Shown: positions 1 to 50,058 of the stretch, in pieces | Layout: each line of letters starts with the position of its first letter | How positions within the stretch are numbered: position 1 is the stretch's first letter | NCBI GenBank assembly: GCA_030649305.1 | Contig: JAUSFV010000010.1 | Span: 1-50,058 of the forward strand | Source of the DNA: a bacterium | Lineage (GTDB): Bacteria; Patescibacteriota; Minisyncoccia; Sungbacterales; GWA2-42-14 | Length of the DNA stretch: 50,058 nt | Direction of reading: 5' to 3' | The notes under the pieces: model-generated | The model's database searches: none | What the model saw: only the letters and a program-made list of their open reading frames with translations | Told to the model about the DNA's origin: nothing | Position numbers and translations under genes: made by a program

Positions 1-31
1 CTACCCCGAAACACCCGCGCACTTTTCGCAT
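1..31 (-). CDS. 5' fragment of an unidentified gene running off the left edge
   Basis: Only ten codons are visible (MRKVRGCFGV), so the product cannot be named. The start is supported by a strong Shine-Dalgarno on the minus strand: AAAGGAGTGAGTT directly before the ATG at 31, with GGAG six bases upstream. It lies downstream of the PHP gene's terminator and in the same direction, so it is probably a separate transcription unit. The codons are open to the window edge. Confidence 0.45.
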   Translation of the reverse strand, partial: MRKVRGCFGV

Positions 32-90
32 AACTCACTCCTTTGTTTCCATAAAAAGATCTTTTTTTACTCTATCACGCAAGCGCAAAT

Positions 91-117
91 AAAAAAATGT
101 CCCTGTGGACATCTTTT
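91..117. terminator. Bidirectional intrinsic terminator after the PHP gene
   Basis: ATGTCC (97-102), a CTGT loop and GGACAT (107-112) form a 6-bp hairpin. It is flanked by an A-run on the left and a T-run on the right, so on either strand the stem is followed by a U-tract. It overlaps the PHP stop codon. Confidence 0.75.
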
Positions 118-1052
118 TACCCATCCGTTTTTGGCTCTGCCACTTCCCCACTCCGGCGCTTCTGAATCGCCTCTTCAAGCTTCGGCACAATATCGTCAAT
201 AGAAAATCCGTACGTGTTATATCCGCCGAGCTCTGATGCTCCGTCGTTTTTCCCCGCGTGATACGTATCCGCGTCGCGATGAAAATCAGAACCCGCGGTC
301 CGAAGTATTCCGTATTTCCCCGCAAACATATTTAAAAATTCCACTTCATCCTCAGAGTAATCCGGGTGAAATGCCTCAACGCCATCCAGTCCGGCGCCAA
401 TGAGCGCTTCAAGCGTCTCCTCAATTTTTTTCGCATCACGGTCAAGGTGAATCGCGGGATGCGACCACACGGCAACCCCGCCCGCGTTATGCAAAAGCTC
501 AATCGCGTCTTTCATCGCAACATGTTCCCGCCCCACATACGCTGACTTTCCTTCCACCAAAAATTTTCTGATGACCGTGGAAATATCATACGCGTCTCCA
601 CCGAGCTTTGATTTATTTTCAGGATGCATAAGAAGGGCTTCGGCAATCGCGGGGCGCGCCACCGACCCTTCGGCAAATATACGAACTTCTTTCATAGTAA
701 TCACAAAACCGTCCCGATTAAGATTCTCAACCATTTTTTCAGCGCGCCGAACCCGGTCTTCCTGAAACAACGCGAGAGCGGAAAGAAGTGCCGGGTCGGC
801 ATCATCCATTCCGAATCCCAACAGATGAAATTCGTGATGCAAAAAATTGCACGACATTTCAATACCGGAAATCACTTTCACACCGACCTCTTCCCCTTTT
901 TTCATTGCCTCGCGCACCCCCGCAACCGAATCGTGGTCCGTAATCGCGACTGTTGTAAGCCCGAGGCGCTTTGCGCGCTCAACCAATTCAGCCGGCGGAT
1001 ATTTTCCGTCGGATTTGTTTGATTGGATTTGCAGATCAATTGGATTCATCAT
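117..1052 (-). CDS. PHP-domain metal-dependent phosphoesterase (TrpH-like) with altered first metal motif
   Basis: 311 residues. The PHP (polymerase and histidinol phosphatase) fold is recognised from ITDHDSV (about residues 37-43), ELH-type HHEFHLLGFGMD, WSHP and the late SDFH motif, all usual metal ligands. Family members hydrolyse small phosphoesters or nucleotides in the cytoplasm; the substrate here is unknown. The first motif, normally DLHxHxxxSDG, reads DLQIQSNKSDG, so both histidines that normally bind metal are glutamine. CPR proteins often have Gln at the first position; losing both is odd and may reduce activity. No Shine-Dalgarno is present. Instead TGGTATCTT ends seven bases before the ATG, which suggests a leaderless mRNA. 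It ends in the terminator at 91-117. Confidence 0.85.
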   Translation of the reverse strand: MMNPIDLQIQSNKSDGKYPPAELVERAKRLGLTTVAITDHDSVAGVREAMKKGEEVGVKVISGIEMSCNFLHHEFHLLGFGMDDADPALLSALALFQEDRVRRAEKMVENLNRDGFVITMKEVRIFAEGSVARPAIAEALLMHPENKSKLGGDAYDISTVIRKFLVEGKSAYVGREHVAMKDAIELLHNAGGVAVWSHPAIHLDRDAKKIEETLEALIGAGLDGVEAFHPDYSEDEVEFLNMFAGKYGILRTAGSDFHRDADTYHAGKNDGASELGGYNTYGFSIDDIVPKLEEAIQKRRSGEVAEPKTDG

Positions 1053-1074
1053 ATCAAGAAAGATACCACGAATA
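1053..1074 (-). promoter_or_regulatory. Extended -10 promoter, leaderless start for the PHP gene
   Basis: On the minus strand TGGTATCTT (extended -10 form TGnTATnnT) is followed by seven bases and then the ATG. The expected transcription start therefore falls on or next to the start codon. There is no Shine-Dalgarno. The same arrangement recurs before the histidine kinase and the Ig-like protein. Confidence 0.45.
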
Positions 1075-1094
1075 TATGAATGCGCACAAATTCA

Positions 1095-1195
1095 CCCCGT
1101 TAGAAGTCGTCTTTATATGACCGAGGCCAGTCAATTTCAGGTGGCCGCAACTTAATATAATGAACACCCAGCAAACCCAAAAACTTCTAACGGGG
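1095..1195. mobile_element. MITE-like element, copy 1 (CCCCGTTAGAAGT inverted repeats)
   Basis: A 101-bp element bounded by perfect 13-bp inverted repeats CCCCGTTAGAAGT (1095-1107) and its complement (1183-1195). TTCA lies directly outside both ends (1091-1094 and 1196-1199), as expected for a 4-bp target duplication. Its interior closely matches copy 2 (TTATATGACYG, CCAGYCAATTTCAG, AACTTAAT, GCAAAC). On the minus strand CTGAAA (1135-1140), 17 bases and TATAAA (1112-1117) form a promoter-like pair firing toward the PHP gene. No transposase is encoded. It separates the divergent PHP and lpdA genes. Confidence 0.8.
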
Positions 1196-1279
1196 TTCAC
1201 GAATTCCGATTTCTTGACTTTTTTCAAAAAACATGTAACCAATGGGTTAATAATGTTCGCTGACAATAGGAGGAAAACG

Positions 1280-2734
1280 ATGCCTGATTTTGATGCGGCG
1301 GTGATCGGCGCGGGACCCGGCGGGTATGTGGCGGCGATTCTTGCCGCACGCGCAGGTTTAAAAACGGCACTCATAGAAAAAGAGGAGCCGGGAGGAACGT
1401 GTTTACAAATCGGATGCATTCCCTCAAAAATCCTTCTTCACGCGGTCCATATACAAGAACAACTAAAATCATTCAAGGAAATTCTTGACGGACCAATGCC
1501 AAATTATCGCTACGATGGCTTGCTCTCCTTCTCAAGAAAAAAGGTTCGTGACATCACCGCGAGTCTTCGCGGAATCATCAAAAGAGAGGGGGTTACCCTC
1601 ATTGGAGGAACCGCTCAATTTGCGAACGCCAAGACGCTTTTGCTTAAAAAAGAGTCTGGCGAAGATACTATACACGCAACGCATATCATTATCGCATGCG
1701 GGGCGCGCGCGAAAACAAAAGCAGACGCACTTCCCGACATTCCTTATCCGCATGAGCGCGTATGGACGAACCGCGAAGCGCTCACTCGCACCGAGAAACC
1801 GGATAAGGTCCTTATTCTCGGCGGGGGGGCAATCGGGTGTGAATTCGCAAGTTTCTTCAATGGCTTAGGAATACCCGTAACCGTGATTGAATTCATGCCG
1901 CGAATCCTGCCCGGAGAAGACACGGATATTTCCAAAGAACTAGCGGGTGCATTCAAAAAAAGAGGTATCGCGGTACTCACGGGGCGCACAGCAAAGACGG
2001 TGGAGGCGGATACACAAAGCGTCCGGGTAACGCTTGATGACGGTAGTGTACAAGAAGGATCACATCTTATTATCGCAGCCGGCATCACGCCCTCATCCGA
2101 CGGCCTCAATCTTGAGAAAGCGGGAGTAAAGCTTGACGCGCGCGGATTTATTCCTGTCGCACTTCCCTCCTACACGACAGATGCAAAAAATATCTATGCG
2201 ATAGGCGACATCATCGCGGTCCCCGGAAGAGCACATCTCGCCTTGGCACATGTCGCATCTGCGGAGGCAGAAAACGCTGTCGCGGCAATAACCGGCAAAA
2301 AACCGGAACCCATTGACTATGACAATATTCCGATCGCGACATTCACCATTCCCGAAGTCGCGCATGTCGGATTTACACAGGAACAGGCGGATACACTACC
2401 CTGCAAAAATCCTCACCACAAAATTGACGCCTATCAGATCGCATACTCAGCACTTGGCCGCGCGTATGCGCTCGGACTCACAGAGGGTATGGTGAAAATT
2501 GTGGAGCATCAGGATATATTCAATAAAAATCCGATCCGGCGCATTGCGGGAACACATATTATAGGAGAAAATGCTTCTGAAATAATCCACATCGCCGCCG
2601 AAGCACGCCACGCAGAAGATTCCATTCCCCACATGAAGCGACTTATCCTACAGCATCCTACGTGGTCGGAACTCTACGGCGAAGCGCTCCGCACATCAGA
2701 TAACGAGGCGGTACATATAAGGAGCGGCAAATGA
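1280..2734 (+). CDS. lpdA: Dihydrolipoamide dehydrogenase (E3)
   Basis: 484 residues, the usual E3 length. E3 re-oxidises dihydrolipoyl groups of 2-oxoacid dehydrogenase complexes using FAD and NAD+. FAD-binding GAGPGG is at residues 10-15, the redox-active disulfide is GGTCLQIGCIPSK (C41/C46), a second nucleotide site ILGGGAIGCE lies mid-protein, YAIGDI closes the FAD domain, and the C-terminal dimer domain carries the catalytic HPTWSE pair. The reading frame is open 120 bases further upstream into the MITE, but the start is fixed at 1280 by AGGAGG seven bases before the ATG. Its stop overlaps the lipB start (ATGA), so the two are translationally coupled. It faces the E1-E2 operon, consistent with supplying E3 to that complex. 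Confidence 0.93.
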   Translation: MPDFDAAVIGAGPGGYVAAILAARAGLKTALIEKEEPGGTCLQIGCIPSKILLHAVHIQEQLKSFKEILDGPMPNYRYDGLLSFSRKKVRDITASLRGIIKREGVTLIGGTAQFANAKTLLLKKESGEDTIHATHIIIACGARAKTKADALPDIPYPHERVWTNREALTRTEKPDKVLILGGGAIGCEFASFFNGLGIPVTVIEFMPRILPGEDTDISKELAGAFKKRGIAVLTGRTAKTVEADTQSVRVTLDDGSVQEGSHLIIAAGITPSSDGLNLEKAGVKLDARGFIPVALPSYTTDAKNIYAIGDIIAVPGRAHLALAHVASAEAENAVAAITGKKPEPIDYDNIPIATFTIPEVAHVGFTQEQADTLPCKNPHHKIDAYQIAYSALGRAYALGLTEGMVKIVEHQDIFNKNPIRRIAGTHIIGENASEIIHIAAEARHAEDSIPHMKRLILQHPTWSELYGEALRTSDNEAVHIRSGK

Positions 2735-3528
2735 TGCTTCGCTCCTATTATCTCCCCCCGATTTCCGTCGAAGAGAGCGAAATACTGCTTATGCGCCTTA
2801 CGCGCCTCCGGAGAAACGATGCCATCCAGGATACGCTTCTTATATTTGAGTATCTGCCGGCATTCGCGTTCCACCATTGGGAACGCGACCAACACGCCAT
2901 ACGGGACCAAACGGCTTTTGATTCGTATCGCGCCGCACACAACATCCCCCTCGTCTCTGCTCAATACCGCGGCGGAGGCATGATGTATCACGGTCCGGGA
3001 CAAATTGTATGCGCACCGGTTATCAAATGCCGATACGGAATGGGCATAGCTGAATACCAAAAGAAGCTCGGAGATACCTCTCTGTATGCGTGCAAAACGC
3101 TCTTCGGCGTAAAGGCGTTTCGAGTGAGATATGATACACCATCCGCATCGTGGCAGACAGAAAAAGGAGACAAGATTTCTTTTTCTACGACAAATCCCCT
3201 CGGCATCCAGGGGGCGTGGGTTCAAGACAATAATGAAATCAGAAAAATAGGATTTCTCGGCTTTCGTCATAGCGCGGGCGTGCTCTGTCATGGCTTTGCT
3301 CTCAATCTCTATCCCGGCCTTGAAGCGTTCCGGCTCATTGATCCCTGTAATCTTTCGGGCATCAACGCATCATCCGTAGAACGCATCTCCGGCATACGAT
3401 ATGAAATAAATCCGACACTTGCGCAAAACATTACAGCTCTTTTTTCAAAAACATTTAACTACGACGCACATACCTTTCAAGAAGAATCCCTCGAGAATAT
3501 GCTCACTATAAAAACAAAAAACCCCTGA
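2731..3528 (+). CDS. lipB: LipB-type octanoyltransferase (lipoate biosynthesis)
   Basis: 265 residues. LipB moves an octanoyl group from acyl carrier protein to the lipoyl-domain lysine. RGGGMMYHGPGQ (about residues 80-91) matches the family signature RGGxxTYHGPGQ. RKIGFLGFR supplies the conserved lysine, followed by CHGFALN, and IDPCNLSG supplies the thiol (family: INPCGYxG). It overlaps the lpdA stop by four bases; AAGGAG (2719-2724) precedes two tandem ATGs (2731, 2734), and the first is used here. The stop codon lies within the terminator hairpin. No lipoyl synthase (LipA) or ACP gene is in the window, so the octanoyl source is unknown. A lipoate-ligase-like activity cannot be excluded, because the two families share a fold. 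Confidence 0.8.
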   Translation: MMLRSYYLPPISVEESEILLMRLTRLRRNDAIQDTLLIFEYLPAFAFHHWERDQHAIRDQTAFDSYRAAHNIPLVSAQYRGGGMMYHGPGQIVCAPVIKCRYGMGIAEYQKKLGDTSLYACKTLFGVKAFRVRYDTPSASWQTEKGDKISFSTTNPLGIQGAWVQDNNEIRKIGFLGFRHSAGVLCHGFALNLYPGLEAFRLIDPCNLSGINASSVERISGIRYEINPTLAQNITALFSKTFNYDAHTFQEESLENMLTIKTKNP

Positions 3529-3544
3529 AAGAGGGGTTTTCTTT
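3517..3544. terminator. Bidirectional terminator between lipB and E2
   Basis: ACCCCT (3521-3526) pairs with AGGGGT (3532-3537), with flanking A- and T-runs extending the stem. It serves both lipB (plus) and the convergent E2 gene (minus). The lipB stop codon overlaps the end of the left arm and the start of the loop. Confidence 0.85.
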
Positions 3545-3562
3545 TACAATGCATTATTGTTT

Positions 3563-5029
3563 TTAGCCGAGCGCCAAAATCTGTTCGGGGCGTTCCAAAA
3601 GATGCTGAAGCGCCCGCAAAAACATCTTCGGCTCATGACCCTGCACGACCCGATGGTCAAACCGAAGCCGGAATTTCATAAGCTGCACTCCGCCTACTTC
3701 CCGGATTGCGCCGAATGCAAGAATCGCGGCAGTATGTCTCGGGATAACCGGGTCAGGATCTTCGTCTCCGGCAAATCGCATTCCGTTCCACTCAATCGGA
3801 TTTCCGGTATTGTTGACCGTAAACGTAAGGCCCGCGAGATTATCTGCCCGCGGCTTTCCCGATACTGCTTCGCGTATAAGAGCCTCAGCCTTCTTCGCGA
3901 TACCGGCAAGTGACCGCCGTGGCGCATCCTTAATGACCGGAATAACAAGGTCAGAAAACCTTCCTTGTGCCTGCGGAGGAAGAATACCCACCGCGATGCC
4001 GATATTCACATCCTGATAAAGCTCAATGACATCGCCGCTGTCTTTCTCAAACCAGCGCGCGTTCAAAATGTGGAATTCCGGCCTCGTCAGAAGCCATGCG
4101 CATGCCCGCACAACAAAGTATTCGTAACGAAGCTTAACACCGTGCAGTTTTTCAAAATCTTCCCGCATACGCGCCCGCATCTCCACGAGCGGAACCGGAT
4201 TGATATCAATCCCCGGAGAAGCATGCGGGGCTACCCACGCAAACTCAAGGGCGCTTGCCGTCACGAGTTGCCGCTGGGGCGGTATATAGAATCCCGCTTC
4301 AACAATATCCTTGGGTGATTCGATCGACGTCCCGGGTTCAGTAACCGACGACGCAACCCGCGCCGCAGCAGCTGCCCGAACATCACATTCGCGGATAATC
4401 CCATCCGGACCGGAACCCTTCACCTGATTCAAAGATACGCCAAGATCCTTTGCAATACCCCGCGTATACGGAGCTGCAAGAACGGCATCCTGTTCACGGG
4501 GGACAAGCGGCTGCGACATATGCTTATCCAAAACATCCTGCATACGCACGATCTCGCCATTGTTCTCCGGCAACGGCACACCAAGCGCTTCCGCACATTC
4601 CCGTGCAAGCCGAGTTCCGCACGGAGGGGCCGTTTCGATTTGTTCCGCAACTTCAAAAGAAGAACGCTTCTCTGCGACGGTATCCGGAACTTCAAGTACC
4701 GCAAGACGCATAGGCTCCTTTCGGAGATCTACCGTAATACCTTTTTTTCCTGCCGGCTCAAGAATCTGTACCAACGTCGCACCGATTTCCCATCCTCGCG
4801 CCGTTATAATAGAAATTCCTTTACCCGATTCCTCAAGATTCAATTCCACGATATCCTCGCCCTCAATCGTACCGCTATCCACATCCTGAAGGCCGAGAAT
4901 TTTCTCTCCCTCTTTCTTAAACCACCGCACGACATCAAATTGAACGGGCGCGGTAACGGCGTTATATGCCCCGATTCGCTGTGCGGTCTGATTTTCACCG
5001 TCAAGAGTAATTTCCAAGAATCGTCGCAT
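3563..5029 (-). CDS. 2-oxoacid dehydrogenase E2 acyltransferase, atypical (lipoyl lysine missing)
   Basis: 488 residues. E2 carries the swinging lipoyl arm and transfers acyl groups to CoA. N-terminal lipoyl-like domain (about 20-91), a first peripheral-subunit-binding-like segment (LARECAEALGVPLPENNG), a second clearer one (TRGIAKDLGV...GSGPDG), then the catalytic domain ending DHRVVQG. Two departures from the family are visible. The lipoyl turn that normally reads ETDKA reads EGEDI, so the modified lysine is aspartate (D59). The HxxxDG catalytic motif has Gln for Asp (H459, Q463). The frame is open upstream into E1; the ATG at 5029 is chosen because E1 ends at 5031, leaving one base between them. 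The identity as an E2 homologue is firm; normal activity is doubtful. Confidence 0.88.
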   Translation of the reverse strand: MRRFLEITLDGENQTAQRIGAYNAVTAPVQFDVVRWFKKEGEKILGLQDVDSGTIEGEDIVELNLEESGKGISIITARGWEIGATLVQILEPAGKKGITVDLRKEPMRLAVLEVPDTVAEKRSSFEVAEQIETAPPCGTRLARECAEALGVPLPENNGEIVRMQDVLDKHMSQPLVPREQDAVLAAPYTRGIAKDLGVSLNQVKGSGPDGIIRECDVRAAAAARVASSVTEPGTSIESPKDIVEAGFYIPPQRQLVTASALEFAWVAPHASPGIDINPVPLVEMRARMREDFEKLHGVKLRYEYFVVRACAWLLTRPEFHILNARWFEKDSGDVIELYQDVNIGIAVGILPPQAQGRFSDLVIPVIKDAPRRSLAGIAKKAEALIREAVSGKPRADNLAGLTFTVNNTGNPIEWNGMRFAGDEDPDPVIPRHTAAILAFGAIREVGGVQLMKFRLRFDHRVVQGHEPKMFLRALQHLLERPEQILALG

Positions 5030-5030
5030 C

Positions 5031-7292
5031 TTACGATTCCTCCATAAGCCGCAACGCGGCCGCCACAACTTCATCAACCTGCGGAAGGCGGATATCTTCA
5101 AGATTCGGATGCACCGGTACCTGCGTATCGGCTGCCGCAAGGCGCACAATTCTCGTCCGTAGGCGATGGAATGTTTGAATCTCCTCGCCGATAGATGCGG
5201 AAAATTCCGCGCCCGCATGAAATGACTTTGACGCCTCGTGCATAATGATAACGCGTCCGGTTTTCTCCACAGAGGCAAAAACGGTTTCTTTGTCCCACGG
5301 CTTAATCGTCCGAAGATCAATAACCTCAAGCGATACGCCTCGTTTTTCAAGCTCTTCGGCTGCCGCAAGCGCGCATTTCAGCATGAGGGCGCCATAGGTT
5401 ACGAGAGTCGCGTCTGATCCCGCGCGACGAACCAAAGCTACGCCAAGCGGGATAAAAAATTCTTTTTCAGAAACCCGCTCGCGCATCCCTAATTCGTGAA
5501 TAGGAACGATGATGTAACATGCGTCCGGATCGCGGATTGCTGATTTTACCATACCGATCATGTCTGCTACCGTTGCGGGTTCCAAAACTTTCATGCCGGG
5601 AAGCGCCGCAAAATCAATTTCAATACGAGCCGAATGAGAATTATTACTCGAAGGAACCTTACCGCCGGGCCCTACGAACGTCACGTTTGCTCCTCGACCC
5701 GTACGCGTGGCAACGGTTGGCACGTAGTTAGAAAATATTTCTCCGGCCGATCGTGTAAACTGAAGGAACTGAAATTCCATACATACGGGATATCCGAACA
5801 TCCCCGATCCTACGGCGTGCCCCGTACCCGCAGACTCGGCAATCGGCATATTCCGAACTTGTTTTGGAAACTCTTTGGAAAGACCAAGCGTTAAACCCAA
5901 AACGCCGCCCTTCGGATCCGCAACGTCTTCTCCGTAATAACGAAAGAGTTCGTTCGCGCCAAGTTCCTCCCGGATCGCTCGCCGGTAAGCCTCACGAAGC
6001 GTGTATTCTTGTGTCGGCTCCGCAAGCGGAAAACGAACCGCAAGCTCTTTGCTGATACGGCACTCGGGGTCTATCAACGCCACCGTAAGATTGTTACGAT
6101 CACGCGCCGGATCTTCTGCCCGCAATGCCGCATCATACGCGCCCCCCACCTCGTTATGCGCCCCCGCGATTTCCTTTTCTACGGCGACAGCATCAAGAAT
6201 GCCGCACGCAACAAGCTCCGTACGAATCTGCGCGAGAGGGTCGTGTTTCTTTTTTGAATATTCCCGAAATGTATCTAGTCCGTATACTTCCTCCGCATAT
6301 TTCGTATCTTCAATCAAATTGTGTCCTTCTTTCCGAAACGCGCCGACCTTCATAAAAGAAGGGTGCGATGTCCTTCTGGAAAACATAAGGAGCCAATGGT
6401 TTACCAAATACGTAAGAACGGCATCTCTGCCATCTACGGGAATACCCGGCATCTCATAGCCAACCGCGCGATTTACAAGATCAATCCCGCCATGCTGTTC
6501 TTTCGACGGAACCGAAAGCGCAATCTCGTTATCGTGGCAGACAAAAAGCGCTCCGATGTTCCATGCCTTCGCGAGATTCATACCCTCATGCACAACACCG
6601 TTTGACGCAGCTCCATCGCCGAAAATCGTAACCGCGGCAATCCGCTCATCGGGCAAAAGTTCACGCCCAAGTTTTTTTGCCTTCTCCCACATCGCGGGAA
6701 TTACGGGACCCGGACCGATACACGCGGAAATCCCCATGGTGGAAATCCCGAATCCGAAATTATGATGCTCGAGGTCGGAGAAATGAATATTACCCTCATG
6801 TCCCCGCGTTGGACCGTCTTTCTTGCAGAGATGATTCATCCATGCGTCATACAAAATTTTTCGCAGGCTCGCGCCGCGCACCTCTATACGGTCCTCGTTC
6901 ATCACCACGTAAAAACTAAAACTGCGATGATCGGGATACCCGTAATCATCCGGCCGCATGGTACGACCCGCGGCAACTCCCGCAACTTCCTGCCAATGGC
7001 CGGAAAAGGCGGGGCCCGGAATCGTCCCGTCGCCCGTCTTGCTCAAATGTTTTTTGATTTCGTCAAAAAACACGCGCGTCAAAAGAATATCCTTATAGAG
7101 CTGGATAAAAAGTGAAACGGGAAAATGTTCGCCACGATACAGCGCCTCGTCGTAAGCGCGCCGCAACTCATCCATGAGCGCTGTACCGCGCCATGATTTA
7201 TACATAGGAATCAATAATTCGCATCGACCCCACGCCGTCCGAAAATATTCCCGCCGCGCATCAGTCAGAAGATTAACCGTTTCCTGTATCAT
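5031..7292 (-). CDS. 2-oxoacid dehydrogenase E1, alpha and beta subunits fused
   Basis: About 753 residues. This thiamine-diphosphate enzyme decarboxylates a 2-oxoacid and reductively acylates E2. The first half is E1-alpha like, with the TPP motif GDGAASNG and the following conserved Asn (MNLAKAWN). The second half is E1-beta like (YYGEDVADPKGG, then PIAESAGTGHAVG and the C-terminal VIDLRTIKPWD). Fused forms are known for branched-chain and related 2-oxoacid dehydrogenases, so pyruvate is not assured as substrate. Start choice: ATG 7292 has GGAG six bases upstream; an in-frame TTG at 7325 with AGGAG eight bases upstream is an equally credible alternative adding 11 residues. It is followed one base later by E2. 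Confidence 0.9.
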   Translation of the reverse strand: MIQETVNLLTDARREYFRTAWGRCELLIPMYKSWRGTALMDELRRAYDEALYRGEHFPVSLFIQLYKDILLTRVFFDEIKKHLSKTGDGTIPGPAFSGHWQEVAGVAAGRTMRPDDYGYPDHRSFSFYVVMNEDRIEVRGASLRKILYDAWMNHLCKKDGPTRGHEGNIHFSDLEHHNFGFGISTMGISACIGPGPVIPAMWEKAKKLGRELLPDERIAAVTIFGDGAASNGVVHEGMNLAKAWNIGALFVCHDNEIALSVPSKEQHGGIDLVNRAVGYEMPGIPVDGRDAVLTYLVNHWLLMFSRRTSHPSFMKVGAFRKEGHNLIEDTKYAEEVYGLDTFREYSKKKHDPLAQIRTELVACGILDAVAVEKEIAGAHNEVGGAYDAALRAEDPARDRNNLTVALIDPECRISKELAVRFPLAEPTQEYTLREAYRRAIREELGANELFRYYGEDVADPKGGVLGLTLGLSKEFPKQVRNMPIAESAGTGHAVGSGMFGYPVCMEFQFLQFTRSAGEIFSNYVPTVATRTGRGANVTFVGPGGKVPSSNNSHSARIEIDFAALPGMKVLEPATVADMIGMVKSAIRDPDACYIIVPIHELGMRERVSEKEFFIPLGVALVRRAGSDATLVTYGALMLKCALAAAEELEKRGVSLEVIDLRTIKPWDKETVFASVEKTGRVIIMHEASKSFHAGAEFSASIGEEIQTFHRLRTRIVRLAAADTQVPVHPNLEDIRLPQVDEVVAAALRLMEES

Positions 7293-7339
7293 TTTGGTCT
7301 CCGAAACAACGTATTCAAATATCAAAGCATCTGCTCCTA

Positions 7340-7368
7340 TAGGTAGCGAATTTTTGACGATTTGTCAA
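7340..7368 (-). promoter_or_regulatory. Promoter and possible operator for the E1-E2 operon
   Basis: On the minus strand a consensus -35 TTGACA (7363-7368) precedes E1, with weak -10 candidates TACCTA or CTATAG 17-21 bases on. TTGAC-5 nt-GTCAA (about 7354-7368) forms an inverted repeat across this site and could be an operator. The -10 assignment is weak. Confidence 0.4.
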
Positions 7369-7384
7369 CGGCGACATGAACAAA

Positions 7385-7415
7385 AAAATAAAACGGCATT
7401 GCGCCGTTTTTGTTT
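7385..7415 (-). terminator. Terminator after the SDR gene
   Basis: AAAACGGC and GCCGTTTT form a hairpin around a short loop. On the minus strand it is followed by a T-rich run and lies immediately downstream of the SDR stop, so SDR and E1 are separate units. Confidence 0.75.
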
Positions 7416-8229
7416 AACTTCGATACCGATATCCTCCGTCAATCGCAACGGATTCCCCCGTCAAAAAACGCATGGCTGGCACATCGCTTGCAAGAAAATG
7501 AATAAGGTCGGCGACTTCTTCGGGCTTTCCTTTGCGGGCAAACGGCACGCGCTTCAAGTATTCCTGTAAAAATTTTTCCGGAACCTCTTTTGCCATATCG
7601 GTATCAATAACACCCGGCATCACCGCATTCACGGTAATCGCGAGAGGCGCATCACTCCCCTTATTGGGATAGGGAGCCTCAACAGCAAGAGTTCTTGTCA
7701 TACTCATGACGCCGGCTTTTGCGGAGGCGTACGGAAGATTGCCCTGATCTCCCTTCTCACCCATCACGGATGCCACGCTTACAATTCTCCCGTATCCATG
7801 TTCCCGCATATGCGGCAAAACCGCCTTACACCAAAAAATGGGGCCAACCTGATTCACCATAATGGAGCGCACGATATCTTCGGGTTTTGTTTTCACCAGG
7901 GGCGTTAAACTAAAAACCTTTCCCGCGACATTCACCAACACATCAATCCTGCCGAAGCGCTGCGCCAGAAGCTTCGCGCATTCTTCAATCTGCCGATAAC
8001 ACTCATCAACACTCCGGAAATTCATCACATCAACATCGTTTGTGTACCACGTTACATAGCCGCCCTTATTCATTGCCGTATCAAGTTCCGATACAAATTC
8101 TTTCAGCTGCTTCTCGCGCGACGGATGATCCACCAAAACGAGAAGTTCGTTATCTTTCGCAAATCGCCGTGCTGTTGCCGAACCAATACCGCCCGTCGCA
8201 CCCGTAATCACCACGACACGAAGCGCCAT
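7414..8229 (-). CDS. Short-chain dehydrogenase/reductase (FabG-like)
   Basis: 271 residues. A classical SDR: NAD(P)-binding TGATGGIG (about 9-16), NVAGK in place of NNAG, SVASVMG with the catalytic Ser region, YASAK with catalytic Tyr/Lys, and the C-terminal GESVAIDGGY common in 3-oxoacyl-ACP or acetoacetyl-CoA reductases. The true substrate cannot be read from sequence. Its placement between a 2-oxoacid dehydrogenase operon and a ferredoxin-dependent 2-oxoacid oxidoreductase suggests a role with acyl-CoA, ketone or sugar-derived intermediates (inference). AGGAGG lies just before the ATG. It is divergent from korA and ends in its own terminator. Confidence 0.88.
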   Translation of the reverse strand: MALRVVVITGATGGIGSATARRFAKDNELLVLVDHPSREKQLKEFVSELDTAMNKGGYVTWYTNDVDVMNFRSVDECYRQIEECAKLLAQRFGRIDVLVNVAGKVFSLTPLVKTKPEDIVRSIMVNQVGPIFWCKAVLPHMREHGYGRIVSVASVMGEKGDQGNLPYASAKAGVMSMTRTLAVEAPYPNKGSDAPLAITVNAVMPGVIDTDMAKEVPEKFLQEYLKRVPFARKGKPEEVADLIHFLASDVPAMRFLTGESVAIDGGYRYRS

Positions 8230-8306
8230 GACGCCCCCCTCCTTTCTTAAATTTCTATTAAATTTTCAAAAAAACCACACCCCAGTAGTAGCAAAAATCA
8301 GCTAAC

Positions 8307-8335
8307 TTGACAAGACCTAAAAAAAAACCTACGAA
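8307..8335 (+). promoter_or_regulatory. Promoter for korAB
   Basis: TTGACA (8307-8312), a 17-base spacer and TACGAA (8330-8335) precede korA, whose ATG at 8372 also has AAAGGAAG. The 142-base gap between the divergent SDR and korA genes must also hold the SDR promoter, which is not clear. Confidence 0.55.
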
Positions 8336-8371
8336 TACTACAGAAGCACCTTCACAAAGAAAGGAAGTAAC

Positions 8372-10222
8372 ATGAACGATTTCACGATTGCGATATCGGG
8401 CGTCCAGCTTGAAAACGGAGCCGAAACCACATCGGGTATTGTCGCGCGAACGTTTTTTCGGGCCGGGGCACGGGTAGTACGCTTCGGAGATTATCTCTCC
8501 ACAATCTATGGAGGAAAAGCCGGAACAACCGTATATCTCGTGCGGGCCGCTGATAAAGACATAACCTGCCCGGGAGACGAGCAGTGGGACACTCTTATTT
8601 GCCTGCAGCTTGGACGCGAAAAAGGAATACTTCCGGTTTCTGCCACAAATTATCTCAACCGGATGAAACTGGGCGGCATTGTCGTCTACGATACAACGAA
8701 ATCCGGCGAAGCACGCCATGAACTCTGCGAAGAATTACACCTTCAACTGCTTGGTATTTCCGCTCTGGATATCGTCGGAAAAACATATCCGGGCGAAGAT
8801 ACGCAAAAAACAAATCTCATGCGAAACGGGGTGCTCGTTGGCGCCGCGTTCGCCGCACTCGGATTTGATACAAAACTTGAACGCCATCGCACGGCACTTG
8901 AAGAAACATTCGGGAAAAAGAAATTATCTGTCGTGGAAAAAAATATGATTCTGGCGCGAAAGGGCATTGAGGCGTATACAGCAAGTTCACACGCCGAGGC
9001 TCGTACCGCCCGCCCGCCTCTTTTCGCTACGGAACCGAAAGCAAAACGCCTTCTCCTGCGGGGGAATGACGCGATATTCTTAGCCCCGCAATTTCTCGGA
9101 AAGCCCGTGTTCTACGCGGGTTACCCCATCACGCCCGCATCGGATGTGTTACTGCGAAACGAAGAGTTCAATCGTCCGCCTCACGGCATTACCATGCAGA
9201 TGGAAGATGAAATAGCGGCACTCGGCTCTGTAATCGGAGCGGCATGTGGCGGAGCGCTCGCGTACACCGCGACGTCCGGTCCCGGCTTCGACCTCATGGG
9301 CGAGATGATCGGACACGCAAGCGTCCTTGAAATTCCGGTTGTTATTTTTGACATCCAGCGCGCGGGCCCCTCAACGGGCATGCCGACCAAAACCGAACAA
9401 AGCGATCTTTCCTGCGCTCTCAACATAGGCCACGGGGAATTTCCCCGCATCATCCTTGCTCCGGGCGACGTGGAGGAGCATTTCTATGAAACCGCACGCG
9501 CCTTTTACCTTGCGTGGAAATATCGCATGCCGGTCATCGTCTTGAGTTCGCTTGAGGTTGCAGAAGGATATCAGACCCCGAATTATTTTGATTATGCCAA
9601 GCTTGAACCCTATCGCAATTTTTTCACCAATCTGCGCCTTCCCCCGCAGGAAGAAAAATTTTATCCTTTTGCCATTACTGATTCCGGCATATCGCCGCAT
9701 ACTATTCCCGGAAATCCGGGCACAACGTTCGTGCTGAACGGCACGGAACACTGGATTGACGGCCGGGTCAGCACGAACCGCGAACGGCGAATTACCATGA
9801 TGGATAAGCGTATGCGAAAACTCGCAACCTGCCTGCGGGAAGATACGCGCGGTCCCGTCTGCTATGGAAATGAGGAGGCGGCAATTGCCCTCATGGGCTG
9901 GGGAAACACAAAAGGAGCCCTGCTGGAAGCGCAGGAGCGTCTTACTGCGTCCGGTCTTGAGACAAAAGTGCTTCACTATATTGATATCTTGCCGTTTCCG
10001 CGCGTCCGAACGAAGCGCCTCATTCAGAACATCAAAAAGGCATTTATCGTTGAAGGAAATAAAGAGGGACAATTTGCCGAATACCTTGCGGGTGTCATGG
10101 GACGCATGGGCGTTGCCTGCTCGGAAGATCGTTTCGTTGAAATCAACCGATACGACGGAGCGCCGATTGAACCCCGTATCATTGTAAATCGCATGAAGGA
10201 GGTGATGCGCCGTGTCCACTAA
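8372..10222 (+). CDS. korA: 2-oxoacid:ferredoxin oxidoreductase, fused gamma-alpha subunit
   Basis: 616 residues. With KorB it oxidatively decarboxylates a 2-oxoacid to acyl-CoA, passing electrons to ferredoxin. The N-terminal ~190 residues are the gamma domain (GVQLENGAETTSGIVART, which normally carries a G-x-G-x-Q motif). The alpha domain begins near GNDAIFLAPQFLGK and has the family motif AGYPITPASD, then TSGPGFDLM and QRAGPSTGMPTKTEQSDL, typical of KorA-type proteins. The start is supported by AAAGGAAG. The end overlaps korB by 11 bases. Having both a lipoate-type dehydrogenase and this iron-sulfur enzyme next to each other is unusual in a reduced genome. Pyruvate versus 2-oxoglutarate cannot be decided from sequence. 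Confidence 0.92.
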   Translation: MNDFTIAISGVQLENGAETTSGIVARTFFRAGARVVRFGDYLSTIYGGKAGTTVYLVRAADKDITCPGDEQWDTLICLQLGREKGILPVSATNYLNRMKLGGIVVYDTTKSGEARHELCEELHLQLLGISALDIVGKTYPGEDTQKTNLMRNGVLVGAAFAALGFDTKLERHRTALEETFGKKKLSVVEKNMILARKGIEAYTASSHAEARTARPPLFATEPKAKRLLLRGNDAIFLAPQFLGKPVFYAGYPITPASDVLLRNEEFNRPPHGITMQMEDEIAALGSVIGAACGGALAYTATSGPGFDLMGEMIGHASVLEIPVVIFDIQRAGPSTGMPTKTEQSDLSCALNIGHGEFPRIILAPGDVEEHFYETARAFYLAWKYRMPVIVLSSLEVAEGYQTPNYFDYAKLEPYRNFFTNLRLPPQEEKFYPFAITDSGISPHTIPGNPGTTFVLNGTEHWIDGRVSTNRERRITMMDKRMRKLATCLREDTRGPVCYGNEEAAIALMGWGNTKGALLEAQERLTASGLETKVLHYIDILPFPRVRTKRLIQNIKKAFIVEGNKEGQFAEYLAGVMGRMGVACSEDRFVEINRYDGAPIEPRIIVNRMKEVMRRVH

Positions 10223-11222
10223 TCCAGACCAGACCGCGATTCCTTTAAAACTCTATAAAGAAGGCACAGCGGACCCACAGTGGTGTCCCGGGTGCGGCGA
10301 CTTTGCGGCACTCTCGGTGTATACGGAAGCACTCCGAGACCTCACGAACCCCGAACTTTTCAACAAACCGTCGTGGGAGGCGTATCGTTCTGTCAAACCA
10401 ATTGATACACCCGACGGCTACTGCCAGAAAACATTTATTGGCGTCGCCCCGCACACCATCGTAACAGACGGCGGTATCGGCTGTATGGGACAGTTCCCGC
10501 AATATGTAAACACGAACGCGGTGAAAATGCCCCATGGACGCCTCCTGCCGTTTGCCGCGGGCCTCAACGCTATGCGGCCCGATCTTACGATCTTCGGCGT
10601 CGGAGGTGATGGCGACGCATTCGCAATTGGCGCTGCGCACATGATAAATTTCCCAGGCTGGGGTTTGAATATCACCTATCTTGTCGCAAACAACCGCGTA
10701 TACGGATTAACCAAAGGACAAACCGCTCCCGGATCGCCGCGAGGGATGGTAACCAAAGGAACACCATACGGGGCCCCACGATATCCCCTTAATTTCGCAA
10801 GGATTGCGGTTTCGTGCGGCTGGACGTTTATCGGACGAATTGCCGTATGCGGAAAAACCAAAGACGGCTTCGATACAAAAAGGCAGGCTGTCGAGGTCAT
10901 GAAAAAAGCGCTCGTACACCGGGGCCCGAGCATAATTATCGATGAAAGCGAGTGTCCAACATATAACAAAGAGATGACCCCGGAATATCTGCGAGAACAC
11001 GTTATGCCCGTTGAAGCGCTCGGCGCGCACGATCCGACCGACGAAAATGCGGCATACCGCCTTGCGGGTCTTGAAGAAAAAGAGGGGAACATCATCCCGA
11101 CCGGCGTCTATTACCATATAGAACGCGAAACATTCCATGAACGCCTCGATATTATCGAGCCGCTACTTATAGCGGGGCGAAACAGAGAAGAGGCAGAAAA
11201 ACTTCTTACTATGTTTGCATAA
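10212..11222 (+). CDS. korB: 2-oxoacid:ferredoxin oxidoreductase beta subunit (TPP and 4Fe-4S)
   Basis: 336 residues. Catalytic partner of KorA. QWCPGCGDF supplies two cluster cysteines near residues 20-25, GGIGCMGQF and SECPTYN further candidates; GDGDAFAIG begins the thiamine-diphosphate motif and NNRVYGLTKGQ is the family's substrate-loop signature. The GTG start lies inside the end of korA and follows an almost perfect Shine-Dalgarno, AAGGAGGTGATG. No separate ferredoxin or delta subunit follows, so it is the two-subunit type. A terminator follows directly. Confidence 0.92.
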   Translation: MSTNPDQTAIPLKLYKEGTADPQWCPGCGDFAALSVYTEALRDLTNPELFNKPSWEAYRSVKPIDTPDGYCQKTFIGVAPHTIVTDGGIGCMGQFPQYVNTNAVKMPHGRLLPFAAGLNAMRPDLTIFGVGGDGDAFAIGAAHMINFPGWGLNITYLVANNRVYGLTKGQTAPGSPRGMVTKGTPYGAPRYPLNFARIAVSCGWTFIGRIAVCGKTKDGFDTKRQAVEVMKKALVHRGPSIIIDESECPTYNKEMTPEYLREHVMPVEALGAHDPTDENAAYRLAGLEEKEGNIIPTGVYYHIERETFHERLDIIEPLLIAGRNREEAEKLLTMFA

Positions 11223-11223
11223 T

Positions 11224-11260
11224 AAAAAAATCCTTGGAAATATTCCAGGGATTTTTTCTT
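11224..11260. terminator. Bidirectional terminator after korB
   Basis: AAAAAATCCTTGGAA pairs with TTCCAGGGATTTTTT through a short loop, with A- and T-runs on the two sides. It also lies downstream of the convergent membrane-protein gene. Confidence 0.85.
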
Positions 11261-11272
11261 TATAAAAAACCA

Positions 11273-11710
11273 CTACGGACGATTAATCAAACCACCGACA
11301 TAGATAGCAAGCGTTGCCAAGCTATTGGTGATAATTAGCTTATACACGTCATCAAAACGATATGCCGGCGAAAAAAAGACGAGAAGCGTTGATACGACCA
11401 GTAACACGAGCCACATCGCAACAAAAAATTCTCCATAGTGTTTACTCTGCTCATGATGATAGCGTTTTCGAATTTCTTTTAAAATCACATATACACCAAG
11501 TCCCCCAAGATACGGCTCCTGCAGGGCATCAAGTAGACCCACAAGTACGGGCCACGATGAAGCCGTACGGAAAAAGAAAAGAAGCGTTAGTGTTCCCCCG
11601 TAAAAATGGGTAAGCGCCCCAATAATAAAATAAAATGCGTCAATTGCGCGATGGCGCATAGTAAGCCGTTCCATAACGCCGCCCCAACCCCCTTGTTTAT
11701 TTTCTTCCAT
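11273..11710 (-). CDS. Small membrane protein of unknown function
   Basis: 145 residues, not recognised. Hydrophobic segments are visible at about 25-50 (AIDAFYFIIGALTHFYGG), 55-80, 92-112 (EFFVAMWLVLLVVSTLLVFF) and 122-142, so three or four membrane spans. A basic stretch KEIRKRYHHEQSKHYG lies between spans. There is no Shine-Dalgarno; the ATG at 11710 is three bases after the stop of the preceding gene, suggesting co-transcription with the DMT-like gene. An internal ATG at residue 13 is an alternative start. Confidence 0.65.
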   Translation of the reverse strand: MEENKQGGWGGVMERLTMRHRAIDAFYFIIGALTHFYGGTLTLLFFFRTASSWPVLVGLLDALQEPYLGGLGVYVILKEIRKRYHHEQSKHYGEFFVAMWLVLLVVSTLLVFFSPAYRFDDVYKLIITNSLATLAIYVGGLINRP

Positions 11711-11713
11711 ACA

Positions 11714-12142
11714 CTAAAGCAAAAGCAGGACGACGCCAGCCGCAGTCAAAATAGCGCCGCCAAATTGCAAAATAGTAATTTTTTCTCCGAGAAAAATAAC
11801 GCCGACCAAAACCGCGACCAACACGGAGCCGCCGCCGGTAACGGGTGCGAAAATTGCAACACGCCCCCCGCCCTTAAACACATAAATTGCGATGAGATCA
11901 AACACCGCGAGTGCCAAAGCCGTACAAATCAAGAATAAAAAACTCGCTCGGTCAAAATGAAACACGTCGCGAATCCCCCGAAGGTTAGACAATAAAAGCG
12001 CCAAACCCGCTACGCCAAACGCCGCGTACAACACAAACAGAGAAAATACCGGGTGAAACACGCCCGACCCGAGCTTCAGAAAAACGCGACCGAGCCCGAG
12101 TGCCGCCGCGGCGATAATAGTAAGCATCAAAATATAATTCAT
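11714..12142 (-). CDS. EamA/DMT-family small transporter-like protein
   Basis: 142 residues and almost entirely hydrophobic, with about five predicted spans. The end GEKITILQFGGAILTAAGVVLLLL matches the closing helix pair of EamA-type drug/metabolite transporters, where GE(K/R)xxxxQxxGxxLxxxGVxLL is typical. It is one half-repeat long, so it probably works as a dimer. The substrate is unknown. It forms a two-gene unit with the membrane protein downstream. Confidence 0.7.
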   Translation of the reverse strand: MNYILMLTIIAAAALGLGRVFLKLGSGVFHPVFSLFVLYAAFGVAGLALLLSNLRGIRDVFHFDRASFLFLICTALALAVFDLIAIYVFKGGGRVAIFAPVTGGGSVLVAVLVGVIFLGEKITILQFGGAILTAAGVVLLLL

Positions 12143-12159
12143 ATGAGAGACGCGCTGTC

Positions 12160-12199
12160 AATAACATTCCAACATTCTCAAGAATGTTGGAATGTTATT
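12160..12199. repeat. Perfect 40-bp palindrome
   Basis: AATAACATTCCAACATTCT and its exact complement meet at CA, giving a perfect 19-bp stem with almost no loop. There is no U-tract on either side, so it is a poor terminator. It overlaps the last bases of ruvA and lies upstream of the DMT gene. It could be a protein-binding site or an element remnant. Confidence 0.7.
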
Positions 12200-12782
12200 A
12201 TTTCCCGCCGCCAAGCTTTTTAAGCGCCGCTTTTACACGCTTTTCGGCGCCAACGATTTCTTCGGGGATTTGTTGAAGCGCCTCGCGCGCTTCGCGCTGT
12301 GAATACCCAAGTTGCACCAACGCATCAAGTGCGTCCGCCTCTTCTTTAAGCTCCGGCGCCTCCATACTGGAAACGCCTCGGCCCGCCATTTTTTCACGAA
12401 GTTCCAAAATTATTTTTTCCGCGGTTTTTCTTCCAATGCCGGAGACACGGGTAAGATATGAGGTATCACCCGAGGCAATTGCTTTTTTAAGCGTATCCAC
12501 GGGCGCTACCCCCAATACGCCAAGGGCGCCCTTGGGGCCTATGCCTGAGATACCGATAAGTGTTTCAAAAAGTTCAAGCTCGGCAAAATGCAAAAAACCA
12601 TAAAGTTCCAGCGCGTCTTCCCGCACATACTGATGCGTCCATATTTTGACATTCGCTTCTTTTTCTGGTATTTTATGTAATGTTTCTGCGCCAGCAAAAA
12701 TTTTGTAGCCAACACCGGCCACATTCATAATAAAAAACTTTTCGGCTTTCAGTTCAATTGTGCCTTCAAGAAAAGAAATCAT
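12198..12782 (-). CDS. ruvA: Holliday junction helicase subunit RuvA
   Basis: 194 residues, normal for RuvA. It binds the four-way junction and loads RuvB. The N-terminal OB fold starts MISFLEGTIEL; two helix-hairpin-helix motifs are visible, ISGIGPKGALGV and VSGIGRKTAEKI; the C-terminal RuvB-contact domain reads ALDALVQLGYSQREAREAL. The frame is open 93 bases upstream through repeat words; the ATG at 12782 matches the family N terminus. ruvB and ruvC are also in the window but unlinked. Confidence 0.93.
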   Translation of the reverse strand: MISFLEGTIELKAEKFFIMNVAGVGYKIFAGAETLHKIPEKEANVKIWTHQYVREDALELYGFLHFAELELFETLIGISGIGPKGALGVLGVAPVDTLKKAIASGDTSYLTRVSGIGRKTAEKIILELREKMAGRGVSSMEAPELKEEADALDALVQLGYSQREAREALQQIPEEIVGAEKRVKAALKKLGGGK

Positions 12783-12792
12783 TGATAATAAT

Positions 12793-12845
12793 CCGAATCT
12801 ATGAATAGTATGCGAATGCCACGAATGAATGGGTGATTCGTATAT
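12793..12845. repeat. ACGAATG word repeat upstream of ruvA
   Basis: Repeated CGAATG/CATTCG words (TGCGAATGCC, ACGAATGAATGG, GATTCG) in both orientations. The same words recur at 14590-14625 inside uvrB and at 28222-28305 after ruvB. An ATTTGTAGATTTGCAT word follows at 12949-12964; two similar words lie near 22389-22423. Confidence 0.55.
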
Positions 12846-12976
12846 TTGTCCCGACGTTTCTCCTAAAATCTGCAATAAAGAAGTCGGGATCCCACTATCC
12901 TTTATTATAACTCTAAAGTAGATAGCGGGATAGATTAGTATAAAATTTGTAGATTTGCATTATACAAGCGAAGCAC

Positions 12977-13011
12977 AAAAAAAGCCGATATCCAAATTCA
13001 GGATACCGGCG
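12977..13011 (-). terminator. Terminator after the secreted-protein gene
   Basis: On the minus strand GCCGGTATCC and GGATATCGGC form a stem followed by seven T's, just downstream of the stop at 13025. Confidence 0.8.
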
Positions 13012-13024
13012 CAAAAACTAGTTA

Positions 13025-13516
13025 TCAGCGCTCAATTACGACCACCAAAGATGCAATCGGCGCCTTTCCCTTATACAGGACAAATACGAGATTGCACGCT
13101 TCTTCTGTGTCGCAGTCAAAAACTTTTGCGATATCATCTCCCTGCTTCCAAGCGCCATCGATAAACAAATAATATCGTATGCCGTTTGGAGAGGCAATTG
13201 CTCCGTATACTCGTTTCCCGCCAGCATCATCCATAAAACCATAGGAGACAAGCGCGGCAATACAATTGGGATTCTCAATCTTTTTAATGCCGACAAAGAT
13301 TCGCTTTTCCGGATCGGGAAAATAACTAAGGCGATGCTCATAAATACGATACAATCCCCTTTCTTTAATCTTAATTTCATGCATCGCCCACGCGGAATTA
13401 TCTGGATCAAATTCCATGGGGCACGAATCTAATTTCTCCACGGCAAATGCCGTCGAAACAGACGCTAAAATCGTAAGTAAAAGAACAAAAACGCCAAGCC
13501 TACCCGGAATCTTCAT
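13025..13516 (-). CDS. Secreted protein of unknown function
   Basis: 163 residues with a clear signal peptide (KIPGRLGVFVLLLTILASVSTAFA) and about four cysteines in the mature part (DSCPM, NPNCIA, DCDTEEACN), suggesting exported disulfide-bonded folding. The charged C-terminal end VLYKGKAPIASLVVVIER looks beta-rich. Not recognised. The start is at 13516 rather than the ATG 18 bases upstream, because AGGAGGGGGAAA sits immediately before 13516 and itself overlaps the first codons of the longer version. A single-gene unit with its own terminator, divergent from uvrB. Confidence 0.75.
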   Translation of the reverse strand: MKIPGRLGVFVLLLTILASVSTAFAVEKLDSCPMEFDPDNSAWAMHEIKIKERGLYRIYEHRLSYFPDPEKRIFVGIKKIENPNCIAALVSYGFMDDAGGKRVYGAIASPNGIRYYLFIDGAWKQGDDIAKVFDCDTEEACNLVFVLYKGKAPIASLVVVIER

Positions 13517-13561
13517 TTTCCCCCTCCTTTTCATATCGATTATTTTAATATTATTTATTAT

Positions 13562-15589
13562 ATGAAATTCATCCTAAAAAGTCAATATAAACCGACTGGA
13601 GACCAACCGAGTGCCATCAACCAATTAACGGCAAACGTAAACACGGGCACACAACACCAAGCCCTGCTTGGCGTGACGGGTTCAGGAAAGACATTCACGA
13701 TGGCGAATGTAATTGAGCGTGTGCAAAAACCGACCCTCGTGATTTCGCACAACAAAACCCTAGCCGCACAGCTCTATCAGGAATTCAAAGAATTTTTTCC
13801 GGAGAATGCCGTACACTATTTTGTTTCCTATTACGACTACTATCAACCCGAAGCATATCTCCCCCAAACCGACACCTATATAGAAAAGGATGCAAAAATA
13901 AACGAGATGATTGATTCTCTGCGCCATGCCGCAACCGCTGATTTACTGATACGTGATGACGTAATCATTGTTGCTTCGGTCTCCTGCATCTACGGCATCG
14001 GAAGTCCCGAAGAATACAAAAAGGCGAGTATGGAAATAAAAATGGGGCAGAACATTTCACCCAAAACCCTCGCGCGCGATTTGGTGCTTTTGCAATACCG
14101 CCGCAACGACTACGACCCGCAGCGTGGAGAGTTTCGCATGCGCGGAGAACAGACGGAAATCTATTCGCCGTCGGGCGAAGAAATAATTGACATTGAATTT
14201 TCCGGCAACGCCGTCGTGTCAATCAAAAAACGGAAACAAAAAGAGGGGGGGCTACAAACTACAAGCCACCCTAGGGCGACCGCGCCCGGGCTAGCCAAGC
14301 TACAAGCTACTCACGTCTTCCCCGCAAAACACTTCGTAACCCCGAAGCAGAAACTCGCCTTTGCCATCCGTAATATTAAAAAAGAACTAAAGGAACGCCT
14401 CGTGGAATTAAAAAAGCGCGGCCACCCGCTTGAAGCCGAGCGCCTGAAACAGCGCACGAATTTTGATATGGAGATGCTCGAAAAAACGGGTTACGTAAAC
14501 GGCATTGAAAACTACTCGCGCCACTTGGATTTCCGGGAATCGGGCACTCCACCCTCAACACTCCTTGATTATTTTCGATATCGCGACACCAATACACGAA
14601 TGCACACGAATGACACAAATGTGCCACCCGATTTTCTTACCATCATCGACGAGTCCCATGTAACTATCCCGCAAATCCGCGGGATGTATTATGGTGACAA
14701 GGCGCGCAAAACTACGCTTGTTGAATACGGCTTCCGCCTGCCCTCCGCAATTGATAATCGCCCGCTAAAATTTGATGAATTTAATAAAAAAATTGGGCAA
14801 ACAGTCTATGTCTCAGCAACGCCCGCCGACTATGAACTGGAAAAATCAAAATCCCGCGTCGTCCAACAAATCATACGGCCAACCGGCATCCTTGACCCCG
14901 ACGTGGAGGTGCGCCCGACAAAAAACCAGATTAGAGATGTCATCAAAGAAATCAAAAAGCGCGTCGCGAAAAAAGAGCGCTCGCTCGTTATGGCGCTCAC
15001 CAAACGCCTCGCCGAAGACATTGCCGAATATCTGACGGAGGCGGGTATTAAAGCGGAATATCTCCACTCGGAAATTAAAACGCTTGAGCGCTCTGAAATC
15101 CTAAAAAAACTCCGCACAGGAGAACACGACGTTCTTGTTGGTATTAACCTTCTCCGCGAAGGCCTGGACTTGCCCGAAGTATCGTTCATCGCGATACTGG
15201 ACGCGGACAAAGAGGGGTTTTTGCGAAACGAAACAACGCTTCTCCAAATTATCGGAAGAGCAGCGCGCCACACCGATGGCAAAGTAATTTTATACGGCGA
15301 CACCATCACGAAATCAATGAGGGCCGCAATTCACGAAACCAAACGGCGCAGAAAAATTCAAGATGCATATAATAAAGCACACGGCATCACCCCGCAACAA
15401 ATTGAAAAAGCAATCCGAAAATCAATTTTGGAAGAGCAAAAACGGGAGGAAGAATTTCCGATTCTTGAGGGTACCGCCGGAGAAATAGCGAAGTCGCTTG
15501 AAAAAGAAATGCGCCGAGCCGCGCGGGAGCTCAATTTTGAATTGGCCGCAAAAATTAGAGATCGTATCAAGCGGATGAACGCGATTTGA
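13562..15589 (+). CDS. uvrB: Excinuclease ABC subunit B, with two in-frame repeat insertions
   Basis: 675 residues. Damage-recognition helicase of nucleotide excision repair. Walker A GVTGSGKT (37-44), the beta-hairpin region YYDYYQPEAYLPQTD, DESHVTIPQIRGMY, helicase motif LREGLDLPEVS, and the C-terminal UVR motif LNFELAAKIRDRI. Two stretches do not belong to the family. Residues about 226-252 (GGLQTTSHPRATAPGLAKLQ) come from CTACAAGCTA words and a hairpin. Residues about 340-356 (RYRDTNTRMHTNDTN) come from ACACGAATG words just before the DESH motif. Both keep frame. There is no Shine-Dalgarno; TATTAT lies seven bases before the ATG, so the mRNA may be leaderless. Confidence 0.95.
   Translation: MKFILKSQYKPTGDQPSAINQLTANVNTGTQHQALLGVTGSGKTFTMANVIERVQKPTLVISHNKTLAAQLYQEFKEFFPENAVHYFVSYYDYYQPEAYLPQTDTYIEKDAKINEMIDSLRHAATADLLIRDDVIIVASVSCIYGIGSPEEYKKASMEIKMGQNISPKTLARDLVLLQYRRNDYDPQRGEFRMRGEQTEIYSPSGEEIIDIEFSGNAVVSIKKRKQKEGGLQTTSHPRATAPGLAKLQATHVFPAKHFVTPKQKLAFAIRNIKKELKERLVELKKRGHPLEAERLKQRTNFDMEMLEKTGYVNGIENYSRHLDFRESGTPPSTLLDYFRYRDTNTRMHTNDTNVPPDFLTIIDESHVTIPQIRGMYYGDKARKTTLVEYGFRLPSAIDNRPLKFDEFNKKIGQTVYVSATPADYELEKSKSRVVQQIIRPTGILDPDVEVRPTKNQIRDVIKEIKKRVAKKERSLVMALTKRLAEDIAEYLTEAGIKAEYLHSEIKTLERSEILKKLRTGEHDVLVGINLLREGLDLPEVSFIAILDADKEGFLRNETTLLQIIGRAARHTDGKVILYGDTITKSMRAAIHETKRRRKIQDAYNKAHGITPQQIEKAIRKSILEEQKREEEFPILEGTAGEIAKSLEKEMRRAARELNFELAAKIRDRIKRMNAI
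14244..14313 (+). repeat. Hairpin/word insertion 1 within uvrB
   Basis: CTACAAACTACAAG and CTACAAGCTA words flank a hairpin GGGCG-ACCG-CGCCC (14274-14287) preceded by CCTA. The DNA encodes a family-foreign loop of about 25 residues between the UvrB core and the HVFPAKHFVTP segment. The same CCTA-N5-ACCG-N5' design occurs in polA at 20653-20670, and similar CTAG words at 23283-23312. Confidence 0.7.
14590..14625 (+). repeat. ACACGAATG word insertion within uvrB
   Basis: Tandem degenerate copies of CACGAATG/CACAAATG encode TNTRMHTNDTNV immediately before the conserved PPDFLTIIDESH. The identical word set is intergenic at 28222-28305. Confidence 0.65.
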
Positions 15590-15614
15590 CAAATAAGACC
15601 ATTCTTTCTACACT
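15586..15614 (+). promoter_or_regulatory. Consensus promoter giving a leaderless rpsT mRNA
   Basis: TTGACA (15586-15591), exactly 17 bases, then TACACT (15609-15614). The rpsT ATG is seven bases after the -10, so transcription should start at the start codon. There is no Shine-Dalgarno. The -35 overlaps the uvrB stop. Confidence 0.75.
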
Positions 15615-15620
15615 ACTCTC

Positions 15621-15878
15621 ATGCCTATTACCCAATCAGCCGCAAAGGCCCTGCGACAATCAAAAAAACGGCGCGTCCAAAACCTTACACGAAAAGAGGC
15701 CTTTAAAGATGCGTTAAAAAAAATAAAAAAACTTCTTTCGGAAAAGAAGGCTGATGAAGCAAAAAAATTAATTCCGATCGCCTACAAAGCGCTTGATAAA
15801 GCGGCAAAGACAAACGCCATCAAAAAAAATACCGCGTCCCGAAAAAAAGCGCGCCTCATGAAACTCTTCAGAAAGTAG
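15621..15878 (+). CDS. rpsT: Small ribosomal subunit protein bS20
   Basis: 85 residues, extremely lysine-rich helical protein that binds 16S rRNA early in 30S assembly. The start MPITQSAAKALRQSKKRR and the end NTASRKKARLMKL match the S20 family (usual length 85-90). It is transcribed from its own consensus promoter with no leader. Confidence 0.95.
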   Translation: MPITQSAAKALRQSKKRRVQNLTRKEAFKDALKKIKKLLSEKKADEAKKLIPIAYKALDKAAKTNAIKKNTASRKKARLMKLFRK

Positions 15879-15888
15879 AGGTAAAATT

Positions 15889-15953
15889 AAACGCTACCGA
15901 ATACGCCAATGGCGTTTCAATAGCGTATCGTTGGCGTATCTCGTGGCTTCTAC
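15889..15953. repeat. TACGCCAATGGCGT word repeat after rpsT
   Basis: Interleaved ATACGCC/GGCGTAT and ATAGCGTAT words in both orientations fold back on themselves (GAATACGCCAATGGCG against GGCGTATC). The same vocabulary, again ending in GGCTTCTAC, lies before pilB at 24481-24555. It may double as a terminator for rpsT and holA. Confidence 0.55.
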
Positions 15954-16930
15954 GGCAAAGGAATATCAAAATTGAGCCCCGTTTCCACTATCCTCATGAC
16001 GACTGACTCCGCCGGAAGAGTTCCGGTTTTGGCCAATATATCAGCGGTAAGCAGCCGCTGATATATTTTTTTAAGCTCAACAAGAGAAAAACGACCCGCT
16101 TGTATCATAAGTTTCTTTGCGACAAAAGTATGCATTCCTTCGTTGTTGGCAACACGCGCGCGCTCACCCACGTCTTTCGCTGATTTCAAAAGCAACATTC
16201 CGCGAACCGCGTTAACAAAAACCCCAAGCAATAACACGTCGTCAACGGCAGCAACGTTCTTCAGTGTATGCCACGCGCGCAGAGCATCGCGCCGCCCCTC
16301 AATAACCGCATCCGCAAGATGATATGGCTTTATCGACGAAACGCTGAACGATGAATTCTGAACGCCAAACAGTTCGTCTTTGGCGTTTGGCGTTTGGCGT
16401 TTGGCGTTTAATTGAATGAGCTCATATTTTTCAAGCTCCCGCACCATACGCCACGAATCGCCCCCCGCGGAAAGCAGCGCTTCTGTCGCCTCGCGCCCAA
16501 GCGAAATGCCGCGCTCTCGTGCCTCCTCCGTAATCAACCGCCGCAAAGTAGCGCCGTCGGGTAATGAAAATTCTTGGGTTTTCGCGGAATTTTTTTCCAA
16601 CAATACGGCAGTTTTTTTTCTCTTTTCGGAAATTAGGCGCTCCCAAAATATGATGATGGTATTCGCATCGTCTTTCCACGCGGGAAACCGGACCTCCAGA
16701 AATTTTGTATAGTCCTTTTTCGCAGCAAGCGCGTTTTCAATTACGATAAGCGTTTTTTGCTGAAACAGCGTGGCTGAATGCGGAGGCAATTTTTCAAACA
16801 AATCATCCTCCTCCGTGTCAAGGCGCGTACATCCTAAAACGCCCCCTGATTTTTTCTGGTAGGCGTCAATAAGTTCCCGCAATTTTTTACGGCTCCGATA
16901 GGTATCGGGGCCATGGAGAAAATAAATCAT
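15950..16930 (-). CDS. holA: DNA polymerase III delta subunit (clamp loader)
   Basis: 326 residues. Opens the beta clamp during loading. MIYFLHGPDTYRSRKKL is the characteristic start (FLxGxDxYxxxxxL). The AAA+ fold lacks Walker motifs, as usual for delta. Further family signs are ATLFQQKTLIVIENAL, GGDSWRMVRELEK and the C-terminal helical domain ending in LNFDI. About residues 175-190 (NAKRQTPNAKDELFGVQ) are encoded by tandem TTTGGCG words and look like an in-frame expansion in a linker. TAAATA eight bases before the ATG could be a -10 box. Confidence 0.85.
   Translation of the reverse strand: MIYFLHGPDTYRSRKKLRELIDAYQKKSGGVLGCTRLDTEEDDLFEKLPPHSATLFQQKTLIVIENALAAKKDYTKFLEVRFPAWKDDANTIIIFWERLISEKRKKTAVLLEKNSAKTQEFSLPDGATLRRLITEEARERGISLGREATEALLSAGGDSWRMVRELEKYELIQLNAKRQTPNAKDELFGVQNSSFSVSSIKPYHLADAVIEGRRDALRAWHTLKNVAAVDDVLLLGVFVNAVRGMLLLKSAKDVGERARVANNEGMHTFVAKKLMIQAGRFSLVELKKIYQRLLTADILAKTGTLPAESVVMRIVETGLNFDIPLP
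16373..16412 (-). repeat. TTTGGCG tandem words within holA
   Basis: Four or five consecutive TTTGGCG(T) units, encoding LNAKRQTPNAKDE on the minus strand, between the central and C-terminal domains of HolA. The unit length of 7 is not a multiple of 3, yet the frame is preserved. Confidence 0.75.
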
Positions 16931-16967
16931 GCCAATTTTATTTACGAGTGAGGGGAGTAACTATACA

Positions 16968-17075
16968 ATTGAGCACCCCGTGAGATGAGCGCTTCGCGCT
17001 CTATCTCATGGGGTAAAGGTTTGGCAACTGCGATTTTTTTGTCTAACGACTCAAAATCGCAGGCCAAGCCCCTTA
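16968..17075 (+). ncRNA. Covarying structured element, copy 1 (short apical hairpin)
   Basis: Order on the plus strand: ATTGAGCACC, a hairpin CCCCGTGAGAT..ATCTCATGGGG with a GCGC-TTCG-CGC tip, TAAAGG, then a nested stem pair GGTTTGGC/GCCAAGCC and GCGATTTT/AAAATCGC, ending CCCCTTA. Copies 2 (45900-46096) and 3 (28501-28700, minus) keep the same layout with compensating stem changes. The TAA of the response regulator (minus strand) lies in the terminal CCCCTTA. Whether it acts as RNA or as single-stranded DNA (mobile element) is open. Confidence 0.7.
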
Positions 17076-17543
17076 TCTCAATTCCGTATACTGCTCACGA
17101 AGCACTTCTCGTATGCGCGAAATAATTTCGTCAGGCGTGAAGTTTGCCTTCACGAGATAATCCGTAGCGCCGAGGTCTTTCGCTTTTTTTACATCCTCCT
17201 GCTGGCCGAGGTTTGTCAAAATAATCACGGGGATTTTAGAAAGTTCCGGCGTGGCGCGGATATGTTTTAATACTTCAAATCCGAGAATGCCCGGGAGAAG
17301 CAGGTCAAGAAGTACCAGGTGTGGCGTTTCTTTTTTAAAAAACGCGAGGGCGGCGTCTCCGTCAATCGCCTCCCGAACAAGAAAGCCCTCTTTCATAAGT
17401 TTTTCAGAAAGAAGCTGGCGCAAAAATTTATCATCCTCCACGACGAGAATAACGGGGGATGCCCGCTGTCCGTCGCGCTCCCCGGAAGAAGGGGTGGGGG
17501 CGATATTTGTTGTTTTTGTATCTGGAAAGGTGTTGTTTTCCAT
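17073..17543 (-). CDS. Response regulator, receiver domain only
   Basis: 156 residues. A low-complexity N-terminal leader of about 28 residues precedes a single CheY-like receiver: acidic pocket EDD (36-38), phosphoacceptor D80 in VLLDLLLPG, T110 and K132 (YLVKAN). There is no DNA-binding output domain, so it probably acts by protein contact. It follows the histidine kinase by 30 bases on the same strand and is its likely partner. Its stop codon lies inside the structured element. Confidence 0.9.
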   Translation of the reverse strand: MENNTFPDTKTTNIAPTPSSGERDGQRASPVILVVEDDKFLRQLLSEKLMKEGFLVREAIDGDAALAFFKKETPHLVLLDLLLPGILGFEVLKHIRATPELSKIPVIILTNLGQQEDVKKAKDLGATDYLVKANFTPDEIISRIREVLREQYTELR

Positions 17544-17573
17544 ACTAATAAAATTCTGTTGTGTTCGTTCGAT

Positions 17574-18929
17574 CTATCCCCCCATCGGGAACTCTCCAAC
17601 CGGCGGAATAGAAGGAATAAGCGCGTGGTCCGTCGGAATGGTTATAAATACCGTAGTGCCCCTGCCAACCTCCGAATCAACCCATACATCTCCCCCGTGG
17701 GCAAGAATAATATTTTTTACAATAAAAAGTCCAAGCCCCGTGCCTTCGGTCTGCAAACGCACAACGTTATCCCCCCGAAAAAACTTGGTAAAGAGGCGTT
17801 CCAGCTGGTGCGACGGAATACCAACGCCGGTGTCGTGTACCGCGACGCGGACATACGGCGACATGACGTCAAATACAATTTTAATTGTACCACCCGACGG
17901 CGTATATTCAATGGCGTTATCCAACACGTTCGTAAACGCGAGACGAAGTTTCTCCGGATCAAACACGGCGCGCGGCAAAACCTTTTCCTCAAAAATACAA
18001 CGAAGCCCCCGATCCTGCATGCGGGGCAGGAGCTCTCCCACAATCGCTTTGAAGAATTGTACCACATCACCCTCCTGAAACGCATATCCAAACCTTCCTT
18101 CTTCAATGCGGGAGGCGTTGAGTAAATCGTTGACCAAAAGAATCATCCGTTCGTTTGTGCCATACGCCTTCTCCAAAAAATCCCGCTGTTTTGGGGTTGG
18201 GTCGCCAAAGTCTCCGTCAAGAAAAAGCCGCAGTGCCCATTTGACACCCGAAAGCGGCGTGCGAAGCTGGTGCGCCGCGATGGAGATAAATTCCGATTTC
18301 AGACGCCCGATAACTTTTTCGCGCGTACTATCCCGCACGATAAAAATACCCCCCAAAGAAACGCCGTCTTTCCCGCTTAACGGAATAAAAGATACCCACA
18401 AAAAAAGTTCGCGCGGCGCCTGCCCAACCACAATTTCGCGACTCAATGATTCTCGGGGCAGAGGATCGGACGGCGCGCCCGCTTCCCCAACGACGGCAGC
18501 GAGAAATCCAAAAATCGAATCTTTGGTTTTTAACGCCGTTCCGAACGACGGAAGAACACCGACTACGCGCTCGCTCCTGAACGAAAGAAGCTCTTCTGCC
18601 CGTCGGTTCACACGAAGAATGCGGCGCGACGCATCAATTTCCACAAGACCATCCGCGAGATTCGCGATGATTGTCTCGGCGCGTTCGAAAATTTTTTTCA
18701 TTTCCTCAAACGCCCGAACAAAAATCCAGATAAGCCACAGGGCCCAAACAAAAAAGAAAAAAGCGGCGGATCCGAAAAGAACGCCCCAGAGAAACGAACC
18801 GCCGAGAAGAAAAACGGCGGCTCCGAAGGCAAAAAGCGCCCCCGCGAGAAACAGACAAAAAAGCGCGCCAATATAAAGTCCGCGCCCCCCATGTCTTACT
18901 GTAGTGTACCGTTCTTTTTGTTCTGCCAT
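17574..18929 (-). CDS. Membrane-bound PAS sensor histidine kinase
   Basis: 451 residues. Two N-terminal membrane helices (about 17-42 and 48-72) with almost no external loop, a PAS domain (about 83-200, LADGLVEIDASRRILRVN), HisKA with the phosphorylated His in AAHQLRTP (H220), then HATPase_c with NAIEYTP, GVGIP and GTGLGLFIV. It phosphorylates itself and passes phosphate to the neighbouring receiver protein. With no extracellular sensor domain, the signal is likely cytoplasmic or within the membrane. TGTTATACT lies eight bases before the ATG with no Shine-Dalgarno, suggesting a leaderless mRNA. Confidence 0.93.
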   Translation of the reverse strand: MAEQKERYTTVRHGGRGLYIGALFCLFLAGALFAFGAAVFLLGGSFLWGVLFGSAAFFFFVWALWLIWIFVRAFEEMKKIFERAETIIANLADGLVEIDASRRILRVNRRAEELLSFRSERVVGVLPSFGTALKTKDSIFGFLAAVVGEAGAPSDPLPRESLSREIVVGQAPRELFLWVSFIPLSGKDGVSLGGIFIVRDSTREKVIGRLKSEFISIAAHQLRTPLSGVKWALRLFLDGDFGDPTPKQRDFLEKAYGTNERMILLVNDLLNASRIEEGRFGYAFQEGDVVQFFKAIVGELLPRMQDRGLRCIFEEKVLPRAVFDPEKLRLAFTNVLDNAIEYTPSGGTIKIVFDVMSPYVRVAVHDTGVGIPSHQLERLFTKFFRGDNVVRLQTEGTGLGLFIVKNIILAHGGDVWVDSEVGRGTTVFITIPTDHALIPSIPPVGEFPMGG

Positions 18930-18945
18930 TACTCTTTAGTATAAC
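18930..18945 (-). promoter_or_regulatory. Extended -10 promoter, near-leaderless start for the histidine kinase
   Basis: TGTTATACT then eight bases then ATG on the minus strand. The TG extension replaces a recognisable -35. Confidence 0.5.
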
Positions 18946-18965
18946 AAAAAATAGGATGGCTCGCC

Positions 18966-19031
18966 CTAAACCATTTTGCTCTACAAAATGGTCGGGCGAT
19001 CAATACAGCACACTATGCTGTATTGATTTAG
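18966..19031. ncRNA. Three-way-junction element, copy A
   Basis: CTAAA (18966) pairs with TTTAG (ending 19031). Inside are hairpin 1 CCATTTTG/CAAAATGG with a 5-nt loop, the linker TCGGGCGA, and hairpin 2 TCAATACAGCA/TGCTGTATTGA with a 5-nt loop. Copy B at 40158-40221 has the same closing stem and linker but different arm sequences, all still paired. It lies between polA and the histidine kinase. It may be an RNA or a DNA repeat; function unknown. Confidence 0.75.
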
Positions 19032-19074
19032 CCCCCATAGTACTTTTTGCTTCTGTCGTGCGTGTTTCTGCGCT

Positions 19075-21774
19075 CTATAACTCCGCCCACGTCTTTCCCT
19101 CATGCGCGTCCACCGGAAACGGAACCGCGCCCTCAAAGCACGATTCCATAATTTTTTTAATTTCTGTTTTATAATGTTCTGATTTTTCTTCGCGCGCCTC
19201 AAAAATAAGTTCATCATGCACCTGCAAAAGCATCCGCAAATCCCCGCGCTTAAAATCTTCGGCAAACGCGGCCCAAATCCGTATCATGGCGCGCTTCAAA
19301 ATGTCCGCCGCCGTTCCCTGAATCGGCGCGTTTACCGCCATGCGCTCGGCTTCCGCCACTTCACGAAACCCGCCGGAAAAAAGCTGGGGCAAATACCGCC
19401 GCCTGCCGAATGCCGTCTCCACATACCCCTCGATGCGGGCTTTTTCTTTTGTCTCTGCAATATAATTCGCAATGCCCGAAAAATCGCTGAAATATTCGGA
19501 AAAAAACTTTTTTGCCTGTTCAAGCGGAATACCCGCACTCTCCGCAAACGAACGCACGCCCATGCCATAGAGAATTCCGAAGTTAAGCGCTTTTGCCGCA
19601 CGGCGCATCTCGGGCGTTACCTTTTCAATCGTCGTATCATTCACTTCCGCCGCGGTAAGCGTATGAATATCCATCCCGCGCGTGAACGCGTCAATCATCT
19701 TTTTGTCTCCCGCTAAATGTGCCGCAATCCGCAATTCCAATTGCGAATAATCAAACGCAAGAAAAGAAAAACCTTTTTCCGCAACAAACGCGGCGCGAAT
19801 TTCTTTGCCGCGCAGAGTTTTCGTAGGAATATTCTGTACATTGGGGTCAGATGAAGAAAGGCGCCCCGTAACGGTTCCTGTCTGGTGGAATGTCGTATGA
19901 ATTCTCCCGCCCAAGTCAACAAGCTTCGGAAGCGCCTCAATATACGTACTCTGTAGCTTTGCAAGTTCCCGATATTCAATAAGGAACGGAATGATGGGAT
20001 GTTCTTTCTGCATACGCGAAAGCTGGTCAATGTTGGTAGAAAGGCGTCCCGTTCCGGTTTTTTTTATGCGGGCACTCTTGCCAAGGCCAAGTTTCGTAAA
20101 AAGAATTTCCGAGAGCTGTTGCGAAGAATTGATATTAAATGATTCGCCGGCGTTCTTGTATATTTTTTCTTCAAGAATGCCTATCTCTTTTTTGGTTTTT
20201 TGCGAAAGTTTTAAAAGATACCCCGTATCAATCCCAATGCCCCAACGCTCCATTGCGGCAAGAATCACAGGAAGAGGCATTTCAAATTCTTCAAATATCC
20301 GGAGAAGCTGATTTTTTTCAAGATCATCTCGAAGGCGTCGGGCAATGCGCGGGAGAAGTGCAAGCAGGTCGCCCGTGCTTATATCAGCCACATCTTTTTG
20401 TAAAAACCACGACACAAGTTTTCCAAGCGAATAATCGCGCCTTCCGGGGTCTGCGATAAACCAAGCGAGCTTGCAATCAAAAAATGTTCCCCACCCCTCC
20501 GCAAACGGAGCTAATTTCAAAAACGCCTTAAGATCGTGCGTGATAAGGTCAACGCCTTTTGTCGCTGTAAAAAAATCTTCCGCCTCGCGGGAACGCAATA
20601 ATTTTTCCGGCACAGCGAAAAATTCCGAAGATCCCTCGGGCCTAAAGCCCGACCTAGTCCGACCGCGGACGGTCTCGGATGGCTCGGCCGTGTAGGGCAG
20701 AATAAAAAACGTTTTTGACGCCTCATCAAAAAGAAACGCGAGCCGCGTGCCGCGCAAGGAAGATACAGGAAGAAGATGCCAATCTTTGCCATTCGTAATT
20801 TTCACTTCTTTTTGTTTCGGCGCCTCCGTTTCTTTTTCAAAAAGCGTCGCCGGCCCCGGCGCTGTTCGCGTCTGTTCGTTTTCTGTTCGTGGCTGTTCGT
20901 GTAAACGTTTCAGAAAGCTCGAAAAGCCAAATTTTTCAAAAATAGGTTCGAGTTTGTCTTTATGAGATTGCATCCCCCGCCATTCGCCCTCTTCAAGCGT
21001 TACGGAAACGGGAGCGTCCCGCGCAATAAGCGCAAGTTCTTTTGAAATACGCGCGTTTTCTTCCCCCTCTTCAAGTTTTTTTCGTACAGAATCGGAAAAT
21101 GAAAATGCGCCCCTTTTTTTAAGAGCTTTGTAGGTATTTTCAACAGAGCCATATTTTTGCAAAAGTTCTGTTGCAATTTTTTCGCCAATTCCTTTAACTC
21201 CGGGGATATTATCCGAGGGGTCGCCCCGGAGCCCCTTATAATCCACAAGCATCTCGGGCCCGAAGCCAAACCGTTCGCGCACGGCTTTTTCATCATATAA
21301 AATCGTATCCGAAATGCCCTTTTTTAGGGTAAACACGGACACGCGCGGCCGCACGAGCTGGAGCGCGTCCAAATCGCCCGACACAATAACAACTTCATAA
21401 TCTTTCTTTTTTGAAAAACTTTCCGCGAGCGTCCCAATAACATCATCCGCCTCATACCCTTCTTTTTGAATGACCGGAATGCCAAATGCCTCAAGAATTT
21501 CGCGCACCATGGGAATTTGTGTGATAAGTTCATCCGGCGCTTTGGGGCGATGGGCCTTGTAGCGCTCATACGCAATATGGCGGAACGTTGGGCCCGGCAA
21601 GTCAAAGGCAGCAAACACAAAATCGGGTTCTAATTCCCCGAGCATTTTCAGAAGCATAGAGGTAAAACCGTATGCCGCCTGGCTTGGTTTGCCGTCGGGA
21701 GTGCGCAAACCCGGCAGCGCATGAAAGGCGCGATGGATAAGAGAATGGGAATCAATTAAGATAATGCGCTTCAC
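19075..21774 (-). CDS. polA: DNA polymerase I, start codon replaced by a mobile element
   Basis: 899 residues. The 5'-3' exonuclease domain begins VKRIILIDSHSLIHRAFHAL (family: MKKLLLIDGHSLxYRAF) and includes the helix-hairpin-helix GVKGIGEKIA; the 3'-5' exonuclease-like middle lacks the first DxE pair and is probably inactive for proofreading; the polymerase has motif A FDYSQLELRIAAH and motif C QVHDELIFE. The frame is open 26 codons further upstream, but those residues are encoded by the MITE. The start is GTG 21774, whose first G is the last base of MITE copy 2. Two in-frame repeat insertions occur: HEQPRTENEQTRTAP, encoded by GTTCG words, and ETVRGRTRSGFRPEG, encoded by a hairpin. Confidence 0.95.
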   Translation of the reverse strand: MKRIILIDSHSLIHRAFHALPGLRTPDGKPSQAAYGFTSMLLKMLGELEPDFVFAAFDLPGPTFRHIAYERYKAHRPKAPDELITQIPMVREILEAFGIPVIQKEGYEADDVIGTLAESFSKKKDYEVVIVSGDLDALQLVRPRVSVFTLKKGISDTILYDEKAVRERFGFGPEMLVDYKGLRGDPSDNIPGVKGIGEKIATELLQKYGSVENTYKALKKRGAFSFSDSVRKKLEEGEENARISKELALIARDAPVSVTLEEGEWRGMQSHKDKLEPIFEKFGFSSFLKRLHEQPRTENEQTRTAPGPATLFEKETEAPKQKEVKITNGKDWHLLPVSSLRGTRLAFLFDEASKTFFILPYTAEPSETVRGRTRSGFRPEGSSEFFAVPEKLLRSREAEDFFTATKGVDLITHDLKAFLKLAPFAEGWGTFFDCKLAWFIADPGRRDYSLGKLVSWFLQKDVADISTGDLLALLPRIARRLRDDLEKNQLLRIFEEFEMPLPVILAAMERWGIGIDTGYLLKLSQKTKKEIGILEEKIYKNAGESFNINSSQQLSEILFTKLGLGKSARIKKTGTGRLSTNIDQLSRMQKEHPIIPFLIEYRELAKLQSTYIEALPKLVDLGGRIHTTFHQTGTVTGRLSSSDPNVQNIPTKTLRGKEIRAAFVAEKGFSFLAFDYSQLELRIAAHLAGDKKMIDAFTRGMDIHTLTAAEVNDTTIEKVTPEMRRAAKALNFGILYGMGVRSFAESAGIPLEQAKKFFSEYFSDFSGIANYIAETKEKARIEGYVETAFGRRRYLPQLFSGGFREVAEAERMAVNAPIQGTAADILKRAMIRIWAAFAEDFKRGDLRMLLQVHDELIFEAREEKSEHYKTEIKKIMESCFEGAVPFPVDAHEGKTWAEL
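20634..20692. repeat. Hairpin insertion within polA
   Basis: Contains GTCCG-ACCG-CGGAC (20657-20670) preceded by CCTA, plus CGGGCCTAAAGCCCG. It encodes about 15 extra residues in the degenerate exonuclease-like domain. The ACCG-loop hairpin matches the one within uvrB, with a different stem. Confidence 0.65.
20866..20916. repeat. GTTCGCGTCTGTTCGTG words within polA
   Basis: Tandem TGTTCG(C/T)G words, encoding QPRTENEQTRTA on the minus strand in the linker after the 5' nuclease domain. The same words occur at the yidC-khpB junction (39604-39702) and inside a T4SS gene (47974-48022), where they encode HEQTRTADTNRREQ. Confidence 0.65.
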
Positions 21775-21872
21775 CCCGTTAGAAATCACCTTTATATGAC
21801 TGGGACCAGCCAATTTCAGATGACAAAACTTAATGCGATAAACACCCCGCAAACTAAAAATTTCTAACGGGG
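21774..21872. mobile_element. MITE-like element, copy 2, inserted in the polA start codon
   Basis: A 99-bp element with 13-bp inverted repeats CCCCGTTAGAAAT (21774-21786) and complement (21860-21872), flanked by TTCA on both sides (21770-21773 and 21873-21876). Removing the element and one TTCA restores ATGAAG..., an ATG start for polA overlapping the tsaE TGA by four bases. On the minus strand CTGAAA, 17 bases and TATAAA (21791-21819) form a promoter-like pair pointing at polA. The interior is about 75 percent similar to copy 1 by eye. Confidence 0.85.
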
Positions 21873-21873
21873 T

Positions 21874-22314
21874 TCATAAAACTTTTAACTTTCGTTCGTT
21901 AGATTTTTTTCCATGATGAAAAGAAATGCGAACAATGCTTTTGGGTAATATTTTTTTAATCCTCTCCGCCCATTCAATCACAACGATACTGTGCGGGTCT
22001 TTAAAAATTTCTTTAACGCCGAGGTGTAAAAGTTCTTTCGACGACTTAATCCGATAACAATCAATATGAACAAGGTGCCGCGCTTTGCCGAATGGATACA
22101 CGTTCATCAACACGAATGTCGGACTTTTCGGAATATCTTTAATACCAAGCCCCCGTGCAAATCCCTGTGCGAACGTAGTTTTTCCCGAACCGAGATTTCC
22201 TTCAAGCGCTACGACAAACGCCCCCGTTTTGTGGGGGGTTTTTTTGATTTCCTTGGCAAGGGCGGAGGCGATGTTTTTTGTTTGAGAAGCGCTGTGGGTA
22301 GTGATTTCAATCAT
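21874..22314 (-). CDS. tsaE: tRNA t6A37 threonylcarbamoyladenosine biosynthesis ATPase TsaE
   Basis: 146 residues. ATPase that drives the TsaBDE complex making t6A on ANN-decoding tRNAs. Walker A GNLGSGKTTF, then SPTFVLMNVYP and HIDCYRI (family SPTFxLxNxY and HxDxYR) and IVVIEWAERI (family VxxIEWxE). Open frame extends upstream but through repeat words; ATG 22314 gives the family N terminus. Its TGA stop formed an ATGA overlap with polA before the MITE inserted, so the two were an operon. Confidence 0.92.
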   Translation of the reverse strand: MIEITTHSASQTKNIASALAKEIKKTPHKTGAFVVALEGNLGSGKTTFAQGFARGLGIKDIPKSPTFVLMNVYPFGKARHLVHIDCYRIKSSKELLHLGVKEIFKDPHSIVVIEWAERIKKILPKSIVRISFHHGKKSNERKLKVL

Positions 22315-22322
22315 AAAGCAAT

Positions 22323-22425
22323 GATGCCAATCCGATACGAATGCCATGCGAATTTGGCGAATTGCAAATCGGATAGCGTATTCGCAATTTGTAGATTGGC
22401 ATTTCATTTGTAGATTAGCATCATT
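22323..22425. repeat. ATTTGTAGATTNGCAT/CGAAT word repeat upstream of tsaE
   Basis: Degenerate words (ATGCCATGCGAATTTGGCGAATTGC, split here for description: GCCATGCGAATT, GGCGAATTGC) in both orientations, plus two ATTTGTAGATTNGCAT copies at 22389-22423 and a related one at 12949-12964. The region can fold on itself. No gene is seen. Confidence 0.5.
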
Positions 22426-22433
22426 TTTAGCGT

Positions 22434-22490
22434 AACAAAAAAAACGGGGCAGCGCATCCGTGATTGATGACAACTGCCCCATATTCGCAT
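22434..22490 (-). terminator. Terminator after the lipoprotein gene
   Basis: GGGGCAG and CTGCCCC flank a long loop. On the minus strand the stem is followed by eight T's. Confidence 0.75.
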
Positions 22491-22498
22491 TCACAACC

Positions 22499-22933
22499 TT
22501 AGTGGCCGGAATTTTCGAGAGAACGGCCGAAGTTTTCGCCGTCCTCCCAGACCCGCCGGTCGTGTTCGAGCCGACTAGCGGCTAGCCCCGTACTGTGGCG
22601 TCGGTAATTCTCGAAGGTATGACTACGATAGCCATGCCTGGTGGAACTACTCAGGTAGCCGTACGCGCCGTTCCGGCACGTTGCGTAGTCGCGGCCCGAA
22701 TACCGCGAGCCGCAATACTCCGCGATTTTACGGGAGGCCTCTGTCACGTGGATAGTATCATACCCGGTGACAACCTCCACTACCCCGCCCAGTACCGCGA
22801 AGGGTAGCGCCACGGCCATATCAATCAACCCGGGAGCGCCGCGCCGCGACATCGTTGTCGCGCATCCCGTCAAACCAAAGAGGGTCATGACGACAACCAA
22901 AACGACCAACTGCGGACTTAGATCTCTCACCAT
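22499..22933 (-). CDS. Lipoprotein of unknown function
   Basis: 144 residues. Signal peptide with lipobox LTGC (Cys24). The mature part has a hydrophobic stretch (about 36-57, GLIDMAVALPFAVLGGVVEVVTGY), two cysteines (EYCGSRYSGRDYATCRNG) and a Tyr/Ser/Arg-rich tail. Not recognised. AAAGGAGTGAAAA precedes the ATG. It overlaps the end of the 44-aa membrane microprotein by seven bases, so the two are translationally coupled from one strong promoter. Base composition is more GC-rich than its flanks. Confidence 0.75.
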   Translation of the reverse strand: MVRDLSPQLVVLVVVMTLFGLTGCATTMSRRGAPGLIDMAVALPFAVLGGVVEVVTGYDTIHVTEASRKIAEYCGSRYSGRDYATCRNGAYGYLSSSTRHGYRSHTFENYRRHSTGLAASRLEHDRRVWEDGENFGRSLENSGH

Positions 22934-23061
22934 TTTTCACTCCTTTCGCGCCGTATTAACGACGTAGCAATGACATCGTGAACATACATCGCACACATCG
23001 CAAACGCGAACGCGCCGCCGATAACCACAAGCGTGTTGATGTTAGCCCAGTCCCAGTTCAT
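22927..23061 (-). CDS. 44-residue single-span membrane microprotein
   Basis: The sequence starts MNWDWANINTL and has one membrane span (about 10-30, LVVIGGAFAFAMCAMYV) and a basic tail (TSLIRRERSEKW). The start is backed by GGGAGGAGAATCA immediately upstream. Its TGA overlaps the lipoprotein ATG. It sits first after a perfect promoter. Not recognised; a partner of the lipoprotein is likely from coupling alone. Confidence 0.7.
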   Translation of the reverse strand: MNWDWANINTLVVIGGAFAFAMCAMYVHDVIATSLIRRERSEKW

Positions 23062-23136
23062 TGATTCTCCTCCCTTACGATTTATTGGCCGAAACACTCA
23101 TATCACGAACTGAAAAAGACCAACTTTCCTATATTT

Positions 23137-23165
23137 ATTATACTCTATTTTTCTTAAAAAGTCAA
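23137..23165 (-). promoter_or_regulatory. Strong promoter for the microprotein-lipoprotein operon
   Basis: TTGACT (23160-23165), a 17-base spacer and perfect TATAAT (23137-23142) on the minus strand, followed by a leader of about 70 bases. Confidence 0.8.
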
Positions 23166-23323
23166 GCTTTCCGCCCCGCCAAGTCTAAAGCTGATTGAAG
23201 TCGGACTTCGATCAAGAACGCCACTGAAGTTATCCCCATCCCGCCTTGACCCCCTCCTCCGCCTGCGCTACGAATGAACCCAGAGACTACAAGCTAGCGG
23301 CTAGGAGCTAGATATCACACCCC
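23166..23323. repeat. Hairpin and CTAGC/CTACAAG word spacer
   Basis: Contains TTGAAGTC/GACTTCGATCAA hairpin near 23197-23217 and CTACAAGCTAGCGGCTAGGAGCTAG-type words (23283-23312) matching the uvrB insertion vocabulary. No gene is visible. Confidence 0.45.
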
Positions 23324-24457
23324 ATGAATGAACAAACGTTGAAATTCATCCGTTCTGCGAAAAAAATCGCAATTGTAATCGCTGATGAAGCGTCGGGCGA
23401 CCAGATTGGAGCCGCTCTCGGACTTTTGAATTCTCTGAATGCGGCGGGTAAAAAAGCGGAGTTCTTTTTTACAAACGAACTGCCGCCGCAATTTTTATTT
23501 TTGGCACCCTACTTTCCCGAAGAGGAGCCCGACGCCGAGAGCGCCGACTCGCTTCGGGATTTTGTTATTTCGCTTGACGCGAAAAAGCACGGCATTGAAG
23601 AAATACGCTACGAAAAAAATGGCGATACGCTTTCTATTATTCTTGGCGCCAGACAGGGCGTCTCTTCCGCGGATATCGCGATAGAAGCGGCGGATGATTA
23701 CGACCTCATCGTTTCGTTCGGCATCCCGAAACGCGAAAAGTTTCTGACAAAAGCGGGGACGAACGCATCAGGGATGGCGCGCACGCCCATACTTCTTCTC
23801 GCGCGGGAAGATATAAAAGAACATGATGCGGGTGCGGTACTCGCCGATATTTCAAAATCGTCATGGTGCGAACTTGTGTGGGACTTACTTGTTGCCGCAA
23901 ACAACAAAAAGGAAATTGCTGAAGCCGCCGCAACTCCTCTCCTTGCGGGGCTCTTTGCCGCAACCAACAACCTTCGATCACCGGATACCACCGTGGCATC
24001 GGCGGAGTTCGCGTCTCTCCTGGTCAAACACGGAGCGAAGCGCGAACTCATTCGAGAACACCTTGAACCGCCGAAAGAAACCTCCTTACATCTTATGCAA
24101 TTGTGGGGGCGCGCGCTTTCGCGCTCACGGATGGACGAAGAGACAAACATTCTTTGGTCATTTCTTCCTGCGGAGGATTTTCTCAAAACCGGCTCTACTT
24201 CAAAAGACCTCCCCCATGTTTTCTCACAAATGGAACACGCGGTTTCTTCTCCGCGCGGCTTTCTCTATGTTTTTGAAAATCCCCACAAAAACCACATTCG
24301 CGCGATTTTAAAATCAAAAGACAACATGCTTCTTGCCCGCGCCGCAGAATATGAGGCGGGCGACCTTTCCTCGGACGCTTTGATCCTTCACAAATCATTT
24401 ACGAGCTTCGCCGGGGCGGAAGAACATCTTCGCACTCTCCTCGCAAAAGTACTATAA
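23324..24457 (+). CDS. Degenerate DHH-family phosphoesterase-like protein
   Basis: 377 residues. The opening (residues 13-36, IAIVIADEASGDQIGAALGL) resembles the first DHH/RecJ motif of nanoRNase-type enzymes, where H-x-x-x-D-x-D is expected, but the histidine and one aspartate are absent. Mid-protein TTPLLAGLFAATNNLRSPDTT corresponds to the family's LLTGIxxDTxxF segment. A DHHA1-like C-terminal half follows. Catalysis is therefore unlikely in its usual form; a regulatory or binding role is possible. There is no Shine-Dalgarno. It lies 100 bases before pilB on the same strand. Confidence 0.65.
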   Translation: MNEQTLKFIRSAKKIAIVIADEASGDQIGAALGLLNSLNAAGKKAEFFFTNELPPQFLFLAPYFPEEEPDAESADSLRDFVISLDAKKHGIEEIRYEKNGDTLSIILGARQGVSSADIAIEAADDYDLIVSFGIPKREKFLTKAGTNASGMARTPILLLAREDIKEHDAGAVLADISKSSWCELVWDLLVAANNKKEIAEAAATPLLAGLFAATNNLRSPDTTVASAEFASLLVKHGAKRELIREHLEPPKETSLHLMQLWGRALSRSRMDEETNILWSFLPAEDFLKTGSTSKDLPHVFSQMEHAVSSPRGFLYVFENPHKNHIRAILKSKDNMLLARAAEYEAGDLSSDALILHKSFTSFAGAEEHLRTLLAKVL

Positions 24458-24480
24458 TAAGGAGGAGAAGCCACAACGAC

Positions 24481-24555
24481 GCTAAAAGATACGCCACAAA
24501 AACGCTATTGGCGTAATTTCTGGCGTAGTCGGTGGCGTACTGTTGGCTTCTACGA
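24481..24555. repeat. ACGCCAATAGCG/GGCGTA word repeat before pilB
   Basis: Same vocabulary as 15889-15953 (ATACGCCA, CGCTATTGGCGTA, GGCGTA) and the same final GGCTTCTAC. It adds nine spurious in-frame codons upstream of pilB. Confidence 0.6.
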
Positions 24556-24558
24556 AAC

Positions 24559-26220
24559 ATGATCCAATTCGCCGAAGAGCGACAACAAAAAAAACTTTCC
24601 GATTTACGGAAAAAAGAGGAGGAAGAAACCGTAAAAATTCTTTCGGGGAAATATAATATCCCCTATTTGAATCTTGCCACAATCCCAATTAATATGGACG
24701 CGCTTAAGCTTATCGCCGAACCGGACGCGAAAACCGCAGAGCTCGCCGTCATCCAAAAAATCGGCAAAACGCTTCAAATTGCCACACGAAATCCCGAAAA
24801 AACGGGGGTAAAAGCGATTTTAAAAAAACTTACAGATGAACGCTATGAATACCAGCTCTTTCTCGTATCTTCCACCAGCTTACAAAAAGCATGGGAGACC
24901 TACAAAAAAATACCCAAAGATGACGGCGTTATCGGAGGAGAAATTACTATTTCTCCCGAGCGGCTTGAAGAATTTCAAACGAAAGTTTCCAAAACATCCG
25001 ACATCCAAACGCTTCTTGAATCGGTTCTGCATCAGCGCATTACGGATGTCCTTGAAATTATCATCGCGGGAGCCGTTAAGCTTGATGCATCCGACATCCA
25101 TATTGAACCACAAGAGGATGCAACGCTCATCCGCTATCGCCTGGACGGAACGCTCTATGACTTGGCGCGGATACCGGCGAAACACTACAAATTTTTACTC
25201 TCGCGCGTCAAGCTCATCTCGGACATGAAGCTCAATATTCATGAGCGGGGACAGGACGGCAGATTCACTATCCGAAAGGGCGGCGTTGATGTGGAAGTCC
25301 GCACCTCTACGCTCCCGGGCCCGAACGGAGAAAATATGGTGCTCCGAATTCTTGACCCAAAAAACATAGCGCTATCCATGAAAGAACTCGGCATGCAGCC
25401 TCATATTGAGGAGAAAATGCTGAAAGAAATAGGAAAGCCAAACGGCATGATTTTGACCACCGGCCCTACGGGTTCCGGAAAAACCACAACACTCTACGCG
25501 TTCTTGAAACAAGTCAATAAACCCGGCGTAAAAATTATTACCATTGAAGACCCGATTGAGTATCATCTAACCGGCCTTGAACAGACACAAGTAGAGCCGG
25601 ACAAGGGGTATGATTTTGCAAATGGCCTCAAATCCATTCTGCGACAAGACCCGGATATTATTTTGGTGGGCGAGATCAGGGATTTGGAAACTGCGGAGAT
25701 CGCGATGCACGCGGCACTCACGGGGCACCTTGTATTCTCAACCCTCCACACCAATAATGCCGCAGGAACCATTCCGCGCCTCATTGACCTTGGGGTAAAA
25801 CCAAACATTATAGCGCCGGCAATTAATCTTACGATGGCCCAGCGCCTCCTGCGAAAACTCTGTGAGGGCTGCAAACAATCATACACCCCGACCAAAGAAG
25901 AAGAAAAAGAGGTGAAAGAAGCGATTGCCCACGTGCCTGAACCCATACGCCCTAAAATCCCGAAGGTTTTGTACCGCGCAAAAGAAGGAGGATGCGAGGC
26001 ATGCAACAGTATTGGCTATAAAGGACGGGTTGGCATATTTGAAATCATCGGCGTTGATGACACGATTGAAAAATTGATTATCTCCTCTCCCTCGGAAGGC
26101 GATATAAAAAAAGCCGCGCTGGCACAGGGCGAACTTATGATGCGGGATGACGGTGTTTTAAAAATCGTCGCGGGCGTTACCGATTTCGCGGAATTAAATA
26201 AAGCGGTGGGAGAGGAATAA
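24559..26220 (+). CDS. pilB: Type IV pilus / type II secretion assembly ATPase
   Basis: 553 residues. Hexameric ATPase powering pilus extension or competence pseudopilus assembly. N-terminal T2SSE domain (YNIPYLNLATIPI), LPGPNGENMVLRIL, Walker A GPTGSGKTTTLY, Asp box TIEDPIEYHLTG, Walker B ILVGEIRD and His box HLVFSTLHTNN, followed by a Zn-type tetracysteine region (CEGCKQ and CEACNS). Start 24559 is preferred over the ATG 27 bases upstream because the latter is in repeat words. No other pilus genes are nearby. It is one base from the following phosphoribosyltransferase. Confidence 0.93.
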   Translation: MIQFAEERQQKKLSDLRKKEEEETVKILSGKYNIPYLNLATIPINMDALKLIAEPDAKTAELAVIQKIGKTLQIATRNPEKTGVKAILKKLTDERYEYQLFLVSSTSLQKAWETYKKIPKDDGVIGGEITISPERLEEFQTKVSKTSDIQTLLESVLHQRITDVLEIIIAGAVKLDASDIHIEPQEDATLIRYRLDGTLYDLARIPAKHYKFLLSRVKLISDMKLNIHERGQDGRFTIRKGGVDVEVRTSTLPGPNGENMVLRILDPKNIALSMKELGMQPHIEEKMLKEIGKPNGMILTTGPTGSGKTTTLYAFLKQVNKPGVKIITIEDPIEYHLTGLEQTQVEPDKGYDFANGLKSILRQDPDIILVGEIRDLETAEIAMHAALTGHLVFSTLHTNNAAGTIPRLIDLGVKPNIIAPAINLTMAQRLLRKLCEGCKQSYTPTKEEEKEVKEAIAHVPEPIRPKIPKVLYRAKEGGCEACNSIGYKGRVGIFEIIGVDDTIEKLIISSPSEGDIKKAALAQGELMMRDDGVLKIVAGVTDFAELNKAVGEE

Positions 26221-26221
26221 A

Positions 26222-26689
26222 ATGAAAAAACTTTCCTGGAAACAAGCCGAAAAATTAATCGAAAAACTCGGGGGCAAAATAAAAAAGGACCGCTTCAAGC
26301 CCGATTATATTATTGGGATAACAACCGGTGGGTTAATTCCCCTGTATTTTCTCGCAAAACAACTGGATATTAATAACATCCTTACTATCTCTGCAAGTTC
26401 CTACGAAAAAAACAAAAGAAAGAAAAAAACAACAATCACCTACCTGCCCAGAATAAATTTAAAGAATCAGAGGGTCCTCCTGGTTGATGAGGTCGCCGAA
26501 ACGGGCAAAACGTTAAAAAAAATAACAAAAGTCGTAATAAAAAAATATAAACCAAGAGAAATTAAAACCGCAACGATTGCAATCCACCAGGAGAAATGCG
26601 CCCCGAAACCCAACTACTGGATTATAGCAACACGCGAATGGTTGGTTTTCCCATGGGAGAAAAAAGATTTCCCTGAATATTTCCGATAA
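26222..26689 (+). CDS. Purine-type phosphoribosyltransferase
   Basis: 155 residues. PRPP-binding loop VLLVDEVAETGKTL, preceded by IIGITTGGLIPLYFLAKQL, the layout of xanthine/hypoxanthine-guanine (Gpt-like) enzymes in nucleobase salvage. The end NYWIIATREWLVFPWEKKDF resembles archaeal/Gpt-like C termini (WxxFPWE). The base is not determined. Codon use is markedly more A-rich than its neighbours, with many AAA/ATA codons, which hints at separate ancestry. It is co-transcribed with pilB. Confidence 0.85.
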   Translation: MKKLSWKQAEKLIEKLGGKIKKDRFKPDYIIGITTGGLIPLYFLAKQLDINNILTISASSYEKNKRKKKTTITYLPRINLKNQRVLLVDEVAETGKTLKKITKVVIKKYKPREIKTATIAIHQEKCAPKPNYWIIATREWLVFPWEKKDFPEYFR

Positions 26690-26709
26690 ACCCTGCCACC
26701 CCAAATGAA

Positions 26710-26900
26710 GTGCCTAGCGGAAATTTTTGCATTAAGGAGCTTTGATAACAAATTTACGAGCGACTGAGCAAGATCGGAAAAATTGTTGTGTGAATCCCCC
26801 GACGCGTGTCGGAGTTGAGTACAATTTTTCCGAGCTATCTTGCGACGGGCGCGAGGAAAATTTGTTCAAAGCGACGCCTGAAAAAATTTCCGCTAGGCAC
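26710..26900. repeat. Giant imperfect hairpin A (about 190 nt)
   Basis: The outer arms GTGCCTAGCGGAAATTTTT (26710-26728) and their complement (26881-26900) pair; then CTTTG..AACAAATTT with AAATTTGTTCAAAG, then GCAAGAT-CGGAAAAATTGT with ACAATTTTTCCG..ATCTTGC, ending in CCGAC-GCGT-GTCGG. Pairing continues almost to the tip. No credible gene lies in it. It could be a structured RNA, a foldback transposon remnant or a long terminator. Confidence 0.7.
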
Positions 26901-26907
26901 GAAAAAA

Positions 26908-27058
26908 CCACTCACCTCGAGGCAATTACCCCGGTCTAGGAACGCGGGGGTCAGGATTTTCCCGTGGCACACTCCAGTCGAAACCAGCGTGCCCAGCGTT
27001 AAAAAATCCCCATTAAGGCCAAATGGTATTAAAACCTTAATTGCCTCGAGATGAGTGG
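26908..27058. repeat. Giant hairpin B (about 150 nt)
   Basis: Arms CCACTCACCTCGAGGCAATT (26908-26927) and AATTGCCTCGAGATGAGTGG (27039-27058) pair with one mismatch. Inner pairs include ATTAAGG with CCTTAAT. A small third hairpin (AAGCAAATTTC / GAAATTGCTT) follows at 27063-27091. It starts eight bases after hairpin A. No gene is seen. Confidence 0.7.
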
Positions 27059-27183
27059 CTAAAAGCAAATTTCAGTATAAGAAATTGCTTTAAAAACAAA
27101 TAAAAAGGCGGGCTTTTTCACTATTCCCTCCTTTCCTTTTTATTATTGATTTTCTTACTACATTATAGCAATATAAAAATATA

Positions 27184-28218
27184 ATGTCAAGAGACCCCAA
27201 AGAACCTAAAATTAGCACAATTTCTCCTCCCGCGCAAGAAGAGGACCAAAATCTTGACCTCGCCCTTCGTCCAAAAAAATGGAACGAATATATTGGGCAG
27301 GAAAACGTCAAGGCGAACTTAAGCGTGCTTATTGAAGCGGCACAAAAACGAAAAGAGCCGATTGAGCACGTACTTCTCTATGGTCCGGCGGGGCTTGGCA
27401 AAACATCGCTTGCCTATTTGATCGCGCGCGAAATGAATACCAATATCCGCATCACCTCGGGTCCCGCGATTGAACGCGTCGGAGACCTCGCATCCATTCT
27501 CACAAATCTTATACCGGGAGACGTTCTCTTTATTGATGAGGCGCACCGGCTGAATAAAACTATTGAGGAGGTGCTCTATCCCGCGATGGAGTCGCGCACC
27601 ATTGACATCATCATCGGCAAGGGACCATCGGCCCGCACGATTCAGTTGGAACTCCCGCCCTTCACCCTTGTTGCCGCGACCACGCGCATCGGTATGCTCT
27701 CGGGACCCCTTCGTTCGCGCTTCGGCGGAACCTTCCGCCTTGATTTCTACACAGAAGAGGAAATTGGAAAAATTATTTCGCGCTCCGCGAAACTTCTTGG
27801 CGTTACCCTGAATGATGATGCGCGCTCCCTCATCGAAAAATCATCCCGCTTCACGCCGCGCGTCGCAAACCGGCTTCTGAAGCGCGTACGCGATTACGCG
27901 GAAGTCCACGGAACGGGAGTTATCACAAAAGAGATGGCGGAAAAAGCACTAGCACTTCTTGAGGTTGATGAACGGGGGCTTGAACCAACCGACCGCAGAA
28001 TTTTGCATGCCATTATCAATAAATTTCAGGGAGGGCCCGTCGGTTTACAAACCCTTGCCGCCGCGTCCGCCGAAGAAATAGAAACCATTGAAGAGGTCTA
28101 CGAACCCTATCTCATGCAAATCGGATTTTTGGAACGCACCCCGCGCGGGAGAGCCGTCACCAAATTAGCATATATGCATCTTGGTATAAAACCACCTGAG
28201 CAAAATAGATTGCTCTAA
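27184..28218 (+). CDS. ruvB: Holliday junction branch-migration ATPase RuvB
   Basis: 344 residues. AAA+ motor of the RuvABC resolvasome. N-terminal [16 protein letters not shown], Walker [10 protein letters not shown], Walker [10 protein letters not shown], sensor [17 protein letters not shown], and the winged-helix end with [17 protein letters not shown]. Upstream, TATAAA sits six bases before the ATG and there is no Shine-Dalgarno, so the mRNA is probably leaderless. Confidence 0.96.
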
Positions 28219-28221
28219 ACC

Positions 28222-28305
28222 CGCCACAAATACACGAATGGGCACGAATGACACTAATAGAAAATCGTATTCGTGACATTCGTGAAAATTTTGTGTATTG
28301 GTGTC
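28222..28305. repeat. ACACGAATG word repeat after ruvB
   Basis: Words ACACGAATG, GCACGAATGACAC and the reverse forms TATTCGTGACATTCGTG alternate. The same set is within uvrB and before ruvA. It creates a spurious 22-codon extension for the small membrane protein that follows. Confidence 0.6.
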
Positions 28306-28313
28306 GAGTCAAA

Positions 28314-28517
28314 ATGTTTTTTCTTCTTCTTATCATCTCACTCGCCTTTCTCGGCCTTTTCAGTTTTCTCGCGTGGGCCTGCATGTACCATCTACGCCAA
28401 TATGCGCCAAACGGCTTGAGCACGCCCAATGTCGTTACTACGGCCTTTCTTTTGGTAACCTTGGCGCTTTTCATATTCGCAGTATGTTTTTTCTTCCAAA
28501 TAACGGGCTTTGTCTAA
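28314..28517 (+). CDS. Small two-span membrane protein
   Basis: 67 residues: MFFLLLIISLAFLGLFSF..., two hydrophobic helices (about 1-22 and 42-65) joined by a polar loop HLRQYAPNGLSTPNVV. Not recognised, though small two-helix proteins of this look are common in CPR genomes. Start 28314 is chosen because upstream codons are repeat words. Its last codons and TAA lie inside the structured element copy 3. Confidence 0.6.
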   Translation: MFFLLLIISLAFLGLFSFLAWACMYHLRQYAPNGLSTPNVVTTAFLLVTLALFIFAVCFFFQITGFV

Positions 28518-28700
28518 AATTTGAAGCGCCCGCGCGAACAAATTTTAGCAACAAAACCTTTACCCCCACACTCAAAATGGTATAGCATTTACGCCCAACA
28601 AAGACAGAGAAAATCTCGGGGGTAAAATAATATACGAATGCCCCCTCGGATTTACAAACAATGCAGGCGTTATACCATTTTGAGTGTCGGGGTGCTCAAT
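28501..28700 (-). ncRNA. Covarying structured element, copy 3 (with nested module)
   Basis: Read on the minus strand: ATTGAGCACC, long hairpin, GGGTAAAGG, GGTTTTGT/ACAAAGCC, TAAAATTTG/CAAATTTTA, CCCGTTA. The long hairpin has about 22 paired bases at its base (28563-28584 with 28671-28692) and holds an internal module related to that in copy 2 but inverted. As with the other copies, a neighbouring gene's stop codon (here TAA at 28515-28517) lies in its 3' stem. Confidence 0.7.
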
Positions 28701-28702
28701 GT

Positions 28703-28750
28703 TGCAGCCGCTCGGGCTGCGTTATCCGTAACTTGCCCTCGCGGGCAACA
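28703..28750. repeat. Three consecutive small hairpins
   Basis: GCAGCC-GCTC-GGGCTGC, GTTA-TCC-GTAAC and TTGCCC-TCGC-GGGCAA follow each other without spacing, just upstream of the PH-domain gene. It could be a leader structure or more repeat DNA. Confidence 0.5.
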
Positions 28751-28755
28751 GTGGC

Positions 28756-29313
28756 ATGATCAAATTAGAACCCGGCGAAAAACAAATCCTTATGATCCGG
28801 CGGCACTGGTTTGTGCTCGCGAAACCACTCGCTTTTTTCTTTGCGGCCCTCGTATTCCCCACAATTTTTTTGAAGTTTGCCCCCTCGCTTTTTCCCGCGC
28901 TTGCGGCACCCGACTACGAACCCATGCTCAATTTTTTTCTCACCCTCTACTTCATGGGTTTGTTTCTTTTTCTTTTTATTTTTTGGGTCAATTACTATCT
29001 GGATGTCTGGATTGTCACCACACACCGCCTCATTGATATAGAACAAAAAAGTTTGTTCTCGCGCGAAATTGCCGAGATGCGGCTCTCGCGCATAGAAAAC
29101 GTTACCGTGGAAGTCAGCGGCTTCATTCAAACGATGCTTGGTTTCGGAGACATTAAGGTTGAAACCGCGGGCGTGTCGCGCTTCATCATCAAAGACGCGC
29201 CCCGCTACTACGAAGTAAAAAACGCGCTACTCCGCCATCAGCACGCAACTGATCGCGCGCGCCAAGGACAACAAAACGGCACTACCGCTGAGCCGACAAA
29301 GAAAACGCCCTAA
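28756..29313 (+). CDS. Membrane protein with bacterial PH-like domain
   Basis: 185 residues. Two membrane helices (about 20-50 and 60-85), then YYLDVWIVTTHRLIDIEQKSLFSREIAEMRLSRIENVTVEV (read as YLDVWIVTTHRL then DIEQKSLFSR), the typical start of a YdbT-type bPH_2 domain, ending ALLRHQ and a polar tail. The function of such proteins is unknown; they may aid membrane organisation. A terminator follows. Confidence 0.75.
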   Translation: MIKLEPGEKQILMIRRHWFVLAKPLAFFFAALVFPTIFLKFAPSLFPALAAPDYEPMLNFFLTLYFMGLFLFLFIFWVNYYLDVWIVTTHRLIDIEQKSLFSREIAEMRLSRIENVTVEVSGFIQTMLGFGDIKVETAGVSRFIIKDAPRYYEVKNALLRHQHATDRARQGQQNGTTAEPTKKTP

Positions 29314-29327
29314 CAGGCGTTTTTTGG
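29300..29327 (+). terminator. Terminator after the PH-domain gene
   Basis: AAAACGCC-CTAACA-GGCGTTTTTT directly at the stop codon. Confidence 0.85.
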
Positions 29328-29355
29328 TTGCAAAATGTCCTACCTCCGCTATACT
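29328..29355 (+). promoter_or_regulatory. Promoter for yebC-ruvC
   Basis: TTGCAA (29328-29333), 16 bases, TATACT (29350-29355). The leader of about 75 bases then consists of GTAGGTAGTAAGTAG-type words (29369-29436). Confidence 0.5.
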
Positions 29356-29368
29356 TAAAAAATCCAAA

Positions 29369-29436
29369 GTTGCATAGTAGGTAGTGAGTAGTTAGTAGCA
29401 CTTGCTGCCGACTATTTACTACCAACTACTTACTCG
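29369..29436. repeat. GTAGTAAGTAGT word repeat before yebC
   Basis: AGTAGGTAGTGAGTAGTTAG is answered by ACTATTTACTACCAACTACT, so the leader of yebC can fold into a hairpin built from repeated TAGT/ACTA words. Confidence 0.6.
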
Positions 29437-29438
29437 CC

Positions 29439-30155
29439 ATGTCCGGTCACAGCAAGTGGGCGCAAATCAAACACAAAAAGGCTGCGTCGGATGCTAAAAA
29501 AGGAAATCTTTTTTCAAAGCTTTCGCGCATGATTACCGTTACCGCAAAAGGGGGTTCTGACCCCGCAACGAACGCGTCTTTGCGCGTGGCGATTGAGAAG
29601 GCTAGGGGATTTTCGCTTCCCCAGCACAATATTGAGCGCGCCATACAAAAAGCAGAGGAAAAAAAATCGGGCGAGGGGTTAGAAGAAGTACTCTATGAGG
29701 CATACGGCCCAGGCGGAAGCGCCTTACTTATAGAAGGCATCACGGATAATAAAAACAGGACTACCGCAGAAATCAAACACCTCCTCTCGGAATACGACGG
29801 GAAACTCGCAGAAAAAGGAACGGTTCTCTGGCTTTTTGAACGGGTCGCGGTACTTGAAATTGCACGGGATACCAAAAAAAGCGCGGAAGATATTGAACTT
29901 GCTCTCATCGACGCGGGGGTAAACGATACCGCCACGGAAGAAGAAATTGTTTACGGATTTTTCGCCCCGGATACTTTAGAAAACACAAAAGAAAAATTAG
30001 GCGCCTCCGGCTTCCCCATAAAAGACGCGTATTGTGCGTGGCGCGAAAAAAATCAGATGTCGCTCGCAGAAAACCAAAAAGAAAAATTCATAAAACTTAT
30101 GGAGGCGCTTGACGCGCATGATGATGTGCAGGAAGTATATACCAATATAAACTAA
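29439..30155 (+). CDS. yebC: YebC/TACO1-family translation or transcription regulator
   Basis: 238 residues. MSGHSKWAQIKHKKAASDAKKG is the family hallmark (MSGHSKWAQIKHKK), followed by GGSDPATNASLR and the central ELIYEAYGPGG-type EVLYEAYGPGGSALLIE. Members either regulate transcription or relieve ribosome stalling. It is followed by ruvC, a common bacterial order. Confidence 0.95.
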   Translation: MSGHSKWAQIKHKKAASDAKKGNLFSKLSRMITVTAKGGSDPATNASLRVAIEKARGFSLPQHNIERAIQKAEEKKSGEGLEEVLYEAYGPGGSALLIEGITDNKNRTTAEIKHLLSEYDGKLAEKGTVLWLFERVAVLEIARDTKKSAEDIELALIDAGVNDTATEEEIVYGFFAPDTLENTKEKLGASGFPIKDAYCAWREKNQMSLAENQKEKFIKLMEALDAHDDVQEVYTNIN

Positions 30156-30232
30156 CAACCTACCACCAACAACCAACAACAAACGACGGTGCGCCGCGAC
30201 GTGTTGTTGGTTGTAAGTTGTCAGTTGTGCGT
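30156..30232. repeat. TTGTTGGTTGT word repeat between yebC and ruvC
   Basis: ACAACCTACCACCAACAACC is answered by GTTGTTGGTTGTAAGTTGTC, forming a long imperfect hairpin. The same words lie at 46748-46790, 47158-47196, 47610-47705 and inside the gene at 47701-48729. Confidence 0.65.
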
Positions 30233-30233
30233 T

Positions 30234-30722
30234 ATGATAATTTTGGGCATTGACCCCGGCACCGTAATTATCGGCTACGCATTTTTGGAAAAACGCGGCG
30301 CTGATTTGACGCTTCTGAAAGCCGACGCTATTCGCATACTATCGGGAGGCGACAAAGCGGAGCGGCTTGCGACGCTTCATAAAAAACTAACTGCCCTCAT
30401 TAAAAAATGCCGCCCCAACATGATTTCAGTGGAAAAACTCTTCTTTTCCAAAAACCAAAAAACCGCCCTTGATGTGGCTGAAGCGAGGGGTGTTATTCTA
30501 TCCACAGCCGCCCTTGCAAAGATTCCCGTATCTGAATATACTCCCCTAGAGGTGAAGGTGGCCTCAACGGGCTACGGGAAAGCCGACAAGCGGCAGGTCC
30601 GAGAAATGGTTCGGGCGATCCTGAAACTCAACGAGGTTACGCACCTTGATGATGTGACTGACGCGATGGCTATTGCCATTACGGGAGCACATCTTAATAA
30701 AAACAGGGAGATACATAACTAA
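30234..30722 (+). CDS. ruvC: Crossover junction endodeoxyribonuclease RuvC
   Basis: 162 residues. Resolves Holliday junctions. Catalytic acids are visible in ILGIDPG (first Asp), SVEKLFF (Glu) and LDDVTDAMAIAI (last pair). The frame is open 45 bases upstream but only through repeat words, so ATG 30234 (MIILGIDPG) is the start. It lies 78 bases after yebC. Confidence 0.94.
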   Translation: MIILGIDPGTVIIGYAFLEKRGADLTLLKADAIRILSGGDKAERLATLHKKLTALIKKCRPNMISVEKLFFSKNQKTALDVAEARGVILSTAALAKIPVSEYTPLEVKVASTGYGKADKRQVREMVRAILKLNEVTHLDDVTDAMAIAITGAHLNKNREIHN

Positions 30723-30834
30723 AAAGGTCGGTATAATTTAGAAGCAAAATTAGACACAAGCGGGAACGCGAAATCAGACGCAATTGCGTTAGCGGTTGCG
30801 TATTAATTTGCGTTTATCATTGCTTCTATAAAGA
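30723..30834. repeat. Self-complementary spacer after ruvC
   Basis: GAAGCAAAATTAG near the left is answered by CATTGCTTC at the right, with GACGCAATTGCG and GCGGTTGCG words between. It resembles the other word-repeat spacers but with its own vocabulary. It ends at the acidic microprotein gene. Confidence 0.45.
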
Positions 30835-30990
30835 ATGGAACTCTACACGAAACATTGGGTTGCGAATGACGATGACGCGGGAGACGAAAAAGAAGACGAG
30901 GAAGAGCTTGCCGATGCCGAAGACGAGGAAGAAGAAAATGACGGATTAGAAGAAGAGGAAGAGGGTGCAGAAGAAAACAGCAATTATTAA
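30835..30990 (+). CDS. 51-residue highly acidic microprotein
   Basis: Starts MELYTKHWVANDDDAGDEKE and is then almost entirely Glu/Asp (EDEEEL, EDEEEEND, EEEEEGAEE), ending ENSNY. The first ten residues are ordinary, the rest highly charged, like nucleic-acid mimics or RNA-polymerase delta-type tails, but no family is recognised. A clean terminator follows, supporting a real gene. There is no clear Shine-Dalgarno. Confidence 0.6.
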   Translation: MELYTKHWVANDDDAGDEKEDEEELADAEDEEEENDGLEEEEEGAEENSNY

Positions 30991-30997
30991 TACGAAT

Positions 30998-31037
30998 AAA
31001 AATCAACCCCGACAAAACGTCGGGGTTGATTTTTTTA
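30998..31037. terminator. Bidirectional terminator, acidic microprotein / tyrS
   Basis: ATCAACCCCGAC and GTCGGGGTTGAT form a perfect 12-bp stem with a short loop, flanked by A- and T-runs. Confidence 0.9.
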
Positions 31038-31045
31038 TACATGAA

Positions 31046-32218
31046 TTACGCAACCCGAAATATTTTCCGTTTCCCGACTTTTATAATATCGCCGGAAGCT
31101 ATTGCTATCTCCGCGTATGCGTCTTTCAACACTTGTTGGTTAATTTCAACGGCTCCCGGTATGATGAGGCGCCTTGCTTCACTCTTAGATAACGCAAACC
31201 CAACCTCAAGAAGAAGCTCGGGGAGTGTATATGTTTTTTTCTTTAAACGGCGCGAAGGAATATTTGAAAGATCTTTTTTAGAAAAAAGCTTTACAAAATT
31301 TTCGCAGGCTCGGCGCGCTTTTTCTTTTCCGTGATACAGGCCCGCAACGCGCTCTGCCAATTCAAGCTTCAAATCCCGTGGATTCTTACTGTCCTTGGGG
31401 TCCCACCGAGGAAGTTCATCAACGGGGACAAAAGCGGCAAGCTCTGCGTAATGGAATATAAGAGAATCAGGAATAGACATAATTTTTCCGACCATCTCGT
31501 CAGCGCTGTCGGTAAGAGCAATATAATTCCCGAGTGACTTTGACATTTTGTGCTTCCCGTCAAGTCCGATAAGGAGCGGGAGGAGCACCAAATCCTGCTC
31601 CGGATACCCTATCTTTTTTTGCAATTCGCGCCCCGCAAGCAAGTTTAATTTCTGATCCATGCCGCCAAGCTCAACATCGGCGCGCACCGCAACCGAATCG
31701 TATGCCTGCATGATCTGATACAGGGTTTCATGATGTGCCACCTCTTCTCCTTGTTCCAGGCGCCGCTTAAAATCCTCGCGGTCCAAAATGCGGTTCGTGG
31801 AAAAATTTCCGACAACACGAAGAAACTCGGCAAGTTTCATTTTGGAAAACCATTCGCTGTTGTAATGAATTTCCGCCTTTTTCAAATCAATAATCCGGCC
31901 TACTTGTTCAAAGTAGGTTTTGGCGTTTTTTTTGATTTCTGCATCCAAAAGAGGCGGACGCGCTTTTGTTTTGCCGGAGGGGTCACCGATTGCCGCGGTG
32001 TAGTCGCCGATAATAAAAACCGCCGTATGCCCTGCGTCCTGAAATTCACAAAGTTTTCTCAGGACAAGCGCGTGCCCCAAATGCAAATCGGGCGCCGTCG
32101 GATCCGCCCCTAATTTCACCCGAAGTTTTCGACCCGAGGAAAATTTCTTTTCAAGCGAAACCTGATCAATAATTTCTTCGGCAAGCGAAAAAATATCGCC
32201 GTAAAGATTCTTTTTCAC
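31046..32218 (-). CDS. tyrS: Tyrosyl-tRNA synthetase, start codon replaced by a mobile element
   Basis: 390 residues. Class I synthetase: LGADPTAPDLHLGHALVL holds the HIGH-type HLGH (46-49), the signature KHKMSKSLGN is the KMSKS loop, and the C-terminal S4 domain reads LPELLLEVGFALSKSEARRL. The start is GTG 32218, whose first G is the terminal base of MITE copy 3; the remaining TGAAAA comes from the target site. There is no usual Shine-Dalgarno, only the element's own AACGGG. The ancestral start was evidently ATGAAAAAG, still visible as ATGAA at the far end of the element. Confidence 0.95.
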   Translation of the reverse strand: MKKNLYGDIFSLAEEIIDQVSLEKKFSSGRKLRVKLGADPTAPDLHLGHALVLRKLCEFQDAGHTAVFIIGDYTAAIGDPSGKTKARPPLLDAEIKKNAKTYFEQVGRIIDLKKAEIHYNSEWFSKMKLAEFLRVVGNFSTNRILDREDFKRRLEQGEEVAHHETLYQIMQAYDSVAVRADVELGGMDQKLNLLAGRELQKKIGYPEQDLVLLPLLIGLDGKHKMSKSLGNYIALTDSADEMVGKIMSIPDSLIFHYAELAAFVPVDELPRWDPKDSKNPRDLKLELAERVAGLYHGKEKARRACENFVKLFSKKDLSNIPSRRLKKKTYTLPELLLEVGFALSKSEARRLIIPGAVEINQQVLKDAYAEIAIASGDIIKVGKRKIFRVA

Positions 32219-32343
32219 CCCGTTAGAAGTCTGCCGTTATATGGCCAACAACCAATTTCAGACAGACACGACAATAGATATAACCCCGCTTGTTTGATGT
32301 GGAAAAAATTACTAATTTTTTCCACCAAAGACTTCTAACGGGG
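32218..32343. mobile_element. MITE-like element, copy 3, inserted in the tyrS start codon
   Basis: 126 bp with inverted repeats CCCCGTTAGAAGT (32218-32230) and complement (32331-32343), flanked by TTCA (32214-32217 and 32344-32347). It shares TTATATG and CCAATTTCAG boxes with copies 1 and 2, but the right half is longer and includes a private hairpin GGAAAAAATT/AATTTTTTCC. Excision with one TTCA restores ATGAAAAAG. Confidence 0.85.
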
Positions 32344-32417
32344 TTCATACTTCTTCATCATACGGCATTTCGGGTGAATTTGCAAAACATAGAAAATATG
32401 CTATGTTTGTATTACGC

Positions 32418-34901
32418 ATGAGACCAAAAAAGAAAAAACGAACAATCACAAAAAAACTCGTCATCTTTGTTGGCGGGCTTTTTTTGGTTTGCCTTACGTT
32501 CCTGGCCGCCGCGACCGCCTTTTTTTTGAAAGACCTTCCGCGGCCGGAAACAATTACCAAGCGCGCGCTCACCGAATCAACGAAAATATACGACCGGACC
32601 GGAAAAATTCTCCTCTACGAAGTATATAAAGAAGAAAAGAGAACCCAGATAGCGCTTGATATGATTCCGCTTCCAGCCCAGCAGGCGCTCATTGCCATTG
32701 AGGATGCGAATTTCTACAACCATTTCGGCCTTGATTGGCGGGGGGTTGCCCGCGCGGTTATTGAAAACTTCACCCCCTTCGGGCCCGGATTTTTCCGGGG
32801 TAGCGGCGGCTCTACCATCACCCAGCAACTTGTCAAAAATTCGCTCGTCGGCACGAAGCGGACGTACGCCAGAAAACTGAAGGAGGCAATTCTTGCTATT
32901 CTTCTTGAGCGCCAATATTCAAAAAGCCAAATTCTTGAGTGGTACCTGAATCAAATTCCGTTTGGTTCAAACGCCTACGGCATTGAATCTGCCGCCCAAA
33001 CATTTTTCGGAAAAAACGCGGAGTCGCTCACGATAAGCGAATCTGCCCTCCTTGCAGCCCTTCCGAAGGCTCCCACCTACTATTCCCCCTACGGCCAGCA
33101 CAAAGACGAATTATTAAACCGAAAAAATCTTATTCTGAATCGGATGCAAGAACTCGGATTTCTCTCGCCCGATGAGATAGCGAATACGAAAAAAGAAGTG
33201 CCGGTGTTTCTCCCCCCGCGAAAAGATATTATCGCCCCGCACTTCGTCATGATGGTGCGTGAGGAATTAGCACGGCGCTTCGGAGAAGAAGAGGTGGAGC
33301 GCGGAGGATTAAACGTCACAACGACGCTTGATGTAACGCTGCAAACGGAAGCTGAAAAAATCATCGGGGAAGGAGCAGAGTACAACACCAAAACATTCAA
33401 CGCGACGAACGCGGGGCTTATCGCGATTGACCCCGTCAATGGAAATATTTTAGCGCTCGTCGGCTCAAAAAACTATTTTGACGTGGCGGCCGAAGGAAAT
33501 TTTAACGTCACGACCGCCTTTCGCCAGCCGGGTTCAGCATTCAAACCATTTGTCTATGCAACCGCCTTCAAAAAGGGCTATACGCCCGATACGGTCGTCT
33601 TTGATACCGAAACGGAGTTTAACCCCCTTTGCAATCCGGACGGCACGCCAGGGCCCCTCATACAAGACCCGAAAGATTGCTACAAGCCCCAAAACTACGA
33701 TGGATCTTTCCGCGGACCGGTAACGCTCCGGAGAGCCCTTGCGCAGTCGCTGAATGTCCCCGCCGTAAAAGTTCTCTACCTTGCCGGGGTTCAGGATTCA
33801 GTCGCAACTGCGCGAGATTTGGGAATTACAACACTCGGGGACGGCTCGCGCTTCGGCCTCTCGCTGGTGCTTGGGGGAGCAGAAGTAAAACTCCTTGAAA
33901 TGACAAGTGCTTTTGGCGTGTTCGCGCGCGAGGGTGTGCGTGTAGCTCCAACTCCGATACTTCGCATTGAACACCAAGGCAGGCCTTTGTGGGAATTCCA
34001 TCCGGAGCCGCGCCCCGTTCTTGATACAAATATCGCGCGTCTTATCAACGATGTGCTCTCGGACAATGCGGCGCGTATTGGCGTGTTTCATCCCAATTCA
34101 TCGCTCGCATTTCAAAACCGGGACGTTGCCGCAAAAACAGGAACTACACAGGAATTCCGCGACGCATGGACCGTGGGGTATGTCCCGTCGCTTGCGGTGG
34201 GCGTATGGGTCGGGAATAATGACAACACACCGATTCAAGAAAAGGGTGGCGGCATTACCACGGCAGCCCCTCTGTGGCGCCGCTTTATGGATGTTGCCCT
34301 CGCGAGTGTGCCGCCCGAAGCATTTACGGCTCCCGAAATTCCCCATCCCGAAAAAGCAATTCTGCGCGGGGTGTGGCGCGGAGAAGAAATTGTGAAACTT
34401 GACCGGGTATCAGGAAAGCGCGCAACTGATGCAACGCCGCCAGATTTCATCGAGGAACACGCCTACGGCGAACCGCACACGATTCTTTGGTGGTTGAATC
34501 CAAAAGACCCGGCAGGCCCCAAACCAGAATACCCCGAGGAGGACCCGCAATATAAAAACTGGAACGCCTCATTTAGAAAATGGCTTTTGCAAAGCGGATT
34601 TGTACCAATTCCCGTAACCGCAATTCCCGAGGCGTATGATGACGCACACACCGCAGAAAAAAGTCCGAAAATAGAAGTCGTTTCGTTCACCGAAGAAAAA
34701 ATAATTACCAGAATCTCAGGATTTTTTCCCTTAAAAGAGGTTATATTTTTTATAGATGACGCACCGTATAAAACGATCGTCTCGCCCGCGGAAGGACAAA
34801 TAGAGTTTTTGTTCCCCGCGCTTATCAAAGAAGAGCACACGTTTCGCATCAAAACATACGACGCGGTGGGCAATAGCGGCGAGTGGGAGAGTGGATTGTA
34901 A
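32418..34901 (+). CDS. Class A penicillin-binding protein (PBP1A type)
   Basis: About 827 residues. Bifunctional peptidoglycan synthase. Basic N terminus (RPKKKKR), one membrane anchor (about 13-38), glycosyltransferase GT51 motifs EDANFYNHFGLDWRG, GGSTITQQLVKN and LERQYSKSQILEWYLNQIPFG, then transpeptidase SxxK (GSAFK), SxN (SLN) and KTG (AKTGTTQEFRDAW), and a C-terminal Ig-like tail. The ATG at 32418 is preferred over 32403 because the promoter-like TTGCAA..TATGTT places the transcript start between them. An inverted repeat ACATAG-8 nt-CTATGT overlaps this promoter and may be an operator. A terminator follows. Confidence 0.93.
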   Translation: MRPKKKKRTITKKLVIFVGGLFLVCLTFLAAATAFFLKDLPRPETITKRALTESTKIYDRTGKILLYEVYKEEKRTQIALDMIPLPAQQALIAIEDANFYNHFGLDWRGVARAVIENFTPFGPGFFRGSGGSTITQQLVKNSLVGTKRTYARKLKEAILAILLERQYSKSQILEWYLNQIPFGSNAYGIESAAQTFFGKNAESLTISESALLAALPKAPTYYSPYGQHKDELLNRKNLILNRMQELGFLSPDEIANTKKEVPVFLPPRKDIIAPHFVMMVREELARRFGEEEVERGGLNVTTTLDVTLQTEAEKIIGEGAEYNTKTFNATNAGLIAIDPVNGNILALVGSKNYFDVAAEGNFNVTTAFRQPGSAFKPFVYATAFKKGYTPDTVVFDTETEFNPLCNPDGTPGPLIQDPKDCYKPQNYDGSFRGPVTLRRALAQSLNVPAVKVLYLAGVQDSVATARDLGITTLGDGSRFGLSLVLGGAEVKLLEMTSAFGVFAREGVRVAPTPILRIEHQGRPLWEFHPEPRPVLDTNIARLINDVLSDNAARIGVFHPNSSLAFQNRDVAAKTGTTQEFRDAWTVGYVPSLAVGVWVGNNDNTPIQEKGGGITTAAPLWRRFMDVALASVPPEAFTAPEIPHPEKAILRGVWRGEEIVKLDRVSGKRATDATPPDFIEEHAYGEPHTILWWLNPKDPAGPKPEYPEEDPQYKNWNASFRKWLLQSGFVPIPVTAIPEAYDDAHTAEKSPKIEVVSFTEEKIITRISGFFPLKEVIFFIDDAPYKTIVSPAEGQIEFLFPALIKEEHTFRIKTYDAVGNSGEWESGL

Positions 34902-34936
34902 AAAACAGCCCCGACGTTACGTTGGGGCTGTTTTTG
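34901..34936. terminator. Bidirectional terminator, PBP / dnaN
   Basis: AAAACAGCCCC and GGGGCTGTTTTT form a strong stem around GACGTTACGTT, between convergent genes. Confidence 0.88.
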
Positions 34937-34949
34937 TGTTCTGTATATA

Positions 34950-36062
34950 TCAATACGCCGGCGTATTCCGGATCGGCATGACGATATACAAAAACGAATC
35001 GTCTTCAGGATTTTTTAAAAGGAGCGGGGAGTTTTCGTCGTTCATCCCAATAAAAATATTGTCCCCGCCGCAGGACGCAATGCCGTCTGAAAAATATCGC
35101 GCATTTAGTGTTGCGGTTGCCTCCTTTCCTTTTACGGGCGTTGAAAAAGAGGAGCTTGTCGTACCAAGTTCCGGATTTACGCTCAGTACCGATATTTCGT
35201 TTTTTCCGGTTTTTAAAACAACGTCATTCAATTTTCCGGTAAGAACATTCGCCATCCGTACCCTCCGGAGAATCGCGTCTCGGGGAATAGAAAACGTAAT
35301 ACCAAAATTGTTCGGAATAATTGCCTTGTATTCGGGAAAGTTCCCGTCAATCACGCGCGATACCATGCGAGATGCGTTCCAGGAAATCATCAATTGGTTG
35401 TCGCCAACTCCGACTTCCACAGAGGCAACTTCTTCTGTGGTACCAAGCGTACGAACAATTTCTTGAGCCATTTTTAAAGGAATAATGCAAGAAAATTTTC
35501 CATTAACCTCTTTTTCAAGAAAAATTTTTTTCTCAGCAAGCCGGAAGGTGTCGGTTGCGGCAAATGTGGCATTTTTTCCCGAGGCGGCCAAATATACCCC
35601 ACCTATTTCCGGTTTAAAATCCGAAAGAGAAACCGCCGGAAGTATTTGTTCCATGGCGCTTACAAAACCCGTTCGCGAAACAAAAAACGAGGTGGTTGTT
35701 TTTATTTTTGGAATGAGCGGAAAATCATCAGAGGGTGTGGTGTTTAGTTTTGTATGTGATGTTTCTGTTTCAATAAAAATTATTCCTTGCTTTAATTCAA
35801 GTGTTACGGATTCCTCTTGAATATGTTGTAAGATACCAAAAAGGAGTTTGGGAGAAACCGCGAAAATACCTTCGCGATCCGTTTTACACGAAAAAGATGC
35901 CTCAATACCAATTTCAAGATTTGTTGCTTTTATGGTGCATGTGTTTCCTTTTGTCTCCAGAAGTATTGATTGAAGTGTCGGAAGGGTAATTTGTTTTCCT
36001 GTAAATCGTTCTGCGTTTGAGATGGCGACTACTATGTTTTTTTTGGTAGTAGTTAACTTCAT
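34950..36062 (-). CDS. dnaN: DNA polymerase III beta sliding clamp
   Basis: 370 residues, normal. Processivity ring. Three repeated clamp domains are evident: MKLTTTKKNIVVAISNAERF, LPTLQSILLETKG; GGVYLAASG, ATDTFRLAEKK; and the C-terminal hydrophobic end YIVMPIRNTPAY (family VMPMR). TATAAA sits seven bases before the ATG and no Shine-Dalgarno is present, again predicting a leaderless mRNA. It lies downstream of dnaA in the same direction. Confidence 0.95.
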   Translation of the reverse strand: MKLTTTKKNIVVAISNAERFTGKQITLPTLQSILLETKGNTCTIKATNLEIGIEASFSCKTDREGIFAVSPKLLFGILQHIQEESVTLELKQGIIFIETETSHTKLNTTPSDDFPLIPKIKTTTSFFVSRTGFVSAMEQILPAVSLSDFKPEIGGVYLAASGKNATFAATDTFRLAEKKIFLEKEVNGKFSCIIPLKMAQEIVRTLGTTEEVASVEVGVGDNQLMISWNASRMVSRVIDGNFPEYKAIIPNNFGITFSIPRDAILRRVRMANVLTGKLNDVVLKTGKNEISVLSVNPELGTTSSSFSTPVKGKEATATLNARYFSDGIASCGGDNIFIGMNDENSPLLLKNPEDDSFLYIVMPIRNTPAY

Positions 36063-36294
36063 ATATATATTTATATTATTTTATTATTATTATAGAGGAA
36101 TACTTTGGGGAAACGTAAAATAGGTATGTAGAAACGGAACAAAACACGCATTTAATTTTTTTATGTATGTGTGTGGTGCGGGGATATGTTTTGTAAGAAA
36201 TTTTTTTATTTACTTTCTTAACTCCCCCACCAATTATTATCACTAGTATATTCTCCTTTCTGTACATTCCCTCATACACATATATATGAACAGC
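36063..36294. other. AT-rich dnaA-dnaN spacer
   Basis: 232 bases, very AT-rich (ATATATATTTATATTATTTT). A 67-codon open frame here looks like chance. No obvious DnaA-box cluster was seen. It presumably holds the dnaN promoter. Confidence 0.5.
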
Positions 36295-37677
36295 TTATGA
36301 AGTGAATATTCGTTCGCGTATGAGTTTTAACTCCTCCTCAAGGTCTTGGTTTACTTTTAATTCATTTTTTATTTTTTTATATGCGTGTATTGCTGTGGTG
36401 TGATCTTTTTTCCCGAGCTTTTCTCCGATAAAAGGAAACGAACACTTCAGATCGTCTCGCAGAACATACATGGTAATTTGGCGTGGTCGGACCATCTCTT
36501 TTTTTCTACTGCTGTTTACAAGGTCTTTTTCGCTTATTTCATAAAAATCAGAGATGGTTTTTATGACCTTTTTGGGGGTCGCAAATTTTTTCGGTGCGTA
36601 TATTAGTTGGTTTAATATTTTTTTTGTTTCGTCAACGGTTACGGGGGTATTTGCCATTTTTGACATGAGAACAATCTTATTAAGAACGCCCTCAAGCTCT
36701 CTGATATTATTTTTTATGTTTTGCGCGATGAGAAAAAGAACCTCGTCGTCTATATGAACCTGTTTTTCTTCCAATTTTTTCTTCAAGATAATAAGGCGTG
36801 TTTCAAAATCTGGCTCTCCAAGGTCAGCCATCATGCCGCCCTCAAATCGTGACCGCAGACGGGCCTCAAGCGTGGGAATTGCGGCAGGCGGCCGGTCGGA
36901 AGAAATGACTATTTGTTTATTGCGTTCATAGAGCGCGTTGAACGTATGAAAAAACTCCTCCTGCATTTTTTCGGTTTTACCAATAAATTGGATATCATCC
37001 ACAATAAGGAGGTCGAAATTTCGGTACCGTTCTTTGAGCTGCTGCATTTCCTGTGTTTTAAGGGCATCTACGATTTCCCCCATGTATTTTTCCGAAGAAA
37101 CATACCTAACTTTTGCGGAGGGCTGTTCTCCGATGAGTGCATTTCCGATTGCCTGTATAAGGTGTGTTTTCCCGAGACCAACGCCACCGTAGATAAAGAG
37201 GGGATTATAAACGCCTCCGGGTTTTTTTACGATGGATTGCGCCGCCGCATGCGCGAACTCGTTGAAAGAACCGACAACGAAATTTTGGAACGTATATCTT
37301 GGATTCAGATTTGTCGTAGGATTTACCAATGCTTCTTTCAGATCAAGTTGGTCAAGGTATTGAGGAAAGGCCTCAAACGTTCTCCGGGGCGCCGATTTTA
37401 TGGAGCGATCGTGGGCGGCGGATTGAGGCGCAACATCTCCTATCGCATACTCGATTTCTCGAATTTCGGGAGCCAAGCTCCGTACGGCTTTTACTACAAA
37501 TTTGTTGTATTTATTCTGGAGCCACTCTTTCGCAAAGCCGTTCGGAACGGACACAACCATTTTGCCGCCATCAAAAGAGGCAATGCGCGTGTCTTTAAAC
37601 CACGTGATAAAATTAGGCCGGCTCACGCTGAGTTCTATGTCCGCAAGCGCGGTTTTCCAAAGTTCGTGTAAATCCAT
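36295..37677 (-). CDS. dnaA: Chromosomal replication initiator DnaA
   Basis: 460 residues. N-terminal domain starting MDLHELWKTALADIEL, linker, AAA+ domain with Walker A GGVGLGKTH, Walker B LLIVDDIQFIGKTEK, arginine-finger region, and the DNA-binding end RPRQITMYVLRDDL with signature KKDHTTAIHA (usual GGRDHTTVLHA). The frame is open upstream through a GC-rich hairpin region, but ATG 37677 matches the family start. Together with divergent rpmH-rnpA this is the canonical origin-proximal arrangement. Confidence 0.96.
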   Translation of the reverse strand: MDLHELWKTALADIELSVSRPNFITWFKDTRIASFDGGKMVVSVPNGFAKEWLQNKYNKFVVKAVRSLAPEIREIEYAIGDVAPQSAAHDRSIKSAPRRTFEAFPQYLDQLDLKEALVNPTTNLNPRYTFQNFVVGSFNEFAHAAAQSIVKKPGGVYNPLFIYGGVGLGKTHLIQAIGNALIGEQPSAKVRYVSSEKYMGEIVDALKTQEMQQLKERYRNFDLLIVDDIQFIGKTEKMQEEFFHTFNALYERNKQIVISSDRPPAAIPTLEARLRSRFEGGMMADLGEPDFETRLIILKKKLEEKQVHIDDEVLFLIAQNIKNNIRELEGVLNKIVLMSKMANTPVTVDETKKILNQLIYAPKKFATPKKVIKTISDFYEISEKDLVNSSRKKEMVRPRQITMYVLRDDLKCSFPFIGEKLGKKDHTTAIHAYKKIKNELKVNQDLEEELKLIRERIFTS

Positions 37678-37720
37678 ATGATAAAAAATTTTTAAACTCT
37701 TCGGCCCGGGGCCGGCCCCA

Positions 37721-37747
37721 GCTCGAGGCGGACCAGCCCTTGGCTGG
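37721..37747 (+). repeat. GCTCGAGGCGGA hairpin repeat, copy 1
   Basis: GCTCGAGGCGGA followed by hairpin CCAGCC-CTT-GGCTGG. Copy 2 inside yidD (38597-38623) has the same 12-base head and a different hairpin, TCCGCC-TTC-GGCGGA. Confidence 0.65.
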
Positions 37748-37874
37748 CGCAAACCACCCCAGAGGAAATATTATGAGAACCTCTCTATTATGAATCAGGC
37801 GCGCAAGAACCACTAATCAAAAAAATAGAATAAGCTGTTTATAACATGTTGATATGCTTATGTTTGTTTTTCAG

Positions 37875-37981
37875 CCCCGTTAGAAGTTTAGAACTCCTCG
37901 TCTTAAGAACAATAAAGAGGCAGTTCGGTCGTATTGGATAGATTCTGGATACGTTTATCGTGCGTTTGACTTCTAACGGGG
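37875..37981. mobile_element. MITE-like element, copy 4, in the putative origin region
   Basis: 107 bp with perfect terminal repeats CCCCGTTAGAAGT and complement (37969-37981). The interior is unrelated to copies 1-3 (GAACTCCTCGTCTTAAG, AAAGAGGCAG). Flanks are TTCAG and TCAAC, so the TTCA duplication is imperfect. It lies 42 bases upstream of rpmH. Confidence 0.75.
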
Positions 37982-38022
37982 TCAACTTCCCACTTTTTGT
38001 TTTGTATGGTAATCTAAAAGCT

Positions 38023-38157
38023 ATGTCTGTTACCTACCAACCCAAAAGGAGAAAACGCAGCCGTACGCACGGGTTTCGCGTGCGGTCAAAAACCCCAGGC
38101 GGACGAAATATTTTACGGAGGCGCCGCGCAAAAGGGAGGCGCCGCCTCACGGTTTAA
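38023..38157 (+). CDS. rpmH: Large ribosomal subunit protein bL34
   Basis: 44 residues, [18 protein letters not shown]...; the conserved TYQPxxRKRxRxHGFRxR opening and the [12 protein letters not shown] end identify L34. It is the first gene of the rpmH-rnpA-yidD-yidC-khpB cluster. Confidence 0.97.
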
Positions 38158-38158
38158 C

Positions 38159-38509
38159 GTGCCGTCCTCCTCCTCTCATCGTTTAAAAAAGAACGCTGAC
38201 TTTCTCCATGTTTTGCGCGGAAGAACAAAAAAGTTTGAAGGAATATTCGGCAGGATGGTTGTGGCGGGGGGCCGGTCTTCCGTGGCCCGGTTTGGTTTTG
38301 TGGTTTCAAAGAAGGCATCGCCCCGCAGTACCGAGCGTAATCTTCTGAAGCGTCGTGCCTCCGAGTGGGTGCGGAAACGGCTTCCCTCCATGCGGGCGGG
38401 TTTTGATGTTATTTTTATTTTTGAAAAGGGCGCCACTTCTCTTTCTCGCCGCATCCTGTATGAAGAACTGGAACGCGCGTGCAAGCGCGCGGGACTTTTT
38501 CAAAATTAA
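38159..38509 (+). CDS. rnpA: Ribonuclease P protein component
   Basis: 116 residues, basic. Assists RNase P RNA in tRNA 5' maturation. RLKKNADFLHVLRGRTK at the start, then GFVVSKKASPRSTERNLLKRRASEWVR, matching the RNR motif region (VSKKxGxAVxRNxxKRRxRE). The GTG start lies one base after the rpmH stop, typical of this pair. Confidence 0.93.
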   Translation: MPSSSSHRLKKNADFLHVLRGRTKKFEGIFGRMVVAGGRSSVARFGFVVSKKASPRSTERNLLKRRASEWVRKRLPSMRAGFDVIFIFEKGATSLSRRILYEELERACKRAGLFQN

Positions 38510-38512
38510 ACT

Positions 38513-38812
38513 ATGCGAACAGCAAAAACTCTTTTTTTATTTTGCATCTTCGTATATCAGAAAACCGTATCACCCGATCACGGAATATTTTTTTCCGCTC
38601 GAGGCGGATCCGCCTTCGGCGGATATTCATTGCGCCGCTGTCGTTTCTCCCCTTCTTGTTCAGAGTATAGCAGCGAGGCACTCCGTCAATATGGACTTTT
38701 GAAAGGTAGCGTGTTGTCTTTGGCAAGAATTTTTCGTTGCGGCCCGTGGAGTCGCGGCGGGTACGACCCCGTGCGGCAAAATTCCAAATTTCAAGCACCA
38801 AATTACAAATAA
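38513..38812 (+). CDS. yidD: Membrane insertion efficiency factor YidD, with hairpin insertion
   Basis: 99 residues, longer than the usual 65-80. Family parts are YQKTVSPDHG, CRFSPSCSEYSSEALRQYGLLKG and IFRCGPWSRGGYDPV. Between SPDHG and CRFSPSCSEY, where the family has about one residue, lies a 15-residue insert (SARGGSAFGGYSLRR) encoded by the GCTCGAGGCGGA hairpin. The C-terminal residues after GGYDPV come from AAATTCC words. Assists YidC-dependent insertion. Confidence 0.88.
   Translation: MRTAKTLFLFCIFVYQKTVSPDHGIFFSARGGSAFGGYSLRRCRFSPSCSEYSSEALRQYGLLKGSVLSLARIFRCGPWSRGGYDPVRQNSKFQAPNYK
38597..38623 (+). repeat. GCTCGAGGCGGA hairpin repeat, copy 2, within yidD
   Basis: Head GCTCGAGGCGGA, then TCCGCC-TTC-GGCGGA. 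Compared with copy 1, both arms of the hairpin changed together. Confidence 0.7.
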
Positions 38813-38893
38813 ATCTCAAACAGAAAAATTCCAGCGTGTTTAGAATTTCGGTCATTTGAATTTAGAATTTGTTTGTGATTTGGAATTTGTGAT
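38776..38893. repeat. AAATTACAAATTTC word repeat between yidD and yidC
   Basis: AAATTCCAAATTTCAAG, AAATTACAAAT and the reversed TTTAGAATTT, GTGATTTGGAATTTGTG pair across the spacer into a long hairpin. Such AAATT-word spacers are a familiar feature of CPR genomes (recollection, not checked). Confidence 0.6.
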
Positions 38894-38908
38894 TTAGGTT
38901 TTTCGTCC

Positions 38909-39658
38909 ATGAATCCTCTTTCTTTTGTCTATCATACTTTTTTTTATCAACCGTTATTTAACGGCCTTATTTTGTTATATTTGGCGCTTCCGTATCAGGA
39001 TCTGGGTCTTGCCATTGTCGTTTTTGTTATTTTGGTACGCCTAATTCTTCTGCCGATTTCCGTGCATGGTGTGCGCACGCAAAAACGATTAGCGGAACTC
39101 CAGCCGCACATAAAAGAACTTCAGGAAAAACACAAAGAAGACAAAGAAGCGCTTTCCCGGGGCTTGATGGAATTATATAAAACACACAAAGTAAACCCCT
39201 TTTCCGGATGCGCTCCCCTGATTCTACAGGGCTTTTTTCTTTTCGCGCTCTATCGGATATTTTTTAATGGGTTCGGCCAAGATTCTCTTTCGGCGCTTTA
39301 TTCTTTTATCCAACAGCCCGGATTTATTAATCCGGTAAGCTTCGGGTTTTTGGATGTGTCGCAGTCAAATAAGATTCTTGCGATCCTCGCGGGCGTGTCG
39401 CAGTATGTGCAGGCGCTCGTCATGCCGCAACCTCCGGCGGGGGCGTCACGCGGAGGCCCGGATTTTCAAAAAATCCTTTCGTCCCAAATGAAATATTTTT
39501 TCCCGTTCCTCATCGCCACCATCTCTTGGTCGCTCCCGGCGGCCCTTCCCTTGTACTGGACGGTTTTAAACGTTTTTGGTATAGTACAGCAGATAGTTTT
39601 GGATAAAACACAAACAGACGCGAACAGTAATAAACACAAACAGACGCGAACCGATTAG
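38909..39658 (+). CDS. yidC: Membrane protein insertase YidC/Oxa1
   Basis: 249 residues, Gram-positive-like short form. The core starts LGLAIVVFVILVRLILLPISV (split: LGLAIVVFVILVRLI), a charged hairpin ELQPHIKELQEKHKEDKEAL, then membrane helices around GCAPLILQGFFLFALYRI, a loop with FGFLDVSQSNKILAI, and a last helix pair ending LPLYWTVLNVFGIVQQ. It carries the conserved Arg of the hydrophilic groove (LVRLI). The C-terminal TQTDANSNKHKQTRTD comes from GTTCG-type repeat words rather than from the family. Confidence 0.93.
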   Translation: MNPLSFVYHTFFYQPLFNGLILLYLALPYQDLGLAIVVFVILVRLILLPISVHGVRTQKRLAELQPHIKELQEKHKEDKEALSRGLMELYKTHKVNPFSGCAPLILQGFFLFALYRIFFNGFGQDSLSALYSFIQQPGFINPVSFGFLDVSQSNKILAILAGVSQYVQALVMPQPPAGASRGGPDFQKILSSQMKYFFPFLIATISWSLPAALPLYWTVLNVFGIVQQIVLDKTQTDANSNKHKQTRTD

Positions 39659-39702
39659 CTGTTGGCGCCCGTTCGCTTCGCTGTTCGTGTCTGTTCGCGT
39701 AC
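39604..39702. repeat. ACACAAACAGACGCGAAC word repeat at the yidC 3' end
   Basis: ACAAACAGACGCGAAC appears twice and is answered by GTTCGTGTCTGTTCGCGT, making a hairpin that covers the yidC stop codon. The same words are within polA and the T4SS gene at 47701-48729. Confidence 0.7.
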
Positions 39703-39705
39703 ATC

Positions 39706-40161
39706 ATGGAATCAATTAAAGAAAAATTAAACGAGTTTTTCGCGAAACTCGGCATTGAGGTTCAATATGAAATAACGCCCGCAAGCGGTACCGAGGTGCC
39801 CCAAGTTCGTGTTGCCACGGTGTATCCGGAAGACGCGAGGCTTCTTATTGGTGAGGGTGGACAGAATCTTGCGGCACTGGAACATCTCATACGCCGGCTG
39901 CTCTATAAAGATACGGTTGCTCCGCCGCCCGTGTTTGTCGACGTAAATGGATATCGCGCGCATCAGATTGAAGCATTGAAAGATGAGGTGCGCGATTGCG
40001 CAAAACGCGTGCGGCTCTATCGAAAAGAAATTCGCCTTCGGCCCATGTCTTCGTTTGAACGCCGGGTGGTACATATGGCACTTGCAGAATACCCGGACCT
40101 TACAACAGAAAGTATTGGGCAAGACCCTGCCCGTATGGTGGTGATTAAGCCGTATCCCTAA
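39706..40161 (+). CDS. khpB: Jag/KhpB RNA-binding protein (KH and R3H)
   Basis: 151 residues. KH-like motif LLIGEGGQNLAALEHLIRRLL (about residues 45-64) and R3H domain LRPMSSFERRVVHMAL..ESIGQDPARMVVIKP. It lacks the N-terminal Jag_N domain of longer homologues. RNA chaperone family linked to cell-wall and division control in Firmicutes. Its TAA stop overlaps the first bases of the three-way-junction element. Confidence 0.9.
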   Translation: MESIKEKLNEFFAKLGIEVQYEITPASGTEVPQVRVATVYPEDARLLIGEGGQNLAALEHLIRRLLYKDTVAPPPVFVDVNGYRAHQIEALKDEVRDCAKRVRLYRKEIRLRPMSSFERRVVHMALAEYPDLTTESIGQDPARMVVIKPYP

Positions 40162-40221
40162 ACCAAATTTATTTCATAAATTTGGTCGGGCGACCAATCT
40201 CGCCGCGCGAGATTGGTTTAG
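40158..40221. ncRNA. Three-way-junction element, copy B
   Basis: CTAAA/TTTAG closing stem, hairpin CCAAATTTAT-TTC-ATAAATTTGG, linker TCGGGCGA, hairpin CCAATCTCGC-CGC-GCGAGATTGG. It matches copy A (18966-19031) only in closing stem and linker. It overlaps the khpB stop. Confidence 0.75.
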
Positions 40222-40259
40222 CCAAAACACAAAATGAAAATTGAAAAATTTCGGTAATA

Positions 40260-40287
40260 CAAAAGCCGCCCAAGGGCGGCTTTTGTG
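40260..40287. terminator. Bidirectional terminator, khpB / T4SS cluster end
   Basis: AAAAGCCGCCC-AA-GGGCGGCTTTTG, just downstream of the last leftward T4SS-cluster gene. Confidence 0.9.
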
Positions 40288-40288
40288 T

Positions 40289-41500
40289 TTATTTTAATTT
40301 CAGCCTCCAGAGCGTTAAATCGTTTTTATCCTGGAAGAAAAGATATTGTTCGTCAGGCGAGAGAAAAAGATTAATTGCATCAATCTGAGTTTTATCCGAA
40401 ATCCCTTCAGCGACGAGCGTATCCGGGGGAATTCGCACGAATTGGTCTTGAAGCGCCATATCTCCGCGGAGCCACGCATCGGGAAGATCGGCGTCATTTT
40501 GTGGGATGGCACAAAGAATGGTTTTTGCGTCTTTTGTGAAGACGCATTTTTCCGCAAGCGTTGGGGGCGTGATTGTTTTCGGAATTTCTCCCTTTTGGTT
40601 TGTGAGCGCGAGGGCAATGCGCCCGTCTTCTCCCACAAATGAGGTAAGGAGAGCAGCGCCGTCGGGGCTTGCAATTGTCATATTTCCCCGGATAGTACCG
40701 AATATTTTTTCAAGCGCTTTCGTTCCCGTATCAAACAAATACACAATGCCGGGCGACTGGTTTGAGGGCGCGGATTGCAGAAGAATTTTTTTTGGCGCGA
40801 TCCACAGAAGCGAAAAATCAGGAATCGGTGTTTCAAAGACCACGCGTGGAGTTTTTCCGTCTTCCGTCGCGGTAATGAGTTGCGTCGCGTCACCTTTTGG
40901 CAGGAGATACGCAAGCGAACGCGAGTCGGGAGAAAAATCAAACGAACGGATGTCCTTGGGGAGAAATACAACGCCAGTGGTTGCGGTTGTGTTGATAAAT
41001 CGTTTTACTGTTGTGCCTTCTTGATATGAAACAACACTGCGACGTTTTGCGTCTTGCCACACGACGTCAAACATTCCGACAATGGTAAGGGGCGAGACCT
41101 GTTCCGCGGCTCCTCCGGAAAAATCAATCATTTCTAATTTCCCTCCGCTTCGCACATAGTAAATTATTTTTCCGCCATCCGCGGTAAGGGTTGCGCCAAG
41201 GATTGGTTTTTTTACAATTTGCAGAAGTTCGGTCTCCACGGCTTCCTCGCCGTCGATTTCTCCGTCGGTTTCGCCACCGGTTCCTCCCTCTTCCTCAATG
41301 CCCCCAGGCGGTATTGTTGTATCTCCACCTCCTCCGCCTCCCCCTCCCGACTCACCGATTTGGGGCAGGATGCCGAAAAGATTTTTTACCGTTTTTGTTT
41401 TGTCGGGACGATTGATATACCACAGTATGCCGAGCGCGATTAAAATTACGGCGGCGGTGCCCCCGATGACAAGAATTAAAGTTTTTCGGTTTATAGTCAT
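40289..41500 (-). CDS. Membrane-anchored beta-propeller-like protein
   Basis: 403 residues. One N-terminal membrane helix (about 8-28), a glycine/acid-rich low-complexity linker (about 50-88, GESGGGGGGGGDTTIPPGG), then repeated blades such as SFDFSPDSRSLAYLLPK, NMTIASPDGAALLTSFV and LFLSPDEQYLFFQDK that resemble WD40-like/TolB propeller repeats. Exposed on the outside. It is the last gene of the secretion cluster, so it may be an accessory surface factor. No enzymatic motif is seen. Confidence 0.7.
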   Translation of the reverse strand: MTINRKTLILVIGGTAAVILIALGILWYINRPDKTKTVKNLFGILPQIGESGGGGGGGGDTTIPPGGIEEEGGTGGETDGEIDGEEAVETELLQIVKKPILGATLTADGGKIIYYVRSGGKLEMIDFSGGAAEQVSPLTIVGMFDVVWQDAKRRSVVSYQEGTTVKRFINTTATTGVVFLPKDIRSFDFSPDSRSLAYLLPKGDATQLITATEDGKTPRVVFETPIPDFSLLWIAPKKILLQSAPSNQSPGIVYLFDTGTKALEKIFGTIRGNMTIASPDGAALLTSFVGEDGRIALALTNQKGEIPKTITPPTLAEKCVFTKDAKTILCAIPQNDADLPDAWLRGDMALQDQFVRIPPDTLVAEGISDKTQIDAINLFLSPDEQYLFFQDKNDLTLWRLKLK

Positions 41501-41512
41501 TAGTTTTACAAA

Positions 41513-41974
41513 CTATTGCTGTATTTTATTTAAATTCTTAGTAACGATACTTTGGAGATCAAACCCACCCACCAAATCCGTATTAATCGTGGAAAGAATA
41601 AGATAGCCGAACCCCGCGACAAGAATTCCCGCAATGCCGTTCCAAATTGCCTGTTTCGCGGTTCCGACGCGCGAAGGATTTCCCGCTGAAATAATATACA
41701 GCACCCCGCCATATACAATAGAACCCATTGCCGCAACCCCAACAAGGCCGAGGAGGAAATTATAGAGATTGCTCAAATAATCGCCGGGTTCCGTGGGGGT
41801 CGCATTTTCGGCTCCTGACCCAGAGGCCGCTCCTCCGGCGTTGCCGACGGTAACGCATACCTCATTAGGATTTCCGGTCTCACACGTGGTTTGTGCTTTC
41901 ACAAAAAACGGGCTTACTGCAATAAGTAAGACGAATGAAAGCAAGAATGATGATATAAAAGTAAAGCGAGCCAT
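41513..41974 (-). CDS. virB2: VirB2/TrbC-like T4SS pilin subunit
   Basis: 153 residues. Signal peptide (SFLLSFVLLIAVSPFFVKAQ), a short Cys/Gly/Ser-rich mature N terminus, then two membrane helices (about 75-95 and 110-132, NLYNFLLGLVGVAAMGSIVYGG and AIWNGIAGILVAGFGYLIL) separated by SAGNPSRVGTAKQ, the architecture of VirB2/TrbC pilins. It lies 12 bases upstream of the propeller gene and downstream of the Ig-like protein. Confidence 0.8.
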   Translation of the reverse strand: MARFTFISSFLLSFVLLIAVSPFFVKAQTTCETGNPNEVCVTVGNAGGAASGSGAENATPTEPGDYLSNLYNFLLGLVGVAAMGSIVYGGVLYIISAGNPSRVGTAKQAIWNGIAGILVAGFGYLILSTINTDLVGGFDLQSIVTKNLNKIQQ

Positions 41975-41989
41975 GTTATGATGCGAGTT

Positions 41990-43342
41990 TTACCTAAATT
42001 CTATATCGACTGACCGTTGTGTTTTTTGGATATCATCTTTTTTATTTTCCACCAAGACTGAAATTGTGTGGCGTCGTAGTGTATCAGCCGCGGACCGGAT
42101 CGTAAGGATGCGCGGCCGCTCGGCAGTACTTGGGATGGCATCGCCGTTAAGGTTCCAACGGAACGAAAGATCGGCTACGTTGCGAAGTGGAAAAAAGAAG
42201 GGTTCGGCGATAAGATCGATTGTTTCCCCGCCGCGCGCGGCTCTTAGGGTAAGCGCACGGATAAAATCGACTCCCTCAAGTGGTTTTAATTCATACACCC
42301 GCACAAATGGTTCAAGGGATGGAATCTCAATATTTTTTTCTTTGTCAATGGAGCCGCTTGTATTTTGTACGCGCACTGCTATGGTTTCGCGCACTCCCAA
42401 GAATTGCGGGGTAAAACGAAAAACATTTTTTCCGACACCCGATTGCGCGCCGATGTAATTATCATTGAAGCGCCATGTATACAAAAGCGTTCGCGGATTC
42501 ACGCCGGGAAGATTGGGGAGAGCCGTAATGTGCACATCGCTTCCGATTGAAGGAAGGGCTTTCCCGCGATACCACGAGGGCGTTGTGGAATCAGCCCACC
42601 AATAAAGCGGCATATCAAAAGAGCGCACCGCGGTTGTTTTGGAGAGTGCCGTGCCCGTCGGCGGCGTTACCGTAACGCTGATGGAATAATTCGTTCCGGT
42701 TTTACCCGCGGTGAATGTGTGTGATTTCGCGCCAATCCCCTGCGTATCGCGCGGGGCAACGCCGTTCACAACCCAGCGAAACGACGAGCGGTCAAGGTCA
42801 ATGTCGGATGAGCGTACGCTCACGGTTATAACCTCTCCCGGGTCGGGATTATTGGAGGGAAGTGCTAAAAGTTCAATGGAGCGCGTTTCAATCCCGGGGA
42901 TGCCGCCGCCCGGCGTTGTTCCTGGCGCGCCACCCGCACCCGGCACGCCCCCTTCGGGAAGCGTCACAACGGAGAGTGGAAGTGTTTGTTGGGCATCGGC
43001 AAATTCTCCGCCCGGTTTTACCACAAGCCGCATTGTGATAGTGGTAAGCCCCAGGGTTTCAGAGGCGCTTGCGGTAAGGGAGTAGGTGCCCTTTCCTACC
43101 CCTGAGTTTGCCGAATCCAGAACGCCATTTTTATACCACTCAAACACGGCCGTTGAGGCATCAAAATTTATTGGTGTAACATTGATAAAAACGGTGTCCC
43201 CGCGGAAAATCACGGGCGGATCAACGTCAATGGTATAGACGGGCTGGGTAAGCGCGTATACGTTTCCGAAAAAAAGCAAAGAGCCCGCGAAGACGCTTCC
43301 GGAAAGAAGGAAGATAAGAAAGAGTTTTTCCCGTTTACCCAT
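41990..43342 (-). CDS. Secreted multi-Ig/PKD-like repeat protein
   Basis: 450 residues. Signal peptide or anchor LFLIFLLSGSVFAGSLLFFG, then four or five beta-sandwich-like repeats, each with a central W (VFEWYKNGVLDSANSGVGKG, SFRWVVNGVAPRDTQGIGAK, LYTWRFNDNYIGAQSGVGKN, SFRWNLNGDAIPS), the W-x-x-N-G/G-x-G-K pattern of PKD-like folds, with a Pro/Gly linker after the first. Probably surface-exposed and part of the T4SS cluster's adhesin or channel cap. The start is 43342 rather than 43378, because TGGTATAAT lies seven bases before it. Confidence 0.72.
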   Translation of the reverse strand: MGKREKLFLIFLLSGSVFAGSLLFFGNVYALTQPVYTIDVDPPVIFRGDTVFINVTPINFDASTAVFEWYKNGVLDSANSGVGKGTYSLTASASETLGLTTITMRLVVKPGGEFADAQQTLPLSVVTLPEGGVPGAGGAPGTTPGGGIPGIETRSIELLALPSNNPDPGEVITVSVRSSDIDLDRSSFRWVVNGVAPRDTQGIGAKSHTFTAGKTGTNYSISVTVTPPTGTALSKTTAVRSFDMPLYWWADSTTPSWYRGKALPSIGSDVHITALPNLPGVNPRTLLYTWRFNDNYIGAQSGVGKNVFRFTPQFLGVRETIAVRVQNTSGSIDKEKNIEIPSLEPFVRVYELKPLEGVDFIRALTLRAARGGETIDLIAEPFFFPLRNVADLSFRWNLNGDAIPSTAERPRILTIRSAADTLRRHTISVLVENKKDDIQKTQRSVDIEFR

Positions 43343-43358
43343 TTTCTTTATTATACCA
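43343..43358 (-). promoter_or_regulatory. Extended -10 promoter, leaderless start for the Ig-like protein
   Basis: TGGTATAAT, seven bases, ATG on the minus strand; no Shine-Dalgarno. An internal promoter within the T4SS cluster. Confidence 0.55.
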
Positions 43359-43387
43359 CGTTGTGCTTCGTATTTCATGTCGTATAG

Positions 43388-43879
43388 TTAGCTATTTGCT
43401 TTATAAATAGCCCATACCAGCCACGGAAGTGTCAGGACGCCGGTGCTTGGGATAATGCCGAGAATAAGCGGGAGAAAGAACGCGGCGGATTTTCCGGCAA
43501 CCGGTATTTGTTCAATTGCGGCCGACGCTTTTTCTCCGGGGTCTAGGGCCGCCGCCGCTTTTTTTCCCGCAAACGGCAGTTTAGAGGACAGCCCGAGTGT
43601 TGGCGGTTTTAATCCCGACACAGTCCACCAAAGAAATATAAATCCGACCCCGATACCGTTTAAGATAAATCCGATACCCGGAATTGCGCTTAATACTCCG
43701 AAAAATAACGCGACCATTCCCATTAAAAATCCTGTTCCCCAATCCATTTTTTTTTCGCGTTGGAGCGTCGGCGCCTCCGGTTCATCGGGTTCTTCCTCCG
43801 CTTCTTCCCCGGCGTCTTGATTTTGCGCCTCCGCAAGACGCGCAGCGTTTTCATATTCGTTTGTTGCGGTATCTGCCAT
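43388..43879 (-). CDS. Membrane protein of the T4SS cluster, unknown
   Basis: 163 residues. The N-terminal 45 residues are acidic and helical (EDAGEEAEEEPDEPEAP), followed by two or three hydrophobic stretches (MDWGTGFLMGMVALFFGVLS, GIGFILNGIGVGFIFLWWTV and a C-terminal FFLPLILGIIPSTGVLTLPWLVWAIY). The middle GLSSKLPFAGKKAAAALDPGEK is polar. Not recognised. It follows virB4 by 24 bases. Confidence 0.65.
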   Translation of the reverse strand: MADTATNEYENAARLAEAQNQDAGEEAEEEPDEPEAPTLQREKKMDWGTGFLMGMVALFFGVLSAIPGIGFILNGIGVGFIFLWWTVSGLKPPTLGLSSKLPFAGKKAAAALDPGEKASAAIEQIPVAGKSAAFFLPLILGIIPSTGVLTLPWLVWAIYKANS

Positions 43880-43903
43880 ATTTTTTAATTCATGAATGAC
43901 GAA

Positions 43904-45784
43904 TTAGGAATTGGGGACCTTGGCTGTTCCTGGTTCATAATTCTTACTTCCTGATTCCTGTGTAGCGTGTTGTTCCGAAAACTCCTCCTTTGCCTTCTTA
44001 ATTAATAAAAGCTGGGCCGGGTCTGACGTGATGATTTGGTCTTCGGTGTATGACGCAATGATTTTTATGGCAACGTGTTTCAGCCCCGCGAAAAACATTC
44101 CTTCTCCTACCTCGGACTCAAGCAATAAAAACTTTTCTTCCTCCGTAAGGTTGAATGTTTCCACCAGTTTTTGGATGGTTGCGGGCGACTGTTTGAGTAA
44201 AAGCTGAATGGATGAGTTTGTCACAATCGGTTTGCCGTAAGGCGATTCCATAAAGTCGGCCACATCCTGTGTTATGGTTGTGAGTCCTAAGTAATATTTG
44301 CGCGCGCGCTTGGCGATGCTGTATAAAAACGATGCGCCATCCTCCCGCCGCATCAGCCACCACGCCTCATCCACGACAAGAAGCCGCTTTTTCAATTCGG
44401 CGCGGACGGTGTTCCAGATAAAATGAAGCACGATATACATTGCAACATCGCGCAGCTCCTCCTCCATGTCGCGAACCGAAAATACAATGAGGCGGTTTCG
44501 CACATCCACGTTTGTGTGCTGGTTAATGAATCCCGCCCAGGTACCCTCGGTATATTTTTTGAGGCGTGTCGCGAGCGACTCTCCCCCCTCGGTGTTTGCG
44601 AGAACAAGGGCTAAGTCAGACAAAAGCGGCGGGGTTGTTTTGGAAAAATCGGTTTCGGGAGTAATGTCGCGTGAGGCGTAGGTCTCGGTAATGGCGCGGT
44701 CAAGCACGGAGTCTTCTTCCGGCGAAAGCCCGCCGAGCATTATCCGGAAGAGGCCAATGATGCTGATAATGTTTGAGCGAAGCACATCTGCGGGCGACTC
44801 GTCATCCCGCGGGGGCGGCAAATCAAAGGGGTTGATGTGGTGCTGCGAGGTAAGCGAGATATTGAAGTAGGACCCGCCAACGGTTTCGGCAAGAAATTGG
44901 TATTCGCGCTCGGGGTCAATAATAAGTACATCCACCCCAAACATGAGCGAGCGAAGAACCTCAAGTTTTGTCGCGTATGATTTCCCGGCGCCCGACGTCG
45001 CGAAGGTAATTGAGTTTGCGTTTGGGAGTGAGAAGCGGTCAAACAAAATGAGGGAATTATTGTGCCGGTTGATGCCGTACAGGATTCCCTTATTTGAGGT
45101 GAGGTCAAAAGAAACAAAAGGAAAGGTGCTTGAGATGGCAGCCGAATTTAAATAGGTGTGTATCAGAAGCTGGTCGTTATTGATGGGGAGCGTTGAATTA
45201 AATCCCTCTTCCTGTTGAAAGAGCGCCGGTTTCGCGTACACAAGCTTTGATTCAAGTATGGTTCGGATCTGGCCTTCGGTTTTGTTCAGCTCTTCCTCCG
45301 CGTCAGCATACATCGTTATGTAGAGGCCGAAGTTAAACAATCGTTCTTGTGCTTGTTGGAGTTTGTCGCGGAGATCCTCAAGGTCGCGGTAGGCGGTATC
45401 CAAAATCGGGTCGCGCACCAACCCTTTTTCTTCGCGGTCAACAATTTGTGATTGCACCCGCGCCACTTGCTTGCGGAGGTCTTTCAAAATGGTTGAGGTG
45501 TCAATCGGATGCACGAAGAGCGAAATATCAAAGACGCGGTCCATATTAATAATGGGCGAGAACCAGTTGGTGTGTAGATACCGCGGGTAGGAGAAAACAA
45601 AAATCGTTCGGCTGAATTTCTCACCCAGGCGCAGAAAACTCGGGTTTACTTCCAGGGCGGAGGGCGAGACGATGTCTTTGAGGGTCAGTTCGCCCTGTTC
45701 AAAAATTTCCTGCGGAAAAACAGCAAGAACTTCCTGTTCCGTTTTTTTGCTTTCTTTGGGTTTTAGTAAATCGAGGATTGCCAT
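43904..45784 (-). CDS. virB4: VirB4/TraG-type conjugation ATPase
   Basis: 626 residues. Energises T4SS assembly and transport. N-terminal adaptor region (1-250), coiled-coil-like DLRKQVARVQSQIVDREEKG, Walker A ATSGAGKSY (262-270), IIDPEREYQFLAE, NPFDLPPPRDDES, Walker B RLLVVDEAWWLMR and late motif LTTITQDVADFMES. The full ATPase core is intact. The N-terminal partner domain may be the separate 217-residue protein encoded just upstream. Confidence 0.94.
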   Translation of the reverse strand: MAILDLLKPKESKKTEQEVLAVFPQEIFEQGELTLKDIVSPSALEVNPSFLRLGEKFSRTIFVFSYPRYLHTNWFSPIINMDRVFDISLFVHPIDTSTILKDLRKQVARVQSQIVDREEKGLVRDPILDTAYRDLEDLRDKLQQAQERLFNFGLYITMYADAEEELNKTEGQIRTILESKLVYAKPALFQQEEGFNSTLPINNDQLLIHTYLNSAAISSTFPFVSFDLTSNKGILYGINRHNNSLILFDRFSLPNANSITFATSGAGKSYATKLEVLRSLMFGVDVLIIDPEREYQFLAETVGGSYFNISLTSQHHINPFDLPPPRDDESPADVLRSNIISIIGLFRIMLGGLSPEEDSVLDRAITETYASRDITPETDFSKTTPPLLSDLALVLANTEGGESLATRLKKYTEGTWAGFINQHTNVDVRNRLIVFSVRDMEEELRDVAMYIVLHFIWNTVRAELKKRLLVVDEAWWLMRREDGASFLYSIAKRARKYYLGLTTITQDVADFMESPYGKPIVTNSSIQLLLKQSPATIQKLVETFNLTEEEKFLLLESEVGEGMFFAGLKHVAIKIIASYTEDQIITSDPAQLLLIKKAKEEFSEQHATQESGSKNYEPGTAKVPNS

Positions 45785-45795
45785 GCCAATGTTGT

Positions 45796-45892
45796 CCCTG
45801 TTAGATAACGAGGAGCTTGGTGCTTATAACTAAAACAATATTTTTCTTGATATCACAGTAAATCACGAATTTTAAATTTTTATCTAACGGGG
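45796..45892. mobile_element. MITE-like element, copy 5 (divergent)
   Basis: 97 bp; ends CCCTGTTAGATAA and TTATCTAACGGGG form a variant of the same terminal repeat. The interior is unrelated. No TTCA flanks; instead the left flank CAATGTTGT is complementary to the right flank ACAACATTG, which is also the start of structured element copy 2. It is directly upstream of virB4. Confidence 0.55.
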
Positions 45893-45899
45893 CTACAAC

Positions 45900-46096
45900 A
45901 TTGAGCACCGCGCACATAAAATGGTATTGCGTGTACGCCCAATAAAGGCGCGGGGGCGATTCATGACTCATTGCGAAATGATTACAAATCTTTCTTACGA
46001 ACCACGCAGGCGTCATACCATTTTATGTGCGCGGTAAAGGTTTGACAGCTACAATTTTTTCGTCTGATGACTCAAAATTGCAGGTCAAGCCCCTTA
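45900..46096 (+). ncRNA. Covarying structured element, copy 2 (with nested module)
   Basis: ATTGAGCACC, a perfect 20-bp stem (45908-45927 with 46015-46034) enclosing an ~87-nt module, GGTAAAGG, GGTTTGAC/GTCAAGCC, CAATTTT/AAAATTG, CCCCTTA. The upstream minus-strand gene's TAA lies in CCCCTTA (46094-46096). Relative to copy 1, changes in the stems are paired. Confidence 0.72.
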
Positions 46097-46747
46097 CTTT
46101 TCCCTCGCCGCCTGCTCCGTCGGGTTATATAATCCGTAAAAAAGTTCTATCAGCTCCTCGGTGTTAAGGGGGGCGGTTCGGACGCCGATACGCACCAAAC
46201 CGAGCGATACTTCATCCACCCGCTGAAAAAGCTGGGCTTTAAATTCGGCAAACTGGTCCTGCTCGTTTGTTTTTTTCTGGGATGCTGAGGGGGGCTTGAG
46301 AAACGACGTAAGCGACCCCATGAGGCCTTTCCGGGTTATAACCGACGGGTTAAAAGGAACAATGACATAAAATGTTTTTGCGACGATATTGGAAAGCTCC
46401 ACGAAGCTTTTTACGAAATCAACATATTCTTCTATTTGGATTTTAAGGAGTTCGTTTGGTTCTTCTTTTACGCGGTCTTTGAGCGTATCAAGATAGGGAA
46501 CGATATTAAGTTTTCGCGAATGGGTTACGAATTGGATTGAAAAATCAAGCGAGTTTAAAAAATTCTGGTATTGAAACGTAATCGCGTCCTGCTCATCTTC
46601 CGATTTAAGCGCGAAGTTGAGAGAGGACGCCATAAGGACAGCGCGAATTCCGCTGTCTTTCATGACAACGACGCCGTCCCGGATTGAATCAATATTGATG
46701 AAATCCTGCGCGGATTTTGCTTGTGCAGATTTTTTTGATTCGGCCAT
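46094..46747 (-). CDS. T4SS TraC-like protein (VirB4 N-terminal-like)
   Basis: 217 residues. Begins MAESKKSAQAKSAQDFINID, then DGVVVMKDSGIRAVLMASSLNFAL and the region FQYQNFLNSLDFSIQFVTHSRKL (split), which resembles the N-terminal domain of VirB4/TraC proteins of Gram-positive type systems and is often a stand-alone gene before virB4 in CPR. A membrane-proximal stretch NIVAKTFYVIVPFNP follows. It ends in the structured element. Start 46747 excludes codons made of TTGTTGG words. Confidence 0.72.
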   Translation of the reverse strand: MAESKKSAQAKSAQDFINIDSIRDGVVVMKDSGIRAVLMASSLNFALKSEDEQDAITFQYQNFLNSLDFSIQFVTHSRKLNIVPYLDTLKDRVKEEPNELLKIQIEEYVDFVKSFVELSNIVAKTFYVIVPFNPSVITRKGLMGSLTSFLKPPSASQKKTNEQDQFAEFKAQLFQRVDEVSLGLVRIGVRTAPLNTEELIELFYGLYNPTEQAAREK

Positions 46748-46790
46748 AATATAACCAACAACCAACAACTTACAACTAACCACACGACGA
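46748..46790. repeat. AACCAACAAC word repeat
   Basis: AACCAACAACCAACAACTTAC-type words (split: AACCAACAACC, AACAACTTACAAC) between the four-helix-bundle gene and the TraC-like gene; same vocabulary as 30156-30232. Confidence 0.6.
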
Positions 46791-46795
46791 TTGCT

Positions 46796-47155
46796 CTATT
46801 TTTGTAATTTTTTTTTAAAACCACCCAACTGATTTGAGATGCTATCGCATTTCAGATATACCTCTCTAAATTCTGTGTCGGTGGCAAGGTTATTTCCGTT
46901 TAAAACATCAGCGCCTGCCAACGTTTCATTTACGGAACCGAGCGCGATTTCTATAAACCGGTTGAGTTCTTTATCTGATGTCTTTCCACTTCCCTCTGCG
47001 ATGTTGAGAATAACAGAGAAAGCCGATCTGATGATTTGGCTTCCCAATTCATATCGATATTCTCTTGGTAGTTTTTTGACGATTTTTAGGATAAGCGCAA
47101 GGAGCCCCTTTGCTTCTTGGTATACCCGCCATTTTAGGAATCTGAATTTATCCAC
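46796..47155 (-). CDS. Four-helix-bundle protein (S23/IVP family)
   Basis: 119 residues, helical throughout. The core pattern LPREYRYELGSQIIRSAFSV..NIAEGSGK matches the family's LPxxExxxLxxQIxRAxxSIxxNIAEG. Originally described from intervening sequences in 23S rRNA genes; free-standing copies are frequent in CPR. Function unknown. It is flanked on both sides by TTGTTGG words within a T4SS operon, suggesting it arrived as a separate cassette. Confidence 0.88.
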   Translation of the reverse strand: MDKFRFLKWRVYQEAKGLLALILKIVKKLPREYRYELGSQIIRSAFSVILNIAEGSGKTSDKELNRFIEIALGSVNETLAGADVLNGNNLATDTEFREVYLKCDSISNQLGGFKKKLQK

Positions 47156-47157
47156 GT

Positions 47158-47196
47158 TTTTGTTGTTAGTTGTTGGTGGTAAGTTGTTAGTTAGGA
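47158..47196. repeat. TTGTTAGTTGTTGG word repeat
   Basis: TTGTTGTTAGTTGTTGG, TAAGTTGTTAG words between the PrgI gene and the four-helix-bundle gene; complementary to the words on the other side of the bundle gene (46748-46790). Confidence 0.6.
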
Positions 47197-47200
47197 AAAA

Positions 47201-47608
47201 TTACCTCTGTAATTTTTCCTTTATATCCAAGCTCCACGCCAAGTCATTTAATTTGCTTTCCGTCAGCTTGGTAAGCCCGACGGGCGCCGTTGCTTTTTTT
47301 GCCGCTTCCCCCGTTATAAGTTCGGGGCGCTTTTTTTTCCATATGTAGAGCCGCGGCCGTACAAAGTAATGGAAGCCGTTCAGGATGACTTTTGCGAGCG
47401 GTTGTTCATTGACTTTCAAATAGGCGAGCGATACGGAAAGGGAGGCAATCGGAATGGAGAAAATAATAAATGCAACCATCTCAAATACATTCCAAAAAAT
47501 CACCACGATGCCAAGCCCCGCGATGAGATAAATAAATTGCCGGAGCGTAAACGGCCCGAAAATCTTGTCTTCTACGGTAATAAATTGAGGAACTTGATAC
47601 TGTCTCAC
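47201..47608 (-). CDS. PrgI-family T4SS membrane protein
   Basis: 135 residues. The start VRQYQVPQFITVEDKIFGPF matches PrgI proteins (M-x-x-VPQFIxVEDKIxGPLTxRQ). Two membrane helices lie at about 30-48 and 50-72, then YLKVNEQPLAKVILNGFHYF and a basic C-terminal domain. PrgI-type proteins belong to Gram-positive-like T4SS channels. The start is GTG 47608; the apparent upstream extension is made of repeat words. Confidence 0.85.
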   Translation of the reverse strand: MRQYQVPQFITVEDKIFGPFTLRQFIYLIAGLGIVVIFWNVFEMVAFIIFSIPIASLSVSLAYLKVNEQPLAKVILNGFHYFVRPRLYIWKKKRPELITGEAAKKATAPVGLTKLTESKLNDLAWSLDIKEKLQR

Positions 47609-47609
47609 G

Positions 47610-47705
47610 GTAACTGACAACCAACCACCCACAACTTATAACAGGCGACGTTTTGACTTGGTGTGTTATTAGTTGTTTGTTGTTGGTTGTACGTTGTTGG
47701 TTATT
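47610..47705. repeat. TTGTTGGTTGT word repeat upstream of the PrgI gene
   Basis: AACTGACAACCAACC, ACAACTTATAAC and, in reverse, GTTATTAGTTGTTTG, TTGTTGGTTGTACG. It forms a hairpin-capable spacer that runs into the end of the next gene. Confidence 0.6.
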
Positions 47706-48729
47706 CTATCGGCTCTCTATACGGGTCGGTAGCGTATTTTTGTGTAGGTGTTGTCGGTTGTTTTGGCGATGTTATTGGTTGTTGGTTATTGGTTGTTTGT
47801 TTTTCTTGCGGTGGTTGAGGCGCTTGCGCCGGTGTTATTAGTTGTTGGTTATTAGTTATTGGTTGCCCCTTCTCTAATTCCGGCGTTTGAGTCAGTTTTT
47901 CAACTTCTTTCATGAATGGCAAGCTCGGCGGAGGTGCGGCTTTTGGCGTTTCCGGTTTTGGTTGCGGCGTCGTGGGTTGTTCGCGTCTGTTCGTATCTGC
48001 CGTTCGCGTCTGTTCGTGACCTCCGATGGGCCTAATCTCTTTCAAAACTTCGGAGTCGCGGGAAGACGGCATCGGCTGCGGCGCCTCCCGTGTCTTCGGC
48101 GGCTCCGGCGGCTCCGCTTTTTTTAATTCCGCCTCCGCCGCTTTTGTCGTTTGCGGCTGGTTATTGGTTATTAGTTGTTGGTTATTAGTTTTTGCGGGCG
48201 GTATCACCGATTTTGTCTCCGTTACCTGTTTTGTGCGGTCAAAACCATCCGGCCGGATTTCCCACGGCGACTTCGGCGTCGTTGTTGTTGGTTGTTTATT
48301 GTCAATTGTCGGTTGTGCCCGCGGTGTTGTTGGTTGTCGGTCGTAATTTGTTGGTTGTTGCATCGCCCGTTCATCCCAGCCCCCCCCATGTGCCTCTTTC
48401 AACCGCTCGCGTATCGCAAGAAAAATTTTAGTGTTTACTTCGCGCGCGATCTCGCTTGCTTTTGCATTATCAACATCCAACGTATCTTTGAGGTTGTATG
48501 TAAAATCAGCAATCGGTAGAAGTCCGATAATGCTATATCCGATAACGTCCGCAAGGTATCCGGTCTTTTCGATATTCAGTCCGAATTTTTTTCCGATTTC
48601 ATATACGGCACTCGCGGTATCAATTGAAATAAGCGCCTCTTTGATGTCGGGGTGCAGTTGCTCGTAGCGGCGCATCACTTCATTTTTGAGATCAGCGCCA
48701 TATTCTTTTGTGATATTTTGATTCGGCAT
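47701..48729 (-). CDS. T4SS cluster protein with conserved head and repeat-word tail
   Basis: 342 residues. The first ~125 residues (MPNQNITKEYGADLKNEVMR..., helical, with a hydrophobic GYLADVIGYSIIGLLPI) look like a real domain. The remaining ~215 are Pro/Gln/Thr/Asn-rich (QPTTPRAQPT, TNNQQLITNNQP, HEQTRTADTNRREQP, TNNQQPITSPKQPTT). The codons are TTGGTTGTT and GTTCGCGTCTGTTCG words identical to intergenic repeats elsewhere in the window. Function unknown; the tail is likely disordered. It lies one base after the VirB6-like gene. Confidence 0.7.
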   Translation of the reverse strand: MPNQNITKEYGADLKNEVMRRYEQLHPDIKEALISIDTASAVYEIGKKFGLNIEKTGYLADVIGYSIIGLLPIADFTYNLKDTLDVDNAKASEIAREVNTKIFLAIRERLKEAHGGGWDERAMQQPTNYDRQPTTPRAQPTIDNKQPTTTTPKSPWEIRPDGFDRTKQVTETKSVIPPAKTNNQQLITNNQPQTTKAAEAELKKAEPPEPPKTREAPQPMPSSRDSEVLKEIRPIGGHEQTRTADTNRREQPTTPQPKPETPKAAPPPSLPFMKEVEKLTQTPELEKGQPITNNQQLITPAQAPQPPQEKQTTNNQQPITSPKQPTTPTQKYATDPYREPIE

Positions 48730-48730
48730 A

Positions 48731-50058
48731 TTATTTGTTTTGTTCGTGTTCTTTAAGCGCTTCTGTAATTATTTTTGCAATATCCTTTTTTCCGATTTGT
48801 CCTCCCCCCCCTCTTTTTTCGCTGAGCAATTTTTGTTGTGACATCAAGCGGAGGCCGGGTGATGTATTGAGAAGCTTTTGCATATCTCGAGTTAAATATT
48901 TGTCAGCAGTTTGTTGTTCGATGGCGCTCACCCTCATTTTTCCTTGGTCGGTATTTGGGTCCCAATTATGCGGGGTTTCTCTTCGAGACGCTTCAATGAT
49001 TCTACTTGATTCTTCTTCTATCTTTTGTTGTATATCCGCGAACGCGGTGCCGAGCGCTTCTGCGTGTTGTCGCGATTGTTTTCCGATATTCACGATGTCT
49101 GCCTCCGAGGCGTTCTTGATATATGCTTCAGCAAATTGTGATTTCAAAAATTCTGGAGCGATATTTCCTATTTTATCGCCGCTATAATTTTCTTTCGCAT
49201 AGTTCGCCACCTGCTGTTTGTATGTTTCCGAACTAAGCTCTTTTTTGGCGTTTGGATTTTTAATATTATACTGCACCTCGGGATTATTGGATGCCTCATG
49301 CACAATGTGTTCTGCTCTCACGCTTCGCAGTTTATCGGCAAGGGCGCCCTGCATCTCTGCGGGAAGTTTATTGATAACGTCTTGTCGGTCGCCCGCATCC
49401 ATCTTCTCAAGCAGGGTGCGCGCGTTTTGGGGCCGCTCATTCATGAGGTATTTCGCCTTTGCTTCATCTGACAGCCGCTGGTAGAAACCGAATTTTTCTT
49501 TATTCCGTTCCTTTTCTGCTTTTTCTCCAACCGCAGTTACGCGGCCAAGCCCGCGCGCGATGCCGCCGCCAAACGGGATTCTATTAAGAACATTTTGAAC
49601 GCCCTCGCTTCCAAGCATGTCTTTTGTTCTCGCTCCGACCCATTGTCGTCCGTAACGCGCTCCCCTTCCAACCGTCTGCCGTTTTGCGTAATTCGTAAGC
49701 CCCCTCCCCCATCCCGTTACGGTACTCGCGCCATAAATTCCCATTTTCTGCGCAACCATGAGCGAGCCAATGAGAAGCCCCGTGACCATAAAGAACTGTA
49801 CGCCCAAACCGATGGTATTATAGAGTTCAAATTGGGTTTTTGTCTTTGTAAGCGAGACGCTGAGGAGTTCTGATGAGGTGCGTAGGGAAAGCATGAGCAT
49901 AAACATAAATGCGGGCGCAAAAAACGACCATTGTGTCAATTTGTTCCACCAATCGTTCCAGTGGCTTTGCGTTGCGGGGAGTATCATAAAAAGAAACGCA
50001 AGCGGGCCGAACACCAAAAGCATCGCGAGCGAAATTATTCTGATAAGGAAGAAAAGTC
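48731..50058 (-). CDS. virB6: VirB6/TrbL-like polytopic T4SS protein (5' end outside window)
   Basis: At least 441 residues are visible; the frame stays open to the right edge (LFFLIRIISLA precedes the first internal Met), so the start is missing. The first 120 residues carry several membrane helices (LLVFGPLAFLFMILPATQ, FFAPAFMFMLMLSL, IGLGVQFFMVTGLLIGSLMVA), then a long soluble helical C-terminal region rich in Lys/Glu/Gln (MDAGDRQDVINKLPAEMQGAL). This layout fits VirB6/TrbL channel proteins with extended tails in CPR. Confidence 0.8.
   Translation of the reverse strand, partial: LFFLIRIISLAMLLVFGPLAFLFMILPATQSHWNDWWNKLTQWSFFAPAFMFMLMLSLRTSSELLSVSLTKTKTQFELYNTIGLGVQFFMVTGLLIGSLMVAQKMGIYGASTVTGWGRGLTNYAKRQTVGRGARYGRQWVGARTKDMLGSEGVQNVLNRIPFGGGIARGLGRVTAVGEKAEKERNKEKFGFYQRLSDEAKAKYLMNERPQNARTLLEKMDAGDRQDVINKLPAEMQGALADKLRSVRAEHIVHEASNNPEVQYNIKNPNAKKELSSETYKQQVANYAKENYSGDKIGNIAPEFLKSQFAEAYIKNASEADIVNIGKQSRQHAEALGTAFADIQQKIEEESSRIIEASRRETPHNWDPNTDQGKMRVSAIEQQTADKYLTRDMQKLLNTSPGLRLMSQQKLLSEKRGGGGQIGKKDIAKIITEALKEHEQNK

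Follow-up and report, generated by a model that had tools for sequence, protein, structure and literature searches.

A small repeat has inserted into the start codon of polA in the stretch of DNA analysed here (50,058 nucleotides of a contig from a patescibacterial genome, hereafter the window), and the polA case is one instance of a larger pattern in which small mobile repeats have repeatedly lodged in start codons. A start codon hit by a transposon is normally destroyed. We consider it likely that these repeats form a non-autonomous, MITE-like family that generates a 4-bp direct repeat and is retained at gene starts because an insertion there restores the signal and makes the element the gene's 5' leader. 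Neither the genome-wide extent of the phenomenon nor its spread across phyla had been seen in the preliminary description of this DNA.

Direct reading of the sequence places a 99-bp element (21774-21872, minus strand) between tsaE and polA, with TGAA on either side. Its ends are perfect inverted repeats of 13 bp (CCCCGTTAGAAAT; 14 bp if A/T is counted), located at 21774-21786 on the polA side (plus strand) and at 21860-21872 on the tsaE side (minus strand). The direct repeat, which reads TTCA on the plus strand, occupies 21770-21773 (polA side; compare the 127 paired elements below) and 21873-21876 (tsaE side). On the minus strand the junction runs ...AAAGTTTT ATGAA [CCCCGTTAGAAAT ... ATTTCTAACGGGG] TGAAGCGC..., where the outer bracket encloses the element; with less upstream sequence it is ...GTTTT ATGAA [CCCCGTTAGAAAT...ATTTCTAACGGGG] TGAAGCGCATTATC.... 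By its ends, direct repeat and family alignment (A1/A2) the element belongs to a group that we call family A. Its last base, G, and the second TGAA give GTGAAG, a rebuilt polA start (GTG, 21772-21774, minus strand; the element contributes the G, the direct repeat the TG) that opens an ORF of 899 aa encoding DNA polymerase I (19075-21774, minus strand). The original ATG (21875-21877, minus strand) survives upstream of the element, and its ATGA overlap with the tsaE TGA (21874-21876) is intact. NCBIfam names the genes flanking the element as polA and TsaE; tsaE (21874-22314, minus strand, TIGR00150 match) is taken to start at ATG 22312-22314.

The preliminary description had proposed that an element sits precisely in the polA start codon, that TGAA flanks and a terminal G turned ATG into GTG, and that the old ATG still overlaps the tsaE stop as ATGA; read on the minus strand, all of this is borne out. 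Its further proposal – that PolA keeps its exact N terminus – is likely but less secure. In the alignment of the GTG-started protein with the 5'-3' exonuclease model NF011547, position 1 of the model falls on residue 1, but the polA frame is open backwards through the element, which contains other possible starts (GTG 21787-21789 and TTG 21850-21852). Translational bypassing over the element was considered and found unnecessary, since a GTG is already in place. Searches of the window for Rfam families and tRNAs gave no match.

The check that had been suggested, a comparison with tsaE-polA junctions from relatives lacking the element, supports the proposed history. Among 38 genomes examined, 36 (this one included) carry polA; in the relatives, which even at their nearest belong to other genera, polA read at the junction contains no element and starts in the majority with ATGAAA or ATGAAG. 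In four of them (L113, L116, L119 and L132) the start of polA and the TGA of tsaE form an ATGA overlap. Because these polA genes are free of the element and four show the overlap, the reconstruction of the ancestral junction as ATGAAG with a four-base overlap holds: it is seen exactly in those four. The tyrS genes of relatives are also without an element and start near the same place. That insertion is recurrent follows from the many more copies of the form ATGAA[element]TGAA found at other gene starts.

Within the window the end motif (at most one mismatch) occurs eight times where 0.13 occurrences are expected, and none of 100 shuffles reached eight; these motifs are not chance. A second family A copy (32218-32343, minus strand; end motif, ORF and profile match) lies in the start codon of tyrS (GTG 32216-32218), arranged as at polA. 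The third (1095-1195, minus strand, TTCA on both flanks) splits a plus-strand gene near its 5' end, at codon 6-7 (ATGAATGCGCACAAATTCA, then the element), with the addition of an in-frame stop; it also supplies the interrupted gene with a new in-frame ATG (MNTQQTQKLLTG...). A fourth element, recognised by the same ends (37875-37981, plus strand), lies upstream of rpmH and outside its start codon. At 45796-45892, just upstream of a 630-aa ORF, there is a related inverted repeat in which complementarity running on into the flanks (CAATGTTGT...ACAACATTG) replaces the direct repeat.

One search of the whole genome found about 36 paired elements with these ends, 15 of them in the start codons of ORFs of 93 to 899 aa. 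Eleven of the 15 have the form ATGAA[...G]TGAA, two have one decayed flank (L061 and L067), and in two the element ends in A and restores ATG (L072 and L075). Copies in this genome that are flanked by TTGA or TTTA are mainly intergenic. Copies at different places within one genome are 89-100% identical, and identical 4-bp flanks were found in 127 element pairs, TTCA, TTGA and TTTA being the commonest.

To look beyond this genome, one genome per species was scanned with the pattern TGAACCCCGTTAGAA, which is blind to start codons. The matches listed include at least 80 loci, from Patescibacteria, Omnitrophota, Nitrospirae, Deltaproteobacteria, Phycisphaerae and others, together with some matches that are plainly chance, the second end being missing. 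When the matches listed were pooled with other loci, 94 copies had identical TGNN flanks; in 70 of these an ORF of at least 60 aa begins at the restored codon. For the null, occurrences of TGAA/TTCA were counted both in the noncoding DNA and at the ORF starts of the same loci, giving an expectation of 12-17% (p ~5e-35). ORF-based nulls are approximate; even a generous expectation of 50% gives 1e-6. Of 380 genomes sampled from the window's own phylum, 57 contain the ends.

A second register is evident in the high-copy genome G282 (88 ends), where copies – unlike those of the scan – were not chosen by flank. In copies whose direct repeat is TATG the ATG stays whole, and 16 of 16 restored ATGs start ORFs, including that of rpmH (ribosomal protein L34, 46 aa), against a null of 0.24 (p ~1e-10). 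Given this second register, a letter preference for TGAA alone cannot explain the pattern. Promoter boxes are favoured as well: 11 of 26 copies flanked by TTGA or TTTA restore a TTGACA-like -35 hexamer with a -10 at 16-18 bp, compared to 66 of 1052 noncoding control sites (6%; p 2e-7). Start codons and -35 boxes, both preferred sites, are signals that the duplicated letters regenerate.

Between the 13-bp inverted ends, CCCCGTTAGAA(A/G)(C/T), lies an interior of 50-150 bp that varies among families. An in-frame, stop-free ATG is present inside the element in 35 of 70 start-codon copies, mostly 18-36 nt before the rebuilt codon, as against 9 of 70 in a control frame and 7-10 of 70 on the reverse strand; the genes concerned probably gain a tail of the form M...(I/T)SNGV. 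In most family A copies a TAA lies in frame 21 nt ahead of the GTG, and copies with this stop should therefore use the GTG; the polA copy has lost it. Family A also contains a subterminal hairpin (approximately 21787-21825, minus strand, in the polA copy) with an invariant internal loop, GAAAT/TATATAA. Across 18 members the hairpin is 93% paired and shows 21 double changes, compared to 7.3 when shuffled; none of 500 shuffles reached either value. The covarying structure fits a DNA hairpin equally well as an RNA one. A -10-like sequence lies in the loop, about 22 nt before the GTG, and it is possible that family A carries a promoter; in the other families promoter-like sequence shows no enrichment, forward and reverse strands being equal.

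Elements with these ends also occur in other settings. Whole tRNA genes are bracketed by elements or end motifs in L006 (1501-1605), L082 (1409-1513) and L142 (1400 on, the right end degenerate), the tRNAs being tRNA-Val(TAC), tRNA-Thr(TGT) and tRNA-Gly(CCC); passenger capture of tRNA genes is possible. Short elements of 53-68 bp, of frame-keeping length, lie in coding sequence or right after an ATG (L153, 1461-1528; L317, 1413-1465, a pilin gene in which the GFT motif is duplicated; L146, 1463-1530). Minimal hairpins of 28-29 bp consist of both ends with 2-3 nt between them (C1:4622-4650, C26:6697-6725 and C37:20218-20246 in G282; L336, 1377-1405; L191), and tandem elements occupy a single start codon in L338, L354 and L169 (TCTAACGGGGTATG followed by CCCC...; TAACAGGGTGAA followed by CCCC...).

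Orientation differs between families. Within each genome, A-type copies face one way with respect to their gene: in family A, 16 copies with an exact TGAA and two with a decayed one stand against three others. Family B and the TTTA family of G282, by contrast, lie either way round with respect to the direct repeat, and in G282 related interiors run in the opposite sense to the gene when compared to G000. Such opposite-sense interiors argue against one conserved RNA function and leave a role at the level of DNA possible. We read the fixed orientation of family A as selection for gene-compatible copies rather than as proof of guided insertion; it could instead stem from a strand-specific mechanism, although family B and the G282 TTTA family are mixed.

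The MITE-like assignment draws on perfect 13-bp terminal inverted repeats, a direct repeat of fixed length (4 bp), small non-coding elements in many dispersed copies (the roughly 36 pairs of this genome, the 88 ends of G282), and an empty site at polA in relatives, albeit relatives of other genera. A limited search of the loci examined, 18 viral contigs and long end pairs found no autonomous copy or transposase with the same ends, hence "MITE-like". A 1.3-kb end pair in G174, taken up as a candidate autonomous copy, turned out to pair an unrelated end with a 53-bp element that lies within a pilin gene, and the core sequence of the ends does not fit a circular junction or an integron attC-like site.

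To the features observed directly – ends, direct repeat, start-codon position, two registers, A-type orientation, conserved hairpin and near-identical dispersed copies – we add the following scheme. Transposition would create a 4-bp direct repeat, most often TTNA and roughly YNNR. Where the repeat is TGNR, GTG (or ATG) is rebuilt from the element's last base, G (or A), and the second repeat copy; where it is TATG, the ATG is left whole. In either register the element would take the place of the gene's 5' leader, in family A possibly with a promoter of its own, and placement at start sites would result from target preference combined with selection in favour of insertions that leave the gene expressed. 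A symmetric mechanism of the cut-and-paste type with a 4-bp stagger would produce both orientations, as seen in family B and the G282 TTTA family. A bolder proposal, which we advance tentatively and at less than even odds, is that these elements are a class whose targets are translation start codons and which serves as a plug-in gene start: entering the ATG in one of two registers, regenerating the start codon and taking over the 5' leader (with the conserved hairpin and promoter-like TATATAA in family A), they would rewire how essential genes, polA and tyrS among them, are expressed.

Could start-codon copies simply be survivors? A MITE with a short target preference might insert anywhere, copies within genes being lost and those in start codons persisting only because TGAA and the terminal G happen to rebuild GTG, with neither targeting nor benefit. 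The direct repeat is indeed short and common, insertion into ATGAA is self-repairing, and intergenic copies exist. Nevertheless, compared with noncoding sites there is a strong excess of start codons, -35 boxes are in excess too (11/26 vs 66/1052), the TATG register gives 16/16, and A-type copies share one gene-relative orientation within each genome; pure survivorship is somewhat unlikely. A little harder to credit is an insertion step that is itself start-codon specific, the transposition machinery recognising gene starts through, for example, melted or ribosome-engaged DNA or an interior guide. Copies flanked by TTGA or TTTA lie outside start codons, no such machinery was identified, and selection could yield the same picture; yet start codons are hit in two different 4-bp registers, single start codons have been re-entered in tandem (L169; L338 and L354), and the family A hairpin is conserved.

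An improbable alternative is a REP/TIR repeat moved through single-strand transposition by a resident HUH tyrosine transposase (Y1, RAYT/TIRYT), the right tetranucleotide being part of the element. Y1 transposases are present in 25 of 38 relatives, a REP hairpin beside one Y1 gene (TTCTTACGAGG-TTCAA-CCTCGTAAGAA) resembles the joined ends of the element, and "TIRtrons" have been described with TIRs that share GGGGWSAS (PMC3733652). However, although Y1 is present in G000, it is absent from 8 of 12 carrier genomes, including that with the highest copy number; high-copy genomes that lack it are G282, G109, G122, G362, G388 and G059. None of six RAYT-like ORFs in the loci examined is bounded by the ends (one has an element about 600 bp away), and family B and the TTTA family occur in both orientations to the flanking tetranucleotide, whereas family A is fixed. 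Resident Y1/RAYT enzymes, not bounded by the ends and missing from several high-copy genomes, are thus unlikely mobilisers. REP hairpins lie near Y1 genes in L079 (764-790) and L081 (1124-1150), with the sequences TTCTATAGAGG-TTTAG-CCTCTATAGAA and TTCTTACGAGG-TTCAA-CCTCGTAAGAA, and one of these also occurs in frame inside its own transposase gene (peptide YRGLASIEK). Far less credible still is an immobile, inherited regulatory RNA leader with a stem that ends at the start codon. The covariation of the family A hairpin and a terminal stem that closes over the start (z -5.9) would suit such a leader; direct repeats of 4 bp, interiors that are unrelated although the ends are the same, the absence of the element from relatives, near-identical copies at different loci and related interiors in opposite gene-relative orientation (G000 vs G282) would not, nor would the failure to match Rfam, and orthologous placement across genera was not seen for polA or tyrS.

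The MITE-like family that we favour has parallels among known repeats. Prokaryotic MITEs, reviewed with Correia, ERIC, RUP and MITEAba12 as examples (PMC10969869), are alike in size (about 100 bp), inverted ends, short target duplication, lack of coding capacity, frequent proximity to genes and, for some, promoters; the family described here differs in lodging in the start codon itself and rebuilding it, in two registers. That review does not mention start codons. Rickettsia palindromic elements and enterobacterial RU elements (PMC10969869, PMC2759123) are mobile palindromic repeats known for in-frame fusions with genes, much as two copies here are in frame inside coding sequence (L153 and L317), but those elements lie inside ORFs, whereas ours are mainly in start codons, and the ends are different. 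REP/BIME and TIRtrons with their RAYT/TIRYT (PMC3733652) share short palindromic repeats, G-rich ends and genomes with Y1 transposases; here, however, several high-copy genomes lack Y1, no Y1 gene is bounded by these ends, and two families take both orientations to the direct repeat. TIRtrons are the nearest alternative and remain a lead. We found no earlier report of a start-codon-lodged mobile repeat in the open-access literature.

One set of ends, common to several phyla, recurs in housekeeping genes exactly in the start codon, and the reading frame is restored. This offers an unusual route by which mobile DNA could rewire expression in tiny, gene-dense genomes while the gene survives, and a natural means of finding out which features mark a gene start for insertion. 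In many genomes the annotated starts may need revision, as may N termini (SNGV-ending tails).

Follow-up and report, generated by a model that had tools for sequence, protein, structure and literature searches.

In the window analysed here, a 50,058-nucleotide stretch of DNA that forms contig C31 of a host genome assembly of 1.02 Mb and 54 contigs, a 126-bp element at 32218-32343 (minus strand; 32214-32347 with its duplications) interrupts the start codon of tyrS. It very probably represents a non-autonomous, MITE-like family whose copies in Patescibacteria have repeatedly entered start codons after the first base (A|TGAA), re-creating the start. For one subfamily, type (i), start-codon capture is the rule, and it is a recurring way into essential genes without destroying them. 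The evidence lies in the geometry of the junctions, the target duplications, a nested insertion, an excess of copies at start codons and the reading frames of the captured genes.

The tyrS element has perfect terminal inverted repeats, CCCCGTTAGAAGTC and GACTTCTAACGGGG, and is flanked by the 4-bp direct repeat TTCA (TGAA on the minus strand). Read on the minus strand from 32348 down, ATGAA (32348-32344) is followed by the 126 bp CCCCGTTAGAAGTC...GACTTCTAACGGGG and then by TGAAAAAGAATCTTTAC; at the upstream junction (ATGAA|CCCC...) the old start survives, and at the downstream junction (...GGGG|TGAA) the element's last G joins TG to give GTG AAA. The coordinates thus bear out the initial annotation, which had described TTCA on both sides, a GTG whose G is donated by the element and a preserved ATGAA. 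Its further claim that the tyrS insertion mirrors one at polA also holds, as both copies have the same geometry (Table 1).

Table 1. Positions of the tyrS insertion, its surroundings and the other element copies in the window.
Feature	Position	Strand	Observation
Right target duplication (TGAA, minus)	32214-32217		Identical to 32344-32347; bases 2-5 of the present tyrS frame
MITE-like element, type (i), 126 bp	32218-32343	-	Type (i) profile match E=1.1e-29, the profile including the tyrS copy itself among its sequences
Left target duplication (TGAA, minus)	32344-32347		Within former start ATGAA
Present tyrS start GTG	32216-32218	-	G contributed by element
Former tyrS start ATG	32346-32348	-	Retained at the element's upstream end; orthologue L225 begins ATGAAAAAAGAC
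tyrS, tyrosine--tRNA ligase, 390 aa	31046-32218	-	TIGR00234 E=4.1e-98
Promoter-like TTGCAA-17-TATGAT	32357-32385	-	Consensus match only; 8 nt upstream of former ATG, leaderless geometry
41-codon ORF, former ATG through element	32223-32348	-	Stop 4 nt before GTG
Sister copy at polA start	21770-21876 (element 21774-21872)	-	Left TGA copy doubles as stop of upstream tsaE
Sister copy, GTGAA target, off gene starts	1091-1199 (element 1095-1195)	-	TGAA preceded by G
Further terminal-inverted-repeat element, intergenic	37871-37985 (element 37875-37981)	+	Imperfect duplication TCAG/TCAA
Divergent CCCTGTTAGAT...ATCTAACGGGG element	45792-45896	+	Near start of a minus-strand gene

That the junction GTG is the sole reasonable tyrS start follows from the distance to the HLGH motif: it places 45 codons before HLGH, within the 41-53 seen in orthologues, whereas the next in-frame start leaves only 12. 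The TIGR00234 profile aligns from its position 16 at residue 14. One element-free orthologue (L225) has ATGAAR at the captured residue; the remaining orthologues begin a few codons off and are uninformative on the exact start codon. Among the genomes compared, no close relative shares the tyrS upstream region, so a direct pre-insertion site for tyrS was not obtained. At polA, the profile match starts at residues 1-2, and ATGAA (ATGAAR) stands exactly at the captured position in the majority of orthologues that lack the element. Neither element contains an in-frame ATG, which leaves GTG as the only accessible start at both genes. Insertion into an overlapping stop/start pair (ATGA) was seen to give tsaE and polA each its own codon (21874-21876), and the same duplication occurs at sister loci L041:6284, L052:11425, L144 and L116.

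Copies of the element are dispersed well beyond these two genes. The window contains 7 matches to the 15-mer TTCACCCCGTTAGAA at up to two mismatches, where chance would give 0.19. In the host genome the end sequence is matched at 96 places with at most one mismatch, a reversed control pattern at 21. From 34 stretches taken around such places we read about 33 elements. Scanning 93 relatives, we found the 15-mer TGAACCCCGTTAGAA 47 times in 21 genomes, host included, against 0 for the control. Members of the family have termini CCCCGTTAGAA...TTCTAACGGGG, with inverted repeats of 11-14 bp that are perfect in most copies, are mostly 66-137 bp long, and carry neither a transposase gene nor a conserved ORF; the 41-codon ORF of the tyrS copy is not conserved among other copies. 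The target duplication is constant at 4 bp and varies in sequence from copy to copy, as in MITEs; one nested case reads 5 bp. In a first batch of GTDB genomes, 45 of 82 copies had perfect 4-bp duplications, including TAAA/TTTA, TTGA/TCAA, TGAA/TTCA, TGGA, TATG and CGAG. The nested copy (L034, 4913-5014) lies inside a type (ii) element with CTTCG on both sides, and its host element is intact once one CTTCG is subtracted. This repeat, together with the site-to-site variation, identifies the flanks as target duplications that lie outside the element.

The family falls into subfamilies that differ in their interiors, ends and targets. Type (i), which includes copies 1-3 of the window, is flanked by duplicated TGAA, its 3' half ending in most cases with TATATAA-NGGCAGACTTCTAACGGGG or near it; type (ii) measures 110-111 bp in most copies and duplicates TTGA/TTTA; type (iii) has A/T-rich ends; and type (iv) has TCCC...GGGA ends. 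Among perfect duplications in the host genome, TGAA belongs to type (i) exclusively (Fisher p=1e-5 on hand-entered counts). Elements at L081, L137, L195 and L263, each in a different genome, have in common an internal 3' string near TTTGCGTCTGCGTCCTATTTCTAACGGGG and form a separate subfamily, 3 of 4 at gene starts.

Capture proved to extend far beyond tyrS and polA, as the initial annotation had anticipated, to 14 of the host genome's 16 type (i) copies and to dozens of genes in uncultured relatives. Each of the 14 opens a long ORF at its junction GTG; the genes include pilM, an adenylate kinase-like gene, a CBS/PAS histidine kinase, a NUDIX regulator, DUF427, a copper/thioredoxin protein, glycosyl hydrolase-like proteins, polA, tyrS and others. 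The fifteenth copy has a TATG duplication and retains an ATG ahead of a 60-codon ORF without a Pfam match, and the sixteenth, at 1095, lies away from any gene start. Type (iv) copies re-create ATG itself, at ATGGA and ATGCG. Genes captured across the genomes include rpmJ, rpsQ, secE, tpiA, murD, fmt and scpB, and Pfam or NCBIfam matches begin at residue 1 or 2 in DUF427 and polA (host) and in rpmJ and fmt (other genomes).

The initial annotation had also proposed counting copies that form GTGAA at a start against intergenic TGAA sites, and the count gives a large excess at starts. All 11 ATGAA copies with an intact duplication in the host genome lie at gene starts. Against this, a simple ORF-based gene caller applied to 242 kb of host loci with elements removed placed 51 ATGAA sites at starts and 143 in intergenic sequence (p about 4e-7) and, for TGAA as such, 51 and 466 (p=9e-11), the p-values here being approximate because sampling was gene-proximal and the genomes share ancestry. 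Under a generous definition of starts the background becomes 75 to 97, and 11 of 11 then has an equally approximate p of ~1e-4. Among the 93 relatives, host excluded, 20 ATGAA copies have an intact duplication, and 19 of these lie at starts. A species-wide GTDB scan by inverted repeats alone returned 7 of 7, at rpmJ, rpsQ, tpiA, lepB, murD and two others, the rpmJ and lepB starts having been overlooked by the simple gene caller and assigned via protein families.

Some copies lie at stop codons and leave the stop intact (TAA|A, TGA). In the species-wide set, TAAA copies number 7 at stops and 15 in intergenic sequence against a background of 185 and 2726, an excess at stop sites. Insertions within gene interiors are rare and mostly in frame; from the start, stop and in-frame placements together, the family tends to gene edges or in-frame sites. 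Stop-codon (TAA|A) elements were noted at GTDB loci L099, L103, L118, L119, L120, L148 and L175. A type (ii) element lies in frame within atpG (ATP synthase gamma; L037:4387-4496, contig C25 of host genome G000), where it adds about 38 residues and Pfam ATP-synt matches fall in two stretches. A gene for a 777-aa DsbD-like membrane protein carries two elements (L038:4321-4443 and 6305-6414): a TCCC...GGGA copy that re-creates ATG and a type (ii) copy that is in frame internally.

The four duplicated bases are not enough to account for the use of starts. The initial annotation held that a preference for TGAA makes ATGAA starts a natural landing site; the excess at starts stands, but TGAA is not sufficient. 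Off starts, TGAA insertions are mostly at GTGAA and almost never at ATGAA, yet intergenic ATGAA is commoner than GTGAA, and we rejected the sequence preference as a sufficient cause on these grounds. The commonest non-start duplication is GTAAA/TTTAC, and off-start insertions suggest a G|TNNA|C preference. Because off-start sites prefer G before TNNA, ATGAA is not favoured per se, though at starts it is the one mostly used; other start insertions duplicate TGGA, TGAG or TATG. Captured starts also differ in promoter context: a -10-like hexamer lies 10-16 nt upstream of the former ATG at 13 of 40 of them against 93 of 681 other starts (rank test p=2e-4), and SD-like motifs are rarer (6 of 40 against 153 of 681), whereas for a -10-like box at -17 to -30 captured and other starts do not differ. 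Such spacing would fit genes transcribed from close to the ATG (leaderless type), and the context may reflect either targeting of promoter-melted DNA or selection.

In the mechanism that we propose, insertion would occur at A|TGAA and the target duplication would return TGAA to the gene. The element's invariant last base (G, or A in the TCCC...GGGA subtype) would then re-create GTG or ATG in the correct frame, leaving the protein unchanged or, when the element holds an in-frame ATG, with a short N-terminal extension; where a start overlaps an upstream stop (ATGA), the duplication would hand each gene its own codon. Mobilisation would be in trans by a DDE-type transposase with a preference for promoter-proximal, leaderless-type starts. 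At tyrS, the ribosome would initiate at GTG, either on a transcript that begins within the element, putatively from a TATATAA-like box, or by re-initiation once the 41-codon upstream ORF has been translated. If the whole element were transcribed, its RNA is predicted to fold into a hairpin (-51 kcal/mol, z=-6.3) in which the G of GTG is paired, and this makes either route likelier than read-through initiation. As general mechanisms for keeping captured genes on, two candidates were set aside: translational coupling, excluded for most other copies by element length modulo 3 and early stops, and an element promoter, weakly supported by promoter scans.

Outside the host, mostly in Patescibacteria, an ATG that stays in frame across the terminal repeat (M...SNG-V...) is present in 25 of 44 start copies, but in only 8 of 44 when the opposite strand is read and in 45 of 279 non-start copies and orientations (p=3e-8 for the latter comparison). 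An element can therefore supply the whole start codon, and the initial description of it as non-coding is right for tyrS and polA but not for most start copies elsewhere, which are read into the gene.

The excess at starts could in principle be left by survivor bias, with a transposase that inserts at any TNNA and start sites as the harmless places in a gene-dense genome. We consider this possible but doubtful: it agrees with the high coding density and with the scarcity of insertions in gene interiors, but intergenic ATGAA sites, at least as harmless and outnumbering start ATGAA by ~3:1, hold 0 of 11 copies, and type (i) copies in the host genome are never at TTGA/TAAA, which types (ii) and (iii) do use with the same ends (Fisher p=1e-5 on hand-entered counts). 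Elements might instead be retained at starts for their usefulness, as a portable promoter or start or as a structured leader altering expression of the captured gene. Type (i) start copies are all in the same orientation, most with a TATATAA-like box 18-25 nt before GTG, and the enrichment of in-frame ATGs in start copies of other genomes points the same way. We nonetheless regard retention for usefulness as rather unlikely, given that in-element ATGs show only a weak enrichment of -10 boxes ahead of them (p=0.02), that unrelated housekeeping genes with no common regulon are affected and that the non-start copy at 1095 has the same TATATAA-like box.

A fixed, non-mobile family of cis-regulatory leader RNAs that always precedes these genes, with TGAA as part of the RNA, would account for the strong predicted hairpin and conserved orientation. 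It is highly improbable, and we rejected it: the window has no Rfam match at gathering score, orthologous genes in relatives lack the element, target duplications vary by site, and copies are also found in intergenic sequence, at stop codons, in frame in atpG and nested in each other. Beyond insertion with reconstruction of the start, a broader reading can be offered tentatively, in which this would be a class of transposon directed to transcription or translation starts of mostly leaderless genes, possibly to promoter-melted DNA, with subfamily targets set by the element. It would act as a portable start, with a terminal repeat built to yield a start codon at every insertion, either GTG or ATG at the junction or an in-frame ATG inside the element.

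The nested insertion and the dispersed copies with intact duplications are indirect signs that suggest mobility. Profile searches found neither PF01609 (DDE_Tnp_1) nor PF12762 (IS1595) transposases in the host genome, and PF00665 (rve) matched a single host gene, without the family's ends. The host genome has three Y1 transposase genes; Y1 transposition is not expected to leave target duplications. A long copy with both ends was absent from the fetched loci and not evident among the matches listed for 11 relatives, and two long apparent elements, L122 and L175, were discarded as intervals of ordinary genes with no transposase.

Prokaryotic MITEs resemble this family in their size of about 100 bp, terminal inverted repeats, target duplication, dispersal, lack of a transposase gene and, in some, promoter-like boxes. 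They differ in that here no parent insertion sequence was found among the families and loci searched and placement at start codons is systematic; start codons are not mentioned in a review of prokaryotic MITEs. For 5' fusions the closest precedent is MITEAba12 of Acinetobacter, with three reported insertions that could join residues encoded by the terminal repeat (MQQS) onto the 5' end of an adjacent gene (PMC6382973). Those cases are anecdotal, whereas here dozens of essential genes share a common codon geometry in which the element's last base is codon base 1. Rickettsia palindromic elements, in the account of PMC10969869 citing Ogata 2000, insert internally and in frame in essential genes with the frame kept. 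The type (ii) copies in atpG and the 777-aa membrane protein gene resemble that account; the tyrS/polA class departs from it, taking the place of the start codon without lengthening the protein. REP/REPIN sequences with Y1 transposases (PMC2817692, PMC3116915) are likewise small, palindromic and non-autonomous, and Y1 genes occur in the host. The elements here differ in having duplicated, site-dependent 4-mers, which Y1 transposition would not be expected to produce. Open-access literature searched with the terminal repeat string, alone or with Patescibacteria/CPR, yielded no description.

Entering the start codon and rebuilding it would be a recurring solution for the multiplication of mobile elements in small, gene-dense genomes, and on this account many genes of Patescibacteria should have misannotated starts and unusual GTG codons there. 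The dozens of essential genes that have had their 5' leaders replaced also provide a natural set for learning initiation rules in hard-to-culture organisms, among them leaderless initiation, re-initiation and start-codon strength.

Short palindromes, CCCCGTTAGAT...ATCTAACGGGG, of about 30-40 bp and possibly REP-like, make up a second family, seen at L035:4431-4460, L054:4156-4189, L058:3990-4022, L060:4295-4388 and other sites, some nested in CCCCGTGAGAT.... Single element ends directly adjoin tRNA-like sequences at L036:4936, L044:4585 and L057:4127.
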